A program made the translations under genes and the position numbers. Shown piece after piece: positions 1 to 64,000 of a stretch of DNA of 64,000 nt. Numbering within the stretch: the first letter of the stretch is position 1; the number at the start of each line of letters is the position of its first letter. The stretch comes from Maribacter huludaoensis (GTDB taxonomy: Bacteria > Bacteroidota > Bacteroidia > Flavobacteriales > Flavobacteriaceae): contig NZ_JARKMS010000001.1 of the NCBI RefSeq assembly GCF_029350945.1, forward strand, positions 834,313-898,312, written 5' to 3'. Under the pieces are notes generated by a model. It was not told the origin of the DNA. It searched no databases and saw nothing but the letters and a program-made list of their open reading frames with translations.

Positions 1-354
1 GGTGTTTTTAATATTCGCTCTAGTTTGCTCATTTTCAAAATCGGAATAGGATAACAAACATTGTGATGTAAAGAGCCCAAGCTCCCTAAAATTTTCTTGA
101 AAAATGCGCATTAGATGAGGCTGACCAATAGATGCCAATGCCTGCTTTACATTAATTTCTTCTCCATTATGTTCCAACTTAACAAACTGCCTAGCAGCGG
201 CAATGGCACCGGAACTCACAATAATAAATTCGAACTTATCTTTTAGAGCGGCAATTTGCCGACCAATATCCTCAATTTTTCCTCGGGAAATATGATCAGT
301 GTCTTTGGTTAAGGTATTGGAACCTAATTTCAATAAAATTCTATTTTTCAACAT
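1..354 (-). CDS. proB: Glutamate 5-kinase, N-terminal part (cut by window edge)
   Basis: The reverse-strand frame opens with ATG at 352-354 and stays open for 118 codons to the window edge, so about the first third to half of the protein is visible. It starts LLKLGSNTLTKD and continues with VSSGAIAAAR and ASIGQPHLM, which match the nucleotide/glutamate-binding N-terminus of amino-acid kinase family glutamate 5-kinases. The enzyme phosphorylates glutamate in the first step of proline synthesis and hands the product to ProA. It follows proA by 82 bp on the same strand, a spacer filled largely by a heptamer repeat array. Identity is strong from the motifs and from the proA neighbour; whether a C-terminal PUA domain exists cannot be seen. 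Confidence 0.9.
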   Translation of the reverse strand, partial: MLKNRILLKLGSNTLTKDTDHISRGKIEDIGRQIAALKDKFEFIIVSSGAIAAARQFVKLEHNGEEINVKQALASIGQPHLMRIFQENFRELGLFTSQCLLSYSDFENEQTRANIKNT

Positions 355-390
355 TTTAATATCGTTTATGTTAGGTGAAATCTTATTTTC

Positions 391-438
391 CTAACTCCTA
401 ACTCCTAACTCCTAACTCCTAACTCCTAACTCCTAACT
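391..438 (-). repeat. Heptamer tandem array, about 6.9 copies of TTAGGAG (minus strand)
   Basis: On the plus strand the unit is CTAACTC, repeated six times without error from 391 to 432, followed by a last unit CTAACTA whose central bases lie in the proA stop codon (437-439). On the transcript the array therefore begins in the stop codon TAG and runs as TTAGGAG units towards proB. Each unit contains AGGAG, which resembles a Shine-Dalgarno core, although this phylum makes little use of such sites. A second array with the same unit sits behind argG. Confidence 0.95.
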
Positions 439-1633
439 ACCTTACCTGTCCATTTCCTTTTACGTACCACTTATTGGTTACTAGATGCTGTAATCCTATA
501 GGTCCGCGTTGATGTAATTTATCTGTACTAATGGCTAGTTCTCCTCCAAGTCCAAATTGTCCACCATCCGTAAAGCGGGTAGATGCATTATGGTATACCG
601 CAGCGGTGTCCACAGATTGCATGAAAATATCTGCTTCCTCTTCATTTTTAGTAATGATAGAAGCGGAGTGGCCGCCTCCATAGGTATTGATGAGCTGTAC
701 GGCTTCATCTACATCTGGCACTTGCCCTAGTACAATTTTATAATCCAAAAACTCTTCAAACCAAATAGATTCATTTTCCATTTGAGAGGTGCCATCTAAT
801 CCGGCTAATTTGGCATCGGTCAAAATTTCAACATTGTGTTTTTTAAGGGTCTTAATCAAATGACTTAAAAATTCTGCCTTGCGTGGTAAATCTCTTGAAA
901 TGATGACTTTGTCAACGGCATTACAAGCGGAAATTTTTGTGGTCTTTGCATTGACGATAACATCCAGTGCCATTTGCAAATCTGCCTCGTGCGAAACATA
1001 TACAAAGTTATTTCCTCTACCGCTTACTATTACCGGGCACTGTGCATGTTGCTTAACAAAAGCGATCAGTTTTTCGCCACCTCTAGGTACAATTAAGTCT
1101 AGTTTTTGTGTTGGTTTTTCTAAAAACTGCTGAGTTTCTGTTCTAGAATAATTAAGGTAGGTTACCCAGTCCGTAGCACAATCGCAAGACTCCAAAGCTT
1201 TGTGCCATAGGTTTACTAAAACCAAATTGGAGTTCAAAGACTCTTTGCCCCCCTTTAGCAATATTTTGTTACCTGATTTAAATGCGATACCCGCAGCTTC
1301 AATGGTAACATCTGGTCTAGATTCATAAATAATCATGATCGTACCGAAAGGTGCGGTTTTATTGCTGATCTCTAAACCATTTTCATGGGTAAATTGAAAA
1401 CGTTCTACATGCAAAGGGTCTGGCAAGGCAGCTAATTTTTTCAAGGAAGAAATCATTTCTGCCACCTTGGTCTTGTTTACCTTTAAGCGATCAACCATTG
1501 CGATATCGCCTGATTCAAAAGAATTTAAATCTTTTTCATTGGCAGATATTAGAATTGATTCTTCTTGCTGCACCAATTCGGCCATACGCTTAAGTACGGC
1601 ATTCCTTTTAGATATGCTTAGGGTTGTCTTCAT
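437..1633 (-). CDS. proA: Gamma-glutamyl phosphate reductase (glutamate-5-semialdehyde dehydrogenase)
   Basis: This 398-residue protein of the aldehyde dehydrogenase superfamily reduces gamma-glutamyl phosphate to glutamate semialdehyde with NADPH, the second step of proline synthesis in the cytoplasm. Visible family motifs are YESRPDVTIEAAG near residue 103, LIVPRGGEKLI near 180, and SACNAVDKVI with the likely catalytic Cys237; length matches the family. Its ATG overlaps the argD stop by 4 bp (ATGA type), so the two are probably translationally coupled, and proB follows. The stop codon is shared with the first unit of a TTAGGAG repeat array. Function is certain by motif and context. Confidence 0.97.
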   Translation of the reverse strand: MKTTLSISKRNAVLKRMAELVQQEESILISANEKDLNSFESGDIAMVDRLKVNKTKVAEMISSLKKLAALPDPLHVERFQFTHENGLEISNKTAPFGTIMIIYESRPDVTIEAAGIAFKSGNKILLKGGKESLNSNLVLVNLWHKALESCDCATDWVTYLNYSRTETQQFLEKPTQKLDLIVPRGGEKLIAFVKQHAQCPVIVSGRGNNFVYVSHEADLQMALDVIVNAKTTKISACNAVDKVIISRDLPRKAEFLSHLIKTLKKHNVEILTDAKLAGLDGTSQMENESIWFEEFLDYKIVLGQVPDVDEAVQLINTYGGGHSASIITKNEEEADIFMQSVDTAAVYHNASTRFTDGGQFGLGGELAISTDKLHQRGPIGLQHLVTNKWYVKGNGQVR

Positions 1634-2754
1634 GATAGGGCTTTTTTAAGAGCTGTAAAAAACACGTCTAAATCTTGTTTTGTAATATTCAGGGCAGGTA
1701 AAATTCTTAGCACTGTTTTATCTTTTGCCCCACCGGTAAAAAGAAAATGTTCGTGAATTAATTTTTTACGTAGATCGGCAACCTGAAAATCAAATTCAAG
1801 CCCTAACATTAAGCCTTTTCCTTTTACCCGTTTTACTTGTGGAATTTCTTTTGCCTTTTCGTTGAAATATTCGCCTAATGCTTTAGCATTTTGAATTAGA
1901 TTTTCTTTTTCAATTACTTCTAAAACCGCCATGGTGGCTGCGCAAGCCAAATGATTGCCACCGAAAGTGGTGCCCAACATTCCGTATTTTGCCTTTATAC
2001 TTTCATGAATAAGAATACCACCTACCGGAAAACCGTTTCCCATTCCCTTAGCAATACTAATGATGTCCGGTTGAATGTTATGATGTTGAAATGCAAAGAA
2101 TTTTCCGCTTCTGCCAAATCCGCATTGTACTTCATCTGCAATCAACAATGCATCATTCTCTTTACATAACAAAGCAACCTTTTGTAAGAATTCGGTCGTA
2201 GGTTCATCTAAACCACCAACGCCTTGAATAGATTCAATGATAACGGCACAAACATTCTTTGATATTTCCTTTTCAAAACCCTTACTGTCGTTTAGGTCAA
2301 GAAATACAACTTCGTGTTGCAGGTTAATTTCAGCATTGATAGATGGATTGTCCGTTGTTGCTACCGCAGCAGAAGTACGTCCATGAAAACCGTTGTTAAA
2401 GGCGATTACCTTTGATTTTCCGGTTACAAAAGAAGCCATTTTCAATGCGTTTTCATTTGCCTCTGCGCCAGAGTTGCACATGAATAGATTGTAATCTTCA
2501 CAATTGGATGCTTCACCCAATTTGTTGGCCAATTCTACCTGTAAAGGGTTTTGTACCGCATTGCTATAAAACCCAATATTATCCAATTGGTCTTTTAAAC
2601 GCTTTACATAATGTGGGTGCGTATGGCCAATGGAAATAACGGCATGCCCGCCGTAGAAATCCAAATAATCCTGTCCTTGGTCATCAGTTACTACAATGCC
2701 TTTTGCGGAAACCGGGGTTACATTATATAAAGGGTAAACGTCAAATAATTTCAT
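1630..2754 (-). CDS. argD: Acetylornithine/succinylornithine aminotransferase family protein
   Basis: A class III PLP-dependent aminotransferase of 374 residues. It shows FMCNSGAEANENA near residue 91, DEVQCGFGRSG near 207 and IAKGMGNGFPVG with the likely PLP lysine Lys236. In the arginine pathway it exchanges the amino group between N-acyl-glutamate semialdehyde and N-acyl-ornithine. Members of this phylum are known to use N-succinylated intermediates (the argF' type), so the acyl group may be succinyl; the sequence alone does not decide. It lies between proC (upstream) and proA (4-bp overlap), so glutamate semialdehyde/ornithine chemistry of both pathways is co-transcribed. The 374-residue length is near the short end for ArgD. 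Confidence 0.93.
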   Translation of the reverse strand: MKLFDVYPLYNVTPVSAKGIVVTDDQGQDYLDFYGGHAVISIGHTHPHYVKRLKDQLDNIGFYSNAVQNPLQVELANKLGEASNCEDYNLFMCNSGAEANENALKMASFVTGKSKVIAFNNGFHGRTSAAVATTDNPSINAEINLQHEVVFLDLNDSKGFEKEISKNVCAVIIESIQGVGGLDEPTTEFLQKVALLCKENDALLIADEVQCGFGRSGKFFAFQHHNIQPDIISIAKGMGNGFPVGGILIHESIKAKYGMLGTTFGGNHLACAATMAVLEVIEKENLIQNAKALGEYFNEKAKEIPQVKRVKGKGLMLGLEFDFQVADLRKKLIHEHFLFTGGAKDKTVLRILPALNITKQDLDVFFTALKKALS

Positions 2755-2802
2755 AGTTGAAAAGTTTCAAGTTCAAAATAATGAACGGGTTGGGTAGCGT
2801 GT

Positions 2803-3597
2803 TTACTTGTTTTTGAATTCAGTGATCTTGTCGTAAGAGGAAATAATTCCGCGTATCAATGATGAGCTTAAACCTTGGTGTTCCATTTCATTTAAACCGG
2901 TTATGGTACAACCCATAGGCGTGGTAACACGGTCAATTTCTTCTTCAGGATGATTGCCAGATTCGATTAAAAGACTTGCGGCACCGTTACACGTATGCAT
3001 GGCAAGCTCTTGCGCCTCTTTGGCATCAAAACCAAGTTGTATGGCTCCTTGGGTAGTGGCACGTATTAAGCGCATCCAAAAAGCTACACCACTTGCACAG
3101 ATTACGGTTGCAGCCTGCATTTGACCTTCGGGGATTTCCATAGAATGTCCCATTCTATTAAAAATGGCTTTTGCCAATTCAACCCTTTTTTTGCCTTTTT
3201 CGTTGCTACAGATACAGGTCATGGATTTACCCACGGAAATAGCCGTATTGGGCATACTTCTTATGATAAAGTTGTCTTTACCAATTACCGCTTCTATTTT
3301 TTCGATGCTAAATCCGGTAATAGTTGAGATGATTACATGTTTATCCGTCAATAGATCTTTTATACTTTCTAAAATGGCGGCAAAATGAATAGGCTGTACG
3401 GCAAATATTAAAATATCTGAATTTTCAACGGCTATTCTATTGTCATTTGTAACGGTAACCTTATCATATTTCTCAAATTCTGCTATAGCTGTGGTATCCC
3501 TTTTGGTAAGGTACATACTGGTAGCACCATTACTGTTCAATATGCCTTTAGCAATAGAAAGTCCTAAATTACCTGTACCTATAATGGCTGTTTTCAT
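2803..3597 (-). CDS. proC: Pyrroline-5-carboxylate reductase
   Basis: A 264-residue protein with an N-terminal Rossmann motif IGTGNLGLSIAKG (residues 6-18), the internal IRSMPNTAISVGKSM motif and a C-terminal stretch from VTTPMGCTITGLNEMEHQG, all typical of ProC. It reduces pyrroline-5-carboxylate to proline using NAD(P)H, the last step of proline synthesis. It is embedded in the arginine genes between argC and argD, 48 bp upstream of argD. The 134-bp spacer towards argC carries AT-rich degenerate repeats. The length fits the family and the assignment is firm. Confidence 0.96.
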   Translation of the reverse strand: MKTAIIGTGNLGLSIAKGILNSNGATSMYLTKRDTTAIAEFEKYDKVTVTNDNRIAVENSDILIFAVQPIHFAAILESIKDLLTDKHVIISTITGFSIEKIEAVIGKDNFIIRSMPNTAISVGKSMTCICSNEKGKKRVELAKAIFNRMGHSMEIPEGQMQAATVICASGVAFWMRLIRATTQGAIQLGFDAKEAQELAMHTCNGAASLLIESGNHPEEEIDRVTTPMGCTITGLNEMEHQGLSSSLIRGIISSYDKITEFKNK

Positions 3598-3606
3598 GTT
3601 TGGTGT

Positions 3607-3650
3607 AGTATTAAGTAAAAGGTGCTAAGTAAAAAGTATGAAGTAAACCG
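3607..3650. repeat. Degenerate AAGTA-type AT-rich repeats in argC-proC spacer
   Basis: On the plus strand this segment reads as a string of related short words (GTATTAAGTAAAA, GTGCTAAGTAAAA, AGTATGAAGTAAA), each about 13 bp, just upstream of the proC start. They resemble the words found at 4727-4812 in the argG-argC spacer and look like a drifting simple repeat. No coding potential is seen. Confidence 0.6.
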
Positions 3651-3731
3651 TAAATTTCATATCACTACTTAAAATTAGTCCCCATTAATTTTATTTTAAT
3701 CTTATGTTATTTCAATAGTCCATCAAATCAT

Positions 3732-4706
3732 TTAGAAGACTCCGGCTTTTAAATTAAGTCCTAGGTTTTCTTCCAAACCGAAAATTAAATTCATGTTCTG
3801 CACCGCTTGCCCAGACGCACCTTTTAATAAGTTATCTATGGCAGAGGTGATCAACAGCACATCTTCATGTTTATGTAAGTGGATGTGACATTGATTTGTA
3901 TTTACCACTTGTTTTAAATTGATGGGCTCATCTGATATTTGGGTGAACACCGCATCATTATAAAATTCCTGAAAGATTTTTTTAGCATCCTCTAAACTAC
4001 CCTCAAATTTGGTATAGGAAGTTGCCAAAATACCACGGGTAAAATTCCCTCTATTGGGCATAAAATACAGATTGCCAGTATCTTTTTGAAATGAATGTAA
4101 GCTCTCGTTGATTTCCCCTAAATGCTGATGGGTAAAAGGTTTGTACCAGCTAACGTTATTATTTCTCCATGAAAAGTGCGATGTGGCAGACGGACTAACA
4201 CCCGCACCGGTACTACCGGTCACAGCATTTATATGTACTTCATTGTCCAACAACCCGGCTTTTGCCAAGGGTAGCAATGCCAATTGGATAGCAGTTGCAA
4301 AACAACCAGGATTAGCTATATATTTTGCATTTTCAATTTCGGATTTGAATAATTCCGGTAAACCATAAACAAACTCCTTACCATTGAAATTGGCATCGGT
4401 GTGCAATCTAAAATCATTGCTCAGATCTATAATAACGGTATCTTTTGAAAAATGATGCTCGTTTAAAAATGCGGTAGAATTACCATGGCCTAAACATAGA
4501 AAAACAACGTTTACATTTAGATTTACATTACCCGTAAACGCTATATCAGTAATTCCCAATAGATCTGGATGAGCCGTTGTTACCTTTTTTCCAGCTCTAG
4601 TAGTACTGAATACAAAATCGATTTCAGTTGCTGGGTGATGTAATAAGATGCGAATAAGCTCACCTCCCGTATACCCAGAACCACCAATAATACCTGCTTT
4701 AATCAT
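3732..4706 (-). CDS. argC: N-acetyl-gamma-glutamyl-phosphate reductase
   Basis: A 324-residue cytoplasmic dehydrogenase. It carries the N-terminal dinucleotide-binding motif GIIGGSGYTGGEL (residues 5-17), LCLGHGNST around 71 and the active-site signature IANPGCFATAIQ with catalytic Cys135. It reduces N-acyl-glutamyl-phosphate to the semialdehyde, the substrate of the ArgD encoded downstream. The start ATG at 4704-4706 gives the complete Rossmann motif. It lies in the arginine/proline operon 152 bp behind argG, a spacer packed with two kinds of simple repeats. Function is firm; the acyl group (acetyl or succinyl) is undecided. Confidence 0.95.
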   Translation of the reverse strand: MIKAGIIGGSGYTGGELIRILLHHPATEIDFVFSTTRAGKKVTTAHPDLLGITDIAFTGNVNLNVNVVFLCLGHGNSTAFLNEHHFSKDTVIIDLSNDFRLHTDANFNGKEFVYGLPELFKSEIENAKYIANPGCFATAIQLALLPLAKAGLLDNEVHINAVTGSTGAGVSPSATSHFSWRNNNVSWYKPFTHQHLGEINESLHSFQKDTGNLYFMPNRGNFTRGILATSYTKFEGSLEDAKKIFQEFYNDAVFTQISDEPINLKQVVNTNQCHIHLHKHEDVLLITSAIDNLLKGASGQAVQNMNLIFGLEENLGLNLKAGVF

Positions 4707-4726
4707 AATTTTCTTTTGTGTAATTA

Positions 4727-4812
4727 GTGCGAAGTATTAAGTATTAAGTACGAAGTACTTAAACAACACTTTTAATTCTTTACTTAATACTTTGTACTCA
4801 TTACTTAATACT
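4727..4812. repeat. AT-rich repeats of AAGTATTAAGTA words in argG-argC spacer
   Basis: The segment contains GAAGTATTAAGTATTAAGTACGAAGT and, on the other side of a short gap, its approximate inverse ACTTAATACTTTGTACTCATTACTTAATACT (quoted here as words AAGTATTAAGTA and TACTTAATACTT). The two halves are largely complementary, so the RNA could fold into one long AU-rich stem in the spacer before argC. Similar words occur before proC. Confidence 0.7.
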
Positions 4813-4819
4813 ATTTTTC

Positions 4820-4861
4820 CTAACTCCTAACTCCTAACTCCTAACTCCTAACTCCTAACTA
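4820..4861 (-). repeat. Heptamer tandem array, 6 copies of TTAGGAG (minus strand), fused to argG stop
   Basis: Five exact CTAACTC units (plus strand, 4820-4854) plus a last CTAACTA whose CTA (4859-4861) is the complement of the argG TAG stop codon. The arrangement is the same as behind proA: the transcript passes from the stop codon straight into TTAGGAG repeats, and both arrays end in TTAGGAAAA. Confidence 0.95.
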
Positions 4862-6046
4862 TTTATCCCCATTTACATGGTTGTAGATTTTTCCGGAATT
4901 TGAAAGAATCTTAATAAATCCTTTAGCGTCATCTGCTGTCCATCCTTTATTGACCTCGCCATATTTACCAAAAGCATCGGTCATTAAATCATGTTTAGAT
5001 GAAATACCGTGTAACCTGAACTGAAATGGATATAAGCCTACAAATACATCTCCGGAAACCGTTTTTTGAGTATCTGTCAAGAAGGTTTCTATGTTACGCA
5101 TTACAGCATCTAGGTAATTGCCTTCATGCAATAACATGCCATAGAAATTGCCTTGTTGTTCCTTTTGATATTGTTGCCACTTTGTAAGTGTATGTTTCTC
5201 TAATAAGTGATGTGCTTTTATGATAATTAAAGAAGCAGGAGCCTCAAACCCAACTCTGCCTTTGGTACCTATAATAGTATCGCCAACGTGAATATCCCTT
5301 CCAATGGCATATTTAGATGCCAAAGCCTCTAGTTTTTCAATATTTGCAACTGGGTTGTCTTTTGCACCATCAATAGCAACCAATTCGCCATTTTCAAAAG
5401 TAAGTTTTACCTCTGTAGGGTTCTTTTCCTTTAATTGGCTTGGGTAGGCGCTATCTGGTAAGGGCTTTTCTGAAGTTAATGTCTCTTCGCCACCAACAGA
5501 AGTACCCCAAAGTCCTCTATTAATAGAGTATTTTGCTTTTTCCCATGGATAATCTACACCGTTTTCTTTTAAGTATGCGATCTCTTCTTCCCTAGCTAAT
5601 TTGTTATCTCTAATAGGCGTGATGATTTCAATTTCTGGGGCAATGATCTGGAAAATCATATCAAAACGTACTTGGTCGTTACCCGCGCCTGTACTACCGT
5701 GGGCAATATAACCAGCGCCTATCTTTTTAGCGTAGTTTACAATTTCTATTGCCTGTACAATTCGTTCTGCACTTACGGAAAGTGGGTAGGTATTGTTTTT
5801 AAGTACATTACCAAAAATAAGATACTTTACTACTTTATCATAAAAGGTCCGTACGGCATCTATAGAGGTATAAGATGAAGCGCCCAGTTCAATAGCTTTC
5901 TTCTCAATTTCCTTTATTTCCTCAACAGAGAAACCTCCTGTGTTCACGCTTACTGCATGAACTTCAAATCCTTTGTCTTTTGATAAATGCTTGGCGCAAT
6001 AAGAAGTATCCAATCCGCCGCTGTATGCTAGTACTAATTTTTTCAT
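4859..6046 (-). CDS. argG: Argininosuccinate synthase
   Basis: A 395-residue ATP-dependent ligase that joins citrulline and aspartate in the cytoplasm. The N-terminal P-loop-like motif LAYSGGLDTSYC (residues 4-15) and the motif AHGSTGAGNDQVRFD near residue 115 are diagnostic; total length matches the bacterial family. It is the second structural gene of the operon, 148 bp behind the GNAT gene. A small perfect hairpin (6062-6075) and a longer inverted repeat are in that spacer. The stop codon overlaps a TTAGGAG array. Assignment is certain. Confidence 0.97.
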   Translation of the reverse strand: MKKLVLAYSGGLDTSYCAKHLSKDKGFEVHAVSVNTGGFSVEEIKEIEKKAIELGASSYTSIDAVRTFYDKVVKYLIFGNVLKNNTYPLSVSAERIVQAIEIVNYAKKIGAGYIAHGSTGAGNDQVRFDMIFQIIAPEIEIITPIRDNKLAREEEIAYLKENGVDYPWEKAKYSINRGLWGTSVGGEETLTSEKPLPDSAYPSQLKEKNPTEVKLTFENGELVAIDGAKDNPVANIEKLEALASKYAIGRDIHVGDTIIGTKGRVGFEAPASLIIIKAHHLLEKHTLTKWQQYQKEQQGNFYGMLLHEGNYLDAVMRNIETFLTDTQKTVSGDVFVGLYPFQFRLHGISSKHDLMTDAFGKYGEVNKGWTADDAKGFIKILSNSGKIYNHVNGDK

Positions 6047-6061
6047 TGTATGATGTTCAAT

Positions 6062-6075
6062 TCCGGCAAGCCGGA
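6062..6075 (-). promoter_or_regulatory. Small GC hairpin just before argG start
   Basis: TCCGG-CAAG-CCGGA (plus strand), a perfect 5-bp stem with a 4-base loop, ends about 15 bp before the argG start codon on the transcript. It is the only GC-rich piece in an AT-rich spacer. It could affect argG translation or mRNA stability; no function is shown. Confidence 0.4.
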
Positions 6076-6194
6076 TAATTATTTATTTTGGTTCTATAGG
6101 TTTTGAGTTAAGAGGTTAGAAGAAAGAAATAAGACTTTGATCATTAAATCTGTAATTGGAAAAAGTCATTTTAAGCTCCATAACTTCTATTCTC

Positions 6195-6809
6195 TTATTT
6201 CTTTTTCAGAAACAAACTCTCTTTTATACTTTTTAATCTTGTAAATGCCTTACCGTTCATTTCTTTAGTGTTCTCAGTTTTTTTCTTTGTGGTAGGGTCA
6301 TATAACATACCCGTACAGAGACACATTTTTTGTTCAGTTCTCGTAAGGATGTCAAAATTCTTACAGGTTTGGCAACCTTTCCAAAACTCAGGGTCATCTG
6401 TAAGTTCAGAAAATGTAACAGGTTTATAGCCTAGTTCGTAGTTGATTTTCATCACTGCTAAACCTGTGGTGATCCCAAATATTTTGGCATCGGGAAATTT
6501 CTCCCTGCTTAATTCAAAGATTTTGGCTTTAATGCTTTTAGCTAGACCTTGCCCTCTATAATCTGGATGTACTATGAGACCGGAATTTGCTACAAATTTC
6601 TCGTGTCCCCATACTTCTATATAGCAGAAACCCGCAAATTTATCTCCGTCCAATGCAAGTATGGCATTACCGTTAGATAGTTTTCTTTGAATATACTCTG
6701 GGGTACGTTTTGCTATGCCGGTACCGCGTACTTTGGCAGATTCAGCAATGGTATCGCAGATATCCTGAGCGTATTTAAAATGTGATTCGTTAGCAACAAT
6801 TAAGTTCAT
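6195..6809 (-). CDS. GNAT family N-acyltransferase heading the arginine operon
   Basis: A 204-residue protein with a GNAT fold: the acyl-CoA binding segment VHPDYRGQGLAKSIKAKIFE (around residues 82-101) has the Q/R-x-x-G-x-G/A signature. The C-terminal part carries a cysteine group (GCQTCKNF and MCLCTGM) followed by a basic tail. It is the first structural gene behind the leader peptide ORF and precedes argG. I infer that it supplies the N-acyl-glutamate (acetyl or succinyl) needed for the first committed step, since no argA or argJ is seen here, but this is inference from position and family. The substrate is not shown by the sequence. Confidence 0.85.
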   Translation of the reverse strand: MNLIVANESHFKYAQDICDTIAESAKVRGTGIAKRTPEYIQRKLSNGNAILALDGDKFAGFCYIEVWGHEKFVANSGLIVHPDYRGQGLAKSIKAKIFELSREKFPDAKIFGITTGLAVMKINYELGYKPVTFSELTDDPEFWKGCQTCKNFDILTRTEQKMCLCTGMLYDPTTKKKTENTKEMNGKAFTRLKSIKESLFLKKK

Positions 6810-6831
6810 TGCCAGTTAGATTTAAAAGTGT

Positions 6832-6946
6832 AAAAAAAAATTTGATTTTCTGTGCGGAAATGGACTCACCTAATTCCATAATTATATCTTACCCTTACGG
6901 GCGACGACGGCGAGATGTGAACGGGCGCGCTAGAGCCAATGGGCTC
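6832..6946 (-). promoter_or_regulatory. Possible attenuator RNA elements around the leader ORF
   Basis: Within the leader ORF GAGCC-CATT-GGCTC (6933-6946) forms a perfect 5-bp hairpin upstream of the Arg codons. CTCGCC at 6909-6914, overlapping the first of the four Arg codons, can pair with GGTGAG at 6865-6870 (one G-U pair). GGTGAG itself lies in the loop of an ATGGA/TCCAT stem (6860-6879). A run of nine U (6832-6840) follows. The word GTGAG(C/T)CCATT occurs twice. These mutually exclusive pairings could couple stalling to expression of the GNAT gene, but I see no strong canonical terminator stem next to the U run, so the mechanism is open. Confidence 0.45.
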
Positions 6947-6981
6947 ACGGTGCTATATAAAAAGTAGTTTATTTCGTTCAT
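6895..6981 (-). CDS. Arginine/proline leader peptide, 28 codons
   Basis: A short ORF on the minus strand starts with ATG at 6979-6981 and stops with TAA at 6895-6897. Its second half reads SPLALARPFTSRRRRP: five Arg codons (19 and 24-27) and three Pro codons (14, 20, 28), with four Arg in a row just before the final Pro and stop. It sits 85 nt upstream of the GNAT start of an operon that makes both arginine and proline. It is too short for ordinary gene calling. The GC content of this stretch is far above its surroundings. I interpret it as an attenuation leader in which ribosome stalling on Arg (and perhaps Pro) codons reports amino-acid supply; this is inferred, not shown. Confidence 0.8.
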   Translation of the reverse strand: MNEINYFLYSTVSPLALARPFTSRRRRP

Positions 6982-6996
6982 TATGGGGTAAATGTA

Positions 6997-7025
6997 CAAA
7001 TTATATTTATTTGACATCACTCAAC
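6997..7025 (-). promoter_or_regulatory. Candidate promoter of the arginine/proline operon
   Basis: On the minus strand GTTG (7022-7025) is followed after about 16 bp by TATAATTTG (6997-7005). This is close to the Bacteroidota -33 TTG / -7 TAnnTTTG pattern, though with one extra base between TA and TTTG. It ends 15 bp before the leader ATG, so the leader would have only a very short 5' UTR. Confidence 0.4.
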
Positions 7026-7045
7026 GTATAATTTTTACAAAAACT

Positions 7046-8389
7046 TCACTTTTTGTTATTATGTGCAATGATTTCATAAAACAAATAGCCATACACTGAA
7101 ATATATTCAATACCCAATAGCCACAAGTTTTCTTTGAAATCTGCCTGAGAATAAGCAAAGTAGCTCAGTACAATGGCCGCTGACCAAACTACGGCATATC
7201 TGTATGTTGTAAAAATAGAAAGTAAAACTAAAAAGATAGCGTACCAAGGGTGTACGGTAGTAGATATAAAGTAGTAAATGGTCAAAACCCACATCATAGA
7301 CCATAGTACCCTGTTTAGGTCATATCTTTTAGGTAAAAATGTAAATAGACCTACTGTTGCAATAGTAAATAAGGGCGTAAATTTTCCGTATTCTTTAATG
7401 AATTCCCATGGTTTTTCATCAAAATGTATGGCAGTTTTTTTAGCGATATTATAAATACTGGAATTGAACTCAAAATTAGAAAACCATAGTTTTAAGGTTT
7501 TACTATAGTTATCTAAAAATTCTGGGGTATTGAATGGCAGAAATAGTGCAATGGAAGTTATACCAATGATCATATAGAACACTATGCTTTTTTTCCAGCC
7601 CAGGTATTTAAAGAATAATGGTAAAAATAAAAGAGGTACTAATTTTATAGATATGGAACATGCCAAAACAACACCGGCGGTTTTCCATTTGTTTAACGAT
7701 AAAAGGTACATGGCAACAATAAAGAAAAACAGCATGACCCCTTCAAAATGAAGATTTCCGGTGAGTTCAACTATTACAAGCGGATTAATGAAATACCAGA
7801 AAATTAAATGCGGAGATCGGTTCAAGTTTTTCAGCAGCTTTCTTCCAAAATATATTATACCGATATCTGCAAGAATAATAATTGAACGCAGGGCTATTAA
7901 TGAACCAAAAATACTTTTGCCGCCAAGAATTGTGGCCAAGGCAAAAATAAGTTGGTTTAAAGGTGGGTAATTGCTATAGTGCCTTGCGCTTAAACTGCCC
8001 ATGCCATTGTAAAGTTCTTTGGCGTTCGGTATTATTGATACCATGTTTTGCATCAATTCATCTGGAGTGTGTAGATAAGGATTTATGCCGCTTGAGACCA
8101 GTTGACCGTCCCATATAAACCTATAAAAATCTTGAGAAAGATTAGGTTCTATAAAAAGAAAGATTAATCTAAATATGATGCCGATACCTAGCAACAACCT
8201 GAAGTTCATTTTTTCAAACTGTATCAGTTTAAAACAGAAAAAGAAAAGTGCTATAAATAGGGAGAGCAACTTTATAAAATCGGTTCTATCTAGATGATAG
8301 GCAAAGGTGTAGTAAAACACAAAACTTAATACTGCCAATATCAAGGAAATTCTATGGAGTTTCAGAAAATTCTTAAAGGTAATCGGCAT
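7046..8389 (-). CDS. GT-C fold membrane glycosyltransferase (GT87-like)
   Basis: A 447-residue polytopic membrane protein with about ten or more hydrophobic segments. The first large loop holds FYRFIWDGQLVSSGINPY and HYSNYPPLNQL (around residues 87-145), the D-x-x-x-Y-x-x-x-P / YPPL pattern of polyprenyl-phosphate-sugar dependent GT-C enzymes such as GT87 mannosyltransferases. It probably transfers a sugar from a lipid carrier on the periplasmic face, but donor and acceptor are unknown. It stands 55 bp downstream of agmatinase on the same strand and may be a separate unit. The following spacer contains the leader promoter of the arginine operon. Confidence 0.75.
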   Translation of the reverse strand: MPITFKNFLKLHRISLILAVLSFVFYYTFAYHLDRTDFIKLLSLFIALFFFCFKLIQFEKMNFRLLLGIGIIFRLIFLFIEPNLSQDFYRFIWDGQLVSSGINPYLHTPDELMQNMVSIIPNAKELYNGMGSLSARHYSNYPPLNQLIFALATILGGKSIFGSLIALRSIIILADIGIIYFGRKLLKNLNRSPHLIFWYFINPLVIVELTGNLHFEGVMLFFFIVAMYLLSLNKWKTAGVVLACSISIKLVPLLFLPLFFKYLGWKKSIVFYMIIGITSIALFLPFNTPEFLDNYSKTLKLWFSNFEFNSSIYNIAKKTAIHFDEKPWEFIKEYGKFTPLFTIATVGLFTFLPKRYDLNRVLWSMMWVLTIYYFISTTVHPWYAIFLVLLSIFTTYRYAVVWSAAIVLSYFAYSQADFKENLWLLGIEYISVYGYLFYEIIAHNNKK

Positions 8390-8444
8390 TAGGGGTTTGG
8401 GTTTAGTAACAGGTCAATTTAATGGTTTTTATTGAAAAATGATT

Positions 8445-9227
8445 TCAATTGCCCATCAATTTTCCTAAAAGTTCTTTCATCATTTTTGCAGCTAAGTAAG
8501 CGGTCATGTCATGAAAGTCTCGGTCAGGGTTATATTCTACAATATCGGCGCCAACGACTTCTGTATCTATGCCATGGATCAAATCTAAAACTTGACGAGA
8601 TGAGAGTCCGCCAGGTTCATGGTGCGAAACTCCAGGGGCAAATGCAGGGTCAAAACCATCCATATCCAAGGAAATATAAAGCGGATTTTCAAATTTAGGT
8701 ATGGCGTTCAAATCTAGGTTACGCATTTCATGCACGTCAACATTGTATTTTTTTGCTTGATCGGCCTGATGTGGATTTAAGGTGCGAATACCTACTTGAA
8801 TAAGTTTTACGGCATAGCCGTTTTCCATAATTCTTGCAAATGGGCAAGCGTGGGAGTAAGGGTCGCCTTCATAGTCATGGTATAGATCAGCGTGTGCATC
8901 TATATGTAAAATATCTAGTTTTGGGTAGTGTTCATTTAATGCTTTTATTATGGGAAACGTAACGGAATGGTCACCACCTAAAGAAAGCAATTTTGAGCCA
9001 GATTCAATATTCTTTTTGGTAATGGTTTCAATATCAAAATACTCGTTGATGATAAAATCACCCTTGTCTATTACAGCATCATTTTCTATAGATATACCTA
9101 ATTCGGTATATAGGTTCATAGAGTCGCTGTACAATGCTTTTCTGATTAAGTCTGGAGCTTTTGCAGGCCCACTTTGAAAAGATGATTTTGCATCCCAATT
9201 AATGCCTTGAATAGTAATGTCTTTCAT
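8445..9227 (-). CDS. speB: Agmatinase / arginase family ureohydrolase
   Basis: A 260-residue member of the ureohydrolase family. The binuclear manganese site is visible as GGDHSVT (near residue 103), DAHADLY (near 127) and SLDMDGFDPAFAPGV (near 205). Such enzymes release urea from agmatine or a related guanidino compound; agmatinase is the likeliest activity, with formiminoglutamase or arginase as alternatives. The gene lies 26 bp after a SnoaL-like gene and behind an AraC regulator. Its position close to, but not inside, the arginine operon suggests arginine-derived polyamine metabolism. Confidence 0.85.
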   Translation of the reverse strand: MKDITIQGINWDAKSSFQSGPAKAPDLIRKALYSDSMNLYTELGISIENDAVIDKGDFIINEYFDIETITKKNIESGSKLLSLGGDHSVTFPIIKALNEHYPKLDILHIDAHADLYHDYEGDPYSHACPFARIMENGYAVKLIQVGIRTLNPHQADQAKKYNVDVHEMRNLDLNAIPKFENPLYISLDMDGFDPAFAPGVSHHEPGGLSSRQVLDLIHGIDTEVVGADIVEYNPDRDFHDMTAYLAAKMMKELLGKLMGN

Positions 9228-9253
9228 GATAGTGCTTTTGTCTGGCTGATGAA

Positions 9254-9634
9254 TTAGTACATGGTATTTGGATTTTCAGATTTCTCTGGTATTTGCTGTA
9301 TAGCATCCCAATGTTCACATATTTTTCCATTTGCATCAAACTTGAAAAAATCCATTGTAACATATTGGTCATTTCCTGGCCATACCTGGTGCGTGTGTAA
9401 TGCAACCAAATCTCCTTCTGCAATGCAACGTACAAATTCAATAGATTTTTCAGGGTATTCTTTTTGCATGCGTTCAAAATAATCTATAAAACCTTGTGTG
9501 CCATTGGCAACTGCGGGATTATGCTGAATGTATTCTTTGCCAACATACATTTCTATGGCCAGTTTTGGGTTTCCTAAATATGCCGTTCTGTAAAAAGCGA
9601 TGGCGTTCCTTTTGTTTGTTTCTAAATTCATCAT
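9254..9634 (-). CDS. SnoaL-like / NTF2-fold protein
   Basis: A 126-residue protein with the layout of SnoaL-like polyketide-cyclase-family proteins: an N-terminal helix pair ending in YIQHNP, a middle FIDYFERMQKEYP, then strands with ALHTHQVWPG, MDFFKFDANGKICEHWD. The His and Asp/Trp positions of this family are kept. Small NTF2-fold proteins have many roles, and the substrate cannot be inferred. It lies 16 bp behind an AraC-type regulator and 26 bp ahead of agmatinase, so the three may be co-transcribed. Two consecutive ATG codons are available as start. Confidence 0.8.
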   Translation of the reverse strand: MMNLETNKRNAIAFYRTAYLGNPKLAIEMYVGKEYIQHNPAVANGTQGFIDYFERMQKEYPEKSIEFVRCIAEGDLVALHTHQVWPGNDQYVTMDFFKFDANGKICEHWDAIQQIPEKSENPNTMY

Positions 9635-9650
9635 GATATCTTGTTATGGT

Positions 9651-10526
9651 TTAATGAAAATATATTTTTCTGAATTCCATTGGGGTCATCCCTGTATTTG
9701 ATTTAAAGAATTTTGAAAAATAGGCATAGTCAGAATACCCCAATGTGTCTGCAACATTGGCTAGGTTGTCATTAGAATGAACGATCAAACGTTTAGCTTC
9801 TAACGTGATACGCTCAGAGATCAAGGTAGTTGTAGTTTTGCTGATGGTCTTTTGAACCACTCTGTTTAAGTGTTTGGTTGTAATACTTAGTTTTTCAGCA
9901 TAGAATTTAGGTAATTTTTCGGTGTAAAAGTGTGCGTTAATTAATTTTTCCAGTCGCTCAAGAATATTCGCATAGCTGTTAGATCCTAATTTTTCTATGA
10001 TAGTGTCGGCAGTATATGCACGCGTTAGTTCTATGTATATGTAGTGTATAAGACTAATGATTTTAGCTTCTCTTAGTAAATTTTCTTCTCTGTACTCTGT
10101 AAAAAGTTCTTGAAAAACAGTGGTTAGGTGTTTCAGTTTCTCTTTAGATAATTGAAGCAAAGGCGGGTTTTGATTGGAATAGTAAAAAGGAAAAGAATTA
10201 AGGGAATGATCCAAAAATTTAAGTTCATAGAATTCTTGAGAGTGAAAGAAAATATAACCTTCTGGATGCGATTCAAATTTCCAAAAATGAGTTTGCCCAG
10301 GTTTTAAGAAGAAGACCTTTCCGGGTTCTATTGGGTAGGTGTCAAAATCTATTTCATGTGTGCCGGTGCCTTTGGTAAAAATAACGCACAAATAAAAATT
10401 ATGGGTATGAGGTTTATTTATAAGATTCTTATTGATTTGAATATGGTCTGCAAAAGAGTTAACATAAAGACTATGTAACGGCTTGTTTTTTAAAAACTGA
10501 CTAATATGTAAAACGGGGATTTTCAT
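9651..10526 (-). CDS. AraC family transcriptional regulator
   Basis: A 291-residue protein with an N-terminal cupin-like sensing domain (KPHTHNFYLCVIFTKGTG, GKVFFLKPGQTHFW around residues 37-85) and two helix-turn-helix motifs at the C-terminus, including VADTLGYSDYAYFSKFFKSN and the closing TGMTPMEFRKIY. This is the standard architecture of AraC regulators that respond to a small ligand. It may control the SnoaL-like gene and agmatinase directly downstream. The divergent DUF983 gene begins 84 bp away. The ligand is unknown. Confidence 0.9.
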   Translation of the reverse strand: MKIPVLHISQFLKNKPLHSLYVNSFADHIQINKNLINKPHTHNFYLCVIFTKGTGTHEIDFDTYPIEPGKVFFLKPGQTHFWKFESHPEGYIFFHSQEFYELKFLDHSLNSFPFYYSNQNPPLLQLSKEKLKHLTTVFQELFTEYREENLLREAKIISLIHYIYIELTRAYTADTIIEKLGSNSYANILERLEKLINAHFYTEKLPKFYAEKLSITTKHLNRVVQKTISKTTTTLISERITLEAKRLIVHSNDNLANVADTLGYSDYAYFSKFFKSNTGMTPMEFRKIYFH

Positions 10527-10591
10527 ACAAAATGTCTTAAAAGTACAAACATATGCGCTTATGTTACGACCGAAACCTTTATTTTATGTCT

Positions 10592-10600
10592 TAATTTTGC
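10592..10600 (+). promoter_or_regulatory. -7 promoter box of the DUF983 gene
   Basis: TAATTTTGC matches the Bacteroidota TAnnTTTGY box exactly and ends 9 bp before the DUF983 ATG, implying a very short or leaderless transcript. No clear -33 TTG partner is seen at the best spacing. Confidence 0.4.
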
Positions 10601-10609
10601 AGTATAAAA

Positions 10610-10969
10610 ATGGAGGTCGTGAGTAAAGTGTTGAATGTTGTAAAATGCAAATGTCCTAATTGTAATGAGGGTAAGGTCTTTAGTGGGCAAGGAAATGTTT
10701 TTTTGTTCAGAATGCCGATAATGAATGAAAGGTGTCCTGAATGCAATTTTAAATTTGAAAAAGAAACGGGCTTCTTTTTTGGAGCTATGTTCGTTAGTTA
10801 TGCCTTGGCTGTGGCACAAATGATAATAAGCCTTGTGTTGTTTTGGTATTTTGTGGATCTGTCTCCGTTGCGGGTATTTACTATTATTGCTTTGGTAACT
10901 GTACTGTTGAGCACTTTTAATTTTAGGCTGTCAAGATCTATTTGGATCCATTTGTTTTACAAACTTTAA
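10610..10969 (+). CDS. DUF983 family membrane protein
   Basis: A 119-residue protein typical of DUF983. It has an N-terminal Cys4-like ribbon made of KCKCPNCNEGKVF and RCPECNFKFE (around residues 11-51), then a conserved ETGFFFGAMFVSYALAVAQM segment and a second transmembrane helix. The cysteine pairs suggest a bound zinc or redox role. The function is not known. The gene stands alone, divergent from the AraC regulator and convergent with a decayed LysR gene. Confidence 0.85.
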   Translation: MEVVSKVLNVVKCKCPNCNEGKVFSGQGNVFLFRMPIMNERCPECNFKFEKETGFFFGAMFVSYALAVAQMIISLVLFWYFVDLSPLRVFTIIALVTVLLSTFNFRLSRSIWIHLFYKL

Positions 10970-10978
10970 AATATTGAT

Positions 10979-11440
10979 TTAAGTAGGGTTTGTCATTTCT
11001 TTGGCAAGTTTAACTACTCTTTCTGTTATTCTATTAGGATCATTTTTTCTCCAGTTCATAAATAAGCTAATAGTCTCATCTAGCGCTATAAACCTAACGC
11101 CAATTGCATTTGAGAATTTATAGGATAACGGTAGTATAGATATGCCTAGGCCTTGTGCAACAAGATTAATGATCATACCTCCAAAATCAGATTCAATAAC
11201 AGTTTTTGGCTCAAAACCGTTTTTTTTTGAAAAAGACTTTTTAATAGTGAAGGTAAGTTAGTGTTTCAATGTAAACCAGAAATAATTAATTTTTCATCTT
11301 GCAACACCTTTAAATCCTTTAAGGTTGTATTGGTCAACCAATGTTTCTCTGGAACAACAAGGCAGATAGGTTCAATATATAATTTACACGACATTATATG
11401 AGTGTTATTTATAGTATCTCTATTTTAAATTTTTATACCT
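10979..11440 (-). pseudogene. Remnant of a LysR-type regulator (effector-binding domain)
   Basis: The last 65 codons (10979-11176) read as the end of a LysR substrate-binding domain: MIINLVAQGLGISILPLSY. Upstream on the same strand the matching sequence continues (PICLVVPEKHWL, then VLQDEKLIISGLH), but it is broken by a TGA at a position where Trp would fit and by a run of nine A (11221 region) where ten would restore the frame KKNGFEPKTVIESDFGG. The DNA-binding N-terminus is missing and a TAA precedes the visible part. I read it as a dead gene. It adjoins the methyltransferase gene. Confidence 0.75.
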
Positions 11441-11472
11441 TATTTTGAAGTCGAAATTTTGCACTGTTACTT

Positions 11473-12144
11473 ATGAGTACTGATAAAAAGGGTATTAAAC
11501 CAAATAAGATTCCGTGGCCAACCAAAAAGGCTATGCAACAAGTATATGAAATGAATCTGTGGGGTAGTGGTACTGAAGATTTTTATTCAGGTGAAGGCTC
11601 TCATAAGCCAGATATTGTAAAACCTTATATCAACACATTAATTGCGTTTTTAACCTCATTTGAAAATCCCATTTCTGTTTGTGATTTGGGTTGTGGTGAT
11701 TTTAATGTAGGAAAAGAACTGGTGGGGTACACCAAGAAGTATATTGCTGTAGATATTGTGCCAGAATTAATTACGCACAACAAGAAAAAGTTTAAATCAA
11801 AAAACGTAGAGTTTCAATGTTTGGATATTGCAGTAGATGACCTTCCTGTTGCGGATTGCGCTATTATACGTCAAGTATTGCAACACATTTCTAACGATGA
11901 GGTACAGCAGGTTGTTCACAAGCTACCTGGTTTTAAGTATGTAATACTTACGGAACATCTTCCCTGTAAAGATTTTACGCCCAATTTGGATGTCATTTCC
12001 GGTCAAGGAACCCGTTTAAAAAAGAATAGTGGTATTAAACTTTTAGAGAATCCGTTTAATCTGAAAGTTTTGGAAGAGCAAGAGCTATTAAAAATAGTTG
12101 ATGAGCACGGTGTTATTGTAACTACACTATTTAAATTGAATTGA
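11473..12144 (+). CDS. Class I SAM-dependent methyltransferase
   Basis: A 223-residue protein. SVCDLGCGDFNVGKEL (around residue 69) is motif I of Rossmann-fold methyltransferases, KYIAVDIVPELITHNKKKF follows as the acidic strand-2 motif, and DCAIIRQVLQHI is motif II/post II. The substrate cannot be told from sequence. The gene is isolated: a LysR remnant lies upstream in the opposite direction, and a gene-poor stretch lies downstream. Confidence 0.8.
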   Translation: MSTDKKGIKPNKIPWPTKKAMQQVYEMNLWGSGTEDFYSGEGSHKPDIVKPYINTLIAFLTSFENPISVCDLGCGDFNVGKELVGYTKKYIAVDIVPELITHNKKKFKSKNVEFQCLDIAVDDLPVADCAIIRQVLQHISNDEVQQVVHKLPGFKYVILTEHLPCKDFTPNLDVISGQGTRLKKNSGIKLLENPFNLKVLEEQELLKIVDEHGVIVTTLFKLN

Positions 12145-12642
12145 TGTGGTATTCCTCATTAGTATCATATAAAACGTTGTCATTGAACTCTAACTATTTT
12201 CATGTAATTAAATATAGGCAAATGCGCATTTAAGAATATCTAGTGAAGGAGCGTTTTTGGGTGGTTATTATTATGTTTGGTTTTTGATTTGCTAGGTATT
12301 GGCGAATATGACTATTATCTAGTGCCGACAAAAGCACTTTTTTATAAAGAGAATATGTCTTAAACGCGTTGGTTATGTGAGTTCAACGGAAAAAATCATT
12401 TTAGATAAAATAGACCACTACCATCATTCAACTATAATACTTTAGAATAAATAAGTATTAAGTGTGTTAAAGCAACATCATTAAAATGAATTGATCGTCC
12501 AAGCCGAATTTCCACAATCTGCGAAATTGAAATTGTACGTATCCTCTATTCGATTAAATAGTAAACGTATATTTCTTAAAAGGATGGCGAATGATTTGTG
12601 GTGGTGCTCAATGTAAGCAAACCATTTAAATTGTTGTTTTGT
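12145..12642. other. Gene-poor stretch; possible decayed coding sequence at its end
   Basis: No convincing gene from 12145 to about 12480. From 12642 down to the TAA at 12481-12483 on the minus strand there is an open frame of 53 codons (KWFAYIEHHHKSFAILLRN and onward) in the same frame as the small ORF that ends at 12643, separated only by its TAA. The composition looks protein-like, but there is no start codon and I recognise no family. It may be debris of a lost gene or chance. Confidence 0.3.
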
Positions 12643-12789
12643 TTATAGGTCATTTTCGCTTTCATTCTTATCCACAGCCTTTTGTTTCATGTATCCATGA
12701 GCCCAAACCAAGATTCCACACCAAAAAAATAGTTGGTGGTATTGGGTTATTTTTGGTATCGGATCTGCTCCAAAAATACCCATCTCCAT
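12643..12789 (-). CDS. Possible small membrane protein (48 residues), uncertain start
   Basis: From ATG at 12787-12789 the frame encodes 48 residues including LFFWCGILVWAHGYMKQKA, one likely membrane segment, and an acidic tail. The open frame extends further upstream (PNIAVYIALVFVTIGLIFQF, a second hydrophobic segment) until a stop within the preceding gene, but without ATG, GTG or TTG. Either an unusual start is used or the 5' end is lost. It follows the signal-peptide protein of 12861-13484 closely. No family recognised. Confidence 0.4.
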   Translation of the reverse strand: MEMGIFGADPIPKITQYHQLFFWCGILVWAHGYMKQKAVDKNESENDL

Positions 12790-12860
12790 AAATTGAAAAA
12801 TGAGACCTATTGTAACGAATACTAAAGCAATGTATACTGCTATATTTGGTTTATTAATAT

Positions 12861-13484
12861 TTAGATTGCTTGCTTTTTAAAGATAAAATATAAAGCACCA
12901 CCAATTAAAAGGGTAATTAAAATGGGCAAATACCTAAATGTGGTATCTTTATTTTGTTTCAATGGTAAAATCCATTTTCCATCTTCTAGAGCAATATTTA
13001 TTTCGTAACTATTATCGCGGTCCAATTTAAATTTTTCTTTCGGGAAGCCCTCTAGTAAAAAAATAATAATAGATTGACTATTATTTAGGTCTTTGAACAT
13101 TTCATTTTTTAAATAGATAGCGTTTGTCCCTTTAGGTAGGTCATTTAGCTCTGACACAATCTTGGTGTCGTGTCCTAAGAAAACTTTAGAATTTTTAAAT
13201 TTCAGCGTGATATTTTTATTGAGAATAATGGAAAACCTAGACGCAAATAGTTGAAGTACCAATTCTTGAAATTCCTCTGGAGATGAATAGGCACCATGTC
13301 CGTTTATATAGTTGACCTCTTGTTGAAAAGCAGTCAATGAGCTATTTAATTGCATGACAATTTGCCCATTCTCCGTTTTAGAAAAAATTATACTTGAAAA
13401 ATCTGGATTATGGGCACCTAGCAAATTGCTTGCCAATAGAAAAGCGGCAAGAAAAAGTTGTAAAAGCGGTTTCTTACATAGCAT
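12861..13484 (-). CDS. Exported membrane-anchored protein of unknown function
   Basis: I prefer the start at 13484 (MLCKKPLLQLFLAAFLLASN), which gives a normal signal peptide and overlaps the YHYH gene stop by only 11 bp; an ATG at 13505 would add seven residues inside the upstream gene. The 207-residue product has a mature part beginning AHNPDFSSIIFSKTENGQ, mixed alpha/beta, and ends with one transmembrane helix (PILITLLIGGALYFIF) and a short basic tail. It is probably translated together with the YHYH protein and may act with it at the envelope. I do not recognise a characterised family. Confidence 0.7.
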   Translation of the reverse strand: MLCKKPLLQLFLAAFLLASNLLGAHNPDFSSIIFSKTENGQIVMQLNSSLTAFQQEVNYINGHGAYSSPEEFQELVLQLFASRFSIILNKNITLKFKNSKVFLGHDTKIVSELNDLPKGTNAIYLKNEMFKDLNNSQSIIIFLLEGFPKEKFKLDRDNSYEINIALEDGKWILPLKQNKDTTFRYLPILITLLIGGALYFIFKKQAI

Positions 13485-14528
13485 AAACACCACGTAAACC
13501 GTCAATGAAATTATTGCTTCCAGCCTTGTCTACATGGTAATGGTAACCTCTAATTTCGTCGTAATGACCTCTAAATTCGTCTAAATTTGTAGTTTCATTA
13601 CCATTAGCATTAGTGTTGGCAAAAATTGGGTATCCGTCCATAGCATAGCCTATCATTGGAGCATGATTGTCTTCTTGTGGTATTTTTTTAGAAACACCAG
13701 TGGCTGCGTGGTAATGATATCCTTCATGTAGGTTTATATGTCCGCCAGCATCATCAAAAGGGGCAATGGTGTAAGCAGCTAAAATAACATCTACAGGTGC
13801 GGGTGCGTTAAATACAACACCGTTGAAAGCTAAACCTCTATTTGAAGGTCCGATAGCCCCTTCAACTGGTGGTGGTCCCTTAGGTCTTTCTCCGTCTTTT
13901 GGATGTTCCGGTCTTTCATATTCACCACCGCCGCCTGCAGGACGTCCAGAATTAAAAGCATACCCTTCAGGAGCCTTTTTTGGGGTAACGGGTATATAGT
14001 AGGTATGCGTCATCCCTGTTATATAAGAAGGTAAGCATTCCACACAAAAGTTTTTGTATTCTTCACCAACATTTGGGTTTGCGGCATCATTACATTCTTC
14101 CTTGGTCTTGGTTTTAGTGATTTCACCTGTGCTCTTATCATAGAGCATCCACGTATCATCATTAAGGAGTGTACCTAAGTTTTTAATAAATTCGCCATCT
14201 ATATCATATATTTCCCCTTCAACGGCCCATATGCCACCTTTTGAAGCGTCATCTGAAATATTATCAGGACACCAAGGTCCCATATCGTGTTCTGTAGGTG
14301 TACCAGAGGTTACGATTTTGTAACAATCTGCGGTAGAACCATCGGACATTTCCTTACTAACAACAGATATTGGTTCAACTAAACCGCCAGGAAGAAAGTT
14401 TTCTTTATTGACGGAAAAGGTTGCTTCTGTAGTTGTTTCAGTATTGGATTTTGACTTTTTGTCTTTGCACGCAAAAAAATGAATACTATTACAGTTATCG
14501 CTAAAATCTTAAAATAAGTTTTCATCAT
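13474..14528 (-). pseudogene. YHYH-domain lipoprotein gene with homopolymer frameshift in its signal peptide
   Basis: The main frame (ATG available at 14349) holds a YHYH domain: EGYHYHAATG, MIGYAMDGYPIF and RGYHYHVDKAGSN with repeated HxH pairs. Upstream the same frame continues without ATG through FACKDKKSKSNTE. A start ATG (14526-14528, or 14523-14525) exists in another frame and encodes MKTYFKILAITVIVFIF, a lipoprotein signal. The two frames meet at seven T (minus strand, 14473-14479); eight T would join them as IFFAC, a lipobox. So either the gene is broken, it is switched by slippage, or the assembly has an error. Function of YHYH proteins is unknown; the downstream gene overlaps by 11 bp. 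Confidence 0.75.
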
Positions 14529-14562
14529 AACGCCAAATTATAGTTTGTAATCTTCAAGTTAA

Positions 14563-14576
14563 GTACTTTAAAGTAC
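14563..14576. promoter_or_regulatory. 14-bp perfect palindrome before the YHYH gene
   Basis: GTACTTTAAAGTAC is a perfect palindrome lying 35 bp upstream of the likely YHYH lipoprotein start. The position suits an operator, but AT-rich palindromes also arise by chance. Confidence 0.4.
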
Positions 14577-14610
14577 ATAATGCAGAATACACCCAGTTAT
14601 TTAGCGCAGA

Positions 14611-14672
14611 ACGGTCTGATTTATTTGGTGATAAGTCAATATTTAAGCTCTATAATATGTAGGTCAGACCGT
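14611..14672. repeat. Inverted repeat ACGGTCTGA ... TCAGACCGT
   Basis: Perfect 9-bp arms at 14611-14619 and 14664-14672 separated by 44 bp, in the spacer between the YHYH gene start and the SDR gene end. It could be a looped operator or the trace of a small element; the arms are not next to a T-run, so it is not a typical terminator. Confidence 0.5.
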
Positions 14673-14720
14673 AAAATGCTATTTCAAATCAAAATCTTGG
14701 TTATGATAAACATAGTGTCC

Positions 14721-15581
14721 TTATAAAAAGGACTCTTTTATTTGTTGTACTAGTTTGGTGCCGTCAGGATCTGCTTGTGTCTTTAAATGGCAAAAATCTT
14801 CTGCCCATTTAGAGGTGCGAAGTCGCAACGGAGGATTTTCATTTTGTGCAACCTTTAAAGCCACATTGGCAACTTCTAAACCAGTTTGGTATACCTGTTC
14901 TTCACTTTCTTGTGCCCTTTTTTGGTTCCCTGCCATATACCTTTCAAAAATAGGAAGGTATTCACCCGTTGCAAACTGGCCATCTACAGCAGTTTTATCA
15001 ATAGCAGAAGTCATAAACTCTGTAGAAATTCCTCCTGGTTCAATGCATGTAAAATTGATATTAAAAGCATCTCCAACATATGTCGCAAGACCTTCCATAA
15101 AACCTTCAACGGCAAATTTTGCTCCACAATACAGTTCATTAAATGGTTGGCCTACCAAACCACCAACGGAAGTAATCGATATAATTTGGCCGCTTTTTTG
15201 CTTTCTCATATGTGGCAATACCGCCTGAGTACAGAAAACGACCCCTAGGTAATTGACATCGGTAACCCATCTAATTTCTGCCTCCGTACTTAGTTCGGTT
15301 GTTTTTGCAAAACCGGCACCGGCATTATTGAAAAGTATGTCTATTTTACCCTCTTTTTCTAAAATAGTTTCAACGGCAGCGGTTATTGATTCAATTTTAG
15401 TTACATCCAATTCAAGAATTTCAATATCTAAATTTTCATCAGCAATACGTTTCTTAAGTTCTGCCGCCTTTTTAAGATTTCGCATACTAGCATATACCTT
15501 AAAATTGTTTTTTGCGAATAATATGGCGCTTTCAAAACCTACGCCTGTTGATGTTCCTGTAATTAATACGTTTTTTTTCAT
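14721..15581 (-). CDS. SDR family oxidoreductase
   Basis: A 286-residue classical short-chain dehydrogenase/reductase. It shows the cofactor motif ITGTSTGVGFESA (residues 7-19), FNNAGAGFA (NNAG motif, about 85), the catalytic Ser in IISITSVGGLVG and the YxxxK pair in LYCGAKFAVEGF. It reduces or oxidises an alcohol or carbonyl substrate with NAD(P)(H); the substrate is unknown. It follows a TetR regulator by 49 bp on the same strand, so it is probably the regulated enzyme of that pair. Confidence 0.9.
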   Translation of the reverse strand: MKKNVLITGTSTGVGFESAILFAKNNFKVYASMRNLKKAAELKKRIADENLDIEILELDVTKIESITAAVETILEKEGKIDILFNNAGAGFAKTTELSTEAEIRWVTDVNYLGVVFCTQAVLPHMRKQKSGQIISITSVGGLVGQPFNELYCGAKFAVEGFMEGLATYVGDAFNINFTCIEPGGISTEFMTSAIDKTAVDGQFATGEYLPIFERYMAGNQKRAQESEEQVYQTGLEVANVALKVAQNENPPLRLRTSKWAEDFCHLKTQADPDGTKLVQQIKESFL

Positions 15582-15630
15582 AATCCTTCTATTTAGAGTG
15601 AATATTCATTCCATTTTAAATATAAATTTT

Positions 15631-16182
15631 TTATTCTTTAATTCCGTCCCAGACCAATTGTATTTGATTTTTAAGGGAAGAATTTTTAATTTCAGTTTGA
15701 TTAAAATACCATCTTAAATAGGATAAAACGGCGCCGCCAATAAACATAAGCAACTCATCAACCGCTATAGCTTTAATTATACGTTCTTGCTTGCCTTTTA
15801 TCAATAAATCTTTTACAGGTGTAACGGCTTTTGCACCTTCTGTTCGTATTTCTTCTGTGATAATAGGCGAAGCTTGTAATTGCTCCATAAATTGAAAACT
15901 CTCTGGATTTTCAGTAAAAAAGTCGATAATTGAGGTGAAATAAAGCTCAAATTGCGTCTTTATAGGTTGGTCGGCATTAAATTTTGCAAATAGTTCTTTC
16001 TCTTTATTCTTAATACCAATATATATTTCATTGATAAGAATATCTTTATTAGGGAAGTAGTTATAAATAGTACCCATGCCTGTACCTGCTGCTTTTGCAA
16101 TGGTGGACATAGGTGTATTATGTACTCCTTTTTCCGTTAGCAATTTAAGCGCAGATGATAATATGGCATCTTTCTTATTCAT
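15631..16182 (-). CDS. TetR/AcrR family transcriptional regulator
   Basis: A 183-residue protein with an N-terminal helix-turn-helix DNA-binding domain (ILSSALKLLTEKGVHNTPMS then IAKAAGTGMGTIYNYFPNKD, residues 7-46) and a variable ligand domain. A perfect 24-bp palindrome lies 15 bp upstream of its start codon, which fits autoregulation of the tetR-SDR unit. The ligand is unknown; TetR-SDR pairs commonly respond to small hydrophobic compounds. Confidence 0.9.
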   Translation of the reverse strand: MNKKDAILSSALKLLTEKGVHNTPMSTIAKAAGTGMGTIYNYFPNKDILINEIYIGIKNKEKELFAKFNADQPIKTQFELYFTSIIDFFTENPESFQFMEQLQASPIITEEIRTEGAKAVTPVKDLLIKGKQERIIKAIAVDELLMFIGGAVLSYLRWYFNQTEIKNSSLKNQIQLVWDGIKE

Positions 16183-16197
16183 AAGGTAAAGGTATGT

Positions 16198-16221
16198 AAT
16201 TTGGAATAATTATTCCAAATT
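16198..16221. promoter_or_regulatory. Perfect 24-bp palindrome, probable TetR operator
   Basis: AATTTGGAATAA is followed directly by its exact reverse complement TTATTCCAAATT. It ends 15 bp before the tetR start, exactly where an autoregulatory operator would block transcription. Length and symmetry fit TetR dimers. Confidence 0.7.
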
Positions 16222-16422
16222 GAACTAATAAAATTTGTTTTAATATTAAAAATGAGACCTTGTTATTGCCAAACTCGTTAGTAGTTATTAAAGTGTTTAA
16301 ATATTTACTTTAGGGGAAATAAAACAATATGGCACTTTTTTTAATTTCAAAAGATAAAATTAAATATGAGCTTTTGATACAAATTTTGCTTTGAGGTTTT
16401 TTATTCTTAGAATAAATCAGTT

Positions 16423-17907
16423 TTAAGCCCTTGAGGTCAGTGATTTAAAGAATACAAACCCAAAGCCTAAGAACAGCATAAAGTGAAAAGGAAACAGTCC
16501 AAAATCATTTAATGGTATTGCGCTGTACATGCCGAACATGAAATAGATCATTAAGGCAAATTCCAAAATCATATTGGGTGATAATTTTTTAGCTAGGTAC
16601 TTATTGCCTTTCCAGCTTTGCTTTAAAGTACTGATGTTGAATTTTGGTGTACGTACAAATTCACTTCGTTTACCCATATGTCCTTCAATTACTGCAATGG
16701 TATTGTGTAAAGAGAAACCTAATGCTACAGAGAAAAAGGTGAAGAAAATACGTATATAATCTACAAAGTTGTTGAAACCGCTGCCTTGTATACTCTTATA
16801 GGTAAACCAATAGCAGACAAATAAGATGATGGTACTTACGGTGAACAAACTTAATAAGGAGAATACCCAATCTAAATGACCGTACGTATTTTTAATATAT
16901 AGCGATGGTATGCTTAGTAACGCCACTAAGAATACACATAAGAACATAGAGCTGTTTAAAAGGTGCATTACCCCATGAAATTTAGTTTTAAAAGGTATGT
17001 TCTTTGCGCTTATAACGCTCCAGACCGTTTTTCTAAAGTTCTCTGCCCCACCTTTGTTCCAACGAAATTGCTGGGAACGTGCCGCACTTATTACAACAGG
17101 TAGTTCTGCTGGCGTTTCTACATTTTCTAAATACTTGAATTTCCAGTTTTTTAACTGTGCGCGGTAGCTAAGGTCAAGATCTTCTGTTAAAGTATCACCT
17201 TCCCAGTTACCTGCGTCAATTATGCACTCTTTTCTCCAAATACCTGCGGTGCCGTTGAAGTTGATGAAGTGGCCTTTACTGTTGCGTCCTACCTGTTCTA
17301 AGGTAAAGTGCGCATCAAGTGCAAATGCCTGTATTTTGGTTAGTGTAGAATAATCGCGGTTCAGATGCCCCCAACGGGTCTGTACTACACCGATCTCTTC
17401 GTCTTTAAAATAAATAACTGTTTTTTTCAGCCAATCTGAAGCCGGTAAAAAATCCGCATCAAAAATAGCTATGAATTCACCCTTGGCTACTTCAAGTCCC
17501 TCTTTTAAGGCGCCGGCCTTAAAACCGGAACGATCGGTTCTTGTAATATGTTTAATGTCCAAACCGGTTTCCTGCAATTTAGCAATACTGGCAGCAGTAG
17601 TAATAACGGTGTCATCTGTAGAATCATCCAGTACCTGAATCTCTAATTTACTTTTAGGATATTCTATTTTTGCAATATTCTCCAATAAACGGTCCATTAC
17701 ATACTCTTCGTTGAACACTGGAAGTTGAATGGTTACAAATGGAATTTCCTTAGGGTCTAAAAGATTAAATTTTGGAGCTGTTTGGTTCTGTCTTTTTTGA
17801 GATAAGTAGTTGATCAACAGATTAAGCTGTGCCAAGCTATAAAAGAAAATTAATAGTAAAGAAATACTATAAATTATGATAATAAAATAAGCTAAAGCTA
17901 GTGCCAT
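16423..17907 (-). CDS. Membrane GT2 glycosyltransferase, cellulose-synthase-like
   Basis: A 494-residue protein with an N-terminal membrane helix, a cytoplasmic GT-A domain and about four or five C-terminal membrane helices. The family signature is complete: DDSTDDT (first Asp), FDADFLP (DxD), TEDLDLSYR (ED) and QQFRWNKG (QxxRW), which marks processive or glucosylceramide-type GT2 enzymes. It likely makes or elongates a surface glycan or glycolipid. It starts 1 bp behind a second GT2 gene, and both follow a YwqK-like and a GH78-like gene on the same strand. The exact product cannot be predicted. Confidence 0.88.
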   Translation of the reverse strand: MALALAYFIIIIYSISLLLIFFYSLAQLNLLINYLSQKRQNQTAPKFNLLDPKEIPFVTIQLPVFNEEYVMDRLLENIAKIEYPKSKLEIQVLDDSTDDTVITTAASIAKLQETGLDIKHITRTDRSGFKAGALKEGLEVAKGEFIAIFDADFLPASDWLKKTVIYFKDEEIGVVQTRWGHLNRDYSTLTKIQAFALDAHFTLEQVGRNSKGHFINFNGTAGIWRKECIIDAGNWEGDTLTEDLDLSYRAQLKNWKFKYLENVETPAELPVVISAARSQQFRWNKGGAENFRKTVWSVISAKNIPFKTKFHGVMHLLNSSMFLCVFLVALLSIPSLYIKNTYGHLDWVFSLLSLFTVSTIILFVCYWFTYKSIQGSGFNNFVDYIRIFFTFFSVALGFSLHNTIAVIEGHMGKRSEFVRTPKFNISTLKQSWKGNKYLAKKLSPNMILEFALMIYFMFGMYSAIPLNDFGLFPFHFMLFLGFGFVFFKSLTSRA

Positions 17908-17908
17908 A

Positions 17909-18598
17909 TTATTTAATACTGTATTTGAAGATCCACCCCAAAATTTTTATGCCTGCAAATATACTACCTTTTACGGTACCAGATACCTTAGATACGCCAA
18001 TTCTTCGTTTGTAACGTACTGGTACTTCGGTATATGTCATCTTTTTCTTAAGAATTTTAAGTTGCATTTCAACCGTCCATCCATAAGTTTTGTCCTCCAT
18101 GTTCAATTCTTTGAGCTTTTCGTACTTAATTGCCCTAAATGGGCCCAAATCCGTAAATTTTGCACCAAAAAACAATCGCATTAAAAATGTAGCCAACCAG
18201 TTGCCAAAAACCTGTTGTGGGGTCATGGATCCTTCTTCTCGTAGACTCTTGGTTCTGGCACCTACCACAAAATCGATATTATTTTTTAAAATAGGGGCTA
18301 CTACCTTGGTTAGTTCTTCCGGATAGTCAGAATAGTCTCCGTCAATAAATACGATAATATCAGGTTGTTTTGACAGGTTTGATATGTATTCTAGGCCTTT
18401 AAGACAAGCATAGCCATATCCTTTTCTGTTTTCTGTAAGTACGGTAGCACCTGCTGCTGCTGCATTTTTTTCGGTATCATCTGTAGAGTTATTATTAACA
18501 ACGATGACCTCAGAAACCGATTTTGGTAGTTCATTGATGACATGCGCAATGGAATCTGCTTCGTTAAAAGCTGGTATTATTACTTTAATGTCTGTCAT
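17909..18598 (-). CDS. GT2 glycosyltransferase, polyprenyl-phosphate sugar synthase-like
   Basis: A 229-residue soluble GT2 domain: VIIPAFNEADSIAHVI (residues 5-20), VNNNSTDDT, then IDGDYSDYPEEL where DPM1-type enzymes usually have DGDGQHDPE, and GPFRAIKYEKL. It resembles dolichol/undecaprenyl-phosphate glycosyltransferases but lacks the C-terminal membrane helices. It shares one base with the upstream stop (TAATG) and is followed after 1 bp by the membrane GT2, so the two very likely act on the same glycan or lipid. Confidence 0.87.
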   Translation of the reverse strand: MTDIKVIIPAFNEADSIAHVINELPKSVSEVIVVNNNSTDDTEKNAAAAGATVLTENRKGYGYACLKGLEYISNLSKQPDIIVFIDGDYSDYPEELTKVVAPILKNNIDFVVGARTKSLREEGSMTPQQVFGNWLATFLMRLFFGAKFTDLGPFRAIKYEKLKELNMEDKTYGWTVEMQLKILKKKMTYTEVPVRYKRRIGVSKVSGTVKGSIFAGIKILGWIFKYSIK

Positions 18599-19089
18599 TA
18601 TTTTAAATCTGATAAGCTATTTTCACTGGTAAAAGCACGAAAAGATGTCCATTCCTTTATTTTTTCACCTTTACTATATTTCTCTGCGGATATCAATTTA
18701 GTATCCTTGTATTTTAGGCAGTATCCGTCTTTAATACCTTTTGTGAGCTGGCACTTATGGTTTATTCTTCCTTTTTTATCGTAAAATAGCCACCACCCTA
18801 TTTCTTTATTATCGGCAAATTTTCCCTCTTTGGTTCTTATACGGTCTTCGCTGTAAAAAAACCAATATTTTTCCCTCTTGCCATAAGCGTAAAAACCCTG
18901 TTCAGATTTGTAACCGTTAGGGTGGTAGAAAGTCCAATAATCTGTTCTTGTGCTATAGCGCATCCATCCTTCACTTTCTAGTGTGCCGTCTTCGTAGTAG
19001 GTGCGCTCGTAACGTTTATCTTCAGGGTTTATAAAAGCTAACATTCCTATACAGATAAGAGCGGGGTAAGAAAGTTTTAATAGCTTCAT
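18598..19089 (-). CDS. YwqK/MORN-like repeat protein, exported
   Basis: A 163-residue protein with an N-terminal hydrophobic signal (LKLSYPALICIGMLAF) and four or five repeats of about 23 residues with the pattern Y-x-x-G-x-x-x-x-x-x-W-x-x-Y/F-x-x-x-G, for example GWMRYSTRTDYWTFYHPNG and GKFADNKEIGWWLFYDKKG. Databases name such proteins YwqK antitoxins after one member, but the repeats are general MORN-like modules. The stop codon overlaps the GT2 start by one base. A role with the downstream glycosyltransferases is possible but unproven. Confidence 0.75.
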   Translation of the reverse strand: MKLLKLSYPALICIGMLAFINPEDKRYERTYYEDGTLESEGWMRYSTRTDYWTFYHPNGYKSEQGFYAYGKREKYWFFYSEDRIRTKEGKFADNKEIGWWLFYDKKGRINHKCQLTKGIKDGYCLKYKDTKLISAEKYSKGEKIKEWTSFRAFTSENSLSDLK

Positions 19090-19143
19090 TTTATAAATAT
19101 TTAGATTAATAAGTAAATCATGGCTGTATGAATAATAAAGCCG

Positions 19144-21549
19144 TTATTTTCGATTTTTAATGATATAAGTGTTTTTTCCTCTTTTAAGCGGAATTTTAGT
19201 TTCTTGCCAAATCAAGTTACCTGTCATGGTATTTGAAATTATTATTTCGGCAAATAGTTTATTCTTGTTTCTCCTTATGTCAAATTCAATATTTCCTTTT
19301 GGTGTGGGTAGCAAACCTACCATTTTATTTAGCTTGCCAAAAGTGGGAGCTATAGCTATTTCTTCAAAATTATTTTTTACCGAGCTAATGCCCGCCAAAT
19401 AATTGAAATAAAAATAGGCTGGTGATGCACTCCATGGATGAACCTCTGACCTTGTTGGCTTTTCGGCACTTTCAAAGCGTTCTAGGGTAGTGGTCATATG
19501 ATCGTTGATCATTTGCTCCCAAGGTTTTTGTGCAAGGTCGAATAGCTCTGGTGCACCCACTTTTTTTATCGCTTCAAAAAGATAAAAGCGATAGTAGTAG
19601 GTAGCCTGTAATAAATCTTTTTCGGTTAAAATTTTTGATAATAATGCTTTTTGCTCTGACAATGGTATGGCATTGGTCAATATGGCCATGATATTGGTAT
19701 GTTGATCATAAATGGTCTTGTCTGGTCTTTCAGCAAAGAGCTTTCTTTTGGCATCGTAACAATGTTCGTTGACCGATGCTATAATTTCTTGCGCTCTATT
19801 TTTATAGCTGTGATAGGTATGATCATCTCCTATTTCTTTAAAAAGTAGTGCGGCGTTCTGTAGGGCATGAACATAATGTAAGCTTACAACGGCAGAATTG
19901 AGACCATCGTTTTTTGTTGCCGTACCACTGCCATTATTGGGTCCTGTATACCAATCAACGAAATAGCGATAGGGTGTTTTGTTTACCAAATTAAGCTCAT
20001 TCATGTTCTTTTCAAAACCAGCTAAAGTATTGGTTATGCCGTCTTTGTAAGTATGTATAAATGCTTTGTCACCAGAGGTTTTATAATAATCGGCAATCAT
20101 ATCTACCCAAACCAAAGAATAGGTAGGGTAAATAAATGTAGAGCGTAGAGGATAGGCACCTAATATATTGCCATCAGAATCCCTGGAATGATCAAATTGG
20201 CGAATGGCATTTTTGGTATGTGCCGTATTACCGCTCATTGACTGCCAAATTAAAGCCTGTATTTTGGTATCGCCAACATATTGCATGGTCTCATAATAGG
20301 CATCGCTCAAAAAATAATCTTGTGTACAGATATCAATAGTGCGTTTGCAAATTTTAAAGATGTCGTTGTACATGTCATCGTCCGAAGAAAACTCTGCGAT
20401 AGATGGTATGGTGGTTCGTGATCTATGATTTACAAATTTTTCTAGAACAAGTTCCTGATCTTTGGTTTCAATTTCAAATTCAATGAAACGAAAGGTGCGC
20501 ATCCAATTTGGGATAAATTTTTGGTTCGCTTCTCCGTTAGATATTACTTCGTCGTAATAACCCAAAAGCTTTTTATTTTCTAAGTCGTTACGGTCTCCTT
20601 TTTCGTTGTTTGCACCAAAAAGATTCTCGGCATATTTAATAGTGATTTTGGCTGATTTTCCTTTGCTAAAAATCAGTTCAGGAAAACCGTTGGTAACATA
20701 TTGCCGATCGATTAAAAAAGTAATATTCTTGTTTGGAGCAACTCTAAGTTCACCTGTTTTTGGGAAAGCGGTGTCAATAGGGTTACTTGACCTTACAATA
20801 CTACCTACAGGTTCTTCATCCCAGGAAAGCAAAGGCAAATTACGAGGTTCTAATAAATAGGCAATGGAACCGCCCATGCTACTGGCATTCTCAAAAAATT
20901 CAACCTTTTTCCACTTGGAATCATCATAATCCAACATTTCCCAATGTGTAGGGTAGTGGTTCATATCAACAATATCGGTTGGATTGTTTGCATAGAATCC
21001 GCCAACGATTGCCTTTTCCCCATTACCTCTCCAAACCACTTCATTGGCTTTATATGATTGGTCTATAGTGCTTAGCCAATTATCATTGTTTCCAGTGGTA
21101 TTGATAAATTTTGCATTTTCGGTAACACCATTTACCATAACACTGGTAAATATGGACTGCATACCCAAAAACCTTCTTTTACCAAAATTGATGACCTTAA
21201 CGGCGATAGCGTTTTTGCCCTTGTTTAGATAGTCTTTTAAGTTTAAGGTTTCAAATTTATAGTGCTGAATGTCGCTTAATTGCGGACCGTGGGTAATAAA
21301 ATGCCCATTTACATATAAAAAATAATGATTGTCTGCAGAAATATTAATGATGAAATCTTCTTTAGAATCGGTGATATTGAAAGTGTTTCTAAATAACACT
21401 GCAATGTCTTCTCCACCTTTAATATCTGGATGGCTAACCCAGCTGGCGCTTATATTTTCCTTACCATAAATTACCTCAGGATAATTGATTTCTTTTTGCC
21501 CCTGTAAATGCAAAGAGAGGAGAATTATGATAAAAAGAAAGCGATTCAT
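19144..21549 (-). CDS. GH78-like alpha-L-rhamnosidase, exported
   Basis: An 801-residue protein with a signal peptide (FLFIIILLSLHLQGQ), an N-terminal jelly-roll with FLYVNGHFITHGP, and an (alpha/alpha)6 barrel. DYFLSDAYYETMQYVGDTK near residue 410 takes the place of the usual acid-containing GH78 motif, and RSEVHPWSASPAYFYFNY near 715 matches the C-terminal H-x-W-x-x-S-P-x-Y motif. Such enzymes remove rhamnose from plant or algal glycans. The active-site region differs from classical GH78, so specificity may differ. It is the first gene of a unit with YwqK-like and two GT2 genes; no SusC/SusD pair is nearby. Confidence 0.75.
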   Translation of the reverse strand: MNRFLFIIILLSLHLQGQKEINYPEVIYGKENISASWVSHPDIKGGEDIAVLFRNTFNITDSKEDFIINISADNHYFLYVNGHFITHGPQLSDIQHYKFETLNLKDYLNKGKNAIAVKVINFGKRRFLGMQSIFTSVMVNGVTENAKFINTTGNNDNWLSTIDQSYKANEVVWRGNGEKAIVGGFYANNPTDIVDMNHYPTHWEMLDYDDSKWKKVEFFENASSMGGSIAYLLEPRNLPLLSWDEEPVGSIVRSSNPIDTAFPKTGELRVAPNKNITFLIDRQYVTNGFPELIFSKGKSAKITIKYAENLFGANNEKGDRNDLENKKLLGYYDEVISNGEANQKFIPNWMRTFRFIEFEIETKDQELVLEKFVNHRSRTTIPSIAEFSSDDDMYNDIFKICKRTIDICTQDYFLSDAYYETMQYVGDTKIQALIWQSMSGNTAHTKNAIRQFDHSRDSDGNILGAYPLRSTFIYPTYSLVWVDMIADYYKTSGDKAFIHTYKDGITNTLAGFEKNMNELNLVNKTPYRYFVDWYTGPNNGSGTATKNDGLNSAVVSLHYVHALQNAALLFKEIGDDHTYHSYKNRAQEIIASVNEHCYDAKRKLFAERPDKTIYDQHTNIMAILTNAIPLSEQKALLSKILTEKDLLQATYYYRFYLFEAIKKVGAPELFDLAQKPWEQMINDHMTTTLERFESAEKPTRSEVHPWSASPAYFYFNYLAGISSVKNNFEEIAIAPTFGKLNKMVGLLPTPKGNIEFDIRRNKNKLFAEIIISNTMTGNLIWQETKIPLKRGKNTYIIKNRK

Positions 21550-21585
21550 TTTTAATTTCTATGGTGGTTATTACGTTGTAAAGGT

Positions 21586-21617
21586 CATGAAAGATTAGCT
21601 AAAACCAATCTTTCATG
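21586..21617. repeat. Perfect 11-bp stem hairpin in FeS-GH78 spacer
   Basis: CATGAAAGATT (21586-21596) and AATCTTTCATG (21607-21617) are exact inverse complements with a 10-base loop. It lies 3' of the iron-sulfur gene and 5' of the GH78 gene, both minus strand. No T-run follows on that strand, so it is a poor intrinsic terminator; an mRNA-stabilising 3' end is an alternative. Confidence 0.6.
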
Positions 21618-21673
21618 TTCTTTTTCCTAGATGATAACTTTGGGCACTTTCTAAATGACCCTACTGAATACCA

Positions 21674-23257
21674 CTAGTTTTTGTTTACAAGGTCCATTAA
21701 ATCAACATCATTGCCCAACAAAACTTCTTTAGAGTCTATACGTCCTTTTTCTGGTCCGTTTTCTAATTTTAATACACCTCTAGGGCAAACAGCGGAACAG
21801 ATACCACAGCCAACACAACTAGATCTTACAATATTTGCGCCTTTTTGAGCGTAAGCACGTACATCTATACCCATTTCACAGTAGGTAGAACAGTTACCGC
21901 AGGAGATACATTGACCACCATTGGTAGTAATTCTAAATTTAGAGAACATACGTTGCTGAAATCCTAATATTGCGGCCATTGGGCAACCAAATCTACACCA
22001 AACACGGTTTCCTAAAATAGGGTAAAACCCTGTTCCAATGACTCCTGAGAATACACTTCCAATCAAAAAGCTGTACGTGGTTCTTAGCGTTTCTGCCTTG
22101 AAAATGAATATATTTCCTGAGCCACTAAAAAAGTGCATACCTATTAACACCGCTATTATGGTAAAATATCCAATAGCGCCATATTTGGCATCTTTCTCAA
22201 GTTCGTCTCTTTTGTAAATCATTACCCATGCAAATACAGCGGTTAAAATAATGGCAACGCCAGAAATAAACATGGTTTTTGTTAGCCAGTATTTACTGGT
22301 GTCGTTACCTAAATAAGAGTAGATTACCGCAGTAGTCATTAAGGTTACGAATACTACTACACTGTGTACTACCCAGCGCTCAACTTTCCAGGCGAATTTG
22401 GATTTGTCGCTTAATTGGCGAAAAGAATCTCCAGCAGTTTCTGCCAGGCCGCCACAACCACATACCCAAGAGCAATACCAACGTTTACCATATTTATAGG
22501 TCAAGAAAGGAGATATAACAAATATGGATATGATTCCAAAAAATAACATAGTCATACCTACACTGCCAGAATCTATGAAACCGTTAATACGGTAGCGCTC
22601 AAAATTATAATAATTTAAGGGCCACATATTCTTAAGGTCATAATAGGGTAAATCACCGTTTAACCTTGCCATAATTTCTGGGATAAAGAATGCAAATGCC
22701 GTTTGAAAGAACATGACACTTACCGTTCTTAACTGTTCGTATTTATTATGACGGTATTTCCAAATAAATTTAGCTCCAAAAGCCAAAATAGCTACGGTAT
22801 ATAGCGTACCATAAACAAACCATTGGCTGGCTGGGTTACCGCTTAAAGCTTTGCTCAACGGGTCAAATAATGCAATTAAACCAGTGTTGTCACCATCTTT
22901 TACTAGCCCTAAATATTGCGGATAAAAGTAAAGAACAATGTAGAATCCTGTTAAGGCGATACCTGCCATCCAGGCTAGTACACCTCTGCTGGACATTGAT
23001 TTAAACCAAACCCCATCATTTTTTATCCCTTTATGTTTGTGTGCATATGCAGCCTGTGAAAACCAAATAATTCCGGCAAAAATGGCAAGAATAGCTATTG
23101 AAAGCCATAGTGCACTATTGCCTAAATTTAAATTGAACAATTGTAAAATAAGAATGCCCATACCGGTCATACCTGTTATTACTGCCAATTTTTGACCAGT
23201 GTTCAAAGCTTTTGGCGGTTCTCCCGCAAGTGACATACTTCTATTTAGATTACCCAT
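21674..23257 (-). CDS. NosR/NapH-like polytopic membrane 4Fe-4S protein
   Basis: A 527-residue protein with about ten membrane helices. Two cytoplasm-type cysteine motifs, WCSWVCGCGG (near residue 255) and WCRFGCPMAA (near 425), are those of the NosR/NapH/CcoG group, and the C-terminus holds two [4Fe-4S] motifs, CISCGNCSTYCEMG and CVGCGICSAVCPRGV. It should move electrons across or along the membrane. It starts 30 bp after an FAD-dependent oxidoreductase, the likely electron donor. No nos, nap or nir structural gene is nearby, so the final acceptor is unknown. Confidence 0.88.
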   Translation of the reverse strand: MGNLNRSMSLAGEPPKALNTGQKLAVITGMTGMGILILQLFNLNLGNSALWLSIAILAIFAGIIWFSQAAYAHKHKGIKNDGVWFKSMSSRGVLAWMAGIALTGFYIVLYFYPQYLGLVKDGDNTGLIALFDPLSKALSGNPASQWFVYGTLYTVAILAFGAKFIWKYRHNKYEQLRTVSVMFFQTAFAFFIPEIMARLNGDLPYYDLKNMWPLNYYNFERYRINGFIDSGSVGMTMLFFGIISIFVISPFLTYKYGKRWYCSWVCGCGGLAETAGDSFRQLSDKSKFAWKVERWVVHSVVVFVTLMTTAVIYSYLGNDTSKYWLTKTMFISGVAIILTAVFAWVMIYKRDELEKDAKYGAIGYFTIIAVLIGMHFFSGSGNIFIFKAETLRTTYSFLIGSVFSGVIGTGFYPILGNRVWCRFGCPMAAILGFQQRMFSKFRITTNGGQCISCGNCSTYCEMGIDVRAYAQKGANIVRSSCVGCGICSAVCPRGVLKLENGPEKGRIDSKEVLLGNDVDLMDLVNKN

Positions 23258-23287
23258 GGTAGGTGTGTTTTTATTTTAATAATTGAG

Positions 23288-24634
23288 TTAGGCGATGCTG
23301 AAAATTCGTTTCCAACTTTTTTTCTTCGGATTAATATTCTTGTTGTAATCGCTATTGTATTTGGCAACAATTGCATCTTCGTGAAGATTGTAGAATTCCG
23401 GATCAAAATTGGCATCTTTTAAGTAAGTCATTACATGATCAATATCTTTGTTCTCCGTTAACCATTGGTCAAAAATCTCATGTCTCATACGTATGCCAAA
23501 AGTGTTGATGCCTAAAAATTGATTAGTGTCTTTGTCGAACGCTACGGTAATACATATTTTTTCTTCGGGGTGTCTCCAATGAAAATGCTGTTCATTTTCT
23601 TTTTTGCCTCGTTCACTAAACACCCACCCATATGTTTGGTACTCTACATCTAAAAATTTCGCGGAGTTGAACCAGTGACCGGGATTATACTTTCTTGGGT
23701 TTCCACAAATAGTCTGTGCCAGGGTTTCGCCCATCATTCTACCAGTATACCATACGGCCTCTATAGGTCTTCTGCTACCTATGCCTTCATGTTGCTCTGC
23801 ACAATCGCCAATGGCGTACACATCTTTTATGTTGGTTTCTAAAAATCTATTTACTTTAACACCTCTGCCTATTTCTATACCAGAATCCTTTAGAAAATCT
23901 ATATTAGGGGCAACACCGGCCGTTAGGCCAACAACGTTACATTCAATGGTTTCACCTTTATCTGTAACAACAGCTTTGGCATGACCGTTATCATCGGCAA
24001 TAATTTTTTCAAGATTAGTGTCTAACTGTAAATCTATATGGTGCTCTATAATATGCTCGTTGATCATTGCGGATTCTCCTGCGGGTAGCACACCGTTCCA
24101 AAAACTTTTTTCACGAACTAAAAAAGTGACCGGTATTTCTCTAGAACGTAACATTTCTGCCATTTCTATACCTATAAGTCCGCCACCAACAATTACCGCT
24201 CTATTACACACCTTGTTGTTAGGGGCATTTTTTTCTAGCATTTCAAGATCTTGTTTGGAATACAGTCCTTGTACACCTTTTAAATCTTGACCGGGCCAGC
24301 CAAACTTGTTGGGTTTTGAGCCGGTTGCAATTACCAATTTGTCATAAGAAACAGTAGAACCTCCTTTTAAAAGTAATTTTTTAGAATCGGTGTCTACTTT
24401 TTCAACAAAACCGTTCATAAGATCAATTCTGTTCTTTTTCCAGAACCAGTTCTCATAAGGTTGGGTATGTTCAAATTTCATGTGTCCCATGTAAACGTAC
24501 ATTAGGGCTGTTCGCGAAAAGAAATAATCGCTTTCTGCAGAAATAATAGTAATTCTTTTGTCAGATAGTTTACGAATATGTCTAGCTAAGGTGACACCGG
24601 AAATGCCATTACCTATAATTACAATATGATCCAT
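23288..24634 (-). CDS. NAD(P)/FAD-dependent oxidoreductase
   Basis: A 448-residue pyridine-nucleotide-disulfide-type reductase without redox-active cysteine pair. The FAD motif IIGNGISGVTLARHI (residues 5-19), the NAD(P) motif VIVGGGLIGIEMAEML (near 150) and the second FAD motif VYAIGDCAEQH (near 275) are complete; a C-terminal extension of roughly 150 residues follows. It resembles rubredoxin/ferredoxin reductases and the FAD part of nitrite reductase. With the following membrane iron-sulfur gene (30 bp) it probably forms an electron transfer pair from NAD(P)H. Confidence 0.88.
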   Translation of the reverse strand: MDHIVIIGNGISGVTLARHIRKLSDKRITIISAESDYFFSRTALMYVYMGHMKFEHTQPYENWFWKKNRIDLMNGFVEKVDTDSKKLLLKGGSTVSYDKLVIATGSKPNKFGWPGQDLKGVQGLYSKQDLEMLEKNAPNNKVCNRAVIVGGGLIGIEMAEMLRSREIPVTFLVREKSFWNGVLPAGESAMINEHIIEHHIDLQLDTNLEKIIADDNGHAKAVVTDKGETIECNVVGLTAGVAPNIDFLKDSGIEIGRGVKVNRFLETNIKDVYAIGDCAEQHEGIGSRRPIEAVWYTGRMMGETLAQTICGNPRKYNPGHWFNSAKFLDVEYQTYGWVFSERGKKENEQHFHWRHPEEKICITVAFDKDTNQFLGINTFGIRMRHEIFDQWLTENKDIDHVMTYLKDANFDPEFYNLHEDAIVAKYNSDYNKNINPKKKSWKRIFSIA

Positions 24635-24750
24635 AAAATGATTTTGTTGGTGGTTGTGTCGGTTTTAAAGGTAAGAACTTAACAGCTACATTTTAATTTA
24701 GAAAGATTATAAACTTGTTATAACTCTGTGATACTTTTAATCGTAGTTTG

Positions 24751-24771
24751 CGTTTTAATGAAATTAAAACG
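24751..24771. promoter_or_regulatory. Inverted repeat CGTTTTAAT-GAA-ATTAAAACG between divergent genes
   Basis: Perfect 9-bp arms with a 3-bp spacer near the middle of the 278-bp region between the FAD oxidoreductase (left) and the DUF547 gene (right). The site is well placed to be bound by a dimeric regulator controlling both directions. No regulator gene is next to it. Confidence 0.5.
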
Positions 24772-24912
24772 TCTTTGTAACATACAGAAAATCAGTGATT
24801 AATTGAGACGTAAGTATTGAAAAAATCGTTGAAAAATATTTTTTTGTTTGTATGGTTTTTAAAAAATGACCGACTTAAACAATCTCAAAAGCAATTTTAA
24901 ATTAAGATTACC

Positions 24913-25629
24913 ATGAAAAAAACTATTATACCTTTTATGTTCATCCTTTTTGCTGTAAACAGTATAACGGCACAAGAATTAACTACTTTTTTTAGCAAAA
25001 GCGATAGCTTTTTTAAAGCCAATGTAGTGAACGACAAAGTGAAGTATGCCGCAATTAAAAATGACCCAAAAAGTTTAAATGAGGTTTTGGAAATAGCAAA
25101 GGGTATTTCAATTTCTAAATCTGATGCTACACAATACCAAGCCTTCTGGATCAATGCTTATAATTTATTGGTCATAGACGGTATTGTAAACAATTACCCA
25201 TTAAAATCACCATTGGATGTTCCTGGATTTTTTGATAAAACTAAACATGAGGTTGGCGGTAAATCCATAACCTTGAACGGTATAGAGAATAATTTGCTGA
25301 GAGCGGAATTTCCTTCTGAAGCAAGATTTCATTTTGTATTGGTATGTGCAGGTTTGGGTTGTCCTCCTATAATAAATACGGCATATAAACCGGCTACATT
25401 GAACAGTCAATTACAAAAACAAACGGTTTTGGCATTGAACAACCCCAATTTTATTAAGGTAAATAAGAATAAGGTGCAAATTTCACAATTATTCGAGTGG
25501 TATAAGGGAGATTTTGAACAAAAAGGAAGCACCGTAGAATTTATTAATACCTACAGAAAGGAACAATTACCAGAAAAGGCAAAAGTATCTTATTATCCTT
25601 ATGACTGGACTTTGAACGAAACTAAATAA
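24913..25629 (+). CDS. DUF547 domain protein, exported
   Basis: A 238-residue protein with a signal peptide (IIPFMFILFAVNSITAQ) and a DUF547 domain: YQAFWINAYNLLVIDGIV (near residue 76), ITLNGIENNLLR and HFVLVCAGLGCPPI (near 140). The family is widespread but not biochemically defined; the conserved Cys pair and Asn/Trp core resemble a papain-like or transglutaminase-like fold only loosely. It is divergent from the FAD/iron-sulfur pair and followed 27 bp later by a beta-barrel gene, suggesting one envelope system. Confidence 0.85.
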   Translation: MKKTIIPFMFILFAVNSITAQELTTFFSKSDSFFKANVVNDKVKYAAIKNDPKSLNEVLEIAKGISISKSDATQYQAFWINAYNLLVIDGIVNNYPLKSPLDVPGFFDKTKHEVGGKSITLNGIENNLLRAEFPSEARFHFVLVCAGLGCPPIINTAYKPATLNSQLQKQTVLALNNPNFIKVNKNKVQISQLFEWYKGDFEQKGSTVEFINTYRKEQLPEKAKVSYYPYDWTLNETK

Positions 25630-25656
25630 TCAACTAAGAATTTTAAAAACCTAGAG

Positions 25657-26532
25657 ATGAAAATTATAATTAGAAACATATTTCTTACAGCAGCCTTCTG
25701 CGCTTTTTTTACAGGCTTTGCTCAAGATAGTTTGCAGCAGAAAAGTAATATTCAACAGTATACACCTTCAAAATTGGTTGGTAAGGGTCAGTATGATGTA
25801 AAATGGTTCAACAATTTGTACACACAGACCAAAAGTACTTTTACAGACGGTACCGAGTCTAGACAAACTTTTTTTACCTCTACGTTAGAAGGATATACAG
25901 GTGTAGGAACCAATAAACGATGGAATATAGGTGCTATTTTAGAATTTAGATCTAACGTGATCGGTGATAGAAGTGCTACTGATGTTTTTAAATTTGATGG
26001 CGAAAACAACACGGCTAGATCTGGACTTACCTCTATTGCACCATCTGTAAAGTTTGTGCCAATAGCATCGGTAAGTAATTTTTCCATACAGAGTTCTTTC
26101 TTTATTCCGTTAGTGGATAATGAAACTGAAAACGGGGTTTTCCTTGATCAAAAAGGTTACATATGGCAGAATAGATTTTTCTATGACTATACTTTTCCGG
26201 GAGACAAATGGCAACTTTTTAGTGAGATCAACTCAGAGCTAAGTTTTGGTGATAAAGAAGAGAGCTTTGCCAATAATAGTTTAAACCTGACACCAGGTTT
26301 GTTCTTGAGCTATTTTCCTTCCAGTAAGTTCACAGTTTTGGCGTTGGCGCAACACTCTCAACGATTGGATTTAGGTAACAATTTTGCACAAGATTTCACT
26401 GCCATTGGTGGTGGTGCAAAGTATCAGTTAACAAGTGCCTTGAACCTAGAATTGCTGTATACTAATTTTGTACGCGGTAGTAATACCGGTTTAGGACAAA
26501 CATTTAATCTAGGGTTAAGAGGTATTTTTTAA
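25657..26532 (+). CDS. Outer-membrane beta-barrel protein of unknown function
   Basis: A 291-residue protein with a signal peptide (IFLTAAFCAFFTGFAQ) and a mature part made of alternating strands rich in aromatic residues, for example YIWQNRFFYDYTFPGDKWQLF and NLELLYTNFVRGSN, ending in the outer-membrane signature GLRGIF with terminal Phe. It is likely a 10-12 strand barrel. It follows the DUF547 gene by 27 bp and ends before a strong terminator. No specific family is recognised. Confidence 0.75.
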   Translation: MKIIIRNIFLTAAFCAFFTGFAQDSLQQKSNIQQYTPSKLVGKGQYDVKWFNNLYTQTKSTFTDGTESRQTFFTSTLEGYTGVGTNKRWNIGAILEFRSNVIGDRSATDVFKFDGENNTARSGLTSIAPSVKFVPIASVSNFSIQSSFFIPLVDNETENGVFLDQKGYIWQNRFFYDYTFPGDKWQLFSEINSELSFGDKEESFANNSLNLTPGLFLSYFPSSKFTVLALAQHSQRLDLGNNFAQDFTAIGGGAKYQLTSALNLELLYTNFVRGSNTGLGQTFNLGLRGIF

Positions 26533-26552
26533 TTTTTATTTGAGTGTTTCTT

Positions 26553-26592
26553 AAAAGAGTCTATTGTTGTAAGGCAATTAGACTCTTTTTTT
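26553..26592 (+). terminator. Rho-independent terminator after the DUF547/barrel pair
   Basis: AAAAGAGTCTA (26553-26563) pairs perfectly with TAGACTCTTTT (26579-26589), with inner TTG/CAA pairs, and is followed by a T-run to 26592. Confidence 0.85.
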
Positions 26593-26672
26593 GGTTTAGG
26601 TCATGTTGTTTTAACTAAAATTGATTCCGTACTTAATTTGTTCTATATTGAGACTCAAGATGAAATGTCCTT

Positions 26673-27965
26673 ATGGTTTATGACTTAAATACCTGCAAAT
26701 GTAAAGGTATGCTGTTGGTTGTTGCAGTACTGTTTTTAGTATGCTCATCTGCGTATGGGCAAACCAATGAGGTAAGTCAACTGCAGTTTTCAGGAACAAA
26801 GCGCACTAAGATTTCTTTTATTGAAAAACTGGTTACCTTAAAGAAAGGTATGGAGTTAGATTCTGTAGTAATGGATCAAGATATTCTCCGTTTAAAAAAA
26901 CTGCCTTCTGTATCTCATGCTTATTACAATGTCAATATTTTACCAAATAAAACTTGTAATGTTGAATATGTTATTGAAGAGAACTTTACGTTAATTCCGT
27001 TTGCCAATCTTTTCAGTTCCTCAAATGATAATTTTGCATTTAGGGTAGGTTTGCAAGAGTTCAATTCTTTTGGTAAAAACATTACTCTAGGGGCTTTTTA
27101 TCAATATGATAATTACAGCTCTTTTGGTTTAAGTGTAAGAGCGCCCTATTTATTTACCAATAAGCTAGGGCTTGCCTTTAATTATAATGATTTCAGCACA
27201 TTGGAACCTGTTTTTTTTCAAGATGATACGGCTAATTACAAATACAATAATACCGGTATTGAACTCTTGGGGCTGTATGAATTCAGTTTTAAAAACAGAA
27301 TGGAGCTGGGCTTTAGTTTTTTTACGGAAGATTATGAATATATAGAGGGCGCCACAAGTGCTGGGGTACCTTTGAATTTGAATGTAGATAAGCATTTGTT
27401 CAAATTCATTTATGATTATAATAGTTTAGATTACTTCTATCATTATTTAGAAGGATTTAGAAGTCAGTTGAATTTGCAATATGTAGGTAGTACAAATACC
27501 AATCTTCCCGAATTTTTAATTGGTTTCAATGATTTTACGTATTTCAAAAGAATAGGTGATAAAGGTAATTGGGCAAATAGGCTGCGCTTAGGTTTGGCAA
27601 GTAATGTTGATAGTCCTTTTGCACCTTTTACTGTAGATAATAATTTAAATATTAGAGGCGTAGGTAATACAATTGACAGAGGTACCGGAATGATTGTTTT
27701 AAATACGGAATATCGTCAAACTATAATTGATAAAAACAAGTTTGTTCTACAAGGAAATGTTTTTATAGATGGAGGTACATGGCGCAACCCAGCAGGCGGA
27801 TTCGATGATTTGTGGGAAAGTGAAAATCTTAGAATTTACCCAGGCGTAGGGTTACGATTTATGCACAAGCGCATTTTCAATGCAATTTTTAGAATTGATT
27901 ACGGCTACGGAATTACAAAAGACGGAGACAACGGTATTGTCTTTGGTATTGGTCAATATTTTTAG
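26673..27965 (+). CDS. Omp85-like outer-membrane protein with one POTRA-like domain
   Basis: A 430-residue protein. After the signal sequence (MLLVVAVLFLVCSSAYGQ, so the true start may be the ATG at 26709) comes one POTRA-like module (LQFSGTKRTKISFIEKLV to NVEYVIEENFTLIP), then a barrel ending in IDYGYGITKDGDNGIVFGIGQYF-type strands with terminal Phe. It is about half the length of BamA, which has five POTRA domains, and resembles short TamA/patatin-associated Omp85 proteins. It may help insert or move envelope components. It is followed by a cell-wall amidase after a short gap. Confidence 0.75.
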   Translation: MVYDLNTCKCKGMLLVVAVLFLVCSSAYGQTNEVSQLQFSGTKRTKISFIEKLVTLKKGMELDSVVMDQDILRLKKLPSVSHAYYNVNILPNKTCNVEYVIEENFTLIPFANLFSSSNDNFAFRVGLQEFNSFGKNITLGAFYQYDNYSSFGLSVRAPYLFTNKLGLAFNYNDFSTLEPVFFQDDTANYKYNNTGIELLGLYEFSFKNRMELGFSFFTEDYEYIEGATSAGVPLNLNVDKHLFKFIYDYNSLDYFYHYLEGFRSQLNLQYVGSTNTNLPEFLIGFNDFTYFKRIGDKGNWANRLRLGLASNVDSPFAPFTVDNNLNIRGVGNTIDRGTGMIVLNTEYRQTIIDKNKFVLQGNVFIDGGTWRNPAGGFDDLWESENLRIYPGVGLRFMHKRIFNAIFRIDYGYGITKDGDNGIVFGIGQYF

Positions 27966-28031
27966 CAATCTTTGTGGCTTTATGAGAGGTCTTCCGTAAA
28001 TTATGGCATAGACCTTGCGTTTGGTACCAAG

Positions 28032-29066
28032 ATGAATTACAAAAATTTTACCATAGTAATATGTATGTTTTTAAGTGTTTTTTGCTTTGGGCAAGATTCA
28101 TTAAAAACTACTGTTGCAGAACCTGGTGACGGTATACTGTCACTGTTGAGAAAGCAAGGTGTTGACCCCTATGAAGTGTTCGATGAATTTGTGTTGTTGA
28201 ACAATGAAAATTTACGCGATAGTGTACATCTTATTGCGGGTAGAACATACATTATGCCAGCTGTAAAATTAGATACTGTGGCAATTGTAGATTCCCTACA
28301 GATACAGTCTAAGGAAATTAAGGAATTGGAAAGTGTTTCTTATGATATATTTGGTGAGAAACATAAAAATGTCATTGAGAAAAGTGAGCGATTAAAAGGT
28401 ACTATATATTATTTGGTGAGCGGTCATGGCGGTCCTGATCCCGGGGCAATGGGCATATATGCCGGTAAGGCCATTGCAGAAGATGAATACGCATATGACA
28501 TAACCTTGCGTTTGGCAAAAGAATTGCTTTCCCATGGTGCAAAAGTCTATATTATTATACAAGATCCCAATGACGGTATTAGAGATGATTTTATTTTAGA
28601 GGTCGACCATGATGAGGTGGCTTATTTAGACAAAACAATACCTTTAAATCAAGTTGCGAGATTAAAGCAGCGTGTAGAAGTTGTAAATGATTTATATAAA
28701 TCTAATAAAGGCAACTATCAAAGATTGATAGTTACACATGTAGATAGTAGAAGCGAGGGGCAGAACATAGATGTGTTTTTTTATCACCATGAGCATAGTA
28801 AAAATGGTAAAAGATTGGCGCAAAGTATTCATAGGACCTTTGAAGCCAAGTATAAGAAATACCAACCAAACCGAAGCTACTCTGGTACTTTTGAGGATAG
28901 AACCTCTCTTTATTTGGTGAAAAAGACTCACCCTGCTATGACCTTTATCGAAATTGGAAATATTAGAAATGCCAAAGATCAAGTAAGGATTGTGGATCCA
29001 GATAATAGGCAGGCATTGGCAAAATGGATCAGTGAAGGGGTGTTGCTGGATTATGAAGGGGAATAG
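28032..29066 (+). CDS. N-acetylmuramoyl-L-alanine amidase family protein
   Basis: The ATG at 28032 gives a proper signal peptide (FTIVICMFLSVFCFGQ); an earlier ATG at 27972 would add 20 unlikely residues. The N-terminal part (GDGILSLLRKQGVDPYE to LIAGRTYIMP) resembles a LysM-like module and the C-terminal part is an Amidase_3 domain: YLVSGHGGPDPGAMG with the zinc His, a middle Glu (AEDEYAYD), VTHVDSR and a late catalytic EIGN. Such enzymes cut the amide bond between N-acetylmuramic acid and the peptide in the periplasm during growth or division. It follows the Omp85-like gene by about 65 bp. Confidence 0.85.
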   Translation: MNYKNFTIVICMFLSVFCFGQDSLKTTVAEPGDGILSLLRKQGVDPYEVFDEFVLLNNENLRDSVHLIAGRTYIMPAVKLDTVAIVDSLQIQSKEIKELESVSYDIFGEKHKNVIEKSERLKGTIYYLVSGHGGPDPGAMGIYAGKAIAEDEYAYDITLRLAKELLSHGAKVYIIIQDPNDGIRDDFILEVDHDEVAYLDKTIPLNQVARLKQRVEVVNDLYKSNKGNYQRLIVTHVDSRSEGQNIDVFFYHHEHSKNGKRLAQSIHRTFEAKYKKYQPNRSYSGTFEDRTSLYLVKKTHPAMTFIEIGNIRNAKDQVRIVDPDNRQALAKWISEGVLLDYEGE

Positions 29067-29099
29067 AACTACTACTAACTGTCTAAATTGTTCTGCTTT

Positions 29100-29137
29100 A
29101 AAAAAAAACCTTTACGGTTGTTATGTCCGTAAAGGTT
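29100..29137 (-). terminator. Rho-independent terminator of the kelch lipoprotein gene
   Basis: AACCTTTACGG (29107-29117) and CCGTAAAGGTT (29127-29137) form a perfect 11-bp stem; on the minus strand it is followed by nine T (29100-29108 overlap the stem base). It may also serve the amidase gene on the plus strand, where the tail is weaker. Confidence 0.85.
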
Positions 29138-29170
29138 AATATATAAGATTGCAATTAAATTAGTAGATAC

Positions 29171-30730
29171 CTAGTTTAAATCTGCTACTAAAACATCCCA
29201 ATTTTGAAATTCTCCTTCTGCCACTTCTTCTTGTTGACCGTATAGAATATATATATTTCCATTGATTACGGTCATAGAATGAATGGTTTCATTTTCAGAA
29301 CTTGTTAGGTTAGTGCTCAATTCAGTGAATTCATTGTTTAATGTATTGTACACCCCTAAATAAGGATCATTGTCAACCTGAGTTAAAAATCCGTCAGGGT
29401 TACCATCTGCATCGGCATCATCTGTAAATGTTTTAATTTGTCCTCCCACAATTATTAAGTTTTCATGTTTACCGGTGTAGGTAAAATGGACAGATGATGG
29501 CATGGTTTCAGTGCTCAAATCCCCTGTTTCAAAATCATAGATATAAATAGTATTTTTTGCATTTTGACCAACGAACTCTTCTGTACCGCCAAAAACATAT
29601 AGTTTGTTTTGGACGGTTTCTGCGCGGGCGCCACTTCTAATTTCTGGCATGGTAGTTTCAAGAGAAAGTGATGAATTAAGATCATCCCATTTATAAATTT
29701 CATTACCAACATTTTGTGTGTCGCCAAGAGATCCGCCTACGATAAAAATTTCGTCGTTTATTACGGCAGACCCATGTCTAGATAATGCAATCTGACCTTC
29801 ATAAGAAGCACTGGTAGGATTTGTCTGTAAGCCTAAATCATATGTATTTATATATTGCCCGCCAACTACTTTTAGTTTATTGTCTATAATATGAAGTTGT
29901 TTTGAAACAATATCTCCTTGAAAAAATAATTGATCAGTGAGGTTTCCGTTTTCAAGATCGAATCTTGAGACACGTTCTGGATTCATGGATTCTGAACCTC
30001 TCATGCCATCTTCCCTGGTTACAATATAGATACTATTGCTGCTATTTGATCCTGTCATTCCTGGGGACATCCCGCTAACTGCATTTGATGGATAGGTGAA
30101 AGCAGGTGAAAAAGATAATGTTTCAGTAGGTACTTGTACATAGTCTTCCACTGTTTTTGGGCTAAGTATAATATCAATAGTTGATGAACCTTCGCCTAAA
30201 ACGGTTCCTGTAATTGTATTTCCGTCTACATAGGTAAATGTAAAACCAGGGCTTTCTAAGTTAGCGCTACTTTCACTAACAAAATCAAAGGATGTTTTAA
30301 AAGGAGATTCATAATAATCTACCAAGGTTTCCTCTATTGTTGTAGCCTCGGTTTCAATGAAATTTCCTGGTCTCCATTCTAACGTACCGTTAAAGTCTGT
30401 TTTAGAACCTGCAAATACTTCATTGATGAAAATAAGCTCGTCGTCAATAACATTAAAATTATTTGAAATATTAAAAGTCCCTGAATTATTGGTCAAAATA
30501 GCTTCAGTAATTTTCCATGTTTGTTGATTTCCATTTGTAAGGGAGTTTATGACAGTTTCCCTTTCTTCGGCTAAAACAACTGTGGGGTCTGTAACTTCCT
30601 CTTCTGGTTCCTCAATCTGTTCTTGTTCTTGTTGTTCATTTTCGGTTACCTCGGTTTCGTCTTTATCACAACTGATAATAAAAAGAGTTAATACAGTAAA
30701 GAAAAAGTGCTTTAATACGTTGGTTTTCAT
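29171..30730 (-). CDS. Kelch-repeat lipoprotein
   Basis: A 519-residue lipoprotein (FFFTVLTLFIISCDKDE with lipobox Cys at about 21), followed by an acidic low-complexity linker of Glu/Gln, a beta-rich lipocalin-like middle region (QQTWKITEAILTNNSGTF, about 70-190) and a C-terminal kelch-type propeller: IFIVGGSLGDTQNVGNEIY, LYVFGGTEEF, LIIVGGQIK and IYILYGQQEE repeats. Kelch propellers usually bind proteins or glycans at the surface. The gene is alone between terminators. No partner gene indicates a ligand. Confidence 0.8.
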   Translation of the reverse strand: MKTNVLKHFFFTVLTLFIISCDKDETEVTENEQQEQEQIEEPEEEVTDPTVVLAEERETVINSLTNGNQQTWKITEAILTNNSGTFNISNNFNVIDDELIFINEVFAGSKTDFNGTLEWRPGNFIETEATTIEETLVDYYESPFKTSFDFVSESSANLESPGFTFTYVDGNTITGTVLGEGSSTIDIILSPKTVEDYVQVPTETLSFSPAFTYPSNAVSGMSPGMTGSNSSNSIYIVTREDGMRGSESMNPERVSRFDLENGNLTDQLFFQGDIVSKQLHIIDNKLKVVGGQYINTYDLGLQTNPTSASYEGQIALSRHGSAVINDEIFIVGGSLGDTQNVGNEIYKWDDLNSSLSLETTMPEIRSGARAETVQNKLYVFGGTEEFVGQNAKNTIYIYDFETGDLSTETMPSSVHFTYTGKHENLIIVGGQIKTFTDDADADGNPDGFLTQVDNDPYLGVYNTLNNEFTELSTNLTSSENETIHSMTVINGNIYILYGQQEEVAEGEFQNWDVLVADLN

Positions 30731-30750
30731 TTTGGTATAGTTTTAAATTA

Positions 30751-30764
30751 ACATTTATAAATGT
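30751..30764. promoter_or_regulatory. 14-bp palindrome before the kelch gene
   Basis: ACATTTATAAATGT is a perfect palindrome 20 bp upstream of the kelch lipoprotein start. The position fits an operator, but the sequence is purely AT-rich in its core and could be chance. Confidence 0.3.
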
Positions 30765-30889
30765 AAAATGGTAGATACTGGAGAACAATACCCGTTATTG
30801 GGTAATTTTAAAACTTAGACCTACTTATAGTAACTAATAGGTGTCGTAAATTTTTTTAAAATGTGAAGAAATAAAAAGGCGCCAATAAT

Positions 30890-31594
30890 TTAAGCAGCTA
30901 TATGTTTTAGGTAATATTGGTATAGATCTTTTGGATTTGCGCCTAAACGATGTTTTAAGTGGATCATGCCAAAATGATACTGTAGCCTTATCATACCACG
31001 TTCTTCGTACCTTCTGGCAGAAGTGGTTACAGAAGAAGAAATTACCTTAAATGGTTTTAGTTTATAGACTCTCTGAATAAATTCATTGTCTTCATACACA
31101 ATATAGCTTTCATTAAAACCATCTAGTTGGTTAAAAAGTTCACGGGTAATGAAAAGTGATTGATCACCACCTCGGCAAATTTGATGGTTGATACGGGTGC
31201 ACCAAGAAAAGAATTTTAGAAAGGGGCTGTTGCTATTAAAGCGCATTTGAAAACAGCCTACCTCAAAGCCTTGGTTAATTTCGTTTAAAATGGCACGGTC
31301 AAAACCTTTGGGCGGTAAAGAATCTACATGTAAAAAATAAAGTACATCGCCAGTAGCTTTTGTAGCACCAAGATTCATTTGTTTTGCGCGTCCCCTATTG
31401 CTGTTGATTACCATTGCTCCATGTTTCTGAGCGTTGGCAACGGTACGGTCTGTACTGCCACCATCAACCACAAGTATTTCTTTTATACGGTTGCTGACCG
31501 CATTGTTAGAAATGGCAAAAAGCACATCTTTAATATACTTTTCTTCATTTAAAACAGGAATGATGATACTTATGGTTGGCTGGTGTGTACTCAT
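30890..31594 (-). CDS. TIGR04283-type glycosyltransferase of arsenosugar-like cluster
   Basis: A 234-residue GT2 enzyme. ISIIIPVLNEEKYIKDVL (residues 8-25), VVDGGSTDRTV, LYFLHVDSLPP and the QSLFITRELFNQLDGF region match the family that databases link with arsenosugar biosynthesis. It is the last gene of a four-gene minus-strand operon, 44 bp after a purine nucleoside phosphorylase. The family name rests on co-occurrence with the arsenic genes arsM and arsS, neither of which is present here, so the substrate is open. Confidence 0.85.
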   Translation of the reverse strand: MSTHQPTISIIIPVLNEEKYIKDVLFAISNNAVSNRIKEILVVDGGSTDRTVANAQKHGAMVINSNRGRAKQMNLGATKATGDVLYFLHVDSLPPKGFDRAILNEINQGFEVGCFQMRFNSNSPFLKFFSWCTRINHQICRGGDQSLFITRELFNQLDGFNESYIVYEDNEFIQRVYKLKPFKVISSSVTTSARRYEERGMIRLQYHFGMIHLKHRLGANPKDLYQYYLKHIAA

Positions 31595-31638
31595 AATACA
31601 ATGTTGACCCTTTTATGGTAGCCAAATACCGGCAAACC

Positions 31639-32454
31639 TTACAATTGCTTGATCAATTCCTTAAATAACTTCACCATTTTAGGTTCTGTTTTTTCGGCAA
31701 TGGAAATAATTTCACCTATATCAACAGGTTTTAGGTTATCTGGGTCGCATTCATCGGTCAAAACAGAAACGGCCACTATGGGTAATGATAAGTGATTGGC
31801 AACTATGACCTCTGGTACGGTACTCATGCCTACTGCATCTGCTCCTATCAATTTAATCATTCTGTATTCTGCCCTGGTTTCCAATTGAGGTCCTACAACA
31901 GATGCATACACACCGCTTTTCAATGAAATGTCATGCTCTTTTGCAATGGCGGTAAGTTTGTTGCGCATATCTACATCGTAAGGTTCAGACATATCTGCAA
32001 AACGTTCGCCAAATTCGCTTACACCTTTAAATGCCAATGGAGAGCCTCCTTGAAGGTTAATATGATCTTCTATCAACATCATATCTCCTTTCTTAAAATC
32101 TAGGTTTACCGCACCAGCGGCGTTAGAGATAAACAGTTTTGAAATACCTAACATATGCATTACGCGAATAGGGTAGGTAATGTCAAGAAAGTCATACCCC
32201 TCATAAAGGTGAAAACGACCTTGCATGACCACAACTTTCTTTCCGGATATGGTTCCATAGACTAATTTTCCTGTATGAAATTCCACGGTGGCCAATGGGA
32301 AAAATGGAATGTGGTTATAATGGGCATCTATGGGGTCTTCAATACTATCTACTAATTTTCCCAATCCTGTGCCCAGTACAATACCAATTTCTGGGTTGTC
32401 AAAACCTTTGTTCTTAAGGTAGGCTACAGACTCTAAAAGTTCTTCTTTCATCAT
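31639..32454 (-). CDS. Purine nucleoside phosphorylase
   Basis: A 271-residue PNP of the trimeric class (DeoD type II): GIVLGTGLGKL (near 24), ISNAAGAVNL (near 112), GPQLETRAEYRMIKLIGADA (near 187) and MSTVPEVIVA. It splits purine nucleosides with phosphate. The residue that in human PNP is Asn243 (ITNK) appears as Asp here (LTDE), which is known from 6-aminopurine phosphorylases; this could allow adenine nucleosides as substrates. It overlaps the TIGR04282 gene by 4 bp and precedes TIGR04283, so it belongs to this operon rather than to general salvage. Function as PNP is firm, nucleoside preference inferred. Confidence 0.9.
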   Translation of the reverse strand: MMKEELLESVAYLKNKGFDNPEIGIVLGTGLGKLVDSIEDPIDAHYNHIPFFPLATVEFHTGKLVYGTISGKKVVVMQGRFHLYEGYDFLDITYPIRVMHMLGISKLFISNAAGAVNLDFKKGDMMLIEDHINLQGGSPLAFKGVSEFGERFADMSEPYDVDMRNKLTAIAKEHDISLKSGVYASVVGPQLETRAEYRMIKLIGADAVGMSTVPEVIVANHLSLPIVAVSVLTDECDPDNLKPVDIGEIISIAEKTEPKMVKLFKELIKQL

Positions 32455-33128
32455 TTTTTCATATGTTTTAAAAAAGGGGCAAAGGCTTCAATATCCTTTA
32501 TGTCCTCATAATAATCAACGTCGTTTTTTGTTTCTAAAAGGGCGGTTGTTTCATTTTTAAGGTCTGCTAAGGTGTCCTTTAAAACGGTTTCCGTACCCCA
32601 TAATTTATTTTTAAAAAGTTCGGGCACAAATTTTTTCATGCCCAATAAATAATATCCTCCATCTTCTGCAGGACCCACTACAAAATCATTTTTCTCTAAA
32701 GCCTTAAATGCATCTTCTAGATCATTTTGAGAAAGGTCTAGCATATCACTGCCAATGATGATGATTTTTTGATATTCGTTTCTAAATCCTTCTTGAAAGG
32801 CATTTGCCATGCGAATGCCAAGGTCATCGCCTTTTTGTATTTTTTTATCAAACTTAGAATTGTCCCAAATATCGTTATTCCAAATTTCTTCAGAGTAATA
32901 CACCTGTTTTTCGGCATAAAGGTTTTTGGTAATGGCTACCGTATGCGCTAATAAGAATTTGTAAATATCAAATGCTGCTTGGTCACCTACAGTTGCTGCT
33001 AAACGCCTTTTGCCTTTACCAAGTTCTGGGTTTCTGGTAAAGATCAGCAAAAGGTTGTTTGAGTTTGCGAGAGTGAAATCTATAATTTTCTCGTCTTTTT
33101 CCGTCTTATTGTTTTGTAATATTGCCAA
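32451..33128 (-). CDS. TIGR04282-type (DUF2064) transferase of arsenosugar-like cluster
   Basis: A 225-residue DUF2064 protein with a nucleotidyl/glycosyltransferase-like fold: IFTRNPELGKGKRRLA (near 30), KGDDLGIRMANAFQEGF, IIIGSDMLDLSQNDLEDA, and FVVGPAEDGGYYLLGM. This family is coupled with TIGR04283 glycosyltransferases. It overlaps the PNP gene by 4 bp (ATGA), so expression is probably coupled. A rhodanese gene lies 30 bp upstream. Confidence 0.87.
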   Translation of the reverse strand: MAILQNNKTEKDEKIIDFTLANSNNLLLIFTRNPELGKGKRRLAATVGDQAAFDIYKFLLAHTVAITKNLYAEKQVYYSEEIWNNDIWDNSKFDKKIQKGDDLGIRMANAFQEGFRNEYQKIIIIGSDMLDLSQNDLEDAFKALEKNDFVVGPAEDGGYYLLGMKKFVPELFKNKLWGTETVLKDTLADLKNETTALLETKNDVDYYEDIKDIEAFAPFLKHMKK

Positions 33129-33158
33129 TCTAATTCTTTAAATTTTCCAAACTCCTAA

Positions 33159-33665
33159 CTAGTACACCTTAATTCCTTCTTTTAAAAGTTTGCCCCAATG
33201 CTTGCTAAACGCATGAACGCTATCGGTAGGTATTTCTTTGTCGTTAAAAACTTGTCCGCCTTTATTTTTCCAATCAAAAATTCCGCCATAAAGGTTTTGA
33301 ACTTTGGTATACCCTAAATCTTTTAACTGTTCGCCAATATCTTCAGATCGAACACCAATAGAGCAGTATACTATAATAGGTTGTGTTTTGTCAGGTAAAG
33401 ATTCTAAAACTCTTTGCTCGTCAAATTTTTTGTATCCTACCCAAATGGCATTTTTTAGGTGACTTACCTCAAATTCCTCTTTTTCCCTTGTATCTAGGTA
33501 TGCAATAGAATCGGTAATCGGTAGATTATCAAAATATACATAGGGTATAGTGCCTTGGTTCCAAGAGTTCAAAGCCTTTGTAATTTTGTCTTGGCCTACG
33601 CTTTTATTAGAGAAGTGTAATAAAATCACAAGACAGAATATTAATTTAGAAATTAGTATTTTCAT
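33159..33665 (-). CDS. Exported rhodanese-like protein
   Basis: I take the ATG at 33665, which gives a signal peptide (ISKLIFCLVILLHFSNKSVG); an upstream ATG at 33821 would run into the divergent GH32 gene. The 168-residue product has a single rhodanese domain: LDTREKEEFEVSHLKNAIWV, then the active-site loop IVYCSIGVRSEDIG with the persulfide Cys, and NLYGGIFDWKNKGG. It should handle sulfur in the periplasm or envelope. It heads the operon with TIGR04282, PNP and TIGR04283. The stop codon TAG is again joined to a single TTAGGAG unit. Confidence 0.85.
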   Translation of the reverse strand: MKILISKLIFCLVILLHFSNKSVGQDKITKALNSWNQGTIPYVYFDNLPITDSIAYLDTREKEEFEVSHLKNAIWVGYKKFDEQRVLESLPDKTQPIIVYCSIGVRSEDIGEQLKDLGYTKVQNLYGGIFDWKNKGGQVFNDKEIPTDSVHAFSKHWGKLLKEGIKVY

Positions 33666-33720
33666 CTTTACAAAGGTACTATAATTAGATTTCAAGAAGT
33701 GCCGGTTGAAAAGTGAATTT

Positions 33721-35304
33721 ATGGTTAAAACTTTGCAAAATAAAGGCTTACAGGTGTTTGTCTTAATAATGGGTATTTTAATAACTAGTTGTAAACAAGA
33801 CGTTAAACAAGAAGTTTTCAAGGAAGATGTAGAGCCAACAGGGTATTATATAGAACCCTTTAGATCTCAATATCATTTTACACCAGAAGAAAAATGGATG
33901 AACGATCCAAACGGACTTGTCTATAATGATGGGGAATATCATTTGTTCTATCAATATTATCCGGATAGTACCGTTTGGGGACCTATGCATTGGGGTCATG
34001 CGGTAAGTAAAGATATGATGAAATGGAAGCATAAGCCAGTTGCGCTTTTTCCAGATGAACATGGATTGATATTTTCTGGTAGTGCCGTTATGGACCATAA
34101 TAACACTTCGGGTTTTGGCACGGAAGATCAGACGGCAATGGTGGCTATTTTTACCTATCATGACATGGCGGGCGAGCAAGCAGGTAAAAAAGATTTTCAA
34201 ACTCAGGGCATTGCCTATAGCTTAAATAATGGTGATAGTTGGACCAAGTATGAAGGGAACCCAGTAATTGGTAATACCGGCATTAAAGATTTTAGGGATC
34301 CCAAAGTGTTTTGGAACGATAAGGCAGAAACTTGGACAATGCTACTAGTAGCAGGTGATCATTTGCAAATATGGAACTCTCCTAATTTAAAAGAGTGGGA
34401 AAAAGTTAGTGAGTTTGGTAAAGAGCAAGGTGCTCATGGAGGGGTTTGGGAATGTCCGGATTTATTTCGGTTGAAGATTGAAGGTACCGATGAGGTAAAA
34501 TGGGTATTGTTGATCAGTATAAATCCGGGTGCACCAAATGGGGGTAGTGGTACGCAATATTTTATAGGAGATTTTGATGGAGAAACATTTACCTCGGACC
34601 AAGTGGAGCATAAGTGGATAGATTTAGGTAGGGATAATTATGCAGGAGTAACCTATAATGATGCACCTAATGATGAACGTGTTTTTATTGGATGGATGAG
34701 CAATTGGGACTATGCAAGAGATACACCTACAGATAAATGGCGAAGTGCAATGACTGTACCTAGAGAATTGACCTTGCGGAAAGTAAATGATGACGTGTTG
34801 TTGTACAATTATCCGTTAAAAAGTTTTGAGAGGCACGTAGCAATGGCTTATCCGGAAAGTGTTTTGGAAATCTTGCCTACGAGAAAAAGAATTATGCCTC
34901 TTAAATATGGAAACCAAAGTAAAATACAGTTTACGCTTTCCGTGCCCAATGCGCAAATGTACTTTAGAAATAAAAATGGCGATAGCGTGAGTATAGATGT
35001 TGATAGGGACAAGAAAGTTGTCACTTTTGACCGAAGAAAATCGGGTAAGGTAGACTTTAGTGAAAAATTTGCTCCTGGTGTTCAACAAATGAAGATTCCG
35101 AATATACCGGACGGACCTATAGAAATAATGATGCTTTTAGACCATTCTTCGTTAGAGCTATTCATCAATGAGGGGCAGTATGTGATGACCAATCAAATTT
35201 TTCCCAATGAGTTTTTTAGGGCTTTGACCATTGTGAACAATTCAGAAAAAGAATTAAAAATTGAAGATTTTACAGAACATAAGGTAGAACGGGTTTGGGA
35301 TTAA
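33721..35304 (+). CDS. GH32 family glycoside hydrolase lipoprotein (fructan-acting type)
   Basis: From ATG at 33721 the 527-residue product has a lipoprotein signal (VFVLIMGILITSCKQD) and then a GH32 five-bladed propeller with all three acidic active-site motifs: WMNDPNG (nucleophile Asp), FRDPKVF and WECPDLF (acid/base Glu). A C-terminal beta-sandwich follows (SSLELFINEG). Such enzymes hydrolyse levan, inulin or sucrose-type beta-fructosides on the cell surface. It is divergent from the rhodanese gene with only 55 bp between starts, and there is no SusC/SusD pair or fructokinase nearby. An upstream ATG at 33706 gives a less typical signal. Confidence 0.9.
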   Translation: MVKTLQNKGLQVFVLIMGILITSCKQDVKQEVFKEDVEPTGYYIEPFRSQYHFTPEEKWMNDPNGLVYNDGEYHLFYQYYPDSTVWGPMHWGHAVSKDMMKWKHKPVALFPDEHGLIFSGSAVMDHNNTSGFGTEDQTAMVAIFTYHDMAGEQAGKKDFQTQGIAYSLNNGDSWTKYEGNPVIGNTGIKDFRDPKVFWNDKAETWTMLLVAGDHLQIWNSPNLKEWEKVSEFGKEQGAHGGVWECPDLFRLKIEGTDEVKWVLLISINPGAPNGGSGTQYFIGDFDGETFTSDQVEHKWIDLGRDNYAGVTYNDAPNDERVFIGWMSNWDYARDTPTDKWRSAMTVPRELTLRKVNDDVLLYNYPLKSFERHVAMAYPESVLEILPTRKRIMPLKYGNQSKIQFTLSVPNAQMYFRNKNGDSVSIDVDRDKKVVTFDRRKSGKVDFSEKFAPGVQQMKIPNIPDGPIEIMMLLDHSSLELFINEGQYVMTNQIFPNEFFRALTIVNNSEKELKIEDFTEHKVERVWD

Positions 35305-35595
35305 CATGTTGTAAAATCAGTGTGTGAATTGCGCCTATTTAATTTACGCTGAAATTTAATCTTTATTTACTTTCTAACTATTGGTAGAAGTTTGCTTCAT
35401 TATACTGTGGTAATATCGGCTAAAGTAGTCTTTAGTCGATGTTAACAGCACCGCACCTACTTTGATTTGCAAATTTTCACTGGAGACTCTACAATTTGCC
35501 TACTTACAACTTATAAAGTAAAAAATACAGCTTTAATAGTATGTAGGTTGGCTATCCTTGTATATTTTTGGTGTAGAAAAGAAAGGGATGTAAAC
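35305..35595. other. Non-coding spacer, nothing recognised
   Basis: Between the GH32 stop and the tRNA terminator I see no ORF of note, no repeat and no clear promoter; AT-rich sequence with many stop codons in all frames. Confidence 0.6.
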
Positions 35596-35625
35596 AAAAA
35601 AATCCTTACCGTTAAGTAAGGATTT
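35596..35625 (-). terminator. Terminator behind tRNA-Phe
   Basis: AAATCCTTAC (35600-35609) pairs with GTAAGGATTT (35616-35625); on the minus strand the stem is followed by TTTTG. Bases 35596-35602 are all A on the plus strand. Confidence 0.8.
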
Positions 35626-35629
35626 ATTG

Positions 35630-35702
35630 TGGTGCCTCCAGGAATCGAACCAGGGACACATGGATTTTCAGTCCATTGCTCTACCAACTGAGCTAAGGCA
35701 CC
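35630..35702 (-). tRNA. tRNA-Phe (anticodon GAA)
   Basis: The minus strand folds as a normal 73-base tRNA: acceptor GGTGCCT/AGGCACC, D-arm GCTCAGTTGGTAGAGC, anticodon arm TGGAC-TGAAAAT-CCA with GAA, and T-arm CCTGG-TTCGATT-CCTGG-like, with discriminator A. The encoded 3' end is CAA rather than CCA, so CCA must be added post-transcriptionally. A terminator follows closely. Confidence 0.96.
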
Positions 35703-35803
35703 ATGCTTGCTGTAAGCGGGTGCAAATATAATTTCAATTTTATGATTTCCAAACTAAATCGTAAAAAAAGAAAAATGTTTTTTTAATTTTTAATCTTTGC
35801 AAC

Positions 35804-36532
35804 ATGAATTTAATTGTTGATGCGGGTAATACAAATGTCAAGTTAGCAATCTTTAAAAAGTCGGAAATAATTCATTTAGAGACTGTTGTTGTAGATTTGT
35901 TTGTTGAGGCGGTAAAAAGAATTTTCAAGGAATTTCCTAAAATAGAATTTTCAATAATTTCTAGTGTAGGGTCAATTTCAGAGGAACAGATTAAGGTTTT
36001 GGCTATTTTTAGTGAACTTCATGAGCTTAGTCATGCGTCAAAAGTGCCGTTTAAGAACTCATATGCCTCTCCACAAACTTTAGGTGTAGATCGTTTGGCC
36101 TTGTCTACGGCTGCCTATTATTATAATCCACATCAAAATAATTTGGTTATTGATGCAGGAACCTGTGTTACGTATGATATGATCAATGATTTTGATGAGT
36201 ACCTGGGTGGCGCAATTTCCCCGGGCTTACAAATGCGGTATAATGCTATGCATTACCAAACATCTAAATTGCCATTACTTGAAAAAAAGGAGCTGTTAGA
36301 CTACATTGGCAACACTACTGAAAACTGTCTACACAGTGGGGCGGTAAATGGAATTACGCTTGAAATAGACGGTGTCATTAATCTTTACAAAGCAAGATTT
36401 AAAAATTTAACAGTTATTTTAACCGGTGGAGACACACTATTTTTGTCTAAACGATTAAAAAATACCATATTTGCGGATTCCAAATTTCTCCTGAAAGGGC
36501 TTAATTATTTGCTGGAATACAACAAGCACTAA
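35804..36532 (+). CDS. coaX: Type III pantothenate kinase
   Basis: A 242-residue ASKHA-fold kinase: NLIVDAGNTNVKLAIF (residues 2-17, phosphate-1 motif), LGVDRLALSTAAYY near 93, NLVIDAGTCVTYDM near 116, GGAISPGLQMRYNAMH near 139 and ILTGGDT near 210. It phosphorylates pantothenate, the first step of coenzyme A synthesis in the cytoplasm. It is the first gene of a plus-strand block; the following outer-membrane protein gene begins directly after its stop (TAA-ATG). Confidence 0.95.
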   Translation: MNLIVDAGNTNVKLAIFKKSEIIHLETVVVDLFVEAVKRIFKEFPKIEFSIISSVGSISEEQIKVLAIFSELHELSHASKVPFKNSYASPQTLGVDRLALSTAAYYYNPHQNNLVIDAGTCVTYDMINDFDEYLGGAISPGLQMRYNAMHYQTSKLPLLEKKELLDYIGNTTENCLHSGAVNGITLEIDGVINLYKARFKNLTVILTGGDTLFLSKRLKNTIFADSKFLLKGLNYLLEYNKH

Positions 36533-37819
36533 ATGATCAGAAAAATTGTAATTGCAATTGTATACATATCCACTGTTGGTATGTACGCTCAAGATGGTAC
36601 CGTTTCTCCCTATTCTTTTTTTGGAATTGGAGATTTAAATAATGAAAGTACGGTAGAAAATCAAATGATGGGAGGCATTGGCGTCTATGCCGATAGTATT
36701 CACATCAACTTAAAAAACCCTGCTGCTTTTGGTAAATTAGGTTTAGAGGTAATGGACCGTGAAGGTTTGGTTACCTACACTGCCGGTGTTTCCAATAAGC
36801 AATTTACCCTTAAAAGTTTTACGGAAGAACAACAAAGCTCTATTACAAATCTAGATTATTTGGCACTTGGTTTTAGTGTAGGTAAGGGTCTGGGCATGGG
36901 TTTTGGTATTAAACCTTACTCATCTGTAGGATATAATTTAGTAGATGAAAGAACTGTTTCGGGCAATTCATTGGTCAATGTTTACTCTGGTGAAGGCGGT
37001 TTAACGCGAGTTTTCTATTCTGTAGGGTATGAAATTTTTAAAGACGTAAGTATAGGTGCTACGGTAAATTTCAACTTTGGTACTTTGGATAGTGAAAGAT
37101 TGCAACAAGTAGAAGATGTCCAGTTTGGTACTTTTGATAGAAGAAGCTCAAGGGTAAACGGATTCGATTTTAATTATGCCCTAAATTATTCACCTATTAT
37201 AAAGGGTAGAAATAGACTTCATACATCAATACGGGTAAATACACAAGGTAATCTAGTGTCTAAAAATGATAGGCAATTGGGTTCTTTTTCAGTGTCTACC
37301 GGTGTTAATATAGAAGAGGTAGAGGTAGACTTGATTTCTCAGAATTTAAAGAACACTGAATTGAAAATACCTACTACGACTACATTAGGTATTGGTTATG
37401 GGGAAGACTATAAATGGTTTATAGGTGCCGAGTATAGTTTTCAAGAGATGAGTTCTTTTGAAAATGCATTCTTGGGTGCAGAGAGTATTGTGTATGAAGA
37501 TGCAAGTTCATTTGCTTTGGGGGCTTTTATTACACCGGAACATGGTTCATTTACAAGTTACTTTAAACGTATAACATATCGTGCAGGCTTACGATTAGAT
37601 AAGACCGGTATGTTGGTGAACGATGTTGATATAAATAACTTTGGCATAACTTTTGGGTTAGGCTTACCACTGGGTAGAAGTTTCTCTAATCTTAACCTAG
37701 GTTTTGAATTTGGTAAAAGAGGAACTACCAGGGCTAATTTAATTGAAGAGAGCTATTTTAAATTTAATGTAGGTCTATCATTGAACGATCGCTGGTTCCA
37801 GAAAAGAAAAATCAATTAA
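36533..37819 (+). CDS. Outer-membrane beta-barrel protein
   Basis: A 428-residue protein with a signal sequence (VIAIVYISTVGMYAQ) and a mature part starting SPYSFFGIGDLNNEST and NLKNPAAFGKL, as in FadL-like or PorV-like barrels found in this phylum. Repeated amphipathic strands follow up to the C-terminus. It lies directly behind coaX and ahead of a TPR protein, an order common in flavobacteria. The ligand or partner is unknown. Confidence 0.8.
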   Translation: MIRKIVIAIVYISTVGMYAQDGTVSPYSFFGIGDLNNESTVENQMMGGIGVYADSIHINLKNPAAFGKLGLEVMDREGLVTYTAGVSNKQFTLKSFTEEQQSSITNLDYLALGFSVGKGLGMGFGIKPYSSVGYNLVDERTVSGNSLVNVYSGEGGLTRVFYSVGYEIFKDVSIGATVNFNFGTLDSERLQQVEDVQFGTFDRRSSRVNGFDFNYALNYSPIIKGRNRLHTSIRVNTQGNLVSKNDRQLGSFSVSTGVNIEEVEVDLISQNLKNTELKIPTTTTLGIGYGEDYKWFIGAEYSFQEMSSFENAFLGAESIVYEDASSFALGAFITPEHGSFTSYFKRITYRAGLRLDKTGMLVNDVDINNFGITFGLGLPLGRSFSNLNLGFEFGKRGTTRANLIEESYFKFNVGLSLNDRWFQKRKIN

Positions 37820-37860
37820 TAAAAAAATTTAGTACATTAACCATTTTAAAAAGAGAAAAC

Positions 37861-39234
37861 ATGAAATCGAAACTTTACTTCACGGCAATAATGTTCCTAG
37901 GGATGATGGGAGTGAGCAATGCACAGGCACAAAACCCTGAATGTATGACTAACTTGTCCATATTTTCCGAGCATTCAAAAGTTAAAAATTATGACGCGGC
38001 TTATGAGCCATGGAAAATGGTTTATGAAACTTGTCCACAGTTAAATAACGCTATCTATGTATATGGTGAACGTATACTTAAAGATAAGATGAAAAAGGCA
38101 ACAGGTGCCGATAAAGAAAAATTTGCTAATGATCTTATGGGTCTTTATGACAATAAGTTAAAGCATTTCGCATCTAAAACTAGCCAAGGTGAGACCGAGG
38201 TAGATAAGGCATTGGTAATGTATGATAATAAAATGGCCGACGATGCTAAAATGTATAGCATGTTAAGCAATGCATTTACTAACGACAAGGAGAATTTTAC
38301 AAATCCTAAGGCATTATACATTTACTTTTCTAGTTTGGTTGATGAGCATAAGGCAGGTAGAAAAGACTTACAGGAAGTTTTTGATGTTTATGACGGGGTT
38401 ACTGAAAAAATAGAAGTAGAAAACGAAAAAATTACCGGGAAAATTGCCAAGTTGTTACCTAAGGAAGAAGCTGGTACATTAACTTCAAAAGAGAAGTCTC
38501 GTTTAAAGGCATACAACTCTTATTCTGAAGCTTATGGTAAGATTGCGGGTAGTATTGATTCTAAATTAGGTCCTTTAGCGGATTGTGGAAACCTTATTCC
38601 TCTTTATGAGAAAAGTTTTGAAGAGAAAAAAGGAGATGTTGTTTGGGTAAAAAGAGCTGTAGGTCTTATGTTCAACAAAGAGTGTACGGATGATCCTTTG
38701 TTCCAGAAATTATTTGAAGCACAGTTAGCTTTAGATCCATCAGCCGATGCTTATGTTTACAGTGGTACGTTGAAAATGAAGAATGGAGATACTAAAGGGG
38801 CTCTTGCAGATTTTGATAAAGCATTGTCTTTGGAAACTAGTAATGATAAAAAATCTAAGATTGCTTATAAAGTAGCAGTTATCAATAAAAGAAAAGGTAG
38901 TAAGTCTACAGCACGTAGTTATGCTCAAAAAGCCATTGATGCTAACCCCTCAAACGGCCGTGCATATTTATTGATCGCTAACCTTTATGCAACAAGTGCC
39001 AATGACTGTGGTTCTTCAGCGTTTGAGAAAAGAGCAATGTATTGGAAAGCTGCGGACATGGCAAGAAAAGCAGGTAGAGTAGATCCATCATTAAGTGGTT
39101 CTTCAAGTCAAGCTGCAAATAGCTATAGCTCAAAAGCACCTTCTAAAGAAATGATCTTTAGTTCAGGTATGGCCGGTAAGACCGTTACTTTCAGCTGTTG
39201 GGTTGGTGGTAGTGTGAAAGTACCTTCTTTATAG
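37861..39234 (+). CDS. Exported TPR-repeat protein
   Basis: A 457-residue protein with a signal peptide (FTAIMFLGMMGVSNAQA). The N-terminal half is helical with CMTNLSIFSEHSKVKNYDAA and charged coiled segments. TPR motifs are clearest at AYVYSGTLKMKNGDTKGALA and GRAYLLIANLYATSAND (about 297-380). A conserved C-terminal tail SCWVGGSVKVPSL follows. It is likely a periplasmic scaffold. It is 5 bp ahead of lptC. Confidence 0.85.
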   Translation: MKSKLYFTAIMFLGMMGVSNAQAQNPECMTNLSIFSEHSKVKNYDAAYEPWKMVYETCPQLNNAIYVYGERILKDKMKKATGADKEKFANDLMGLYDNKLKHFASKTSQGETEVDKALVMYDNKMADDAKMYSMLSNAFTNDKENFTNPKALYIYFSSLVDEHKAGRKDLQEVFDVYDGVTEKIEVENEKITGKIAKLLPKEEAGTLTSKEKSRLKAYNSYSEAYGKIAGSIDSKLGPLADCGNLIPLYEKSFEEKKGDVVWVKRAVGLMFNKECTDDPLFQKLFEAQLALDPSADAYVYSGTLKMKNGDTKGALADFDKALSLETSNDKKSKIAYKVAVINKRKGSKSTARSYAQKAIDANPSNGRAYLLIANLYATSANDCGSSAFEKRAMYWKAADMARKAGRVDPSLSGSSSQAANSYSSKAPSKEMIFSSGMAGKTVTFSCWVGGSVKVPSL

Positions 39235-39239
39235 AAAAA

Positions 39240-39851
39240 ATGATACAAATTCAAAATTTTAAAGGCATTGCTGTGGTATGTACCATGGCAATGCTTTTTT
39301 TATCTTGTAAGGACGAGTATAAACGCGTAGGTGAAGAAGCGCCAAAAGAAGTGTACCCAAGAAGTGTTGCCGAGAATTTTGTGGCTACCTATACAGAATC
39401 ACCAGAAAAATTAGTGTCTGAAGAAGTAGGCTCTTCAAAAGTATTGGCAGTACTTTCCGGACCTATAAGAAATGATTTTGAACAACTGTCTTTTCCCTAT
39501 CAAACCTTTCCAGAAGGTCTTTTAGTAGAGATTTTTAATGAAAAAAACGAGAAAACGATCATAGAGGCAGATTATGGTGTGTTGTATTCTAAGACTTCTA
39601 TCGTAGATTTGCGTGGTAATGTACTTATAAAAAGTGATGATGGTAAGAAATTGTCAACATCTCAATTGTACTATGACCGTGGTAATGAGTGGGCGTTTAC
39701 AAAAGAGAAGTTCACATTTACCAATCCTGATGATGGTACGGTGATGGATGGTGAAGGAATGGATATTCAAAAAGACCTCAAATTTTTAAATGCGCATAAG
39801 ACTTATGGTCTAATGTTGATAAAAGAAGATAAAGAACAAGAAAATGATTAA
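39240..39851 (+). CDS. lptC: LptC, LPS export periplasmic protein
   Basis: A 203-residue lipoprotein (VVCTMAMLFLSCKDEYK) with the beta-jellyroll layout of LptC: the strand series LLVEIFNEKNEKTIIEADYG, TSIVDLRGNVLIKS, and ELS-like TSQLYYDRGNEWAF, MDGEGMDI. LptC connects the inner-membrane LptBFG transporter to the LptA bridge. Membrane anchoring here is by lipid rather than by a transmembrane helix, as usual in this phylum. The start is 5 bp after the TPR gene stop and its end overlaps a small membrane protein. Confidence 0.85.
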   Translation: MIQIQNFKGIAVVCTMAMLFLSCKDEYKRVGEEAPKEVYPRSVAENFVATYTESPEKLVSEEVGSSKVLAVLSGPIRNDFEQLSFPYQTFPEGLLVEIFNEKNEKTIIEADYGVLYSKTSIVDLRGNVLIKSDDGKKLSTSQLYYDRGNEWAFTKEKFTFTNPDDGTVMDGEGMDIQKDLKFLNAHKTYGLMLIKEDKEQEND

Positions 39852-40050
39852 TATTTTAAGGTATACGGAATACTTATATATAATAGTGGCCGGTTTTTCA
39901 ATTTATAGAATTTTTACGGATTGGAATACCGATAGAAGTATGGCTTATTTTTTCATATTTTTTGCTGTCATTTCTATAGGTATGTTCTTGTTTAGAAGAA
40001 ACTACAGAAAAAAATTTGAACAACGTAAACGGGATAATCAAAATAAATAG
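39844..40050 (+). CDS. Small two-helix membrane protein
   Basis: A 68-residue protein with two transmembrane helices (LYIIVAGFSIYRIF and MAYFFIFFAVISIGMFLF) and a basic C-terminal tail ending RRNYRKKFEQRKRDNQNK. It overlaps the lptC end by 8 bp and shares its TAG stop with the GTG start of the next gene, so it is tightly coupled to both. Unknown function; its steady place beside lptC suggests an envelope role. Confidence 0.75.
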   Translation: MINILRYTEYLYIIVAGFSIYRIFTDWNTDRSMAYFFIFFAVISIGMFLFRRNYRKKFEQRKRDNQNK

Positions 40051-41336
40051 TGGGTACAGCCGGTATTATCATTATACTTTCCTTGATTTTTTCAGCATTT
40101 TTCTCAGGAATGGAAATTGCCTTTATTTCTGCGAACAAAATCCACATTGAAATAGAGAAGAAGCAAGAAGGATTTTTAGCTACGGTGTTGACCAGGCTAA
40201 CCAAAAAACCATCTAAATTCATTGCTACCATGCTAATTGGAAACAATATAGCATTGGTTATTTATGGTCTTTTTATGGGCGATGTGCTTATGAACTGGTT
40301 TACGGGTATTGCGCCGGACAATGCTTTTTTAAAATTATTGATTACAGATTTTAGTCTGTTGACCCAAACCTTGATCTCTACATTTGTTATTTTGATAACG
40401 GCAGAATTTTTACCAAAAGTGCTGTTTCAAATTTATGCAAATAACCTGTTAAAGTTATTGGCAATACCTGCATTCTTGTTCTATATCCTATTTTCGTTTA
40501 TATCAGATTTTATAATTTGGATTTCTGATTTAATATTAAAATATGTCTTTGGAACCTCTGGAGATGAAGTTCAGCTGGCTTTCAGCAAATTGGAATTGGG
40601 AGATTATATTACGGAACAGATGGAAACTGTAGAGGAAGAGGATGAAGTTGATACCGAAATACAGATTTTTCAAAATGCATTAGAATTTGCTGCCGTTAAA
40701 GCTAGGGAGGTCATGGTGCCCAGAACAGAAATAGTTGCGGTAGAAATGCATGAAACGCCCAAAAATTTGGCGAAATTGTTTACAGAGACCGGTTACTCAA
40801 AAATATTGGTTTATAATGATACGGTAGATAATGTAATTGGCTACGTACATTCTTATGAGCTTTTCAAAAAACCAAAGACGATCAAAAGCATATTATTACC
40901 GGTTGAATTTGTGCCTGAAACTATGTTAATTCAAGATATATTGAACGTTTTGATCAAAAAGCGAAAAAGTATAGCCGTAGTTTTGGACGAGTATGGCGGT
41001 ACATCTGGTCTGGTAACTGTTGAAGATATTGTAGAAGAGCTTTTTGGTGAAATAGAAGATGAGCATGATACTACGGATTTAAGAGAAGAGGTTGTTGATG
41101 ATCGTCATTTTCTTTTTTCGGCAAGGTTGGAAGTAGATGATATTAATGAAAATCACAAATTGAATCTTCCGGTTTCAGATGAGTATGAGACCTTAGGGGG
41201 TCTATTGGTACATACACTAGGGGAGATTCCGGATAAAGAAGTAGAGCTTACCATAGACTCCTATAAGTTTACCGTACTAGAAGTTTCCAATACCAAAATA
41301 GATTTGATTTCCATAGAAGTTTTGGAAGAGGAATAA
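40050..41336 (+). CDS. CNNM/CorC (hemolysin) family protein
   Basis: A 428-residue protein with GTG start (TAGTG overlap with the preceding stop), chosen because the next ATG would remove the first membrane helix. It has an N-terminal DUF21/CNNM membrane domain with FFSGMEIAFISANKIHIE, a CBS pair (VMVPRTEIVAVEMHE, about 220-335) and a C-terminal CorC_HlyC domain (RHFLFSARLEVDDINE). Such proteins are linked with Mg/Co efflux and, in gliding flavobacteria, with the gldE branch. Specific role is uncertain. Confidence 0.88.
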   Translation: MGTAGIIIILSLIFSAFFSGMEIAFISANKIHIEIEKKQEGFLATVLTRLTKKPSKFIATMLIGNNIALVIYGLFMGDVLMNWFTGIAPDNAFLKLLITDFSLLTQTLISTFVILITAEFLPKVLFQIYANNLLKLLAIPAFLFYILFSFISDFIIWISDLILKYVFGTSGDEVQLAFSKLELGDYITEQMETVEEEDEVDTEIQIFQNALEFAAVKAREVMVPRTEIVAVEMHETPKNLAKLFTETGYSKILVYNDTVDNVIGYVHSYELFKKPKTIKSILLPVEFVPETMLIQDILNVLIKKRKSIAVVLDEYGGTSGLVTVEDIVEELFGEIEDEHDTTDLREEVVDDRHFLFSARLEVDDINENHKLNLPVSDEYETLGGLLVHTLGEIPDKEVELTIDSYKFTVLEVSNTKIDLISIEVLEEE

Positions 41337-41396
41337 CAGTGCATCAATCAATAAATTAGGTGGCTTTTTAGTTTTTATTATTTCAATTAAAAATGG

Positions 41397-41405
41397 TAGT
41401 TTTGC
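41397..41405 (+). promoter_or_regulatory. -7 promoter box of the PPIase gene
   Basis: TAGTTTTGC fits the Bacteroidota TAnnTTTGY box and lies 42 bp upstream of the ATG at 41447. The -33 partner is unclear. Confidence 0.4.
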
Positions 41406-41446
41406 CACCCAATAACCACAAACGATTATTTTAAACGTTAATAAGA

Positions 41447-43564
41447 ATGGCAGTATTAGAAAATATTAGGAAACGTACAACAGTGTTGATCTTGATAATA
41501 GGTTTGGCACTTTTTGCATTTGTTATTTCTGGGGTTTTTACCAGTAGCAATTTTGGAAGTGAAAAAGTAGGTTCGTCCGTAGCCGAAATTAATGGAGAAG
41601 ATATTTCTATTGATGAATTTAGACAAGAAGTTGAAGTTGCTTCTAAAAGGGTTGGTCCTACTACATCTTCAATGCAAGTAGTAAATCAAGTTTGGGAGAA
41701 TAAAGTAAGAAAGACCATTTTAGGTGAGCAGTTTGAAGATTTGGGTATTGGTATCGAGCAAGATCAGATAGTCGATTTTCTTAGGACTACCGGGTATGCC
41801 CAGAATCCTCAATTTCAAGATCAAAATGGTCAGTTTGATGCAAACATGTTCAGGCAAACCGTTGCGGATTGGAAAGTAAACAACCCTGCACAATATGAAG
41901 CTTGGATGCAGACAGAAGCTGAAATCGTTCAATTGGCAAAAGAGCAAACCTATTTTAACATGGTCAAGGCAGGTGTTGGCGCTACATTGAAAGAAGGTGA
42001 GCTAGATTATAAGTTGGCTAACGAAAAAATGGACATAAAGTATGTAAGAGTACCTTATACTTCTATTCCAGATAGTACGATCAATGTTACCAAAAGTGAA
42101 ATTGCCGATTATGTTAATAAGCATAAAGAAGAATATAAGCAAGATCCTGCCAGGGACTTGCAATATGTATATTTTCAAGAGAAGCCATCTGAGGCCGATC
42201 AAAAAGCCATAAAGGATGAAATCACTAAACTTTTAGATGATACTGTAGAATACAATTCTCAAACAGATCGTAACGATACTATTAGAGGGTTTAGAAATAC
42301 AAAGGACGTAGCTGCATTTTTAGGCAGATATTCCGATACTAAATTCGATACTATCTACAAGGCTAAGAAAAACTTACCTTCTAGCGTAGCAGATACTTTA
42401 ATGAGTTTAAATATCGGTGAGATATACGGACCTTATAAAGATGGTGATTCTTACAAGATTTCTAAAATGATCGCTAGAAAGCCAAATGGTTCCGTGAAAG
42501 CCAGCCATATCCTATTGGCTTATACAGGTGCTACAAGAGCAAACCCTGCTGTAACAAGAACTAAAGAGGAAGCAGAAGCGAAGGCAAAAGAATTATTGAG
42601 AGAAGCTAAGAAATCTGGTGTTGTATTTGCTGAATTGGCTAGAGACAACTCTGACGGACCATCTGCACCAAATGGTGGAGATTTGGGATATTTCCAAAGA
42701 GGGGTAATGGTACCTAAGTTCAACGATTTTGCTTTTAACAATAATGAAGGTTCTATTGGTCTGGTTGAAACTGATTTTGGTTTCCACGTAATTAAAATAG
42801 ATGATAAGGAAGATGTTGTTCAAATAGCTACCGTATCTAGAGAAATCGTTCCTTCGGAAGAAACGATCAATACTTTGTTTACAAATGCCACTAAATTTGA
42901 AATGGAAGCTACAGAGGATGAAAGTGCATTTTCTACCATCGCTAAGAAAGATGAATATGTAGTTAGACCTGTAAATAAGATTAAGGCTTTAGATGAAAAT
43001 CTTCCGGGATTACCAAATCAAAGAAATATCGTCCAGTGGGCATTCAATGCGGACACCGAAGTTGGTGATGTGAAGAGATTCAATATCAACAATGGTTATG
43101 CGGTTGTTCAATTGACAGGTAGTTATGCTGAGGGTGTAATGAGTGCTGAAGATGCTTCTGTATTAGTTTTGCCTATAATAAGAAAAGAACGTAAGGCGGC
43201 TCAAATTATAGCGGCTAACAAGGGTAAGGATATGAGTGCTATTGCAGCTGATAACAGTGTAAGTATTTCTAACGCTTCTGCACTTACTGTAAAGTCTCCA
43301 ACAATTCCTGGCGCAGGTAGCGAGCCTGTAGTGGTAGGTACTGCTTACGGAATGGTTGCTGGTGAAACTTCAGGATTGATTCAAGGAAATACTGGTATTT
43401 TCAAAATAGAGATCGTAAAGAAAACAGAAGCTCCAAAATTGGATAACTATAGCGTATATGCCAATGCTTTAAAAACAGGAGCGGCAAGTCGTGCAAACAC
43501 CGCGGTATACAACGCATTGAAAGACGGTTCTGAAATTGAAGATAAAAGAGCTACTTTCTACTAG
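41447..43564 (+). CDS. Membrane-anchored SurA/PpiD-like peptidylprolyl isomerase
   Basis: A 705-residue protein with an N-terminal anchor (VLILIIGLALFAFVISGVF), a long SurA_N-like chaperone region (EINGEDISIDEFRQEVE), a parvulin PPIase domain (ASHILLAYTGATRANPAVT to GLVETDFGFHVIKI, about 350-450) and a large C-terminal region. It helps fold outer-membrane and periplasmic proteins. It is the last gene of the block and ends before a strong bidirectional terminator. Confidence 0.92.
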   Translation: MAVLENIRKRTTVLILIIGLALFAFVISGVFTSSNFGSEKVGSSVAEINGEDISIDEFRQEVEVASKRVGPTTSSMQVVNQVWENKVRKTILGEQFEDLGIGIEQDQIVDFLRTTGYAQNPQFQDQNGQFDANMFRQTVADWKVNNPAQYEAWMQTEAEIVQLAKEQTYFNMVKAGVGATLKEGELDYKLANEKMDIKYVRVPYTSIPDSTINVTKSEIADYVNKHKEEYKQDPARDLQYVYFQEKPSEADQKAIKDEITKLLDDTVEYNSQTDRNDTIRGFRNTKDVAAFLGRYSDTKFDTIYKAKKNLPSSVADTLMSLNIGEIYGPYKDGDSYKISKMIARKPNGSVKASHILLAYTGATRANPAVTRTKEEAEAKAKELLREAKKSGVVFAELARDNSDGPSAPNGGDLGYFQRGVMVPKFNDFAFNNNEGSIGLVETDFGFHVIKIDDKEDVVQIATVSREIVPSEETINTLFTNATKFEMEATEDESAFSTIAKKDEYVVRPVNKIKALDENLPGLPNQRNIVQWAFNADTEVGDVKRFNINNGYAVVQLTGSYAEGVMSAEDASVLVLPIIRKERKAAQIIAANKGKDMSAIAADNSVSISNASALTVKSPTIPGAGSEPVVVGTAYGMVAGETSGLIQGNTGIFKIEIVKKTEAPKLDNYSVYANALKTGAASRANTAVYNALKDGSEIEDKRATFY

Positions 43565-43585
43565 TAGTTGTTTTAAAATCTATAT

Positions 43586-43621
43586 AAAAAAAAGAGCATC
43601 CAATTTGGATGCTCTTTTTTT
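43586..43621. terminator. Bidirectional terminator between PPIase and GHMP kinase genes
   Basis: AAAAAAAAGAGCATCC (43586-43601) pairs with GGATGCTCTTTTTTT (43607-43621) around a five-base loop. A-run and T-run flank the stem, so it can work in both directions for the convergent genes. Confidence 0.9.
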
Positions 43622-44531
43622 ATAATATCATTTTAGAATAGGGGAGAATTGTTTGGTATCCTTTATTCTTAAAGTATAATATGTTTTCTTCCGTTCCTGT
43701 AGCTAGTATAAAATCTCCACCCCAAGCTCCCAAGCTTTTAATAGTTCTAGTATAGTCAGGAAAAAGAGATTCTTTGATTGTAGAAATTTGAAGTGTTTCC
43801 GATAAAATTGCCTCATGTTCGTTCAATGAGTTTTCAAATTCGGCTACGGTAGTGCACTTCTGTATATTTTCGGTAATAGCGTTAATCTTGTTTATCAATT
43901 CCTCTCTATTGAAATCTAAACTTCTATAACTTTTAATTGCATCTCTACTATTCTTCTTTTGGTTCAGATAAACAAAGAACAGCTCATCTTTAAAAGTCGG
44001 ATTAAAATTAACTTCTTCAACTAATGGCTCATAGTTGTTTCTTTGATAGGTAATAGCAGTGTTGTGTGTAGCACATGCAATATCATAACCACTACCGCCA
44101 AAGGTTGCTTCTAGCAATTGATATGGGTTTACACCTGCCCATGTTGCCATATTGGCTATTAAAGTAGAAGAAGTGCCTAGTCCCCAATTCATAGGGAAAG
44201 TAACTTTAGTTTCAACAATACTGTTTTCCGTAATGTTGGATAAAAATTTAGGATTAAGTTTTTTGGTTTCGGTCAATATTTGTTTTAGTCGATCTGATGT
44301 AGTGTCATCGGTGGTAGTAACCGTTTTAAAATCTTCCTTGGCAAATTCGGCATAAAACCAAGTATCATCATTTTCGTCAACACCAAACCATTGTATAGTT
44401 TTCGTATTCTTGTTTCTAAGCTTTAATGACTGACCAAATTTTGTAGGTAATGCAAGTCCTTTAGCGCCATCAAGAATTGCATACTCCCCTGTTAGTAGTA
44501 ATTTTCCGTTGCTGTAAAATTCATTCATCAT
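43620..44531 (-). CDS. GYDIA-type GHMP kinase
   Basis: A 303-residue GHMP-superfamily kinase: FYSNGKLLLTGEYAILDGAK (residues 5-24), the ATP loop NWGLGTSSTLIANMA (near 127) and the family-naming GGSGYDIACATHN (near 145). Databases name the group after the GYDIA motif. It sits 10 bp downstream of HMG-CoA reductase, so a role in the mevalonate route (mevalonate or phosphomevalonate kinase type step) is likely but not proven. Confidence 0.88.
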   Translation of the reverse strand: MMNEFYSNGKLLLTGEYAILDGAKGLALPTKFGQSLKLRNKNTKTIQWFGVDENDDTWFYAEFAKEDFKTVTTTDDTTSDRLKQILTETKKLNPKFLSNITENSIVETKVTFPMNWGLGTSSTLIANMATWAGVNPYQLLEATFGGSGYDIACATHNTAITYQRNNYEPLVEEVNFNPTFKDELFFVYLNQKKNSRDAIKSYRSLDFNREELINKINAITENIQKCTTVAEFENSLNEHEAILSETLQISTIKESLFPDYTRTIKSLGAWGGDFILATGTEENILYFKNKGYQTILPYSKMIL

Positions 44532-44541
44532 AGCTTAAAAT

Positions 44542-45858
44542 TTACTTTCTAATAGTACTTAATTGAATTTCTACACCGTGATGAGTAACCGGGTTGGTTT
44601 TAAAATGTTCTACCAAAATTGCTTTTTCATTTTCATTGGCGCCAAGTTGGTTTAAAATGTTCAATAGGTGCATTTTCATATGACCTTTTTGAATTCCGGT
44701 AGTGACCAAAGAACTTACGGCGGCAAAATTTTGTGCAAGTCCGGCAACTGCCACTATTTGCATAAGCTCTTGTGCTGATGGTCGCTGTAGCATTTCTAAA
44801 TTCAGTTTCACAAGAGGGTGTAAGTTTGTAAGGCCGCCAACCGTACCTAATGCCAAAGGTAGCTCTATCCAAAATTTAAAAATACCGTTTTCAATTTCGG
44901 CATGGGTAAGACTGCTATATCTTCCGTTTCTACATGCGTAAGCATGTACGCCGGCTTCAATAGCTCTAAAATCATTCCCTGTAGCCAATACCACCGCATC
45001 AATGCCGTTCATGATACCTTTGTTGTGTGTTACGGCACGGTAAGGTTCAACTTGGGCAATTTTAATAGCCTGTATTATTTTTTCTGCAGTATGTTGTGGA
45101 GTTAGTTCTGCCGAAAGCTTTAAGTCTTCTGCGGGGCAACTTACTTCTGCACGAACGGTACAATTGGGAACATAGTTAGACAGTATGCTCATTACAATTT
45201 CTACATCTTTCTCTGGTGTAGAAAATGCATCGTAATGGGCAGCCTCTTTTTTTAACGTTGTGGCAAATTGCTCCAAACAACTATTTATAAAATTGGCGCC
45301 CATGGCATCTTTAGTTTCAAAAGTAGCGTGCAATTGAAAATAGTGGTCTAGCTCATGAGTTTTATCCTTAAGGACAATATCTTTAATACCACCGCCTCTT
45401 TTTTCCATGCTAGTGGTTAAAGATGCGCTTTCAGCTAGTAAAACAGGCTTTAGGTACGTAAAGAAAGATTCTAGTTTTTTAGTATCCCCTTTGAAAATGA
45501 AATGGACCTGACCCACTTTTTCGGTACCTAGTATCTCGGACTTGAAACCGCCTCTCTTTAACCAGAATTTTGCGGCTTTGCTTGCTGCGGCAATTACAGA
45601 ACTTTCTTCTATGGCCATAGGTATGGCGTACAGCGTATCATTAATTAAAAAGTTGGGAGCAATGCCCTGTGGTACGTAAAGGTTGGTGATGGTGTTCTCT
45701 ATGAACTCATCATGCAATTGTTGAACGATTTTATCTTGGTTCCAATACGTTTGCAGAATTTTCTTTGATTGTGCTGCGTTTTGCGTAAAATTCTCGGTAA
45801 CCCAGTCTATTTTTTCTTCTTTCGTAAGCTTCGAGAAACCACTTATCGGTTTGGTCAT
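44542..45858 (-). CDS. Hydroxymethylglutaryl-CoA reductase, class II
   Basis: A 438-residue class II (degradative-type) HMG-CoA reductase with FIENTITNLYVP (ENTIT-like), KDAMGANFINSCLE (DAMGxN), THNKGIMNGIDAV (catalytic Lys region) and GTVGGLTNLHP and GHMKMHL (His). It converts HMG-CoA to mevalonate or the reverse. With the GHMP kinase beside it, biosynthetic use in the mevalonate pathway for isoprenoids is likely in this phylum. It is transcribed divergently from the peptidase gene, 211 bp away. Confidence 0.92.
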   Translation of the reverse strand: MTKPISGFSKLTKEEKIDWVTENFTQNAAQSKKILQTYWNQDKIVQQLHDEFIENTITNLYVPQGIAPNFLINDTLYAIPMAIEESSVIAAASKAAKFWLKRGGFKSEILGTEKVGQVHFIFKGDTKKLESFFTYLKPVLLAESASLTTSMEKRGGGIKDIVLKDKTHELDHYFQLHATFETKDAMGANFINSCLEQFATTLKKEAAHYDAFSTPEKDVEIVMSILSNYVPNCTVRAEVSCPAEDLKLSAELTPQHTAEKIIQAIKIAQVEPYRAVTHNKGIMNGIDAVVLATGNDFRAIEAGVHAYACRNGRYSSLTHAEIENGIFKFWIELPLALGTVGGLTNLHPLVKLNLEMLQRPSAQELMQIVAVAGLAQNFAAVSSLVTTGIQKGHMKMHLLNILNQLGANENEKAILVEHFKTNPVTHHGVEIQLSTIRK

Positions 45859-46069
45859 TTAGGTATAACTTTCTACTAATATTCAATGTTGTGTACAAGT
45901 GAAGATTTAGAAAAATACCGCACATTGTTACGGTAGTAAAGATACGCATATTGGTAAGAATTTTTTTTAAAGGCCCAAAGCGTTAAAAGCGCTTTCTTTT
46001 TTACGGTAAAGCGTGGTTTTTTGAGGAAATAGTGGTAAACTTGAGAGATTTAACAAAATTCACTCATTT

Positions 46070-48235
46070 ATGCGAAAAACACACTTATTTGCGTTGATAT
46101 TACTTTCATTCAGCGTATTTACTTGGGCACAGGAAAAACAAATACAAGTTTCAGATATTTATCAAGGAGCTTTTAGAACGGAAGGTATGGAAGCCCTTAG
46201 ATCCATGAATAACGGCACCCAATACACAGTTCTTAATTCAAACAGATTTAGCCAAATTACTACGGTTGATAAATACGATTACAAAACATTAGAAAAAGTA
46301 GGTACAGTGGTTTCGTCTGCAGATTTAGCGGATATTCCTTCGTTCTCATCATATGATTTTAGTTCAGATGAAAAGAAGATGCTTCTTTCAACTGAAGTTG
46401 AGCCAATATTTAGACGTTCTAAACTAGGTGTATATTATGTGTACGATGTGGCTGCAAAAAAAGTGGTTCAGGTAAGTGCAGATAAAATTCAAGAACCGTT
46501 ATTGTCACCAGATGGTAGCAAAGTGGCATATGTGAAGAATAATAACATTTACATTTTTAACATCGCTTCAGGTGAAACCAAACAAGTTACTAATGACGGT
46601 GTAAAGAATGCTATCATCAATGGTGTTACAGACTGGGTGTATGAAGAGGAATTTGCCTTTGTACGTGCCTTTGAATGGAATGCAGATGGCACTAAAATTG
46701 CTTTTCTACGTTTTGATGAAACAAATGTACCTGAGTTTTCAATGGATGTTTACGGTACGGGGCTATATCAACAACCACATGTATTCAAATACCCTAAAGC
46801 AGGAGAGAACAACTCTGTAGTTACCTTACACCTTTTAGATGTTGCAAGTGGTAAAATAACTGAAGTAGATACAAACGGTGCTTATTACATTCCGCGTATT
46901 AAATGGATGAACCATAAAGATATGCTGAGTGTACAGACTTTAAATAGACATCAAGATCATTTGACCATGTATGCTGTTAATGCCAAAAAAGGTGATGTAA
47001 CAATTTTGTTGGAAGAGAAAGATGATGCTTATGTTGACATTACGGACAACCTTACTTTTTTAGAAGACGATAGCTTTATTTGGACCAGTGAAAAAGATGG
47101 GTATAACCATATCTACCTTTATGGAGAAGATGGTAGCTTAATGAACCAAATTACAAAAGGCGACTGGGAAGTAACAAAATACTACGGGTACGACCAAAAC
47201 GAAGATAAAATTTACTATCAGTCTACAGAAAACGGTTCTATTAACCGTGGTGTTTATAATATTAGTAGTGGTGGCGATGATAAAAAAGCTTTGGCTGCCA
47301 AAGAAGGAACTAATAATGCCAAATTTAGTACAGATTTTACTTATTTCATTAATACCTTTTCAAGCGCTGATACTCCGCCTGTATTTACATTGCATCAAGC
47401 CATTAATGGTAAGAAAGTAAAAGATATTAAGGATAATGATCAGCTTTTAGAAAGATTGAAGAGCTATGCTGTAAGTCCTAAAGAATTCTCTACAATATCA
47501 ATTAATGGTAACGATCTTAATATGTATATGATCAAGCCAAAAGATTTTGACCCCTCAAAGAAATATCCGTTGTTTATGTATCAGTACAGTGGTCCTGGAT
47601 CACAAAACGTAAGCAATAGTTGGATGGGTGCTAATGATTACTGGCATCAAGGTTTAGTTGCTGAAGGCTATATAGTTGCCTGTGTAGATGGTAGGGGAAC
47701 CGGATTTAAAGGAAGGGATTTCAAGAAAGTTACTCAGAAAGAATTGGGTAAATATGAGGTTGAAGATCAAATAGCTGCTGCTAAAAAGTTGAGTGAACTA
47801 CCATATATAGATGCAGAAAGAACAGGTATTTGGGGGTGGAGCTATGGTGGCTTTATGTCTACCAATTGTATTTTAAAAGGTAATGACACTTTTGAGATGG
47901 CCATTGCGGTTGCTCCTGTTACATCATGGGCTTTTTATGATACAATTTATACGGAGCGTTACATGCAAACTCCACAAGAAAATCCAAGCGGTTATGATGA
48001 CAACTCGCCATTCAATTACCCGCAGTTGTTAGAAGGTGATTATTTGTTGATTCATGGTACAGGAGATGATAACGTACATGTACAAAATTCAATGCGTATG
48101 ATCGAAGCATTAATACAGGCGGACAAACAATTCGATTGGGGTATCTATCCAGATAAAAATCATGGAATTTACGGTGGAAATACAAGAATTCACCTATTCA
48201 ATAAGATGACCAATTTTATAAAGGAAAAACTATAA
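46070..48235 (+). CDS. S9 family dipeptidyl peptidase IV-like protein
   Basis: A 721-residue exported protein (signal LFALILLSFSVFTWAQ) with a DPP IV-type beta-propeller (SRFSQITTVDKYDY to LHQAINGKKV) and an alpha/beta hydrolase domain: GWSYGGF (nucleophile Ser, near 600), GTGDDNVH (Asp) and DKNHGIYG (His). It removes dipeptides after Pro or Ala from peptide N-termini in the periplasm. The peptide transporter gene starts 16 bp later, so cleavage and uptake are co-expressed. Confidence 0.93.
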   Translation: MRKTHLFALILLSFSVFTWAQEKQIQVSDIYQGAFRTEGMEALRSMNNGTQYTVLNSNRFSQITTVDKYDYKTLEKVGTVVSSADLADIPSFSSYDFSSDEKKMLLSTEVEPIFRRSKLGVYYVYDVAAKKVVQVSADKIQEPLLSPDGSKVAYVKNNNIYIFNIASGETKQVTNDGVKNAIINGVTDWVYEEEFAFVRAFEWNADGTKIAFLRFDETNVPEFSMDVYGTGLYQQPHVFKYPKAGENNSVVTLHLLDVASGKITEVDTNGAYYIPRIKWMNHKDMLSVQTLNRHQDHLTMYAVNAKKGDVTILLEEKDDAYVDITDNLTFLEDDSFIWTSEKDGYNHIYLYGEDGSLMNQITKGDWEVTKYYGYDQNEDKIYYQSTENGSINRGVYNISSGGDDKKALAAKEGTNNAKFSTDFTYFINTFSSADTPPVFTLHQAINGKKVKDIKDNDQLLERLKSYAVSPKEFSTISINGNDLNMYMIKPKDFDPSKKYPLFMYQYSGPGSQNVSNSWMGANDYWHQGLVAEGYIVACVDGRGTGFKGRDFKKVTQKELGKYEVEDQIAAAKKLSELPYIDAERTGIWGWSYGGFMSTNCILKGNDTFEMAIAVAPVTSWAFYDTIYTERYMQTPQENPSGYDDNSPFNYPQLLEGDYLLIHGTGDDNVHVQNSMRMIEALIQADKQFDWGIYPDKNHGIYGGNTRIHLFNKMTNFIKEKL

Positions 48236-48251
48236 TCAAACTAACATCAAT

Positions 48252-49784
48252 ATGACTGAAAGTACTGAATTTTCAGACCAAAAACAGATTTTTGGGCACC
48301 CTCAGGGTTTATTTTATTTATTTTTTGCAGAGCTATGGGAGCGTTTTAGCTTCTACGGTATGCGGGCGTTGCTAACGCTTTACATGATAGATGTAATCTT
48401 TCAAGCTTTGGCTGAAAGAGATTATGCCACCGCAGCGGTATACTCTTCCTATGGTTCTTTGGTATATGCATCGACCGTAATTGGTGGTAAATTATCAGAT
48501 AAGATTTTGGGCATGCGAAATTCTATCTTTTTAGGTGGTATTTTAATGTCTATAGGTCACTTTGTTTTGGCTATAGAAAACAATATGGCGTTCTTTCTGG
48601 CGCTTTCGTTGATCATAGTAGGTAACGGATTCTTTAAACCTAATATTTCAACTTTTGTAGGTACTTTATATGAGAAAGGCGATCCTAAAAAAGATTCTGG
48701 ATTTACCATATTTTATATGGGTATTAATATTGGTGGCTGGGTAGCTCCGTTATTATGTGGATGGTTGGCTGCAACCTATGGTTGGCACTATGGTTTTGGT
48801 CTGGCGGGAATAGGTATGTTGACCGGTTTGATCGTATTTTGGAGGGGTATTCAAAATAATGTGTTCGGTGATAGAGGTTTACCTCCTAATGAACATGTAT
48901 TGGAGAAGAAAGTGCTTGGTGTAAAACAAGGGATTTTAGTACCTGTACTAGCTGTGTTGTCGGCACCTTTGATTGCCCTACTTTTATCATCTTATAAGGC
49001 AATAGCTACAGATGGTATGTTTGCGGATCAGAACATTGTAAATGTAATTTTTACAGGCATAGGTATTGCAGTATTGGCATATTTGGCTTACGAGATGTTC
49101 AAGGCGAATGTTAAAGAAAGAAAGGAGCTTTTTGTGGCTGTGTTACTTACATTTTTCATGACCATATTTTGGGGCTTCCATGAATTGTCGGGTAGTGTTA
49201 TAACATTGTTTGCGGCTAGAAATATTGACTTGGAAGGTATTATGTCCGCAGCACAGACAAATTCGTTGAACTCTATGTTTATTATCATTTTGGCTATTCC
49301 TATTTCCATGATGTGGACATGGTTGAGTAAAAAGAACTGGAACCCTAGAACTCCTTATAAATTTGGATTGGGACTACTTTTTGCGGGAATCAGTTTTTAC
49401 GTTCTTGCTATTAGTGGCGGTAGCGCCAACGAAAATGGTTTTGTACCGTTCACATATTTGTTGCTAATGTATTTCTTGCTATCTGTAGGTGAACTTTTTA
49501 TGTCACCTGTTGGGTTGTCTAAAATGACCGATCTTGCTCCTGCAAGGTTAATAGCTTTTATTATGGGGGTATGGTTCTTATCATCTGCCTTTGCCTTTCA
49601 AATTGTTGGCTTCATCGGTAAGCAATTGGCAATAGAAAGTACTGATGGAGATGTTAGTGGTTTTGCTACGTTAACAGTATATACCGATGGTTTTATGCTG
49701 ATTGCAAAATATGCCTTGGGAGCAGGGGCAATCGTACTTTTAGCATCACCGATTATTAAAAAGTTGATGGGTAAAGTGTATTAG
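48252..49784 (+). CDS. Peptide MFS transporter (POT family)
   Basis: A 510-residue protein with about 12-14 membrane helices. ELWERFSFYGMRALLTLYM (near 25) and the family signature FYMGINIGGWVAPLLCG plus GNGFFKPNIST (near 118) are typical of proton-coupled oligopeptide transporters; the first has the E-x-x-E-R-F-like proton-binding motif as ELWERF. It imports di- and tripeptides, including those from the adjacent DPP IV. It ends 7 bp before the convergent comEC gene. Confidence 0.93.
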   Translation: MTESTEFSDQKQIFGHPQGLFYLFFAELWERFSFYGMRALLTLYMIDVIFQALAERDYATAAVYSSYGSLVYASTVIGGKLSDKILGMRNSIFLGGILMSIGHFVLAIENNMAFFLALSLIIVGNGFFKPNISTFVGTLYEKGDPKKDSGFTIFYMGINIGGWVAPLLCGWLAATYGWHYGFGLAGIGMLTGLIVFWRGIQNNVFGDRGLPPNEHVLEKKVLGVKQGILVPVLAVLSAPLIALLLSSYKAIATDGMFADQNIVNVIFTGIGIAVLAYLAYEMFKANVKERKELFVAVLLTFFMTIFWGFHELSGSVITLFAARNIDLEGIMSAAQTNSLNSMFIIILAIPISMMWTWLSKKNWNPRTPYKFGLGLLFAGISFYVLAISGGSANENGFVPFTYLLLMYFLLSVGELFMSPVGLSKMTDLAPARLIAFIMGVWFLSSAFAFQIVGFIGKQLAIESTDGDVSGFATLTVYTDGFMLIAKYALGAGAIVLLASPIIKKLMGKVY

Positions 49785-49791
49785 TCACTAA

Positions 49792-51804
49792 CTACTCAAA
49801 ATAATAAGCTCCCTTTTCACCAGTGTAGTGGAAAGGGATTTTATTTTTTATACAAGTCGCTTTCCAACGGTCCACATAACTTTTGTAGTTGCTGCCATCC
49901 GCAATGATTTCTTTAGGTTGTATGCTATCTATTAACCGGTCCAGATTTATTTTTGGTGATTGTGTCAATAATATATAGTTAGGTGCTGACTTCAAATATA
50001 TTCCTGTACTATCAATAATTAAAAGTTTCTCATCTTGTAATGAATAGCTATTTTCCAAAGAATCAAAATGAACAGAATCTATGCGTTCAGCAGTTCTATA
50101 ATCTGAAATTAGATAATCGGGTCTGTTCTTGCAATTTGTTAAGATGGATAACTGATGCCCGCGTCTATTTAAAATAAGAGTTTGTTTAGTTTGATGCAGT
50201 ACCAAAGCTTCTGATATGTTTTTAGTCTGTTGCTCTTGATATATGGTATATCCTTGAAAACAAAGAATACTGACTAAAAAGAACATTATCCGTTTATAAT
50301 TGAACCTGGTATATAGTTCAATGCCTATAACAAGTACGGTAAACGAAAGTAATAGCTGAATAAAATCGAAAGAAATAGCACTGAAAATAAAACTTTCTTG
50401 CTGAGCCACCCAAGCTATAATGTTGTTCATGAGCCCAATTATTTTATTATATACCCAGGCAAGTTGAGTGGGGAGCCAGTTTAATATTGAAAAGAAAATC
50501 ACAAAAATACCCATGCCTAGAATTACACCTAAGGCGGGTACGATGATTAAATTAGATATAAAGAAAAGTCCTGGAAACTGGTGAAAATAGTACAAGCTAA
50601 TGGGTAAAACTCCTAACTGTGCCGCGATACTGACACAAAGCAATTGCCAAAAATAGCGGACCACTATATTCTTTGGAAACCATAGGTCTTTAAGAATCGG
50701 GAAAATCCAAAGTATGGCAAATACAGCGGCATAGCTCATTTGAAAGCCTACCTGAAATAGCAAATTCGGATTTATGAATAACAGGATAAATAGAATAGAA
50801 AGAGCAAGTATATTGAAAGTGTTGTGAGGTCTGTTTAAATAGAGTGCGTAGGCTACGAAAGTGAACATGGTAGTTGCACGAATAATACTAGCGGACAATC
50901 CTGCAATGAAGGCAAACATCCATAAAAATAGAACGGAAAATATAAGAATGATAGTTCTGCCATTTGGAATATTTTGCAGCGGACTCAGTAAAAATTGGAT
51001 GACTAAAAGTAGAATACCAATGTGCAGACCAGAGACCGCAAGAATATGTACGGCACCCGCTTTTTGGTAATTTGTATAGGTTTCTTTAGAAATATCTGAG
51101 CGTTCGCCTAATAATAAAGCCTGTATGACACCTAATTCATCAGTTCCAAAATTTTCTTGTTTTAGTTTTAAGATTATATGGTTGCGAATTTTGGCGGCAA
51201 AACCCTTTAAGGTGGTATTTCTATTTTCAATTTTTATGAACTGCTTTTTTGCAATTTTCAATTGGTGGTATATGCCCAGGTTTCTCAAATACTTTTTATA
51301 ATCAAATTGATGTGGGTTTAATGGTTTATCAATAGGTAGAATTTGCGAATAAGTTACTAGTTCATCGTCAATTTTTAAATTTAAACCAAAAGAGTCTTTG
51401 GGAATGGTAAGCAGTATAGTACCGCTTACAGGGGTGTTGCTTATACTTTTGACCTTGGCAAAATAACGGTTAGAATAAGGGTTGGGCTTTAGTACTTCTT
51501 TAATTTTAAGTGTCCACTTTTCATTTTGGTTAGAAGCAAAGTGGCTGTAGTGGCTGCTTGAATTAATTGGTTGTGCAAGTGTATAGCTATAGCTACCCAA
51601 TGAAACAAATGATAGCGCGGCCATACTGCCAAATAAAATTGATTTTTTGTTTTTTTCAAGAAAGAAAACTAGGGCTAATAGTGCAAATAGAGATAAGGTA
51701 GCGGTTAGTAAGTACTTGGGGTCGAATTGAAAATAGTAGCCTATTAAGATTCCAAAAATGAGTAAAAGCGTTAATCTGATAGGAATAAACGCTAAGAGTT
51801 TCAT
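49792..51804 (-). CDS. comEC: ComEC/Rec2-type competence membrane protein
   Basis: A 670-residue DNA-uptake channel homologue: N-terminal DUF4131 region with membrane helices and an OB-like part (VKSISNTPVSGTILLTI), then the Competence domain with HILAVSGLHIGILL (near 252), AGLSASIIRATTMF and QVGFQMSYAAVFAI. The C-terminal region is short and shows no HxHxDH metal-binding motif of the metallo-beta-lactamase domain found in full-length ComEC. It starts 1 bp behind the NlpC/P60 gene. The protein should carry DNA across the inner membrane, if competence exists here. Confidence 0.85.
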   Translation of the reverse strand: MKLLAFIPIRLTLLLIFGILIGYYFQFDPKYLLTATLSLFALLALVFFLEKNKKSILFGSMAALSFVSLGSYSYTLAQPINSSSHYSHFASNQNEKWTLKIKEVLKPNPYSNRYFAKVKSISNTPVSGTILLTIPKDSFGLNLKIDDELVTYSQILPIDKPLNPHQFDYKKYLRNLGIYHQLKIAKKQFIKIENRNTTLKGFAAKIRNHIILKLKQENFGTDELGVIQALLLGERSDISKETYTNYQKAGAVHILAVSGLHIGILLLVIQFLLSPLQNIPNGRTIILIFSVLFLWMFAFIAGLSASIIRATTMFTFVAYALYLNRPHNTFNILALSILFILLFINPNLLFQVGFQMSYAAVFAILWIFPILKDLWFPKNIVVRYFWQLLCVSIAAQLGVLPISLYYFHQFPGLFFISNLIIVPALGVILGMGIFVIFFSILNWLPTQLAWVYNKIIGLMNNIIAWVAQQESFIFSAISFDFIQLLLSFTVLVIGIELYTRFNYKRIMFFLVSILCFQGYTIYQEQQTKNISEALVLHQTKQTLILNRRGHQLSILTNCKNRPDYLISDYRTAERIDSVHFDSLENSYSLQDEKLLIIDSTGIYLKSAPNYILLTQSPKINLDRLIDSIQPKEIIADGSNYKSYVDRWKATCIKNKIPFHYTGEKGAYYFE

Positions 51805-51805
51805 G

Positions 51806-52369
51806 TTATAATATTCTTGTAGCCTTTACAAATGCCTGGTTCCAAAAACCGTCTCTTAAAGAAGAAACGGTAACACCACGAGATGTAGATGCGTGAATAA
51901 ATGTAATTTCATCGTTGTCCGTACCCACAACCATTCCTACATGGTTTATGCGTTTGGATCCTCGGGTAGTTTTAAAAAAAAGTAAGTCACCCTTTTCTAC
52001 ATTTTTTACGGTTACCCTACGGCCCTCTTCTGCCATATGTATAGAAGTTCTTGGTAATTGTATATCGTGTTCACCAAAAGAAACATAAAGCAGACCGGAG
52101 CAGTCCATTCCTTTTTTTGTAGTGCCGCCAAATTTGTAGCGCGTGCCAGAAAATGAAAGTGCGGTATTGATTATTGCATCTGCTTTTGTGCGTATGGTTG
52201 GCGGTAATGCGCTGTGATCTTCCGTTCTTGCCGGTATTGTGGTATTGCCTATGCGAGCATTATTGGCTGCCGCAACAGATATTTTGCGCTCTTTGTCAGA
52301 AGTGCTTGTTTTTTTGACTCCACAACTGGTTAAAAAACAAATAGCAAGAAGAAATGGTAGTATGCGCAT
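51806..52369 (-). CDS. NlpC/P60 (C40) peptidase lipoprotein
   Basis: A 187-residue lipoprotein (PFLLAICFLTSCGVKK) with a C-terminal NlpC/P60 domain: MDCSGLLYVSF (catalytic Cys), NHVGMVVG (His) and FIHASTSRG (third residue). It cuts peptide bridges of peptidoglycan in the periplasm. It follows lpxB by 68 bp and is placed directly before comEC, one base apart. Confidence 0.9.
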   Translation of the reverse strand: MRILPFLLAICFLTSCGVKKTSTSDKERKISVAAANNARIGNTTIPARTEDHSALPPTIRTKADAIINTALSFSGTRYKFGGTTKKGMDCSGLLYVSFGEHDIQLPRTSIHMAEEGRRVTVKNVEKGDLLFFKTTRGSKRINHVGMVVGTDNDEITFIHASTSRGVTVSSLRDGFWNQAFVKATRIL

Positions 52370-52437
52370 AAAGTAAATTGTACCCTGTAATACGTGTAAC
52401 TCTAAAATTATAAAATTATTTTTTAAAATGATTAAAC

Positions 52438-53559
52438 CTATGGGATTTTGGCATTTGCAATAATTAAAGAGGCAGCTTCTGCACTAGCACCTGGTCCGCC
52501 CAACTTTGTAATAAGCTCATCATAAGAAGCCAATTGCTTTGTTCTTGCCGCGCCATCTAAAATCAAGTTCAATTCCTTTTTTAAATTTTGCTTTGTAAAA
52601 TCATCTTGAATAAGCTCTTTGACAACTTCTTTTTGCATGATAAGGTTTACCAATGAAATGTATTCTAAGGTGATGATACGTTTAGCAATTTGGTAAGAAA
52701 TCCAATTTGCTTTGTAGCAAACTACTTGTGGTACTTTAAACAAGGCTGTTTCCAAGGTTGCCGTTCCACTGGTAACAAGGGCGGCACTGGCAATGGAAAG
52801 TAAGTCGTAAGTCTTGTTTTGAACGAACTTTACATTGGGATCGGTGAGAAATTCAGCATAAAAATTCTTGTCCAAACTTGGTGCTCCTGCAATAACAAAT
52901 TCATGCTCAGAAAAGTCGTTTGTCAAAGAAAGCATAAGCGATAACATTTTCTGAACCTCTTGTTTACGGCTGCCGGGTAATAAGGCTATAATCGGTTTTG
53001 TAGGGGCAATACTGTTTTCGGCTCTGAAGTTACTTTCGTTTAATTCTGGTCTATTATTGATAGCATCTAGTAATGGATGACCTACAAAGTTGACTGGGTA
53101 ATTGTGCTTCTTTTCGTAAAATTCTTTCTCAAAAGGCAGTATCACGTACATATGATCAACCGTTGCTTTTATCTTATCAATTCTACCTTCCCTAGATGCC
53201 CAAATTTGTGGAGAAATATAATAGTTGGTTAAAAAGTTATTTTCTTTTGCCCACTTTGCAATGCGCAAATTAAAGCCAGAATAATCAATGAAAATTATAG
53301 CATCAGGATTGAATGCCGCTATATCTTGCTTACAAAATTTAATGTTTTTAAAAATGGCGTTCAGGTTCAGGATTACTTCTATGAAACCCATAAAGGCCAG
53401 TTCCTTATAATGCTTGGCAAGGGTTCCTCCGGCTTGCTGCATTAAATCGCCGCCCCAACATCTAATGTCGGCATTCTCATCTTGTTTCTTCAGGGCCTTA
53501 ATCAAGTTAGAGCCATGAAGATCACCAGAAGCTTCGCCTGCAATAATGTAATACTTCAT
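52438..53559 (-). CDS. lpxB: Lipid-A-disaccharide synthase
   Basis: A 373-residue GT19 enzyme. IAGEASGDLHGSNLIKAL (residues 5-22), YYISPQIWASREGRI near 113, FVGHPLLDA near 158, LLPGSRKQEV near 193 and VTSGTATLETALF near 262 are family motifs. It joins UDP-diacylglucosamine and lipid X in lipid A synthesis at the inner membrane. It is 1 bp behind a small membrane protein gene and follows surE. Confidence 0.95.
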   Translation of the reverse strand: MKYYIIAGEASGDLHGSNLIKALKKQDENADIRCWGGDLMQQAGGTLAKHYKELAFMGFIEVILNLNAIFKNIKFCKQDIAAFNPDAIIFIDYSGFNLRIAKWAKENNFLTNYYISPQIWASREGRIDKIKATVDHMYVILPFEKEFYEKKHNYPVNFVGHPLLDAINNRPELNESNFRAENSIAPTKPIIALLPGSRKQEVQKMLSLMLSLTNDFSEHEFVIAGAPSLDKNFYAEFLTDPNVKFVQNKTYDLLSIASAALVTSGTATLETALFKVPQVVCYKANWISYQIAKRIITLEYISLVNLIMQKEVVKELIQDDFTKQNLKKELNLILDGAARTKQLASYDELITKLGGPGASAEAASLIIANAKIP

Positions 53560-53560
53560 T

Positions 53561-53845
53561 TTAAAATACTTTGTAGTAAAGAATCACGAATGCGGTTAAA
53601 ATGGTTGCGATCAAAACCCCTTTGGCCCTATTGTCCCTTTTAATTCTTAGAAATGCGAAAAAGGCCACAAGGTTAAGAATGGCGCCCAAAGCCAAAAGAC
53701 TGCCTACGTGTTCTTGTCTAACGGCGGCTTCAAAAGTTTCTATAATACCTAAATCCGAGAATATTAAAATGTATAATAATGTGCCAATGGTATTTGCGAT
53801 AATGCCTACAATAAAACCTATTAAAATTTCTTTCTTGGTATTCAT
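53561..53845 (-). CDS. Small three-helix membrane protein
   Basis: A 94-residue protein with three hydrophobic segments (EILIGFIVGIIANTIGTLLY, LLALGAILNLVAFFAFL, GVLIATILTAFVILYY). It lies between surE (45 bp) and lpxB (1 bp), an arrangement repeated in many flavobacteria as far as I know. Unknown function. Confidence 0.75.
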   Translation of the reverse strand: MNTKKEILIGFIVGIIANTIGTLLYILIFSDLGIIETFEAAVRQEHVGSLLALGAILNLVAFFAFLRIKRDNRAKGVLIATILTAFVILYYKVF

Positions 53846-53890
53846 TTAAAATATTTGAGCGAGATATAATAAAATATGTTTTGTATAATT

Positions 53891-54664
53891 CTAAAAATTC
53901 CAGGTATTCAGTTCCTGAATAACGTGGTGGGCGGTCAAATCAAATTGTGTTGGCACTACAGAAATATAACCATTGGCAAGTGCCCATTCATCGGTATCTT
54001 CGCCTTTGTCCAATAGTTCAAACTCACCGGTCAACCAATAGTAGTCTTTGCCCATAGGGTTGGTGCGCTTGTCAAATTTCTCTTTCCAGTTAGCTTTCGC
54101 TTGTCTACAGATTTTTATACCGTTAAGCTCTTCTTTTTTTAGTTTGGGAATATTGACATTTAGAACGGTACCTTTAGGGATTCCGTTCTCTAAAGCTTGA
54201 ATTACAATATCATGAATAAAATCTTGGGCTTGAGAAAAATCAGCGTTCCAACTATAGTCACACAACGAAAAACCAATGGCGGGAATTCCTTCAATACCAG
54301 CTTCGACAGCAGCACTCATGGTACCTGAATAAATTACATTGATAGATGAGTTAGAACCATGATTAATACCGCTAACACAGATGTTTGGTCTTTTGGGCAG
54401 TATCTCTTGAAGAGCTAATTTTACACAGTCTGCAGGTGTGCCGCTACAACTATACTCGTCAATATTCTCATTGTCAAGGTCAATTTTCATTTTTTTTGAA
54501 AATAGGGCGGTATCTAGGGTAATGGCATGCCCCATTCCAGATTGCGGACTATCTGGCGCTACCACCACAACATCACCAATTTTTTTCATAATAGAAACCA
54601 GCATGCGTAGCCCAGGTGCCGTAATACCGTCGTCATTTGTAACTAAAATCAATGGTTTTTCCAT
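53891..54664 (-). CDS. surE: 5'/3'-nucleotidase SurE
   Basis: A 257-residue metal-dependent phosphatase with the N-terminal LVTNDDGITAPGLRML (residues 7-22, acidic metal pair), APDSPQSGMGHAIT, and CVSGINHGSNSSINVIYSGTM. It hydrolyses nucleoside 5'- and 3'-monophosphates and is linked to stationary-phase survival. It is the first gene of the unit surE-membrane protein-lpxB-NlpC/P60-comEC, and divergent from the protease. Confidence 0.95.
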   Translation of the reverse strand: MEKPLILVTNDDGITAPGLRMLVSIMKKIGDVVVVAPDSPQSGMGHAITLDTALFSKKMKIDLDNENIDEYSCSGTPADCVKLALQEILPKRPNICVSGINHGSNSSINVIYSGTMSAAVEAGIEGIPAIGFSLCDYSWNADFSQAQDFIHDIVIQALENGIPKGTVLNVNIPKLKKEELNGIKICRQAKANWKEKFDKRTNPMGKDYYWLTGEFELLDKGEDTDEWALANGYISVVPTQFDLTAHHVIQELNTWNF

Positions 54665-54855
54665 AGCGTATACTTTCTGTAGTAAAAATACGTTTTTAAA
54701 TATGATATGTCCGAAATGCCGTTTAACAAAAAATTAGTTCAAAGCAGATTTTATTGGCATGGTTTTTTCTTTACCTTAGAGGTTTAAGTAGCTTTTACAG
54801 CTGCTTTTAACCCTCAAATTCGGAGAAATTGAAAAGGAAAGTAAAAGATAATTTT

Positions 54856-56985
54856 ATGAAAAGAAATTTAGCCTACGTACTGTTGTTGATGCTGGCAGCT
54901 GTAGCATCGTGCAGTTTTACAAATAAGACTTTTGAAAATGACGACAAGGATAAGTTGTTGTTAGATTTGATAACTTATGTTCTTGAAAAAGGGCATTATG
55001 AGCCAAAAGCGCTCAATGATGATTTTTCTGTACATGTATTTGAAGATTTTATTGATGTTATAGATCCAACGAAAAGATATTTTATAGCATCGGATATTGC
55101 CGAGTTTGAAAAGTACAAGTATCAGATAGACGATGAAATTAAAAATACGGATATCACTTTCTTCAATATAGTTTATGAAAGATTGATGCAACGTATGGAC
55201 GATGCCAAAGTAATTTATAAAGAAGTTTTGGAAACTCCTTTTGATTACTCTGAGAACGAAAGTATTAGTATTAAGTATGATGAAGAGCCTTTTGCGGCAA
55301 ACCGTAAAGAGTTAAAAGAACGTTGGAGAAAGCAGTTAAAGTATGCAACTTTAGGTACGTATGATTCCAAGATTTCTAAAATTGGTAAAGAAGCGGTCGA
55401 TAACGAAAAGGACCAAATAAAAACACCAAAAGATGCAGAAGAACAATCTAGAAAATCTACGGAAACTACATTAGATGAGTTTTTTGATTTTGTTGGTGAT
55501 TTAGAGCGCAAAGATTGGTTTGTACAATATATTAATACTATTGTAGATGAGTTTGATCCACATACTTTCTACTTTGCCCCTGAAGAAAAGGAAAAGTTTG
55601 ACACTAGTATGTCAGGTAAATTCGAAGGAATTGGTGCAAGACTTCAGAAAAAATCCGAAGGTGCAAAAATTGTAGAAATAATATCCGGTGGACCGGTTTG
55701 GAGAGATCAACGTTTAGAAGTTGGTGACGAAATTATTAAAGTAGGTCAAAACGGTGAAGAGCCGATCAATATTGTTGGTATGCGTTTAGATGATGCCATT
55801 AAATTGATAAAAGGAGCTCAAGGAACCGTTGTAGATTTGACCGTGAGAAAAGTAGATGGTTCTTTAGATGTTGTTTCTTTAACAAGAGATGTTGTAGAAT
55901 TAGAGGAGTCATATGCAAAATCAGCTAATATTATTAAGGGAGAAGAGAAATTCGGTATTATTAATCTTCCTAAATTTTATGTGGATTTCAACGATTACAG
56001 TGAAAGAAATGCAGCAACGGATGTTGCTAAGGAAGTTGAGCGCCTAAAAGAAGAAGGCATGGAAGGTCTTATTCTTGATTTACGTGATAATGGAGGTGGG
56101 TCTTTAAAAACGGTTGTTGAAATGGCAGGTTTGTTCATTAAGGATGGTCCTATAGTACAGGTACAATCTAAAGATAAGGGCAAGGATGTTTATGATGACA
56201 AGGATGTAAGAATTCAGTGGGATGGACCTTTGGTAATACTTGTAAACGAGTTGTCTGCTTCTGCTTCAGAAATTTTAGCGGCAGCAATGCAGGATTATAA
56301 AAGAGCTATAGTTATAGGTAGCAAGCAAACATTTGGTAAAGGAACGGTACAAAACGTTATTCCATTGAACAATATGTTGCGTAGTAATGATCATGGAGAT
56401 TTAGGAGCTATTAAGATTACTACTCAAAAGTTCTATAGAATCAATGGTGGATCAACTCAATTAGAAGGTGTAAAGAGTGATATAGTTGTGCCAGATAGAT
56501 ATAGCTATATTGATTTAGGAGAAAGAGACCAATCCAATCCTTTAGGTTGGGATAAGATTACTCCGGCAGATTACAAGCCTTGGGATGGTTATATCAATTA
56601 TGAGAAAACTGTTGCCAATAGTAAAAAGAGAATGGCGGCCAGTCAACAAATTAAGTTGATAGAAGAAAATGCCAAATGGTTAAAGGCAGAGCAAGATGAA
56701 ACTGAAATCTCTTTAAATTTTGAGACATATAAAGAAGAAAAGAATAAAGATAAAGAACAGTCTAACTACTTTAAGACTTTAACTGATTATGATTCTAAAC
56801 TTACGTTTAAATCTTTAGGTTACGAAGAGCAATTGTTTACTAAAGATTCTATATTACGAGAAAAGCGTAACAGATGGCATAAGAATTTAGCTAAAGATGT
56901 TTATGTTGAAGAAGCAGTAAATGTTTTGGAAGATTTAAAAATGAATAATATCAAACAAGCTAAGTTGGCAAGTGTAAAGAATTAA
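54856..56985 (+). CDS. prc: Tail-specific (C-terminal processing) protease lipoprotein
   Basis: I choose the ATG at 54856 (MKRNLAYVLLLMLAAVASC, clear lipoprotein signal); an upstream TTG at 54829 is less likely. The 709-residue product has the Prc layout: an N-terminal helical domain, a PDZ domain (EGIGARLQKKSEGAKIVEII), and an S41 protease domain with LILDLRDNGGGSLKTV, catalytic Ser in NELSASASEILAAA and Lys in SKQTFGKGTVQ. It trims C-termini of periplasmic proteins such as penicillin-binding proteins. It ends before a bidirectional terminator. Confidence 0.93.
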   Translation: MKRNLAYVLLLMLAAVASCSFTNKTFENDDKDKLLLDLITYVLEKGHYEPKALNDDFSVHVFEDFIDVIDPTKRYFIASDIAEFEKYKYQIDDEIKNTDITFFNIVYERLMQRMDDAKVIYKEVLETPFDYSENESISIKYDEEPFAANRKELKERWRKQLKYATLGTYDSKISKIGKEAVDNEKDQIKTPKDAEEQSRKSTETTLDEFFDFVGDLERKDWFVQYINTIVDEFDPHTFYFAPEEKEKFDTSMSGKFEGIGARLQKKSEGAKIVEIISGGPVWRDQRLEVGDEIIKVGQNGEEPINIVGMRLDDAIKLIKGAQGTVVDLTVRKVDGSLDVVSLTRDVVELEESYAKSANIIKGEEKFGIINLPKFYVDFNDYSERNAATDVAKEVERLKEEGMEGLILDLRDNGGGSLKTVVEMAGLFIKDGPIVQVQSKDKGKDVYDDKDVRIQWDGPLVILVNELSASASEILAAAMQDYKRAIVIGSKQTFGKGTVQNVIPLNNMLRSNDHGDLGAIKITTQKFYRINGGSTQLEGVKSDIVVPDRYSYIDLGERDQSNPLGWDKITPADYKPWDGYINYEKTVANSKKRMAASQQIKLIEENAKWLKAEQDETEISLNFETYKEEKNKDKEQSNYFKTLTDYDSKLTFKSLGYEEQLFTKDSILREKRNRWHKNLAKDVYVEEAVNVLEDLKMNNIKQAKLASVKN

Positions 56986-57001
56986 AAGAAATTTGATAAT
57001 G

Positions 57002-57041
57002 AAAAAGCCGCTACATTTTAAGATGTAGCGGCTTTTTTTTT
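57002..57041. terminator. Bidirectional terminator between protease and DoxX genes
   Basis: GCCGCTACAT (57007-57016) and ATGTAGCGGC (57023-57032) form a perfect 10-bp stem with six-base loop; A-run before and T-run after allow use in both directions. Confidence 0.92.
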
Positions 57042-57050
57042 GTTCTTGTT

Positions 57051-57458
57051 TTAAATGAACTTGGCATGTTTCGGTTTGCCGAATTCAGCTAACTCGCTAT
57101 TGGAATCGCGTATTTTTTTACTTTGAATATAAGTTACAAATAACAGTACAATGCAAACAACTGCTGATGCCCCGTTACCATCTTTAACGGCTAAATGTGC
57201 CATTGCGCCTAAAAAGTAATTCATGAAAAAACCTGCATAGACCCATTCCAAAGCCCAATGAGATTTATTGAATACGATCAAGATAAGACCAATGGATTGA
57301 AATACCCCCAGCACATGTATAAGGTAAACCGGGTAACCTAGTTTAATAAAAGTTTCTACTATTAGGTCATAGTTGATAATTGAATTAACGATCGATCCAA
57401 TAACTGCGGTTGCGAAAAGACCTAAAGCTATGTAATAAAATGTTTTTTGAGAATTCAT
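57051..57458 (-). CDS. DoxX-like four-helix membrane protein
   Basis: A 135-residue protein with four hydrophobic segments (YYIALGLFATAVIGSIV, PVYLIHVLGVFQSIGLILIV, WVYAGFFMNYFLGAMAHLAV, SAVVCIVLLFVTYI), in the layout of DoxX family proteins. Their role is linked to oxidative or respiratory stress in some bacteria; the exact function here is unknown. It sits 131 bp from msrA on the same strand. Confidence 0.8.
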   Translation of the reverse strand: MNSQKTFYYIALGLFATAVIGSIVNSIINYDLIVETFIKLGYPVYLIHVLGVFQSIGLILIVFNKSHWALEWVYAGFFMNYFLGAMAHLAVKDGNGASAVVCIVLLFVTYIQSKKIRDSNSELAEFGKPKHAKFI

Positions 57459-57589
57459 AATAAGTAGGTTTTAATGTTATTATGTCCCAAAAATAAGTTC
57501 ACCTATGAAAAAATATTTGATTTCATAGGTGAATAGTATATTGCTGTAGATGAGCCGAGTACCTCTAAAGATAAGTGGAAATTACTTTG

Positions 57590-58129
57590 TTATAAAAGCT
57601 TTTCTGCATGTAGCTTTCTAAGTTTTGCCAACTTAGGATTTATAACTACTTGACAATATCCTTGCTCAGAATTGTTCTTATAATAATCTTGATGATACTC
57701 TTCGGCATCGTAAAAAATACCTAAAGGAGTTAATTCGGTAACAATAGGATCTTCGTAAACGGCTTTCATTTCGCTTAAGACCACCTGTGCTATCTTCTTT
57801 TGTTCATGATTGTGGTAATAGATAACGGAACGATATTGAGTTCCGGTATCGGCACCTTGTCTATTTAAGGTAGTGGGGTCGTGCGTTGTCATAAAAATAA
57901 TCAAGATATCTTCATAAGAAATAATCGTTGGGTCAAAAGTTACCTGAACTACCTCTGCATGCCCTGTTAATCCGGAACAAATTTCCCTGTAAGTGGGTCT
58001 GCCGGGAGCTGTCCCTCCCGTATATCCAGATACAACGCTATGTATGCCCTTTACTTCTTGAAATACCGCTTCGGTACACCAAAAACAACCGCCGCCTACA
58101 GTAGCGACTTCTAATTTGTTACTATCCAT
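57590..58129 (-). CDS. msrA: Peptide-methionine (S)-S-oxide reductase
   Basis: A 179-residue enzyme with the active-site GGGCFWCTEAVFQEV (residues 12-26; Cys in GCFWC), SGYTGGTAPGRPTYREIC and YYHNHEQKKIA. It repairs methionine S-sulfoxides with thioredoxin. It overlaps msrB by 8 bp, which supports a two-gene repair unit. A C-terminal resolving region (EQGYCQVVINPKL) is present. Confidence 0.95.
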   Translation of the reverse strand: MDSNKLEVATVGGGCFWCTEAVFQEVKGIHSVVSGYTGGTAPGRPTYREICSGLTGHAEVVQVTFDPTIISYEDILIIFMTTHDPTTLNRQGADTGTQYRSVIYYHNHEQKKIAQVVLSEMKAVYEDPIVTELTPLGIFYDAEEYHQDYYKNNSEQGYCQVVINPKLAKLRKLHAEKLL

Positions 58130-58583
58130 TGGCTTCCTCCTTTTCTAATTGCATTGATTCAGAATTAATGCAGTACCGCAATCCGCTGGGTGCTGGTCCG
58201 TCAGGGAAAATATGTCCCAAATGCGCATCACAGGTATTACAAAGTACTTCTACACGTACCATTCCAAAAGAAGTGTCTTTATGGTATTTAATGGCGTTCT
58301 CCTTAATAGGTTGTGTAAAACTTGGCCAGCCGGTACCGGATTCAAATTTTATGGTAGAATCGAATAATGGCGTACCACAACAAATACATTCATACTTTCC
58401 GGCATCGTGCGCAGTACATAAGGCGCCGGAATGCGGCGCTTCAGTACCTTTTTTTCTAGTAACTCTAAACTGTTCTGGAGTCAAGATCTCTTTCCACTCC
58501 TGTTCTGTTTTTTCAATTCTTCTGTCAGGTTCAGGGTTACCGTTCACTGAAAAATGAATTACATCTTTCCAAGTTAGCATCAT
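58122..58583 (-). CDS. msrB: Peptide-methionine (R)-S-oxide reductase
   Basis: A 153-residue SelR-type protein: EQFRVTRKKGTEAPHSG, zinc pairs CICC (near 74) and CNTC (near 116), FESGTGWPSFTQPI near 89 and the catalytic Cys in GLRYCINSESM near 140. It reduces methionine R-sulfoxides. It precedes msrA with an 8-bp overlap. The start may be the first or second of two ATG codons. Confidence 0.95.
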   Translation of the reverse strand: MMLTWKDVIHFSVNGNPEPDRRIEKTEQEWKEILTPEQFRVTRKKGTEAPHSGALCTAHDAGKYECICCGTPLFDSTIKFESGTGWPSFTQPIKENAIKYHKDTSFGMVRVEVLCNTCDAHLGHIFPDGPAPSGLRYCINSESMQLEKEEANG

Positions 58584-58669
58584 AATTTTCCTTTCGTTTA
58601 GACTTTGTTCACTAGGTTTATTGGTCGGTAATTTACCTTATATCTTACAAAATTAGGTAATTTTGGCGT

Positions 58670-59482
58670 ATGGCATACCGCAAAAAAAATGGATCTCTTT
58701 ACAGTATTTTAATTTTAATCTGTATTATTGGTTTTTGGCTGTTCGAAAATTTTTATACCCCGGCTACTTATTCTAAAAGTAACGATGGAGCTACTATTAA
58801 TGACTTTCCAAAAGAGTTGTTGCCGTCTTCTACAACAGGTGAAATAGTAAATCATGAACATTTTACATTGTCTTATAATGAACCATATGAGCAAGCTGAA
58901 TGGGTAGCATATATTTTGAGTAAAAGTCATTTGACCTATGATGATAGAAAACGGCCGTATTTTATAGAAGATCCGTTCGTTTCTACTAAATCTGCCGATT
59001 GGCGAAATTACAGGGGGTCTGGTTATGATCGAGGGCATTTGGTGCCTGCCGGTGATCGCAGATTTTCTCTACAGGCATACAACGAGACATTTTATACAAG
59101 TAACATAAGTCCGCAAGATAGGGAGTTCAATTCAGGTATCTGGAACGATTTGGAACAGCAGACAAGACGCTGGGCAAAGCAATTTGGAACGTTGTATGTA
59201 TTTACGGGCGGAGTGTTAGAAAGTGGCTTAGAAGAAATAGGACAGGAAGATGTTGATGTGCCAGATGCTTTTTACAAGATCATTGCACGTAAAAAGGGAG
59301 ACAAAGTATATACGTTGTCTTTTTTGATACCGAATAAGCCCCAATTTACATCATTGCGCAATTTCGTAGTATCGGTCGATGAAATAGAAAAAGAAACAGG
59401 AATAGACTTTTTTACGGAACTGCCTGAAAAGCAGCAAAATGGTTTTGAAAGTAGTAAAAATACGACCGGGTGGAAGTTTTAG
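58670..59482 (+). CDS. DNA/RNA non-specific endonuclease, membrane-anchored
   Basis: A 270-residue protein with an N-terminal hydrophobic segment (LYSILILICIIGFWLFENF) and a beta-beta-alpha metal nuclease domain: YDRGHLVPAGDRRFS (DRGH motif, near 121) and FYTSNISPQDREFNSGIWN. It should degrade nucleic acids at or outside the cytoplasmic membrane. It has its own spacing from msrB (86 bp, divergent) and its stop overlaps the convergent rodA stop by 4 bp. Confidence 0.93.
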   Translation: MAYRKKNGSLYSILILICIIGFWLFENFYTPATYSKSNDGATINDFPKELLPSSTTGEIVNHEHFTLSYNEPYEQAEWVAYILSKSHLTYDDRKRPYFIEDPFVSTKSADWRNYRGSGYDRGHLVPAGDRRFSLQAYNETFYTSNISPQDREFNSGIWNDLEQQTRRWAKQFGTLYVFTGGVLESGLEEIGQEDVDVPDAFYKIIARKKGDKVYTLSFLIPNKPQFTSLRNFVVSVDEIEKETGIDFFTELPEKQQNGFESSKNTTGWKF

Positions 59483-60762
59483 AAACTCTCTTTTAGCCTA
59501 TTGGTGTCCAGTCTCAAGAAAATAAAAAGTAGAATAGTAAAGAATAGGAGTCCGGATCCACCATAGCTAAAGAAAGGTAGTGGAATACCAATGGTAGGTA
59601 GTATTCCTATTACCATACCTATATTGATGAAGTAGTGAATAAGTAGAATAGAGATGACCCCGTAGCCATACATTCTTGCAAATGCATTCTTCTGTCGTTC
59701 AGCTAAGGATATTAGTCTTAGAAACAGAACGGTGAATAGAATAATGACGGTTGCGGTACCTATAAATCCCCATTCTTCACCAACGGTACTAAAAATGTAG
59801 TCGGTATCTTGCTCAGGTACGAAATCTCCTTTGGTACGTGTACCTTCAAGAAAACCTTTGCCAAAAAATCCGCCCGATTCTATCGCTTTTTCAGATTGGT
59901 AGGTATTGTAACCGATTGATTTTCTAATCTGTTCTAATTTTTTAGGATCCTTTTCCAATCGAAGCCATAAACCAAAACGATCTCTGTGGCGTTGTTCAAA
60001 AACATTGTTGAAAACAAAATTTACCGAAAGTGAAAATAGAATAATTGCGGCGCTGATCAAGCTAAGGGGAATTACCGGAATTTTCAATGATTTACGTTTT
60101 AGGGTAAACAATAGTATAATCATTAGTGCTAAACCGATGATAAGCCAAACCGTACCGAACATTAGGGTGATTACAAAAATGAGAATTAGACTTAGTAAAA
60201 TGACCAGGTAATATAATGGAAGTCCTTCCCTAAAAATTACAAAGATCATGGCGAAAAATACTAGGGCGCTACCAGGGTCTGGTTGAGGTATAATTAAAAT
60301 GGCCGGTACAAGTATTATTAATAGTGCATAGAATTGATCTTTTCTACGCTTAATATCTGTCTGTATATCGCTAAGGTATTTGGCGAGTGCAAGGGCAGTT
60401 GCTACTTTTGCGAGCTCAGAAGGCTGTAGGTTAAAAAATCCCAGATCGTACCATGAAGTTGCTCCGGCAATAGTTTTACCAAAAACAAATAAGCCTAACA
60501 GCGAAACCATTGAAAGTAGGTAAAAGATGCTAGAAAAACGTTCATAAAAATTGACCTCAAGAGCAAGAATGATAACAATGGAAACTAAACTTACTCCTAT
60601 AAAAAATAGCTGTTTTCCATAGCGTGTGCCAATATCGAAAATTGAACTTTGTTCGTCAATGAACGTGCTAGAGTAGATATTTATCCAGCCGATAAAAACA
60701 AGTGCGAAATAGATAAATACACTTAGCCAATCAATTCTTTTTAAAATGCTTCTACCAGACAC
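59479..60762 (-). CDS. rodA: Rod-shape-determining protein RodA
   Basis: A SEDS-family glycosyltransferase with ten or so membrane helices. I take the GTG at 60760-60762 (MSGRSILKRIDWLSVF), which overlaps the PBP2 stop by 11 bp; an ATG at 60804 would overlap by 53 bp. Family motifs: FNLQPSELAKVATALALAKYL (near 118), PQPDPGSALVF and GIPLPFFSYGGSGLLF at the C-terminus. It polymerises lipid II together with PBP2 for lateral wall growth. Confidence 0.93.
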   Translation of the reverse strand: MSGRSILKRIDWLSVFIYFALVFIGWINIYSSTFIDEQSSIFDIGTRYGKQLFFIGVSLVSIVIILALEVNFYERFSSIFYLLSMVSLLGLFVFGKTIAGATSWYDLGFFNLQPSELAKVATALALAKYLSDIQTDIKRRKDQFYALLIILVPAILIIPQPDPGSALVFFAMIFVIFREGLPLYYLVILLSLILIFVITLMFGTVWLIIGLALMIILLFTLKRKSLKIPVIPLSLISAAIILFSLSVNFVFNNVFEQRHRDRFGLWLRLEKDPKKLEQIRKSIGYNTYQSEKAIESGGFFGKGFLEGTRTKGDFVPEQDTDYIFSTVGEEWGFIGTATVIILFTVLFLRLISLAERQKNAFARMYGYGVISILLIHYFINIGMVIGILPTIGIPLPFFSYGGSGLLFFTILLFIFLRLDTNRLKESF

Positions 60763-62620
60763 GCTCGTTAATTTTAAACTCTTCCCCACTGTAGGGTTTC
60801 GCATATTCTGCTTCTAAAGTTTTTTCAAGCATTCTTTTTTCAAGAGTCTTCAAGGTAATTTCACCTTTCAGATATTTTTCGATCATAAGTGTAGCTATGT
60901 GTCCGGCGTACCTAGATCCAAAGTATCCATTTTCAATATACACCGCTATGGCAATTTTAGGGTCGTCTACTGGTGCAAATGCCACAAAAACGGAATGGTC
61001 CGTCAATTGTGTACGTACACCATCAATTTTGGTAAAATTCTCGGCCGTACCGGTTTTTCCTGCAACTTCTATTCCTGGTATTTGCAACCATCTTGCAGTA
61101 CCGCTAACATAGACATCTGCCATACCTTGAACTACAGGCTCAAAATGTTTTGGGTCTATTGTGGTGTGTTTTGCTTCTGTAAATTTTGGTTCTGTAATAT
61201 CCTTACCTTCAATTTTCTTTAAAATGTGCGGTGTAAAATAGTGTCCCCTGTTGGCTATGGCAGCTGTCATGTTCGCTAGCTGTACCGGAGTGGCCAATAT
61301 TTCACCTTGCCCAATAGAATTTGATATGATATAAGAAGAACTCCATCTGTTGTCACCGTACCATTTGTCATAATATTCTTTGCTTGGAATACGGCCTTTT
61401 TGTCCAAAAGGTAAATCGTATCCTAAATAATCTCCAAGTCCAAAACTACGCATATGTTTTTCCCAAACATCCATACCTTCGTCAGTGGTTTCAAATTTCT
61501 CATAGATTTTTCTGAAGGCGCCTGCAAAGTATGCGTTGCAAGATTGTGATATACCTTTGTTTAGATTTCGTAAACCGCCTCCACAGTGACAGCCTCTCTT
61601 TTTTTTGCCTACATAGAAGCCATGATAACACTGTATGGTCGTATTTTCATCAAGCACACCTTCTTGCAAAGCAATCAGGGCATTCAAGGTCTTAAACGGC
61701 GATCCAGGTGGTTGTTGCGCATGAATACTGCGATCCCAAGTAGGGTTTGCTATAGTGTCATTATAAAGTTTGGTGTAGTTTTTAGAACGTTCCCTGCCTA
61801 CCAATAATGCAGGGTCATAGGTTGGTCCTGATATCATAGAAAGGATTTCTCCTGTAGCAGGCTCTATGGCTACAATGCCGCCCCGCTTGCCGTTCATTAA
61901 TAATTCACCATACTCTTGTAGCGTTTTGTCAATGGTAATACTAATCTGTTTTCCCTGTTCAGGTAATGTGTCTAACGCACCGTTTTTATAGGGGCCAATG
62001 TCTCTGTTGAATCTATCTTTTTGTATATACTGAACACCCTTTCTTCCTCGTAATAAATCTTCATAATATCTTTCTACGCCGGTTCTGCCTTTCAGTTCAC
62101 CTTGAACGTAATACTTATTGACCGCCAAATCACCTTCGTTAACTTCACTAATGTACCCTAGAACATTTGCCGCACTAGGTGTGTCATAATAACGCAAAGA
62201 TCTTTTTTGAATGTAGAAACCTTTATACTTGCGCATTTTCTCCTGTAGTTTGGCATAATCTTGTTTAGAAAGTTGGGGTACCAATACCGACGGAAGGCGA
62301 GGGGAATATACTCTAGCTTTTTTTAATTTCTCAATAAATTTTTCTTTGTCTATTCCTAGAAGTCCACAAAATTCCAAGGTATCTAATGGTTTTACTTCCC
62401 GTGGAATTACCATGACGTCATATGCAGGATCGTTACCTACTAAAAGATGACCGTTTCTATCATAGATATAACCTCTTTCAGGATAGTCATAAATTGCTTT
62501 GATCGCTGGATCTTCTAAAACTTGCTCTGCAGAAAAACTAAAAATTTGCAAATAGGATAGCCTTCCCAAAAAGGTAATTGCGATAACGACTATAATTAAT
62601 GATAAAAGAATTTTTCTCAT
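60752..62620 (-). CDS. mrdA: Penicillin-binding protein 2
   Basis: A 622-residue class B penicillin-binding protein: membrane anchor (KILLSLIIVVIAITFLG), N-terminal PBP dimer domain with RGYIYDRNGHLLVGN, and a transpeptidase domain with PGSPFKTLNAL (SxxK, near 305), SQSCNAYFAG (SxN, near 357) and AGKTGTAENF (KTG, near 530). It cross-links peptidoglycan for rod elongation together with RodA. It overlaps mreD upstream by 4 bp and rodA downstream. Confidence 0.95.
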   Translation of the reverse strand: MRKILLSLIIVVIAITFLGRLSYLQIFSFSAEQVLEDPAIKAIYDYPERGYIYDRNGHLLVGNDPAYDVMVIPREVKPLDTLEFCGLLGIDKEKFIEKLKKARVYSPRLPSVLVPQLSKQDYAKLQEKMRKYKGFYIQKRSLRYYDTPSAANVLGYISEVNEGDLAVNKYYVQGELKGRTGVERYYEDLLRGRKGVQYIQKDRFNRDIGPYKNGALDTLPEQGKQISITIDKTLQEYGELLMNGKRGGIVAIEPATGEILSMISGPTYDPALLVGRERSKNYTKLYNDTIANPTWDRSIHAQQPPGSPFKTLNALIALQEGVLDENTTIQCYHGFYVGKKKRGCHCGGGLRNLNKGISQSCNAYFAGAFRKIYEKFETTDEGMDVWEKHMRSFGLGDYLGYDLPFGQKGRIPSKEYYDKWYGDNRWSSSYIISNSIGQGEILATPVQLANMTAAIANRGHYFTPHILKKIEGKDITEPKFTEAKHTTIDPKHFEPVVQGMADVYVSGTARWLQIPGIEVAGKTGTAENFTKIDGVRTQLTDHSVFVAFAPVDDPKIAIAVYIENGYFGSRYAGHIATLMIEKYLKGEITLKTLEKRMLEKTLEAEYAKPYSGEEFKINERVW

Positions 62621-63126
62621 TCTTTTTTGCTACTGAATAACGTACTGAACAACATTCCTAAAATCAAGGTGGCAATACCAACGATAATCGTTTTTTGCAA
62701 AATTAACAGGCTATTGGAAAAACTGAAAATTTCTAACGTAAAGTATACCAAATGATGTATTATAATCAATAACGCTAAAAATGTGAATTGTTGTGCCTTG
62801 GTACTGTTGTTTAACTTAAAACTTTGAAATTCATAATTGACACCAAAAACAAAGTGCATAATGGTTGGTCGTAAATAAGCTATGGTAACGGTAGCGGCCG
62901 CATTGATTGCTAAGGTATCAGAAAAAATATCTACACAAAGACCTAAGAAAAAGCATAGAATTATAAAGGTAGTTCTATTTTGTTTGATAGGATACCAATA
63001 CAGGTAAAGAATATATACAAGCGGATTTATGTAACCAAAGAAATTTAGTTTATTGAATACCAACACCTGTAGTAATACCAATAAAATAAATCTGAGCACC
63101 AGTAAAAATGAAGTATTGTTAATCAT
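62617..63126 (-). CDS. mreD: Rod-shape-determining protein MreD
   Basis: A 169-residue protein with about five membrane helices and the typical small MreD layout (FILLVLLQVLVFNKLNFFGYINP; FFLGLCVDIFSDTLAINAA). It belongs to the elongasome together with MreB, MreC, PBP2 and RodA. Overlaps mreC by 8 bp and mrdA by 4 bp. Identity rests on position, length and topology. Confidence 0.9.
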   Translation of the reverse strand: MINNTSFLLVLRFILLVLLQVLVFNKLNFFGYINPLVYILYLYWYPIKQNRTTFIILCFFLGLCVDIFSDTLAINAAATVTIAYLRPTIMHFVFGVNYEFQSFKLNNSTKAQQFTFLALLIIIHHLVYFTLEIFSFSNSLLILQKTIIVGIATLILGMLFSTLFSSKKE

Positions 63127-63940
63127 TGGCTTCTGTTTCTGCTTCTAATTCTAAAACTTCTTTTCGGTTTAAATTTTTAATAATATAAATAGTGCCAATA
63201 TTGGTCATATCGTTAAAGAGCTCTACATCAATAAAATAGAAACTTTTAGAGTTGTCCAGATCAAACCTCTTAATGGTGCCAATAGGAATATTTTCTGGAA
63301 ATATACTACTCATGGCGCCGGTAACAATAGTGTCACCAATAGTAAGGGGAACCAACCTTGGTATGTCAATTAATTGTACAACATTGTAATCTGTAGTATT
63401 CTCCCAAACCAAAGAACCAAAATGATTGGAGTTTTTAATTTTTGCATTGATGTTAGATTTGTCGCTTAAGATACTTTGTACGGTAGAAAAGTTGTCTGAG
63501 GTGTTTTCTACGATACCAAGAATACCCTTGTCGGTAATAACGCCCATGTCTTGCACAATGCTGTCACTTTCTCCTTTGTTGATAGTAATATAGTTACGTT
63601 GGTCTGCATAGCTATTGTTGATAACACGCCCCCTGATAACTTCGTAATTTACAGAGGTAGAATCTATAAGTGAAGGGGAAAGAACCAGATTGTTGAATAA
63701 CTTGTCTCTAAGCCTTTTGTTTTCTTCAACAAGCTTTTCGTTTTCTTCTCTTAATCCAAAATAGGAAGTTATATTATCTGAAAAAGTGTAGATGCTCCCC
63801 GTAATATAGTTAGAAGAATTTAGGAATTTAGATTGGTGGTACGAGTGCGATTGAAACGTAAATATGCAAGAAATCAATAACAGAAAAAGGTAAAGTAAGA
63901 ATATCTTGTACCTAATTAGAAAATTTATGATCTGTTGCAT
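63119..63940 (-). CDS. mreC: Rod-shape-determining protein MreC
   Basis: A 273-residue protein with an N-terminal helix (YKIFLLYLFLLLISCIFTF), a coiled coil (LREENEKLVEENKRLRDKLF) and a beta-rich periplasmic part (INKGESDSIVQDMGVITDKG, GDTIVTGAMSSIFPENIPIG), as expected for MreC. It links MreB to the wall machinery. It lies 14 bp after the mreB stop. Confidence 0.93.
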   Translation of the reverse strand: MQQIINFLIRYKIFLLYLFLLLISCIFTFQSHSYHQSKFLNSSNYITGSIYTFSDNITSYFGLREENEKLVEENKRLRDKLFNNLVLSPSLIDSTSVNYEVIRGRVINNSYADQRNYITINKGESDSIVQDMGVITDKGILGIVENTSDNFSTVQSILSDKSNINAKIKNSNHFGSLVWENTTDYNVVQLIDIPRLVPLTIGDTIVTGAMSSIFPENIPIGTIKRFDLDNSKSFYFIDVELFNDMTNIGTIYIIKNLNRKEVLELEAETEAND

Positions 63941-63954
63941 TCACCCCTATATTT

Positions 63955-64000
63955 TTACTCGATAATAGAATTTTTGACTAAACGGCCTGCACGTAAATTG
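63955..64000 (-). CDS. mreB: MreB, last residues (cut by window edge)
   Basis: The minus strand reads NLRAGRLVKNSIIE then TAA at 63955-63957, the C-terminal end of an upstream gene whose place directly before mreC makes MreB by far the likeliest. Only 14 residues are visible, so this call rests mainly on context. Confidence 0.7.
   Translation of the reverse strand, partial: NLRAGRLVKNSIIE

What the first reader, a model, noticed from the sequence alone, without database searches (positions are those of the whole stretch)
6832..7025. Arg/Pro-rich 28-codon leader peptide heads the combined arginine-proline operon
Seen: on the minus strand an ORF (6981 to 6895) ends R-R-R-R-P-stop and contains five Arg and three Pro codons, in a strikingly GC-rich island, preceded by a promoter-like TATAATTTG and followed 85 nt later by the first gene of an operon that makes both arginine and proline. 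Possible exclusive pairings (GAGCC/GGCTC inside the ORF; CTCGCC over the Arg codons with GGTGAG) and a run of nine U follow. Known: leader peptides rich in the product amino acid control his, trp, leu and other operons in Proteobacteria. Inference: this is an attenuator that senses Arg and perhaps Pro in a flavobacterium. The stem by the U run is weak, so the mechanism could be translational or new.
Basis: partly seen in the sequence, partly recalled or inferred. Interest (0 to 1): 0.85.

Follow-up and report, generated by a model that had tools for sequence, protein, structure and literature searches.

The report
Arginine leader-peptide switch in Maribacter
A marine flavobacterium appears to control its combined arginine-proline operon with a tiny arginine-rich peptide gene and a previously uncatalogued RNA structure; how the RNA changes expression is not yet known.

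Summary
The 28-codon ORF (6981-6895, minus strand) is present in frame in all 35 Maribacter loci fetched and, more variably, across the family. Small ORFs with an RRR run occur upstream of the GNAT-argG operon in 88 of 130 loci; shuffles give 1.1. In the leader frame a stop directly follows Arg-Pro in 107 of 118 loci.

Three hairpins go with it: H0 inside the ORF, H1 around the stop codon, and H2, starting 20-21 nt behind the stop's first base in 98 of 118 loci. H1-H2 covaries and has no Rfam match. It was found in 94 of 149 family genomes; in order and phylum scans every match was in this family. The ArgR domain PF01316 was found in 0 of 149.

Best reading: a ribosome-mediated, arginine-sensing attenuator standing in for ArgR. 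No intrinsic terminator was found, and modelled start-codon accessibility does not change, so the output step is open. No expression data were available.

The parts
6997..7005 (-). promoter -7-like element TATAATTTG; TTTGTACATTTA follows (7000-6989)
   Evidence: conserved columns in alignment A4 of 42 type-1 leaders; promoter type recalled, transcription start not mapped
6895..6981 (-). leader ORF, 28 codons, MNEINYFLYSTVSPLALARPFTSRRRRP-stop
6933..6946 (-). hairpin H0 inside the leader ORF, GAGCC-CATT-GGCTC
   Evidence: 70 leaders, mean score 12.8 vs 10.1 in codon shuffles; 3' end 22-26 nt before the last three codons in 43 of 70
6901..6912 (-). run of four Arg codons CGC CGT CGT CGC, followed by CCG (6900-6898) and TAA (6897-6895)
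6890..6903 (-). hairpin H1, CGCCC-GTAA-GGGTA, stop codon in the loop; 4 pairs form here, the fifth (C-A) does not
   Evidence: found without guidance by RNAalifold
6856..6877 (-). hairpin H2, GGAATT-A-GG-TGAGT-CC-ATTTCC (one T-T mismatch here)
   Evidence: (97.6% and 99.5% of cells paired in its two helices)
6832..6840 (-). U9 run, no GC-rich stem next to it
6195..6809 (-). first operon gene, GNAT acetyltransferase
   Evidence: PF00583; no NCBIfam match at E 1e-10
4859..6046 (-). argG, argininosuccinate synthase
   Evidence: PF00764, PF20979
3732..4706 (-). argC
   Evidence: TIGR01850 over cut-off
2803..3597 (-). proC
   Evidence: TIGR00112 over cut-off
1630..2754 (-). argD-type aminotransferase
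   Evidence: TIGR00707, 382 bits, below cut-off 410
437..1633 (-). proA
   Evidence: NF001221 and TIGR00407 over cut-off

Best explanation
This is a leader-peptide attenuator that sets expression of an arginine-proline operon (eleven genes in a row) by the supply of charged arginyl-tRNA, and possibly prolyl-tRNA. Shown by comparison: a conserved coding frame with an Arg-rich, mostly CGY-coded C terminus; conserved hairpins H0, H1, H2; H1 around the leader stop; H2 at a near-fixed distance; the module lies upstream of argG; no ArgR domain found. Inferred: when arginine is scarce the ribosome stalls on the CGY run and holds the 5' arm of H1, so H1 cannot form while H2 can; when arginine is plentiful the ribosome finishes and leaves, and H1 forms. 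The H1/H2 state then decides whether RNA polymerase continues into the operon, most likely through a factor-dependent step, since no intrinsic terminator was found. Which state is ON, and the factor, are not shown.
For: Frame and start conserved in Maribacter. A stop directly after Arg-Pro in 107 of 118 loci, with three Pro codons and three stop codons in use; the locating pattern itself fixes most of Arg-Pro, so the stop is the free observation. Third-last codon Arg in 101 of these 107, in four spellings. RRR small ORF in 88 of 130 vs 1.1 by shuffling. Outside the last three codons 173 of 194 leader Arg codons are CGY vs 26 of 77 in window genes. H1-H2: 99 distinct sequences, 94.9% of cells paired, 9 of 13 pairs with both-side changes, 0 of 500 shuffles. 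Stop-to-H2 spacing 20-21 nt in 98 of 118. Module in 92 of 98 sampled genomes with the GNAT gene and 2 of 51 without. All 13 matches of the order scan lie upstream of GNAT-argG. PF01316 (ArgR) in 0 of 149 genomes, 9 of 14 controls positive. In a folding model GNAT-start accessibility stays 0.52-0.53 whatever the ribosome position.
Against: No expression data. No terminator-like site; five or more U in the 8 nt after H2 in only 9 of 122 loci. In the model the loss of H1 under a ribosome follows largely from the mask itself, and ribosomes on Arg codons and on the stop give similar H2 (0.55-0.63), so the state after release must matter. No conserved alternative partner for H1 or H2: Arg-run:H2-loop pairing is not above codon controls, 5'-UTR pairing to H2 is weak (78 of 2000 permutations), and the H1 3' arm freed by a stall pairs with many places. 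The window's module alone is not unusually stable (z -1.21, 28 of 200 shuffles as stable). 32 of 131 loci lack an RRR small ORF; 11 of 118 lack the stop at H1 and four more lack the H1 pattern.
Confidence: 0.75

Rival explanations
1. H1-H2 is mainly a binding site (for RNA polymerase, a NusG-like factor, Rho, an unknown protein or a ligand) that changes polymerase processivity, and leader translation only gates its folding.
For: The H2 loop AGG-UGNGU-CC is nearly invariant while its stem covaries, although the hand search that chose these rows favoured that loop; no terminator found; spacing nearly fixed; type-2 loci keep the module behind another leader ORF.
Against: No factor or ligand identified; no Rfam relative.
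Confidence: 0.35
2. The nascent peptide ending Arg-Arg-Pro-stop arrests the ribosome at the stop codon in response to free arginine (like TnaC or SpeFL), instead of measuring charged tRNA.
For: A stop directly behind Arg-Pro is kept in 107 of 118 loci while Pro and stop codons vary. TnaC also ends Arg-Pro-stop (recalled).
Against: The rest of the peptide is very variable. The Arg-Pro codons lie in the H1 5' arm and were part of the locating pattern, so their conservation is not independent evidence. 11 of 118 loci lack the stop.
Confidence: 0.15
3. Translational control: the leader structure hides the start of the GNAT gene, or terminating ribosomes reinitiate there.
Against: Predicted accessibility of the GNAT start is the same in four ribosome states (0.52-0.53, 71 leaders).
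Confidence: 0.2
4. Classical terminator/antiterminator attenuation with an intrinsic terminator at the U9 run.
For: A U-rich tract follows H2 by about 16-32 nt on average.
Against: No stem abuts the U tract in the window; U count next to H2 is low in most loci.
Confidence: 0.1
5. The ORF is a chance frame and carries no regulation.
For: Only that no protein or ribosome data exist.
Confidence: 0.01

Closest known systems
Ribosome-mediated attenuators of trp, his, leu, ilv operons (recalled)
   Same: Short leader ORF rich in the operon's product amino acid, between promoter and first gene, with RNA hairpins.
   Different: No intrinsic terminator found next to the hairpins; a stop-codon hairpin plus a second hairpin with a conserved loop; arginine rather than the usual amino acids.
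Leader-peptide attenuation proposed in Flavobacterium psychrophilum amino-acid operons (PMC9723704; passages and section 19 read)
   Same: Same family; leader peptides upstream of amino-acid operons; new 5' elements without Rfam hits (pheA, hisG among those named).
   Different: No arginine operon is named in what I read; supplements could not be opened. The 17 sampled genomes of genus g127 (taken to be Flavobacterium, not named) have no module match.
Bacteroid-trp RNA, RF01692 (PMC2864571, table passage seen)
   Same: Bacteroidetes element listed as likely cis-regulatory; attenuation function recalled.
   Different: No Rfam match above threshold or of this family to our element.
orf34/speF of Salmonella (PMC6386406, abstract and outline seen) and rbfL of Staphylococcus (PMC13009471, passages seen)
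   Same: Ribosome pausing at Arg codons of a short upstream ORF senses arginine.
   Different: Different operons, RNA structures and outputs (Rho and RNase G; RBS occlusion).

Membership tests
Ribosome-mediated amino-acid attenuator | short leader ORF rich in codons of the regulated amino acid | tested here: met
   translation itself is inferred from coding conservation
Ribosome-mediated amino-acid attenuator | lies between promoter and first gene of the matching biosynthetic operon | tested here: met
   promoter by motif only
Ribosome-mediated amino-acid attenuator | mutually exclusive RNA structures chosen by ribosome position | tested here: inconclusive
   masking a ribosome removes H1 largely by construction; no conserved alternative partner
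Ribosome-mediated amino-acid attenuator | intrinsic terminator before the first gene | tested here: not met
Ribosome-mediated amino-acid attenuator | expression responds to the amino acid | not testable with these tools
   no expression data
Any Rfam 15 family (T-box, Bacteroid-trp, Flavo-1 and others) | covariance-model match | tested here: not met
   window: five chance-level matches, all below gathering scores; 10 other loci: only a tRNA, in L131
ArgR-operator control | ArgR protein encoded in the genome | tested here: not met
   PF01316 0 of 1 own genome, 0 of 149 family genomes; PF02863 not searched
TnaC/SpeFL-type arrest peptide | conserved arrest residues at the C terminus | tested here: inconclusive
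   stop after Arg-Pro in 107 of 118, but overlapping the H1 constraint and the search pattern
TnaC/SpeFL-type arrest peptide | ligand-dependent arrest at the stop | not testable with these tools
   needs toeprinting

The most novel reading that the evidence does not exclude
H1-H2 is a new kind of ribosome-position reader: a stop-codon hairpin and, at a fixed distance, a second hairpin with a conserved loop that act directly on RNA polymerase or a termination factor, giving terminator-free attenuation that replaced ArgR in a family that (recalled) hardly uses Shine-Dalgarno sequences.
Probability: 0.3. Interest if true: 0.82.

Novelty: new variant of a known kind. Interest (0 to 1): 0.62.

Why it matters
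My searches (two of them returned no paper at all) gave no account of how flavobacteria control arginine synthesis without ArgR. This offers a concrete, testable regulator found in 94 of 149 sampled family genomes, with an RNA structure absent from Rfam, in a group whose transcription and translation signals differ (recalled) from the bacteria in which attenuation was worked out. It also lets tRNA charging be tied to operon output where no terminator is visible.

Tried and rejected
Intrinsic terminator at the U run: rejected. Arg-run:GGTGAG pairing as the general switch: six pairs possible in 64 of 118 loci, part of the minimum-energy fold of the window's module, but not above synonymous-codon controls over 45 leaders. 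Leader start pairing with linker and H2: strong in the window (-12.2 kcal/mol) but 78 of 2000 permutations overall; kept as a lead. ORF start pairing with the Arg run: 0 of 2000 permutations, picked from 66 segment pairs scanned, no consistent position checked; may reflect base composition; unexplained. Partner of the H1 3' arm under a stall at the first Arg: spread over the ORF (0.31), the stretch behind H2 (0.14), the GNAT start (0.10) and others. H2 motif as a genome repeat: rejected; one exact copy, near matches 34 forward and 46 reverse vs 35 and 36 for the control. Second R1 hit in the own genome (E 0.0037): antisense inside a coding ORF, taken as chance; four further hits at E 2.7-9.3 not examined. 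Upstream palindrome as an ArgR box: no PF01316 match.

Shuffles and permutations here do not remove shared ancestry, so their probabilities are optimistic. The hand score for H2 had no control of its own.

Full report
Setting. The window lies in a genome of a genus whose other members include Maribacter: contigs of several same-genus handles reappear under Maribacter names with identical lengths. On the minus strand GNAT-argG-argC-proC-argD-proA fill 6809-437; proB crosses the window's left edge, and an N-acetylornithine-type carbamoyltransferase, argB, an ArgE/DapE-type deacylase and argH follow. argH, argB, proA, proC and argC pass NCBIfam cut-offs. argD, the carbamoyltransferase (286.3 vs 288 bits), proB (listed from an internal ATG) and the deacylase fall below theirs; argG was named by Pfam only. 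One transcript is inferred, not shown.

The observation. A DNA match to the region occurs in 36 of 36 same-genus genomes, the own one included; one (G025) matched only in the U-rich stretch and was not fetched. In 149 genomes of the family, 98 have a GNAT relative at E<=1e-30. In all 131 loci were examined: 35 from Maribacter, 96 from other genera.

The peptide. 99 of 131 loci have a small ORF (ATG, GTG or TTG start) with at least three Arg in a row within 450 nt upstream of GNAT; 32 do not. With ATG only, 88 of 130 do, vs 1.1 in dinucleotide shuffles, and 28 of 1156 other 450-nt windows do. Some of the 88 may be accidental frames. A pattern close to CGY-CGC-CC located the C-terminal codons in 118 of 122 loci with the hairpin module. 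In that frame a stop follows directly in 107, with Pro written CCG 93, CCT 8, CCC 6 and the stop TAA 95, TAG 11, TGA 1; 11 have none. The pattern fixes most of the Arg-Pro codons, so only the stop, the Pro third base and the codons further upstream are free evidence. The third-last codon is Arg in 101 of 107 (two AGA, one CGA); the rest are Pro 4, Ser 1, Thr 1. The fourth-last is Arg in 72 of 107. Arg codons outside the last three are CGT or CGC in 173 of 194 cases, vs 26 of 77 in nine window genes, so mainly one kind of Arg codon is read. Arg is 16.3% and Pro 10.8% of residues in 72 type-1 leaders vs 2.6% and 3.1% in those genes; Pro sensing is possible, not shown.

The RNA. H1 (CGCCC-GUAA-GGGUG) holds the stop codon in its loop; H2 is GGAAAU-A-GG-UGNGU-CC-AUUUCC. 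A hand score, itself without a control, finds H2 in 122 of 131 loci. On those 33 (A2) and on 99 distinct model-fitted sequences (A3) the pairs covary: in A3 94.9% of cells pair, 9 of 13 pairs show both-side changes, and 0 of 500 shuffles reach any of the five measures. Slid controls reach at most 61.9% paired and 5 such pairs. A3 is fitted to the structure, which flatters it; most of the covariation is in H2, and the outermost H1 pair fails in 38 of 99. RNAalifold, not told the structure, found H1 and H2 on 42 type-1 leaders (A4), but its covariation term was only -0.11 and one pair had a both-side change. The window's module alone is not unusually stable (28 of 200 shuffles fold as well). The stop-to-H2 distance is 20 or 21 nt in 98 of 118 loci (range 17-23; for the 11 without a stop, its place was used).

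H0. A third hairpin lies inside the ORF. Its best stem scores 12.8 on average over 70 distinct leaders vs 10.1 (sd 0.4, maximum 11.1) in 200 codon shuffles; its end lies 22-26 nt before the last three codons in 43 of 70, many of them Maribacter. Single leaders often do not stand out: in the window's own, 35 of 200 shuffles reach its score. On A4 its columns pair in only 63.1% of cells.

Distribution. Model R2 matches 94 of 149 family genomes, once each: 92 of 98 with the GNAT gene and 2 of 51 without. One of those two (G118) has argG behind the module without a recognisable GNAT; the other (G109, E 4.4e-4) was not examined. Scans of 196 genomes of the order and 296 of the phylum give the same 13 matching genomes, all of this family and all upstream of GNAT-argG. 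How many of those genomes lie outside the family is not printed, and these scans used stricter filters that can lose weak matches. In the own genome the module is unique. Rfam 15 shows only chance-level matches in the window and one tRNA in ten other loci. The 17 sampled genomes of genus g127, probably Flavobacterium, have no match.

No ArgR. PF01316 finds nothing in the own genome or in 149 family genomes, while 9 of 14 control genomes ring (8 over the cut-off), including a Bacteroides. PF02863 was not searched. An attenuator would fill that gap.

Two architectures. In Maribacter and relatives (type 1) one ORF carries everything. In many other genera (type 2) a first ORF of the kind MKNLKNKIR...RNRRR ends some 210-290 nt before GNAT, and often a second, very short frame (for example MRRKFPRRP) ends at H1. 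The start of the first ORF pairs with the spacer behind it better than with spacers of other species (-10.4 vs -8.7, 0 of 2000 permutations, 39 loci). Eight of these 39 also had a type-1 leader, so some are accidental frames.

Mechanism. I folded 71 type-1 leaders free and with a ribosome masked over the first Arg codon of the run, the last one, or the stop. H1 goes from 0.64 to 0.00-0.01, largely because the mask forbids it; H2 goes from 0.45 to 0.55-0.63; accessibility of the GNAT start stays at 0.52-0.53. Simple start-codon hiding is thus not supported. With the ribosome on the first Arg, the freed 3' arm of H1 pairs mostly elsewhere, but with no single partner. There is no terminator-like site in the window, and 9 of 122 loci have five or more U in the eight bases after H2. 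The sensing half is well supported by comparison; the output half is open. I put a factor-dependent effect on elongation first because work on F. psychrophilum also inferred effects on transcriptional elongation for amino-acid leaders (PMC9723704, section 19).

Literature. Searches listed no paper whose title or passages seen describe this element; most subscription papers and all supplements were out of reach. Arginine-codon leaders are known elsewhere (PMC6386406, abstract and outline; PMC13009471, passages), and leader-like elements in Bacteroidetes are known (PMC2864571, table passage; PMC7366714 and PMC9723704, passages). PMC8632094 (passages) describes ribosome-attenuation motifs in other groups. 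Hence 'new variant of a known kind'.

Noticed in passing
7037-7056: 20-bp palindrome ACAAAAAGTGAAGTTTTTGT over the stop codon of the upstream gene and about 30 bp upstream of the -7 element; exact in 28 of 35 Maribacter loci, one mismatch in L043 and L050 among 96 others, one exact copy in the own genome. A candidate operator for an unknown regulator.
   Followed up: partly
L072:400-660 and other type-2 loci: Tandem leaders: a first ORF (KNKIR...RNRRR) whose start pairs with an AU-rich spacer ending in a U run, then a very short second frame ending at H1.
   Followed up: partly
L242:5411-5497: In a genome of genus g127 without the module, a 28-codon ORF MNKISLHITSLSRTISPGTSPEVRMLSI follows a TTTTG-containing promoter-like box upstream of GNAT-argG; possibly a diverged leader.
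   Followed up: no
L252 (G118:C41:301694-301753): Module followed by argG without a recognisable GNAT gene, so the association is with the arg operon rather than with GNAT itself.
   Followed up: partly
8445-9227: An arginase-family (PF00491) gene lies two genes upstream of the arginine operon.
   Followed up: no
6195-6809: The GNAT that heads the operon matches no NCBIfam model at E 1e-10, so its role in arginine synthesis (for example acetylglutamate synthesis) is unassigned.
   Followed up: no
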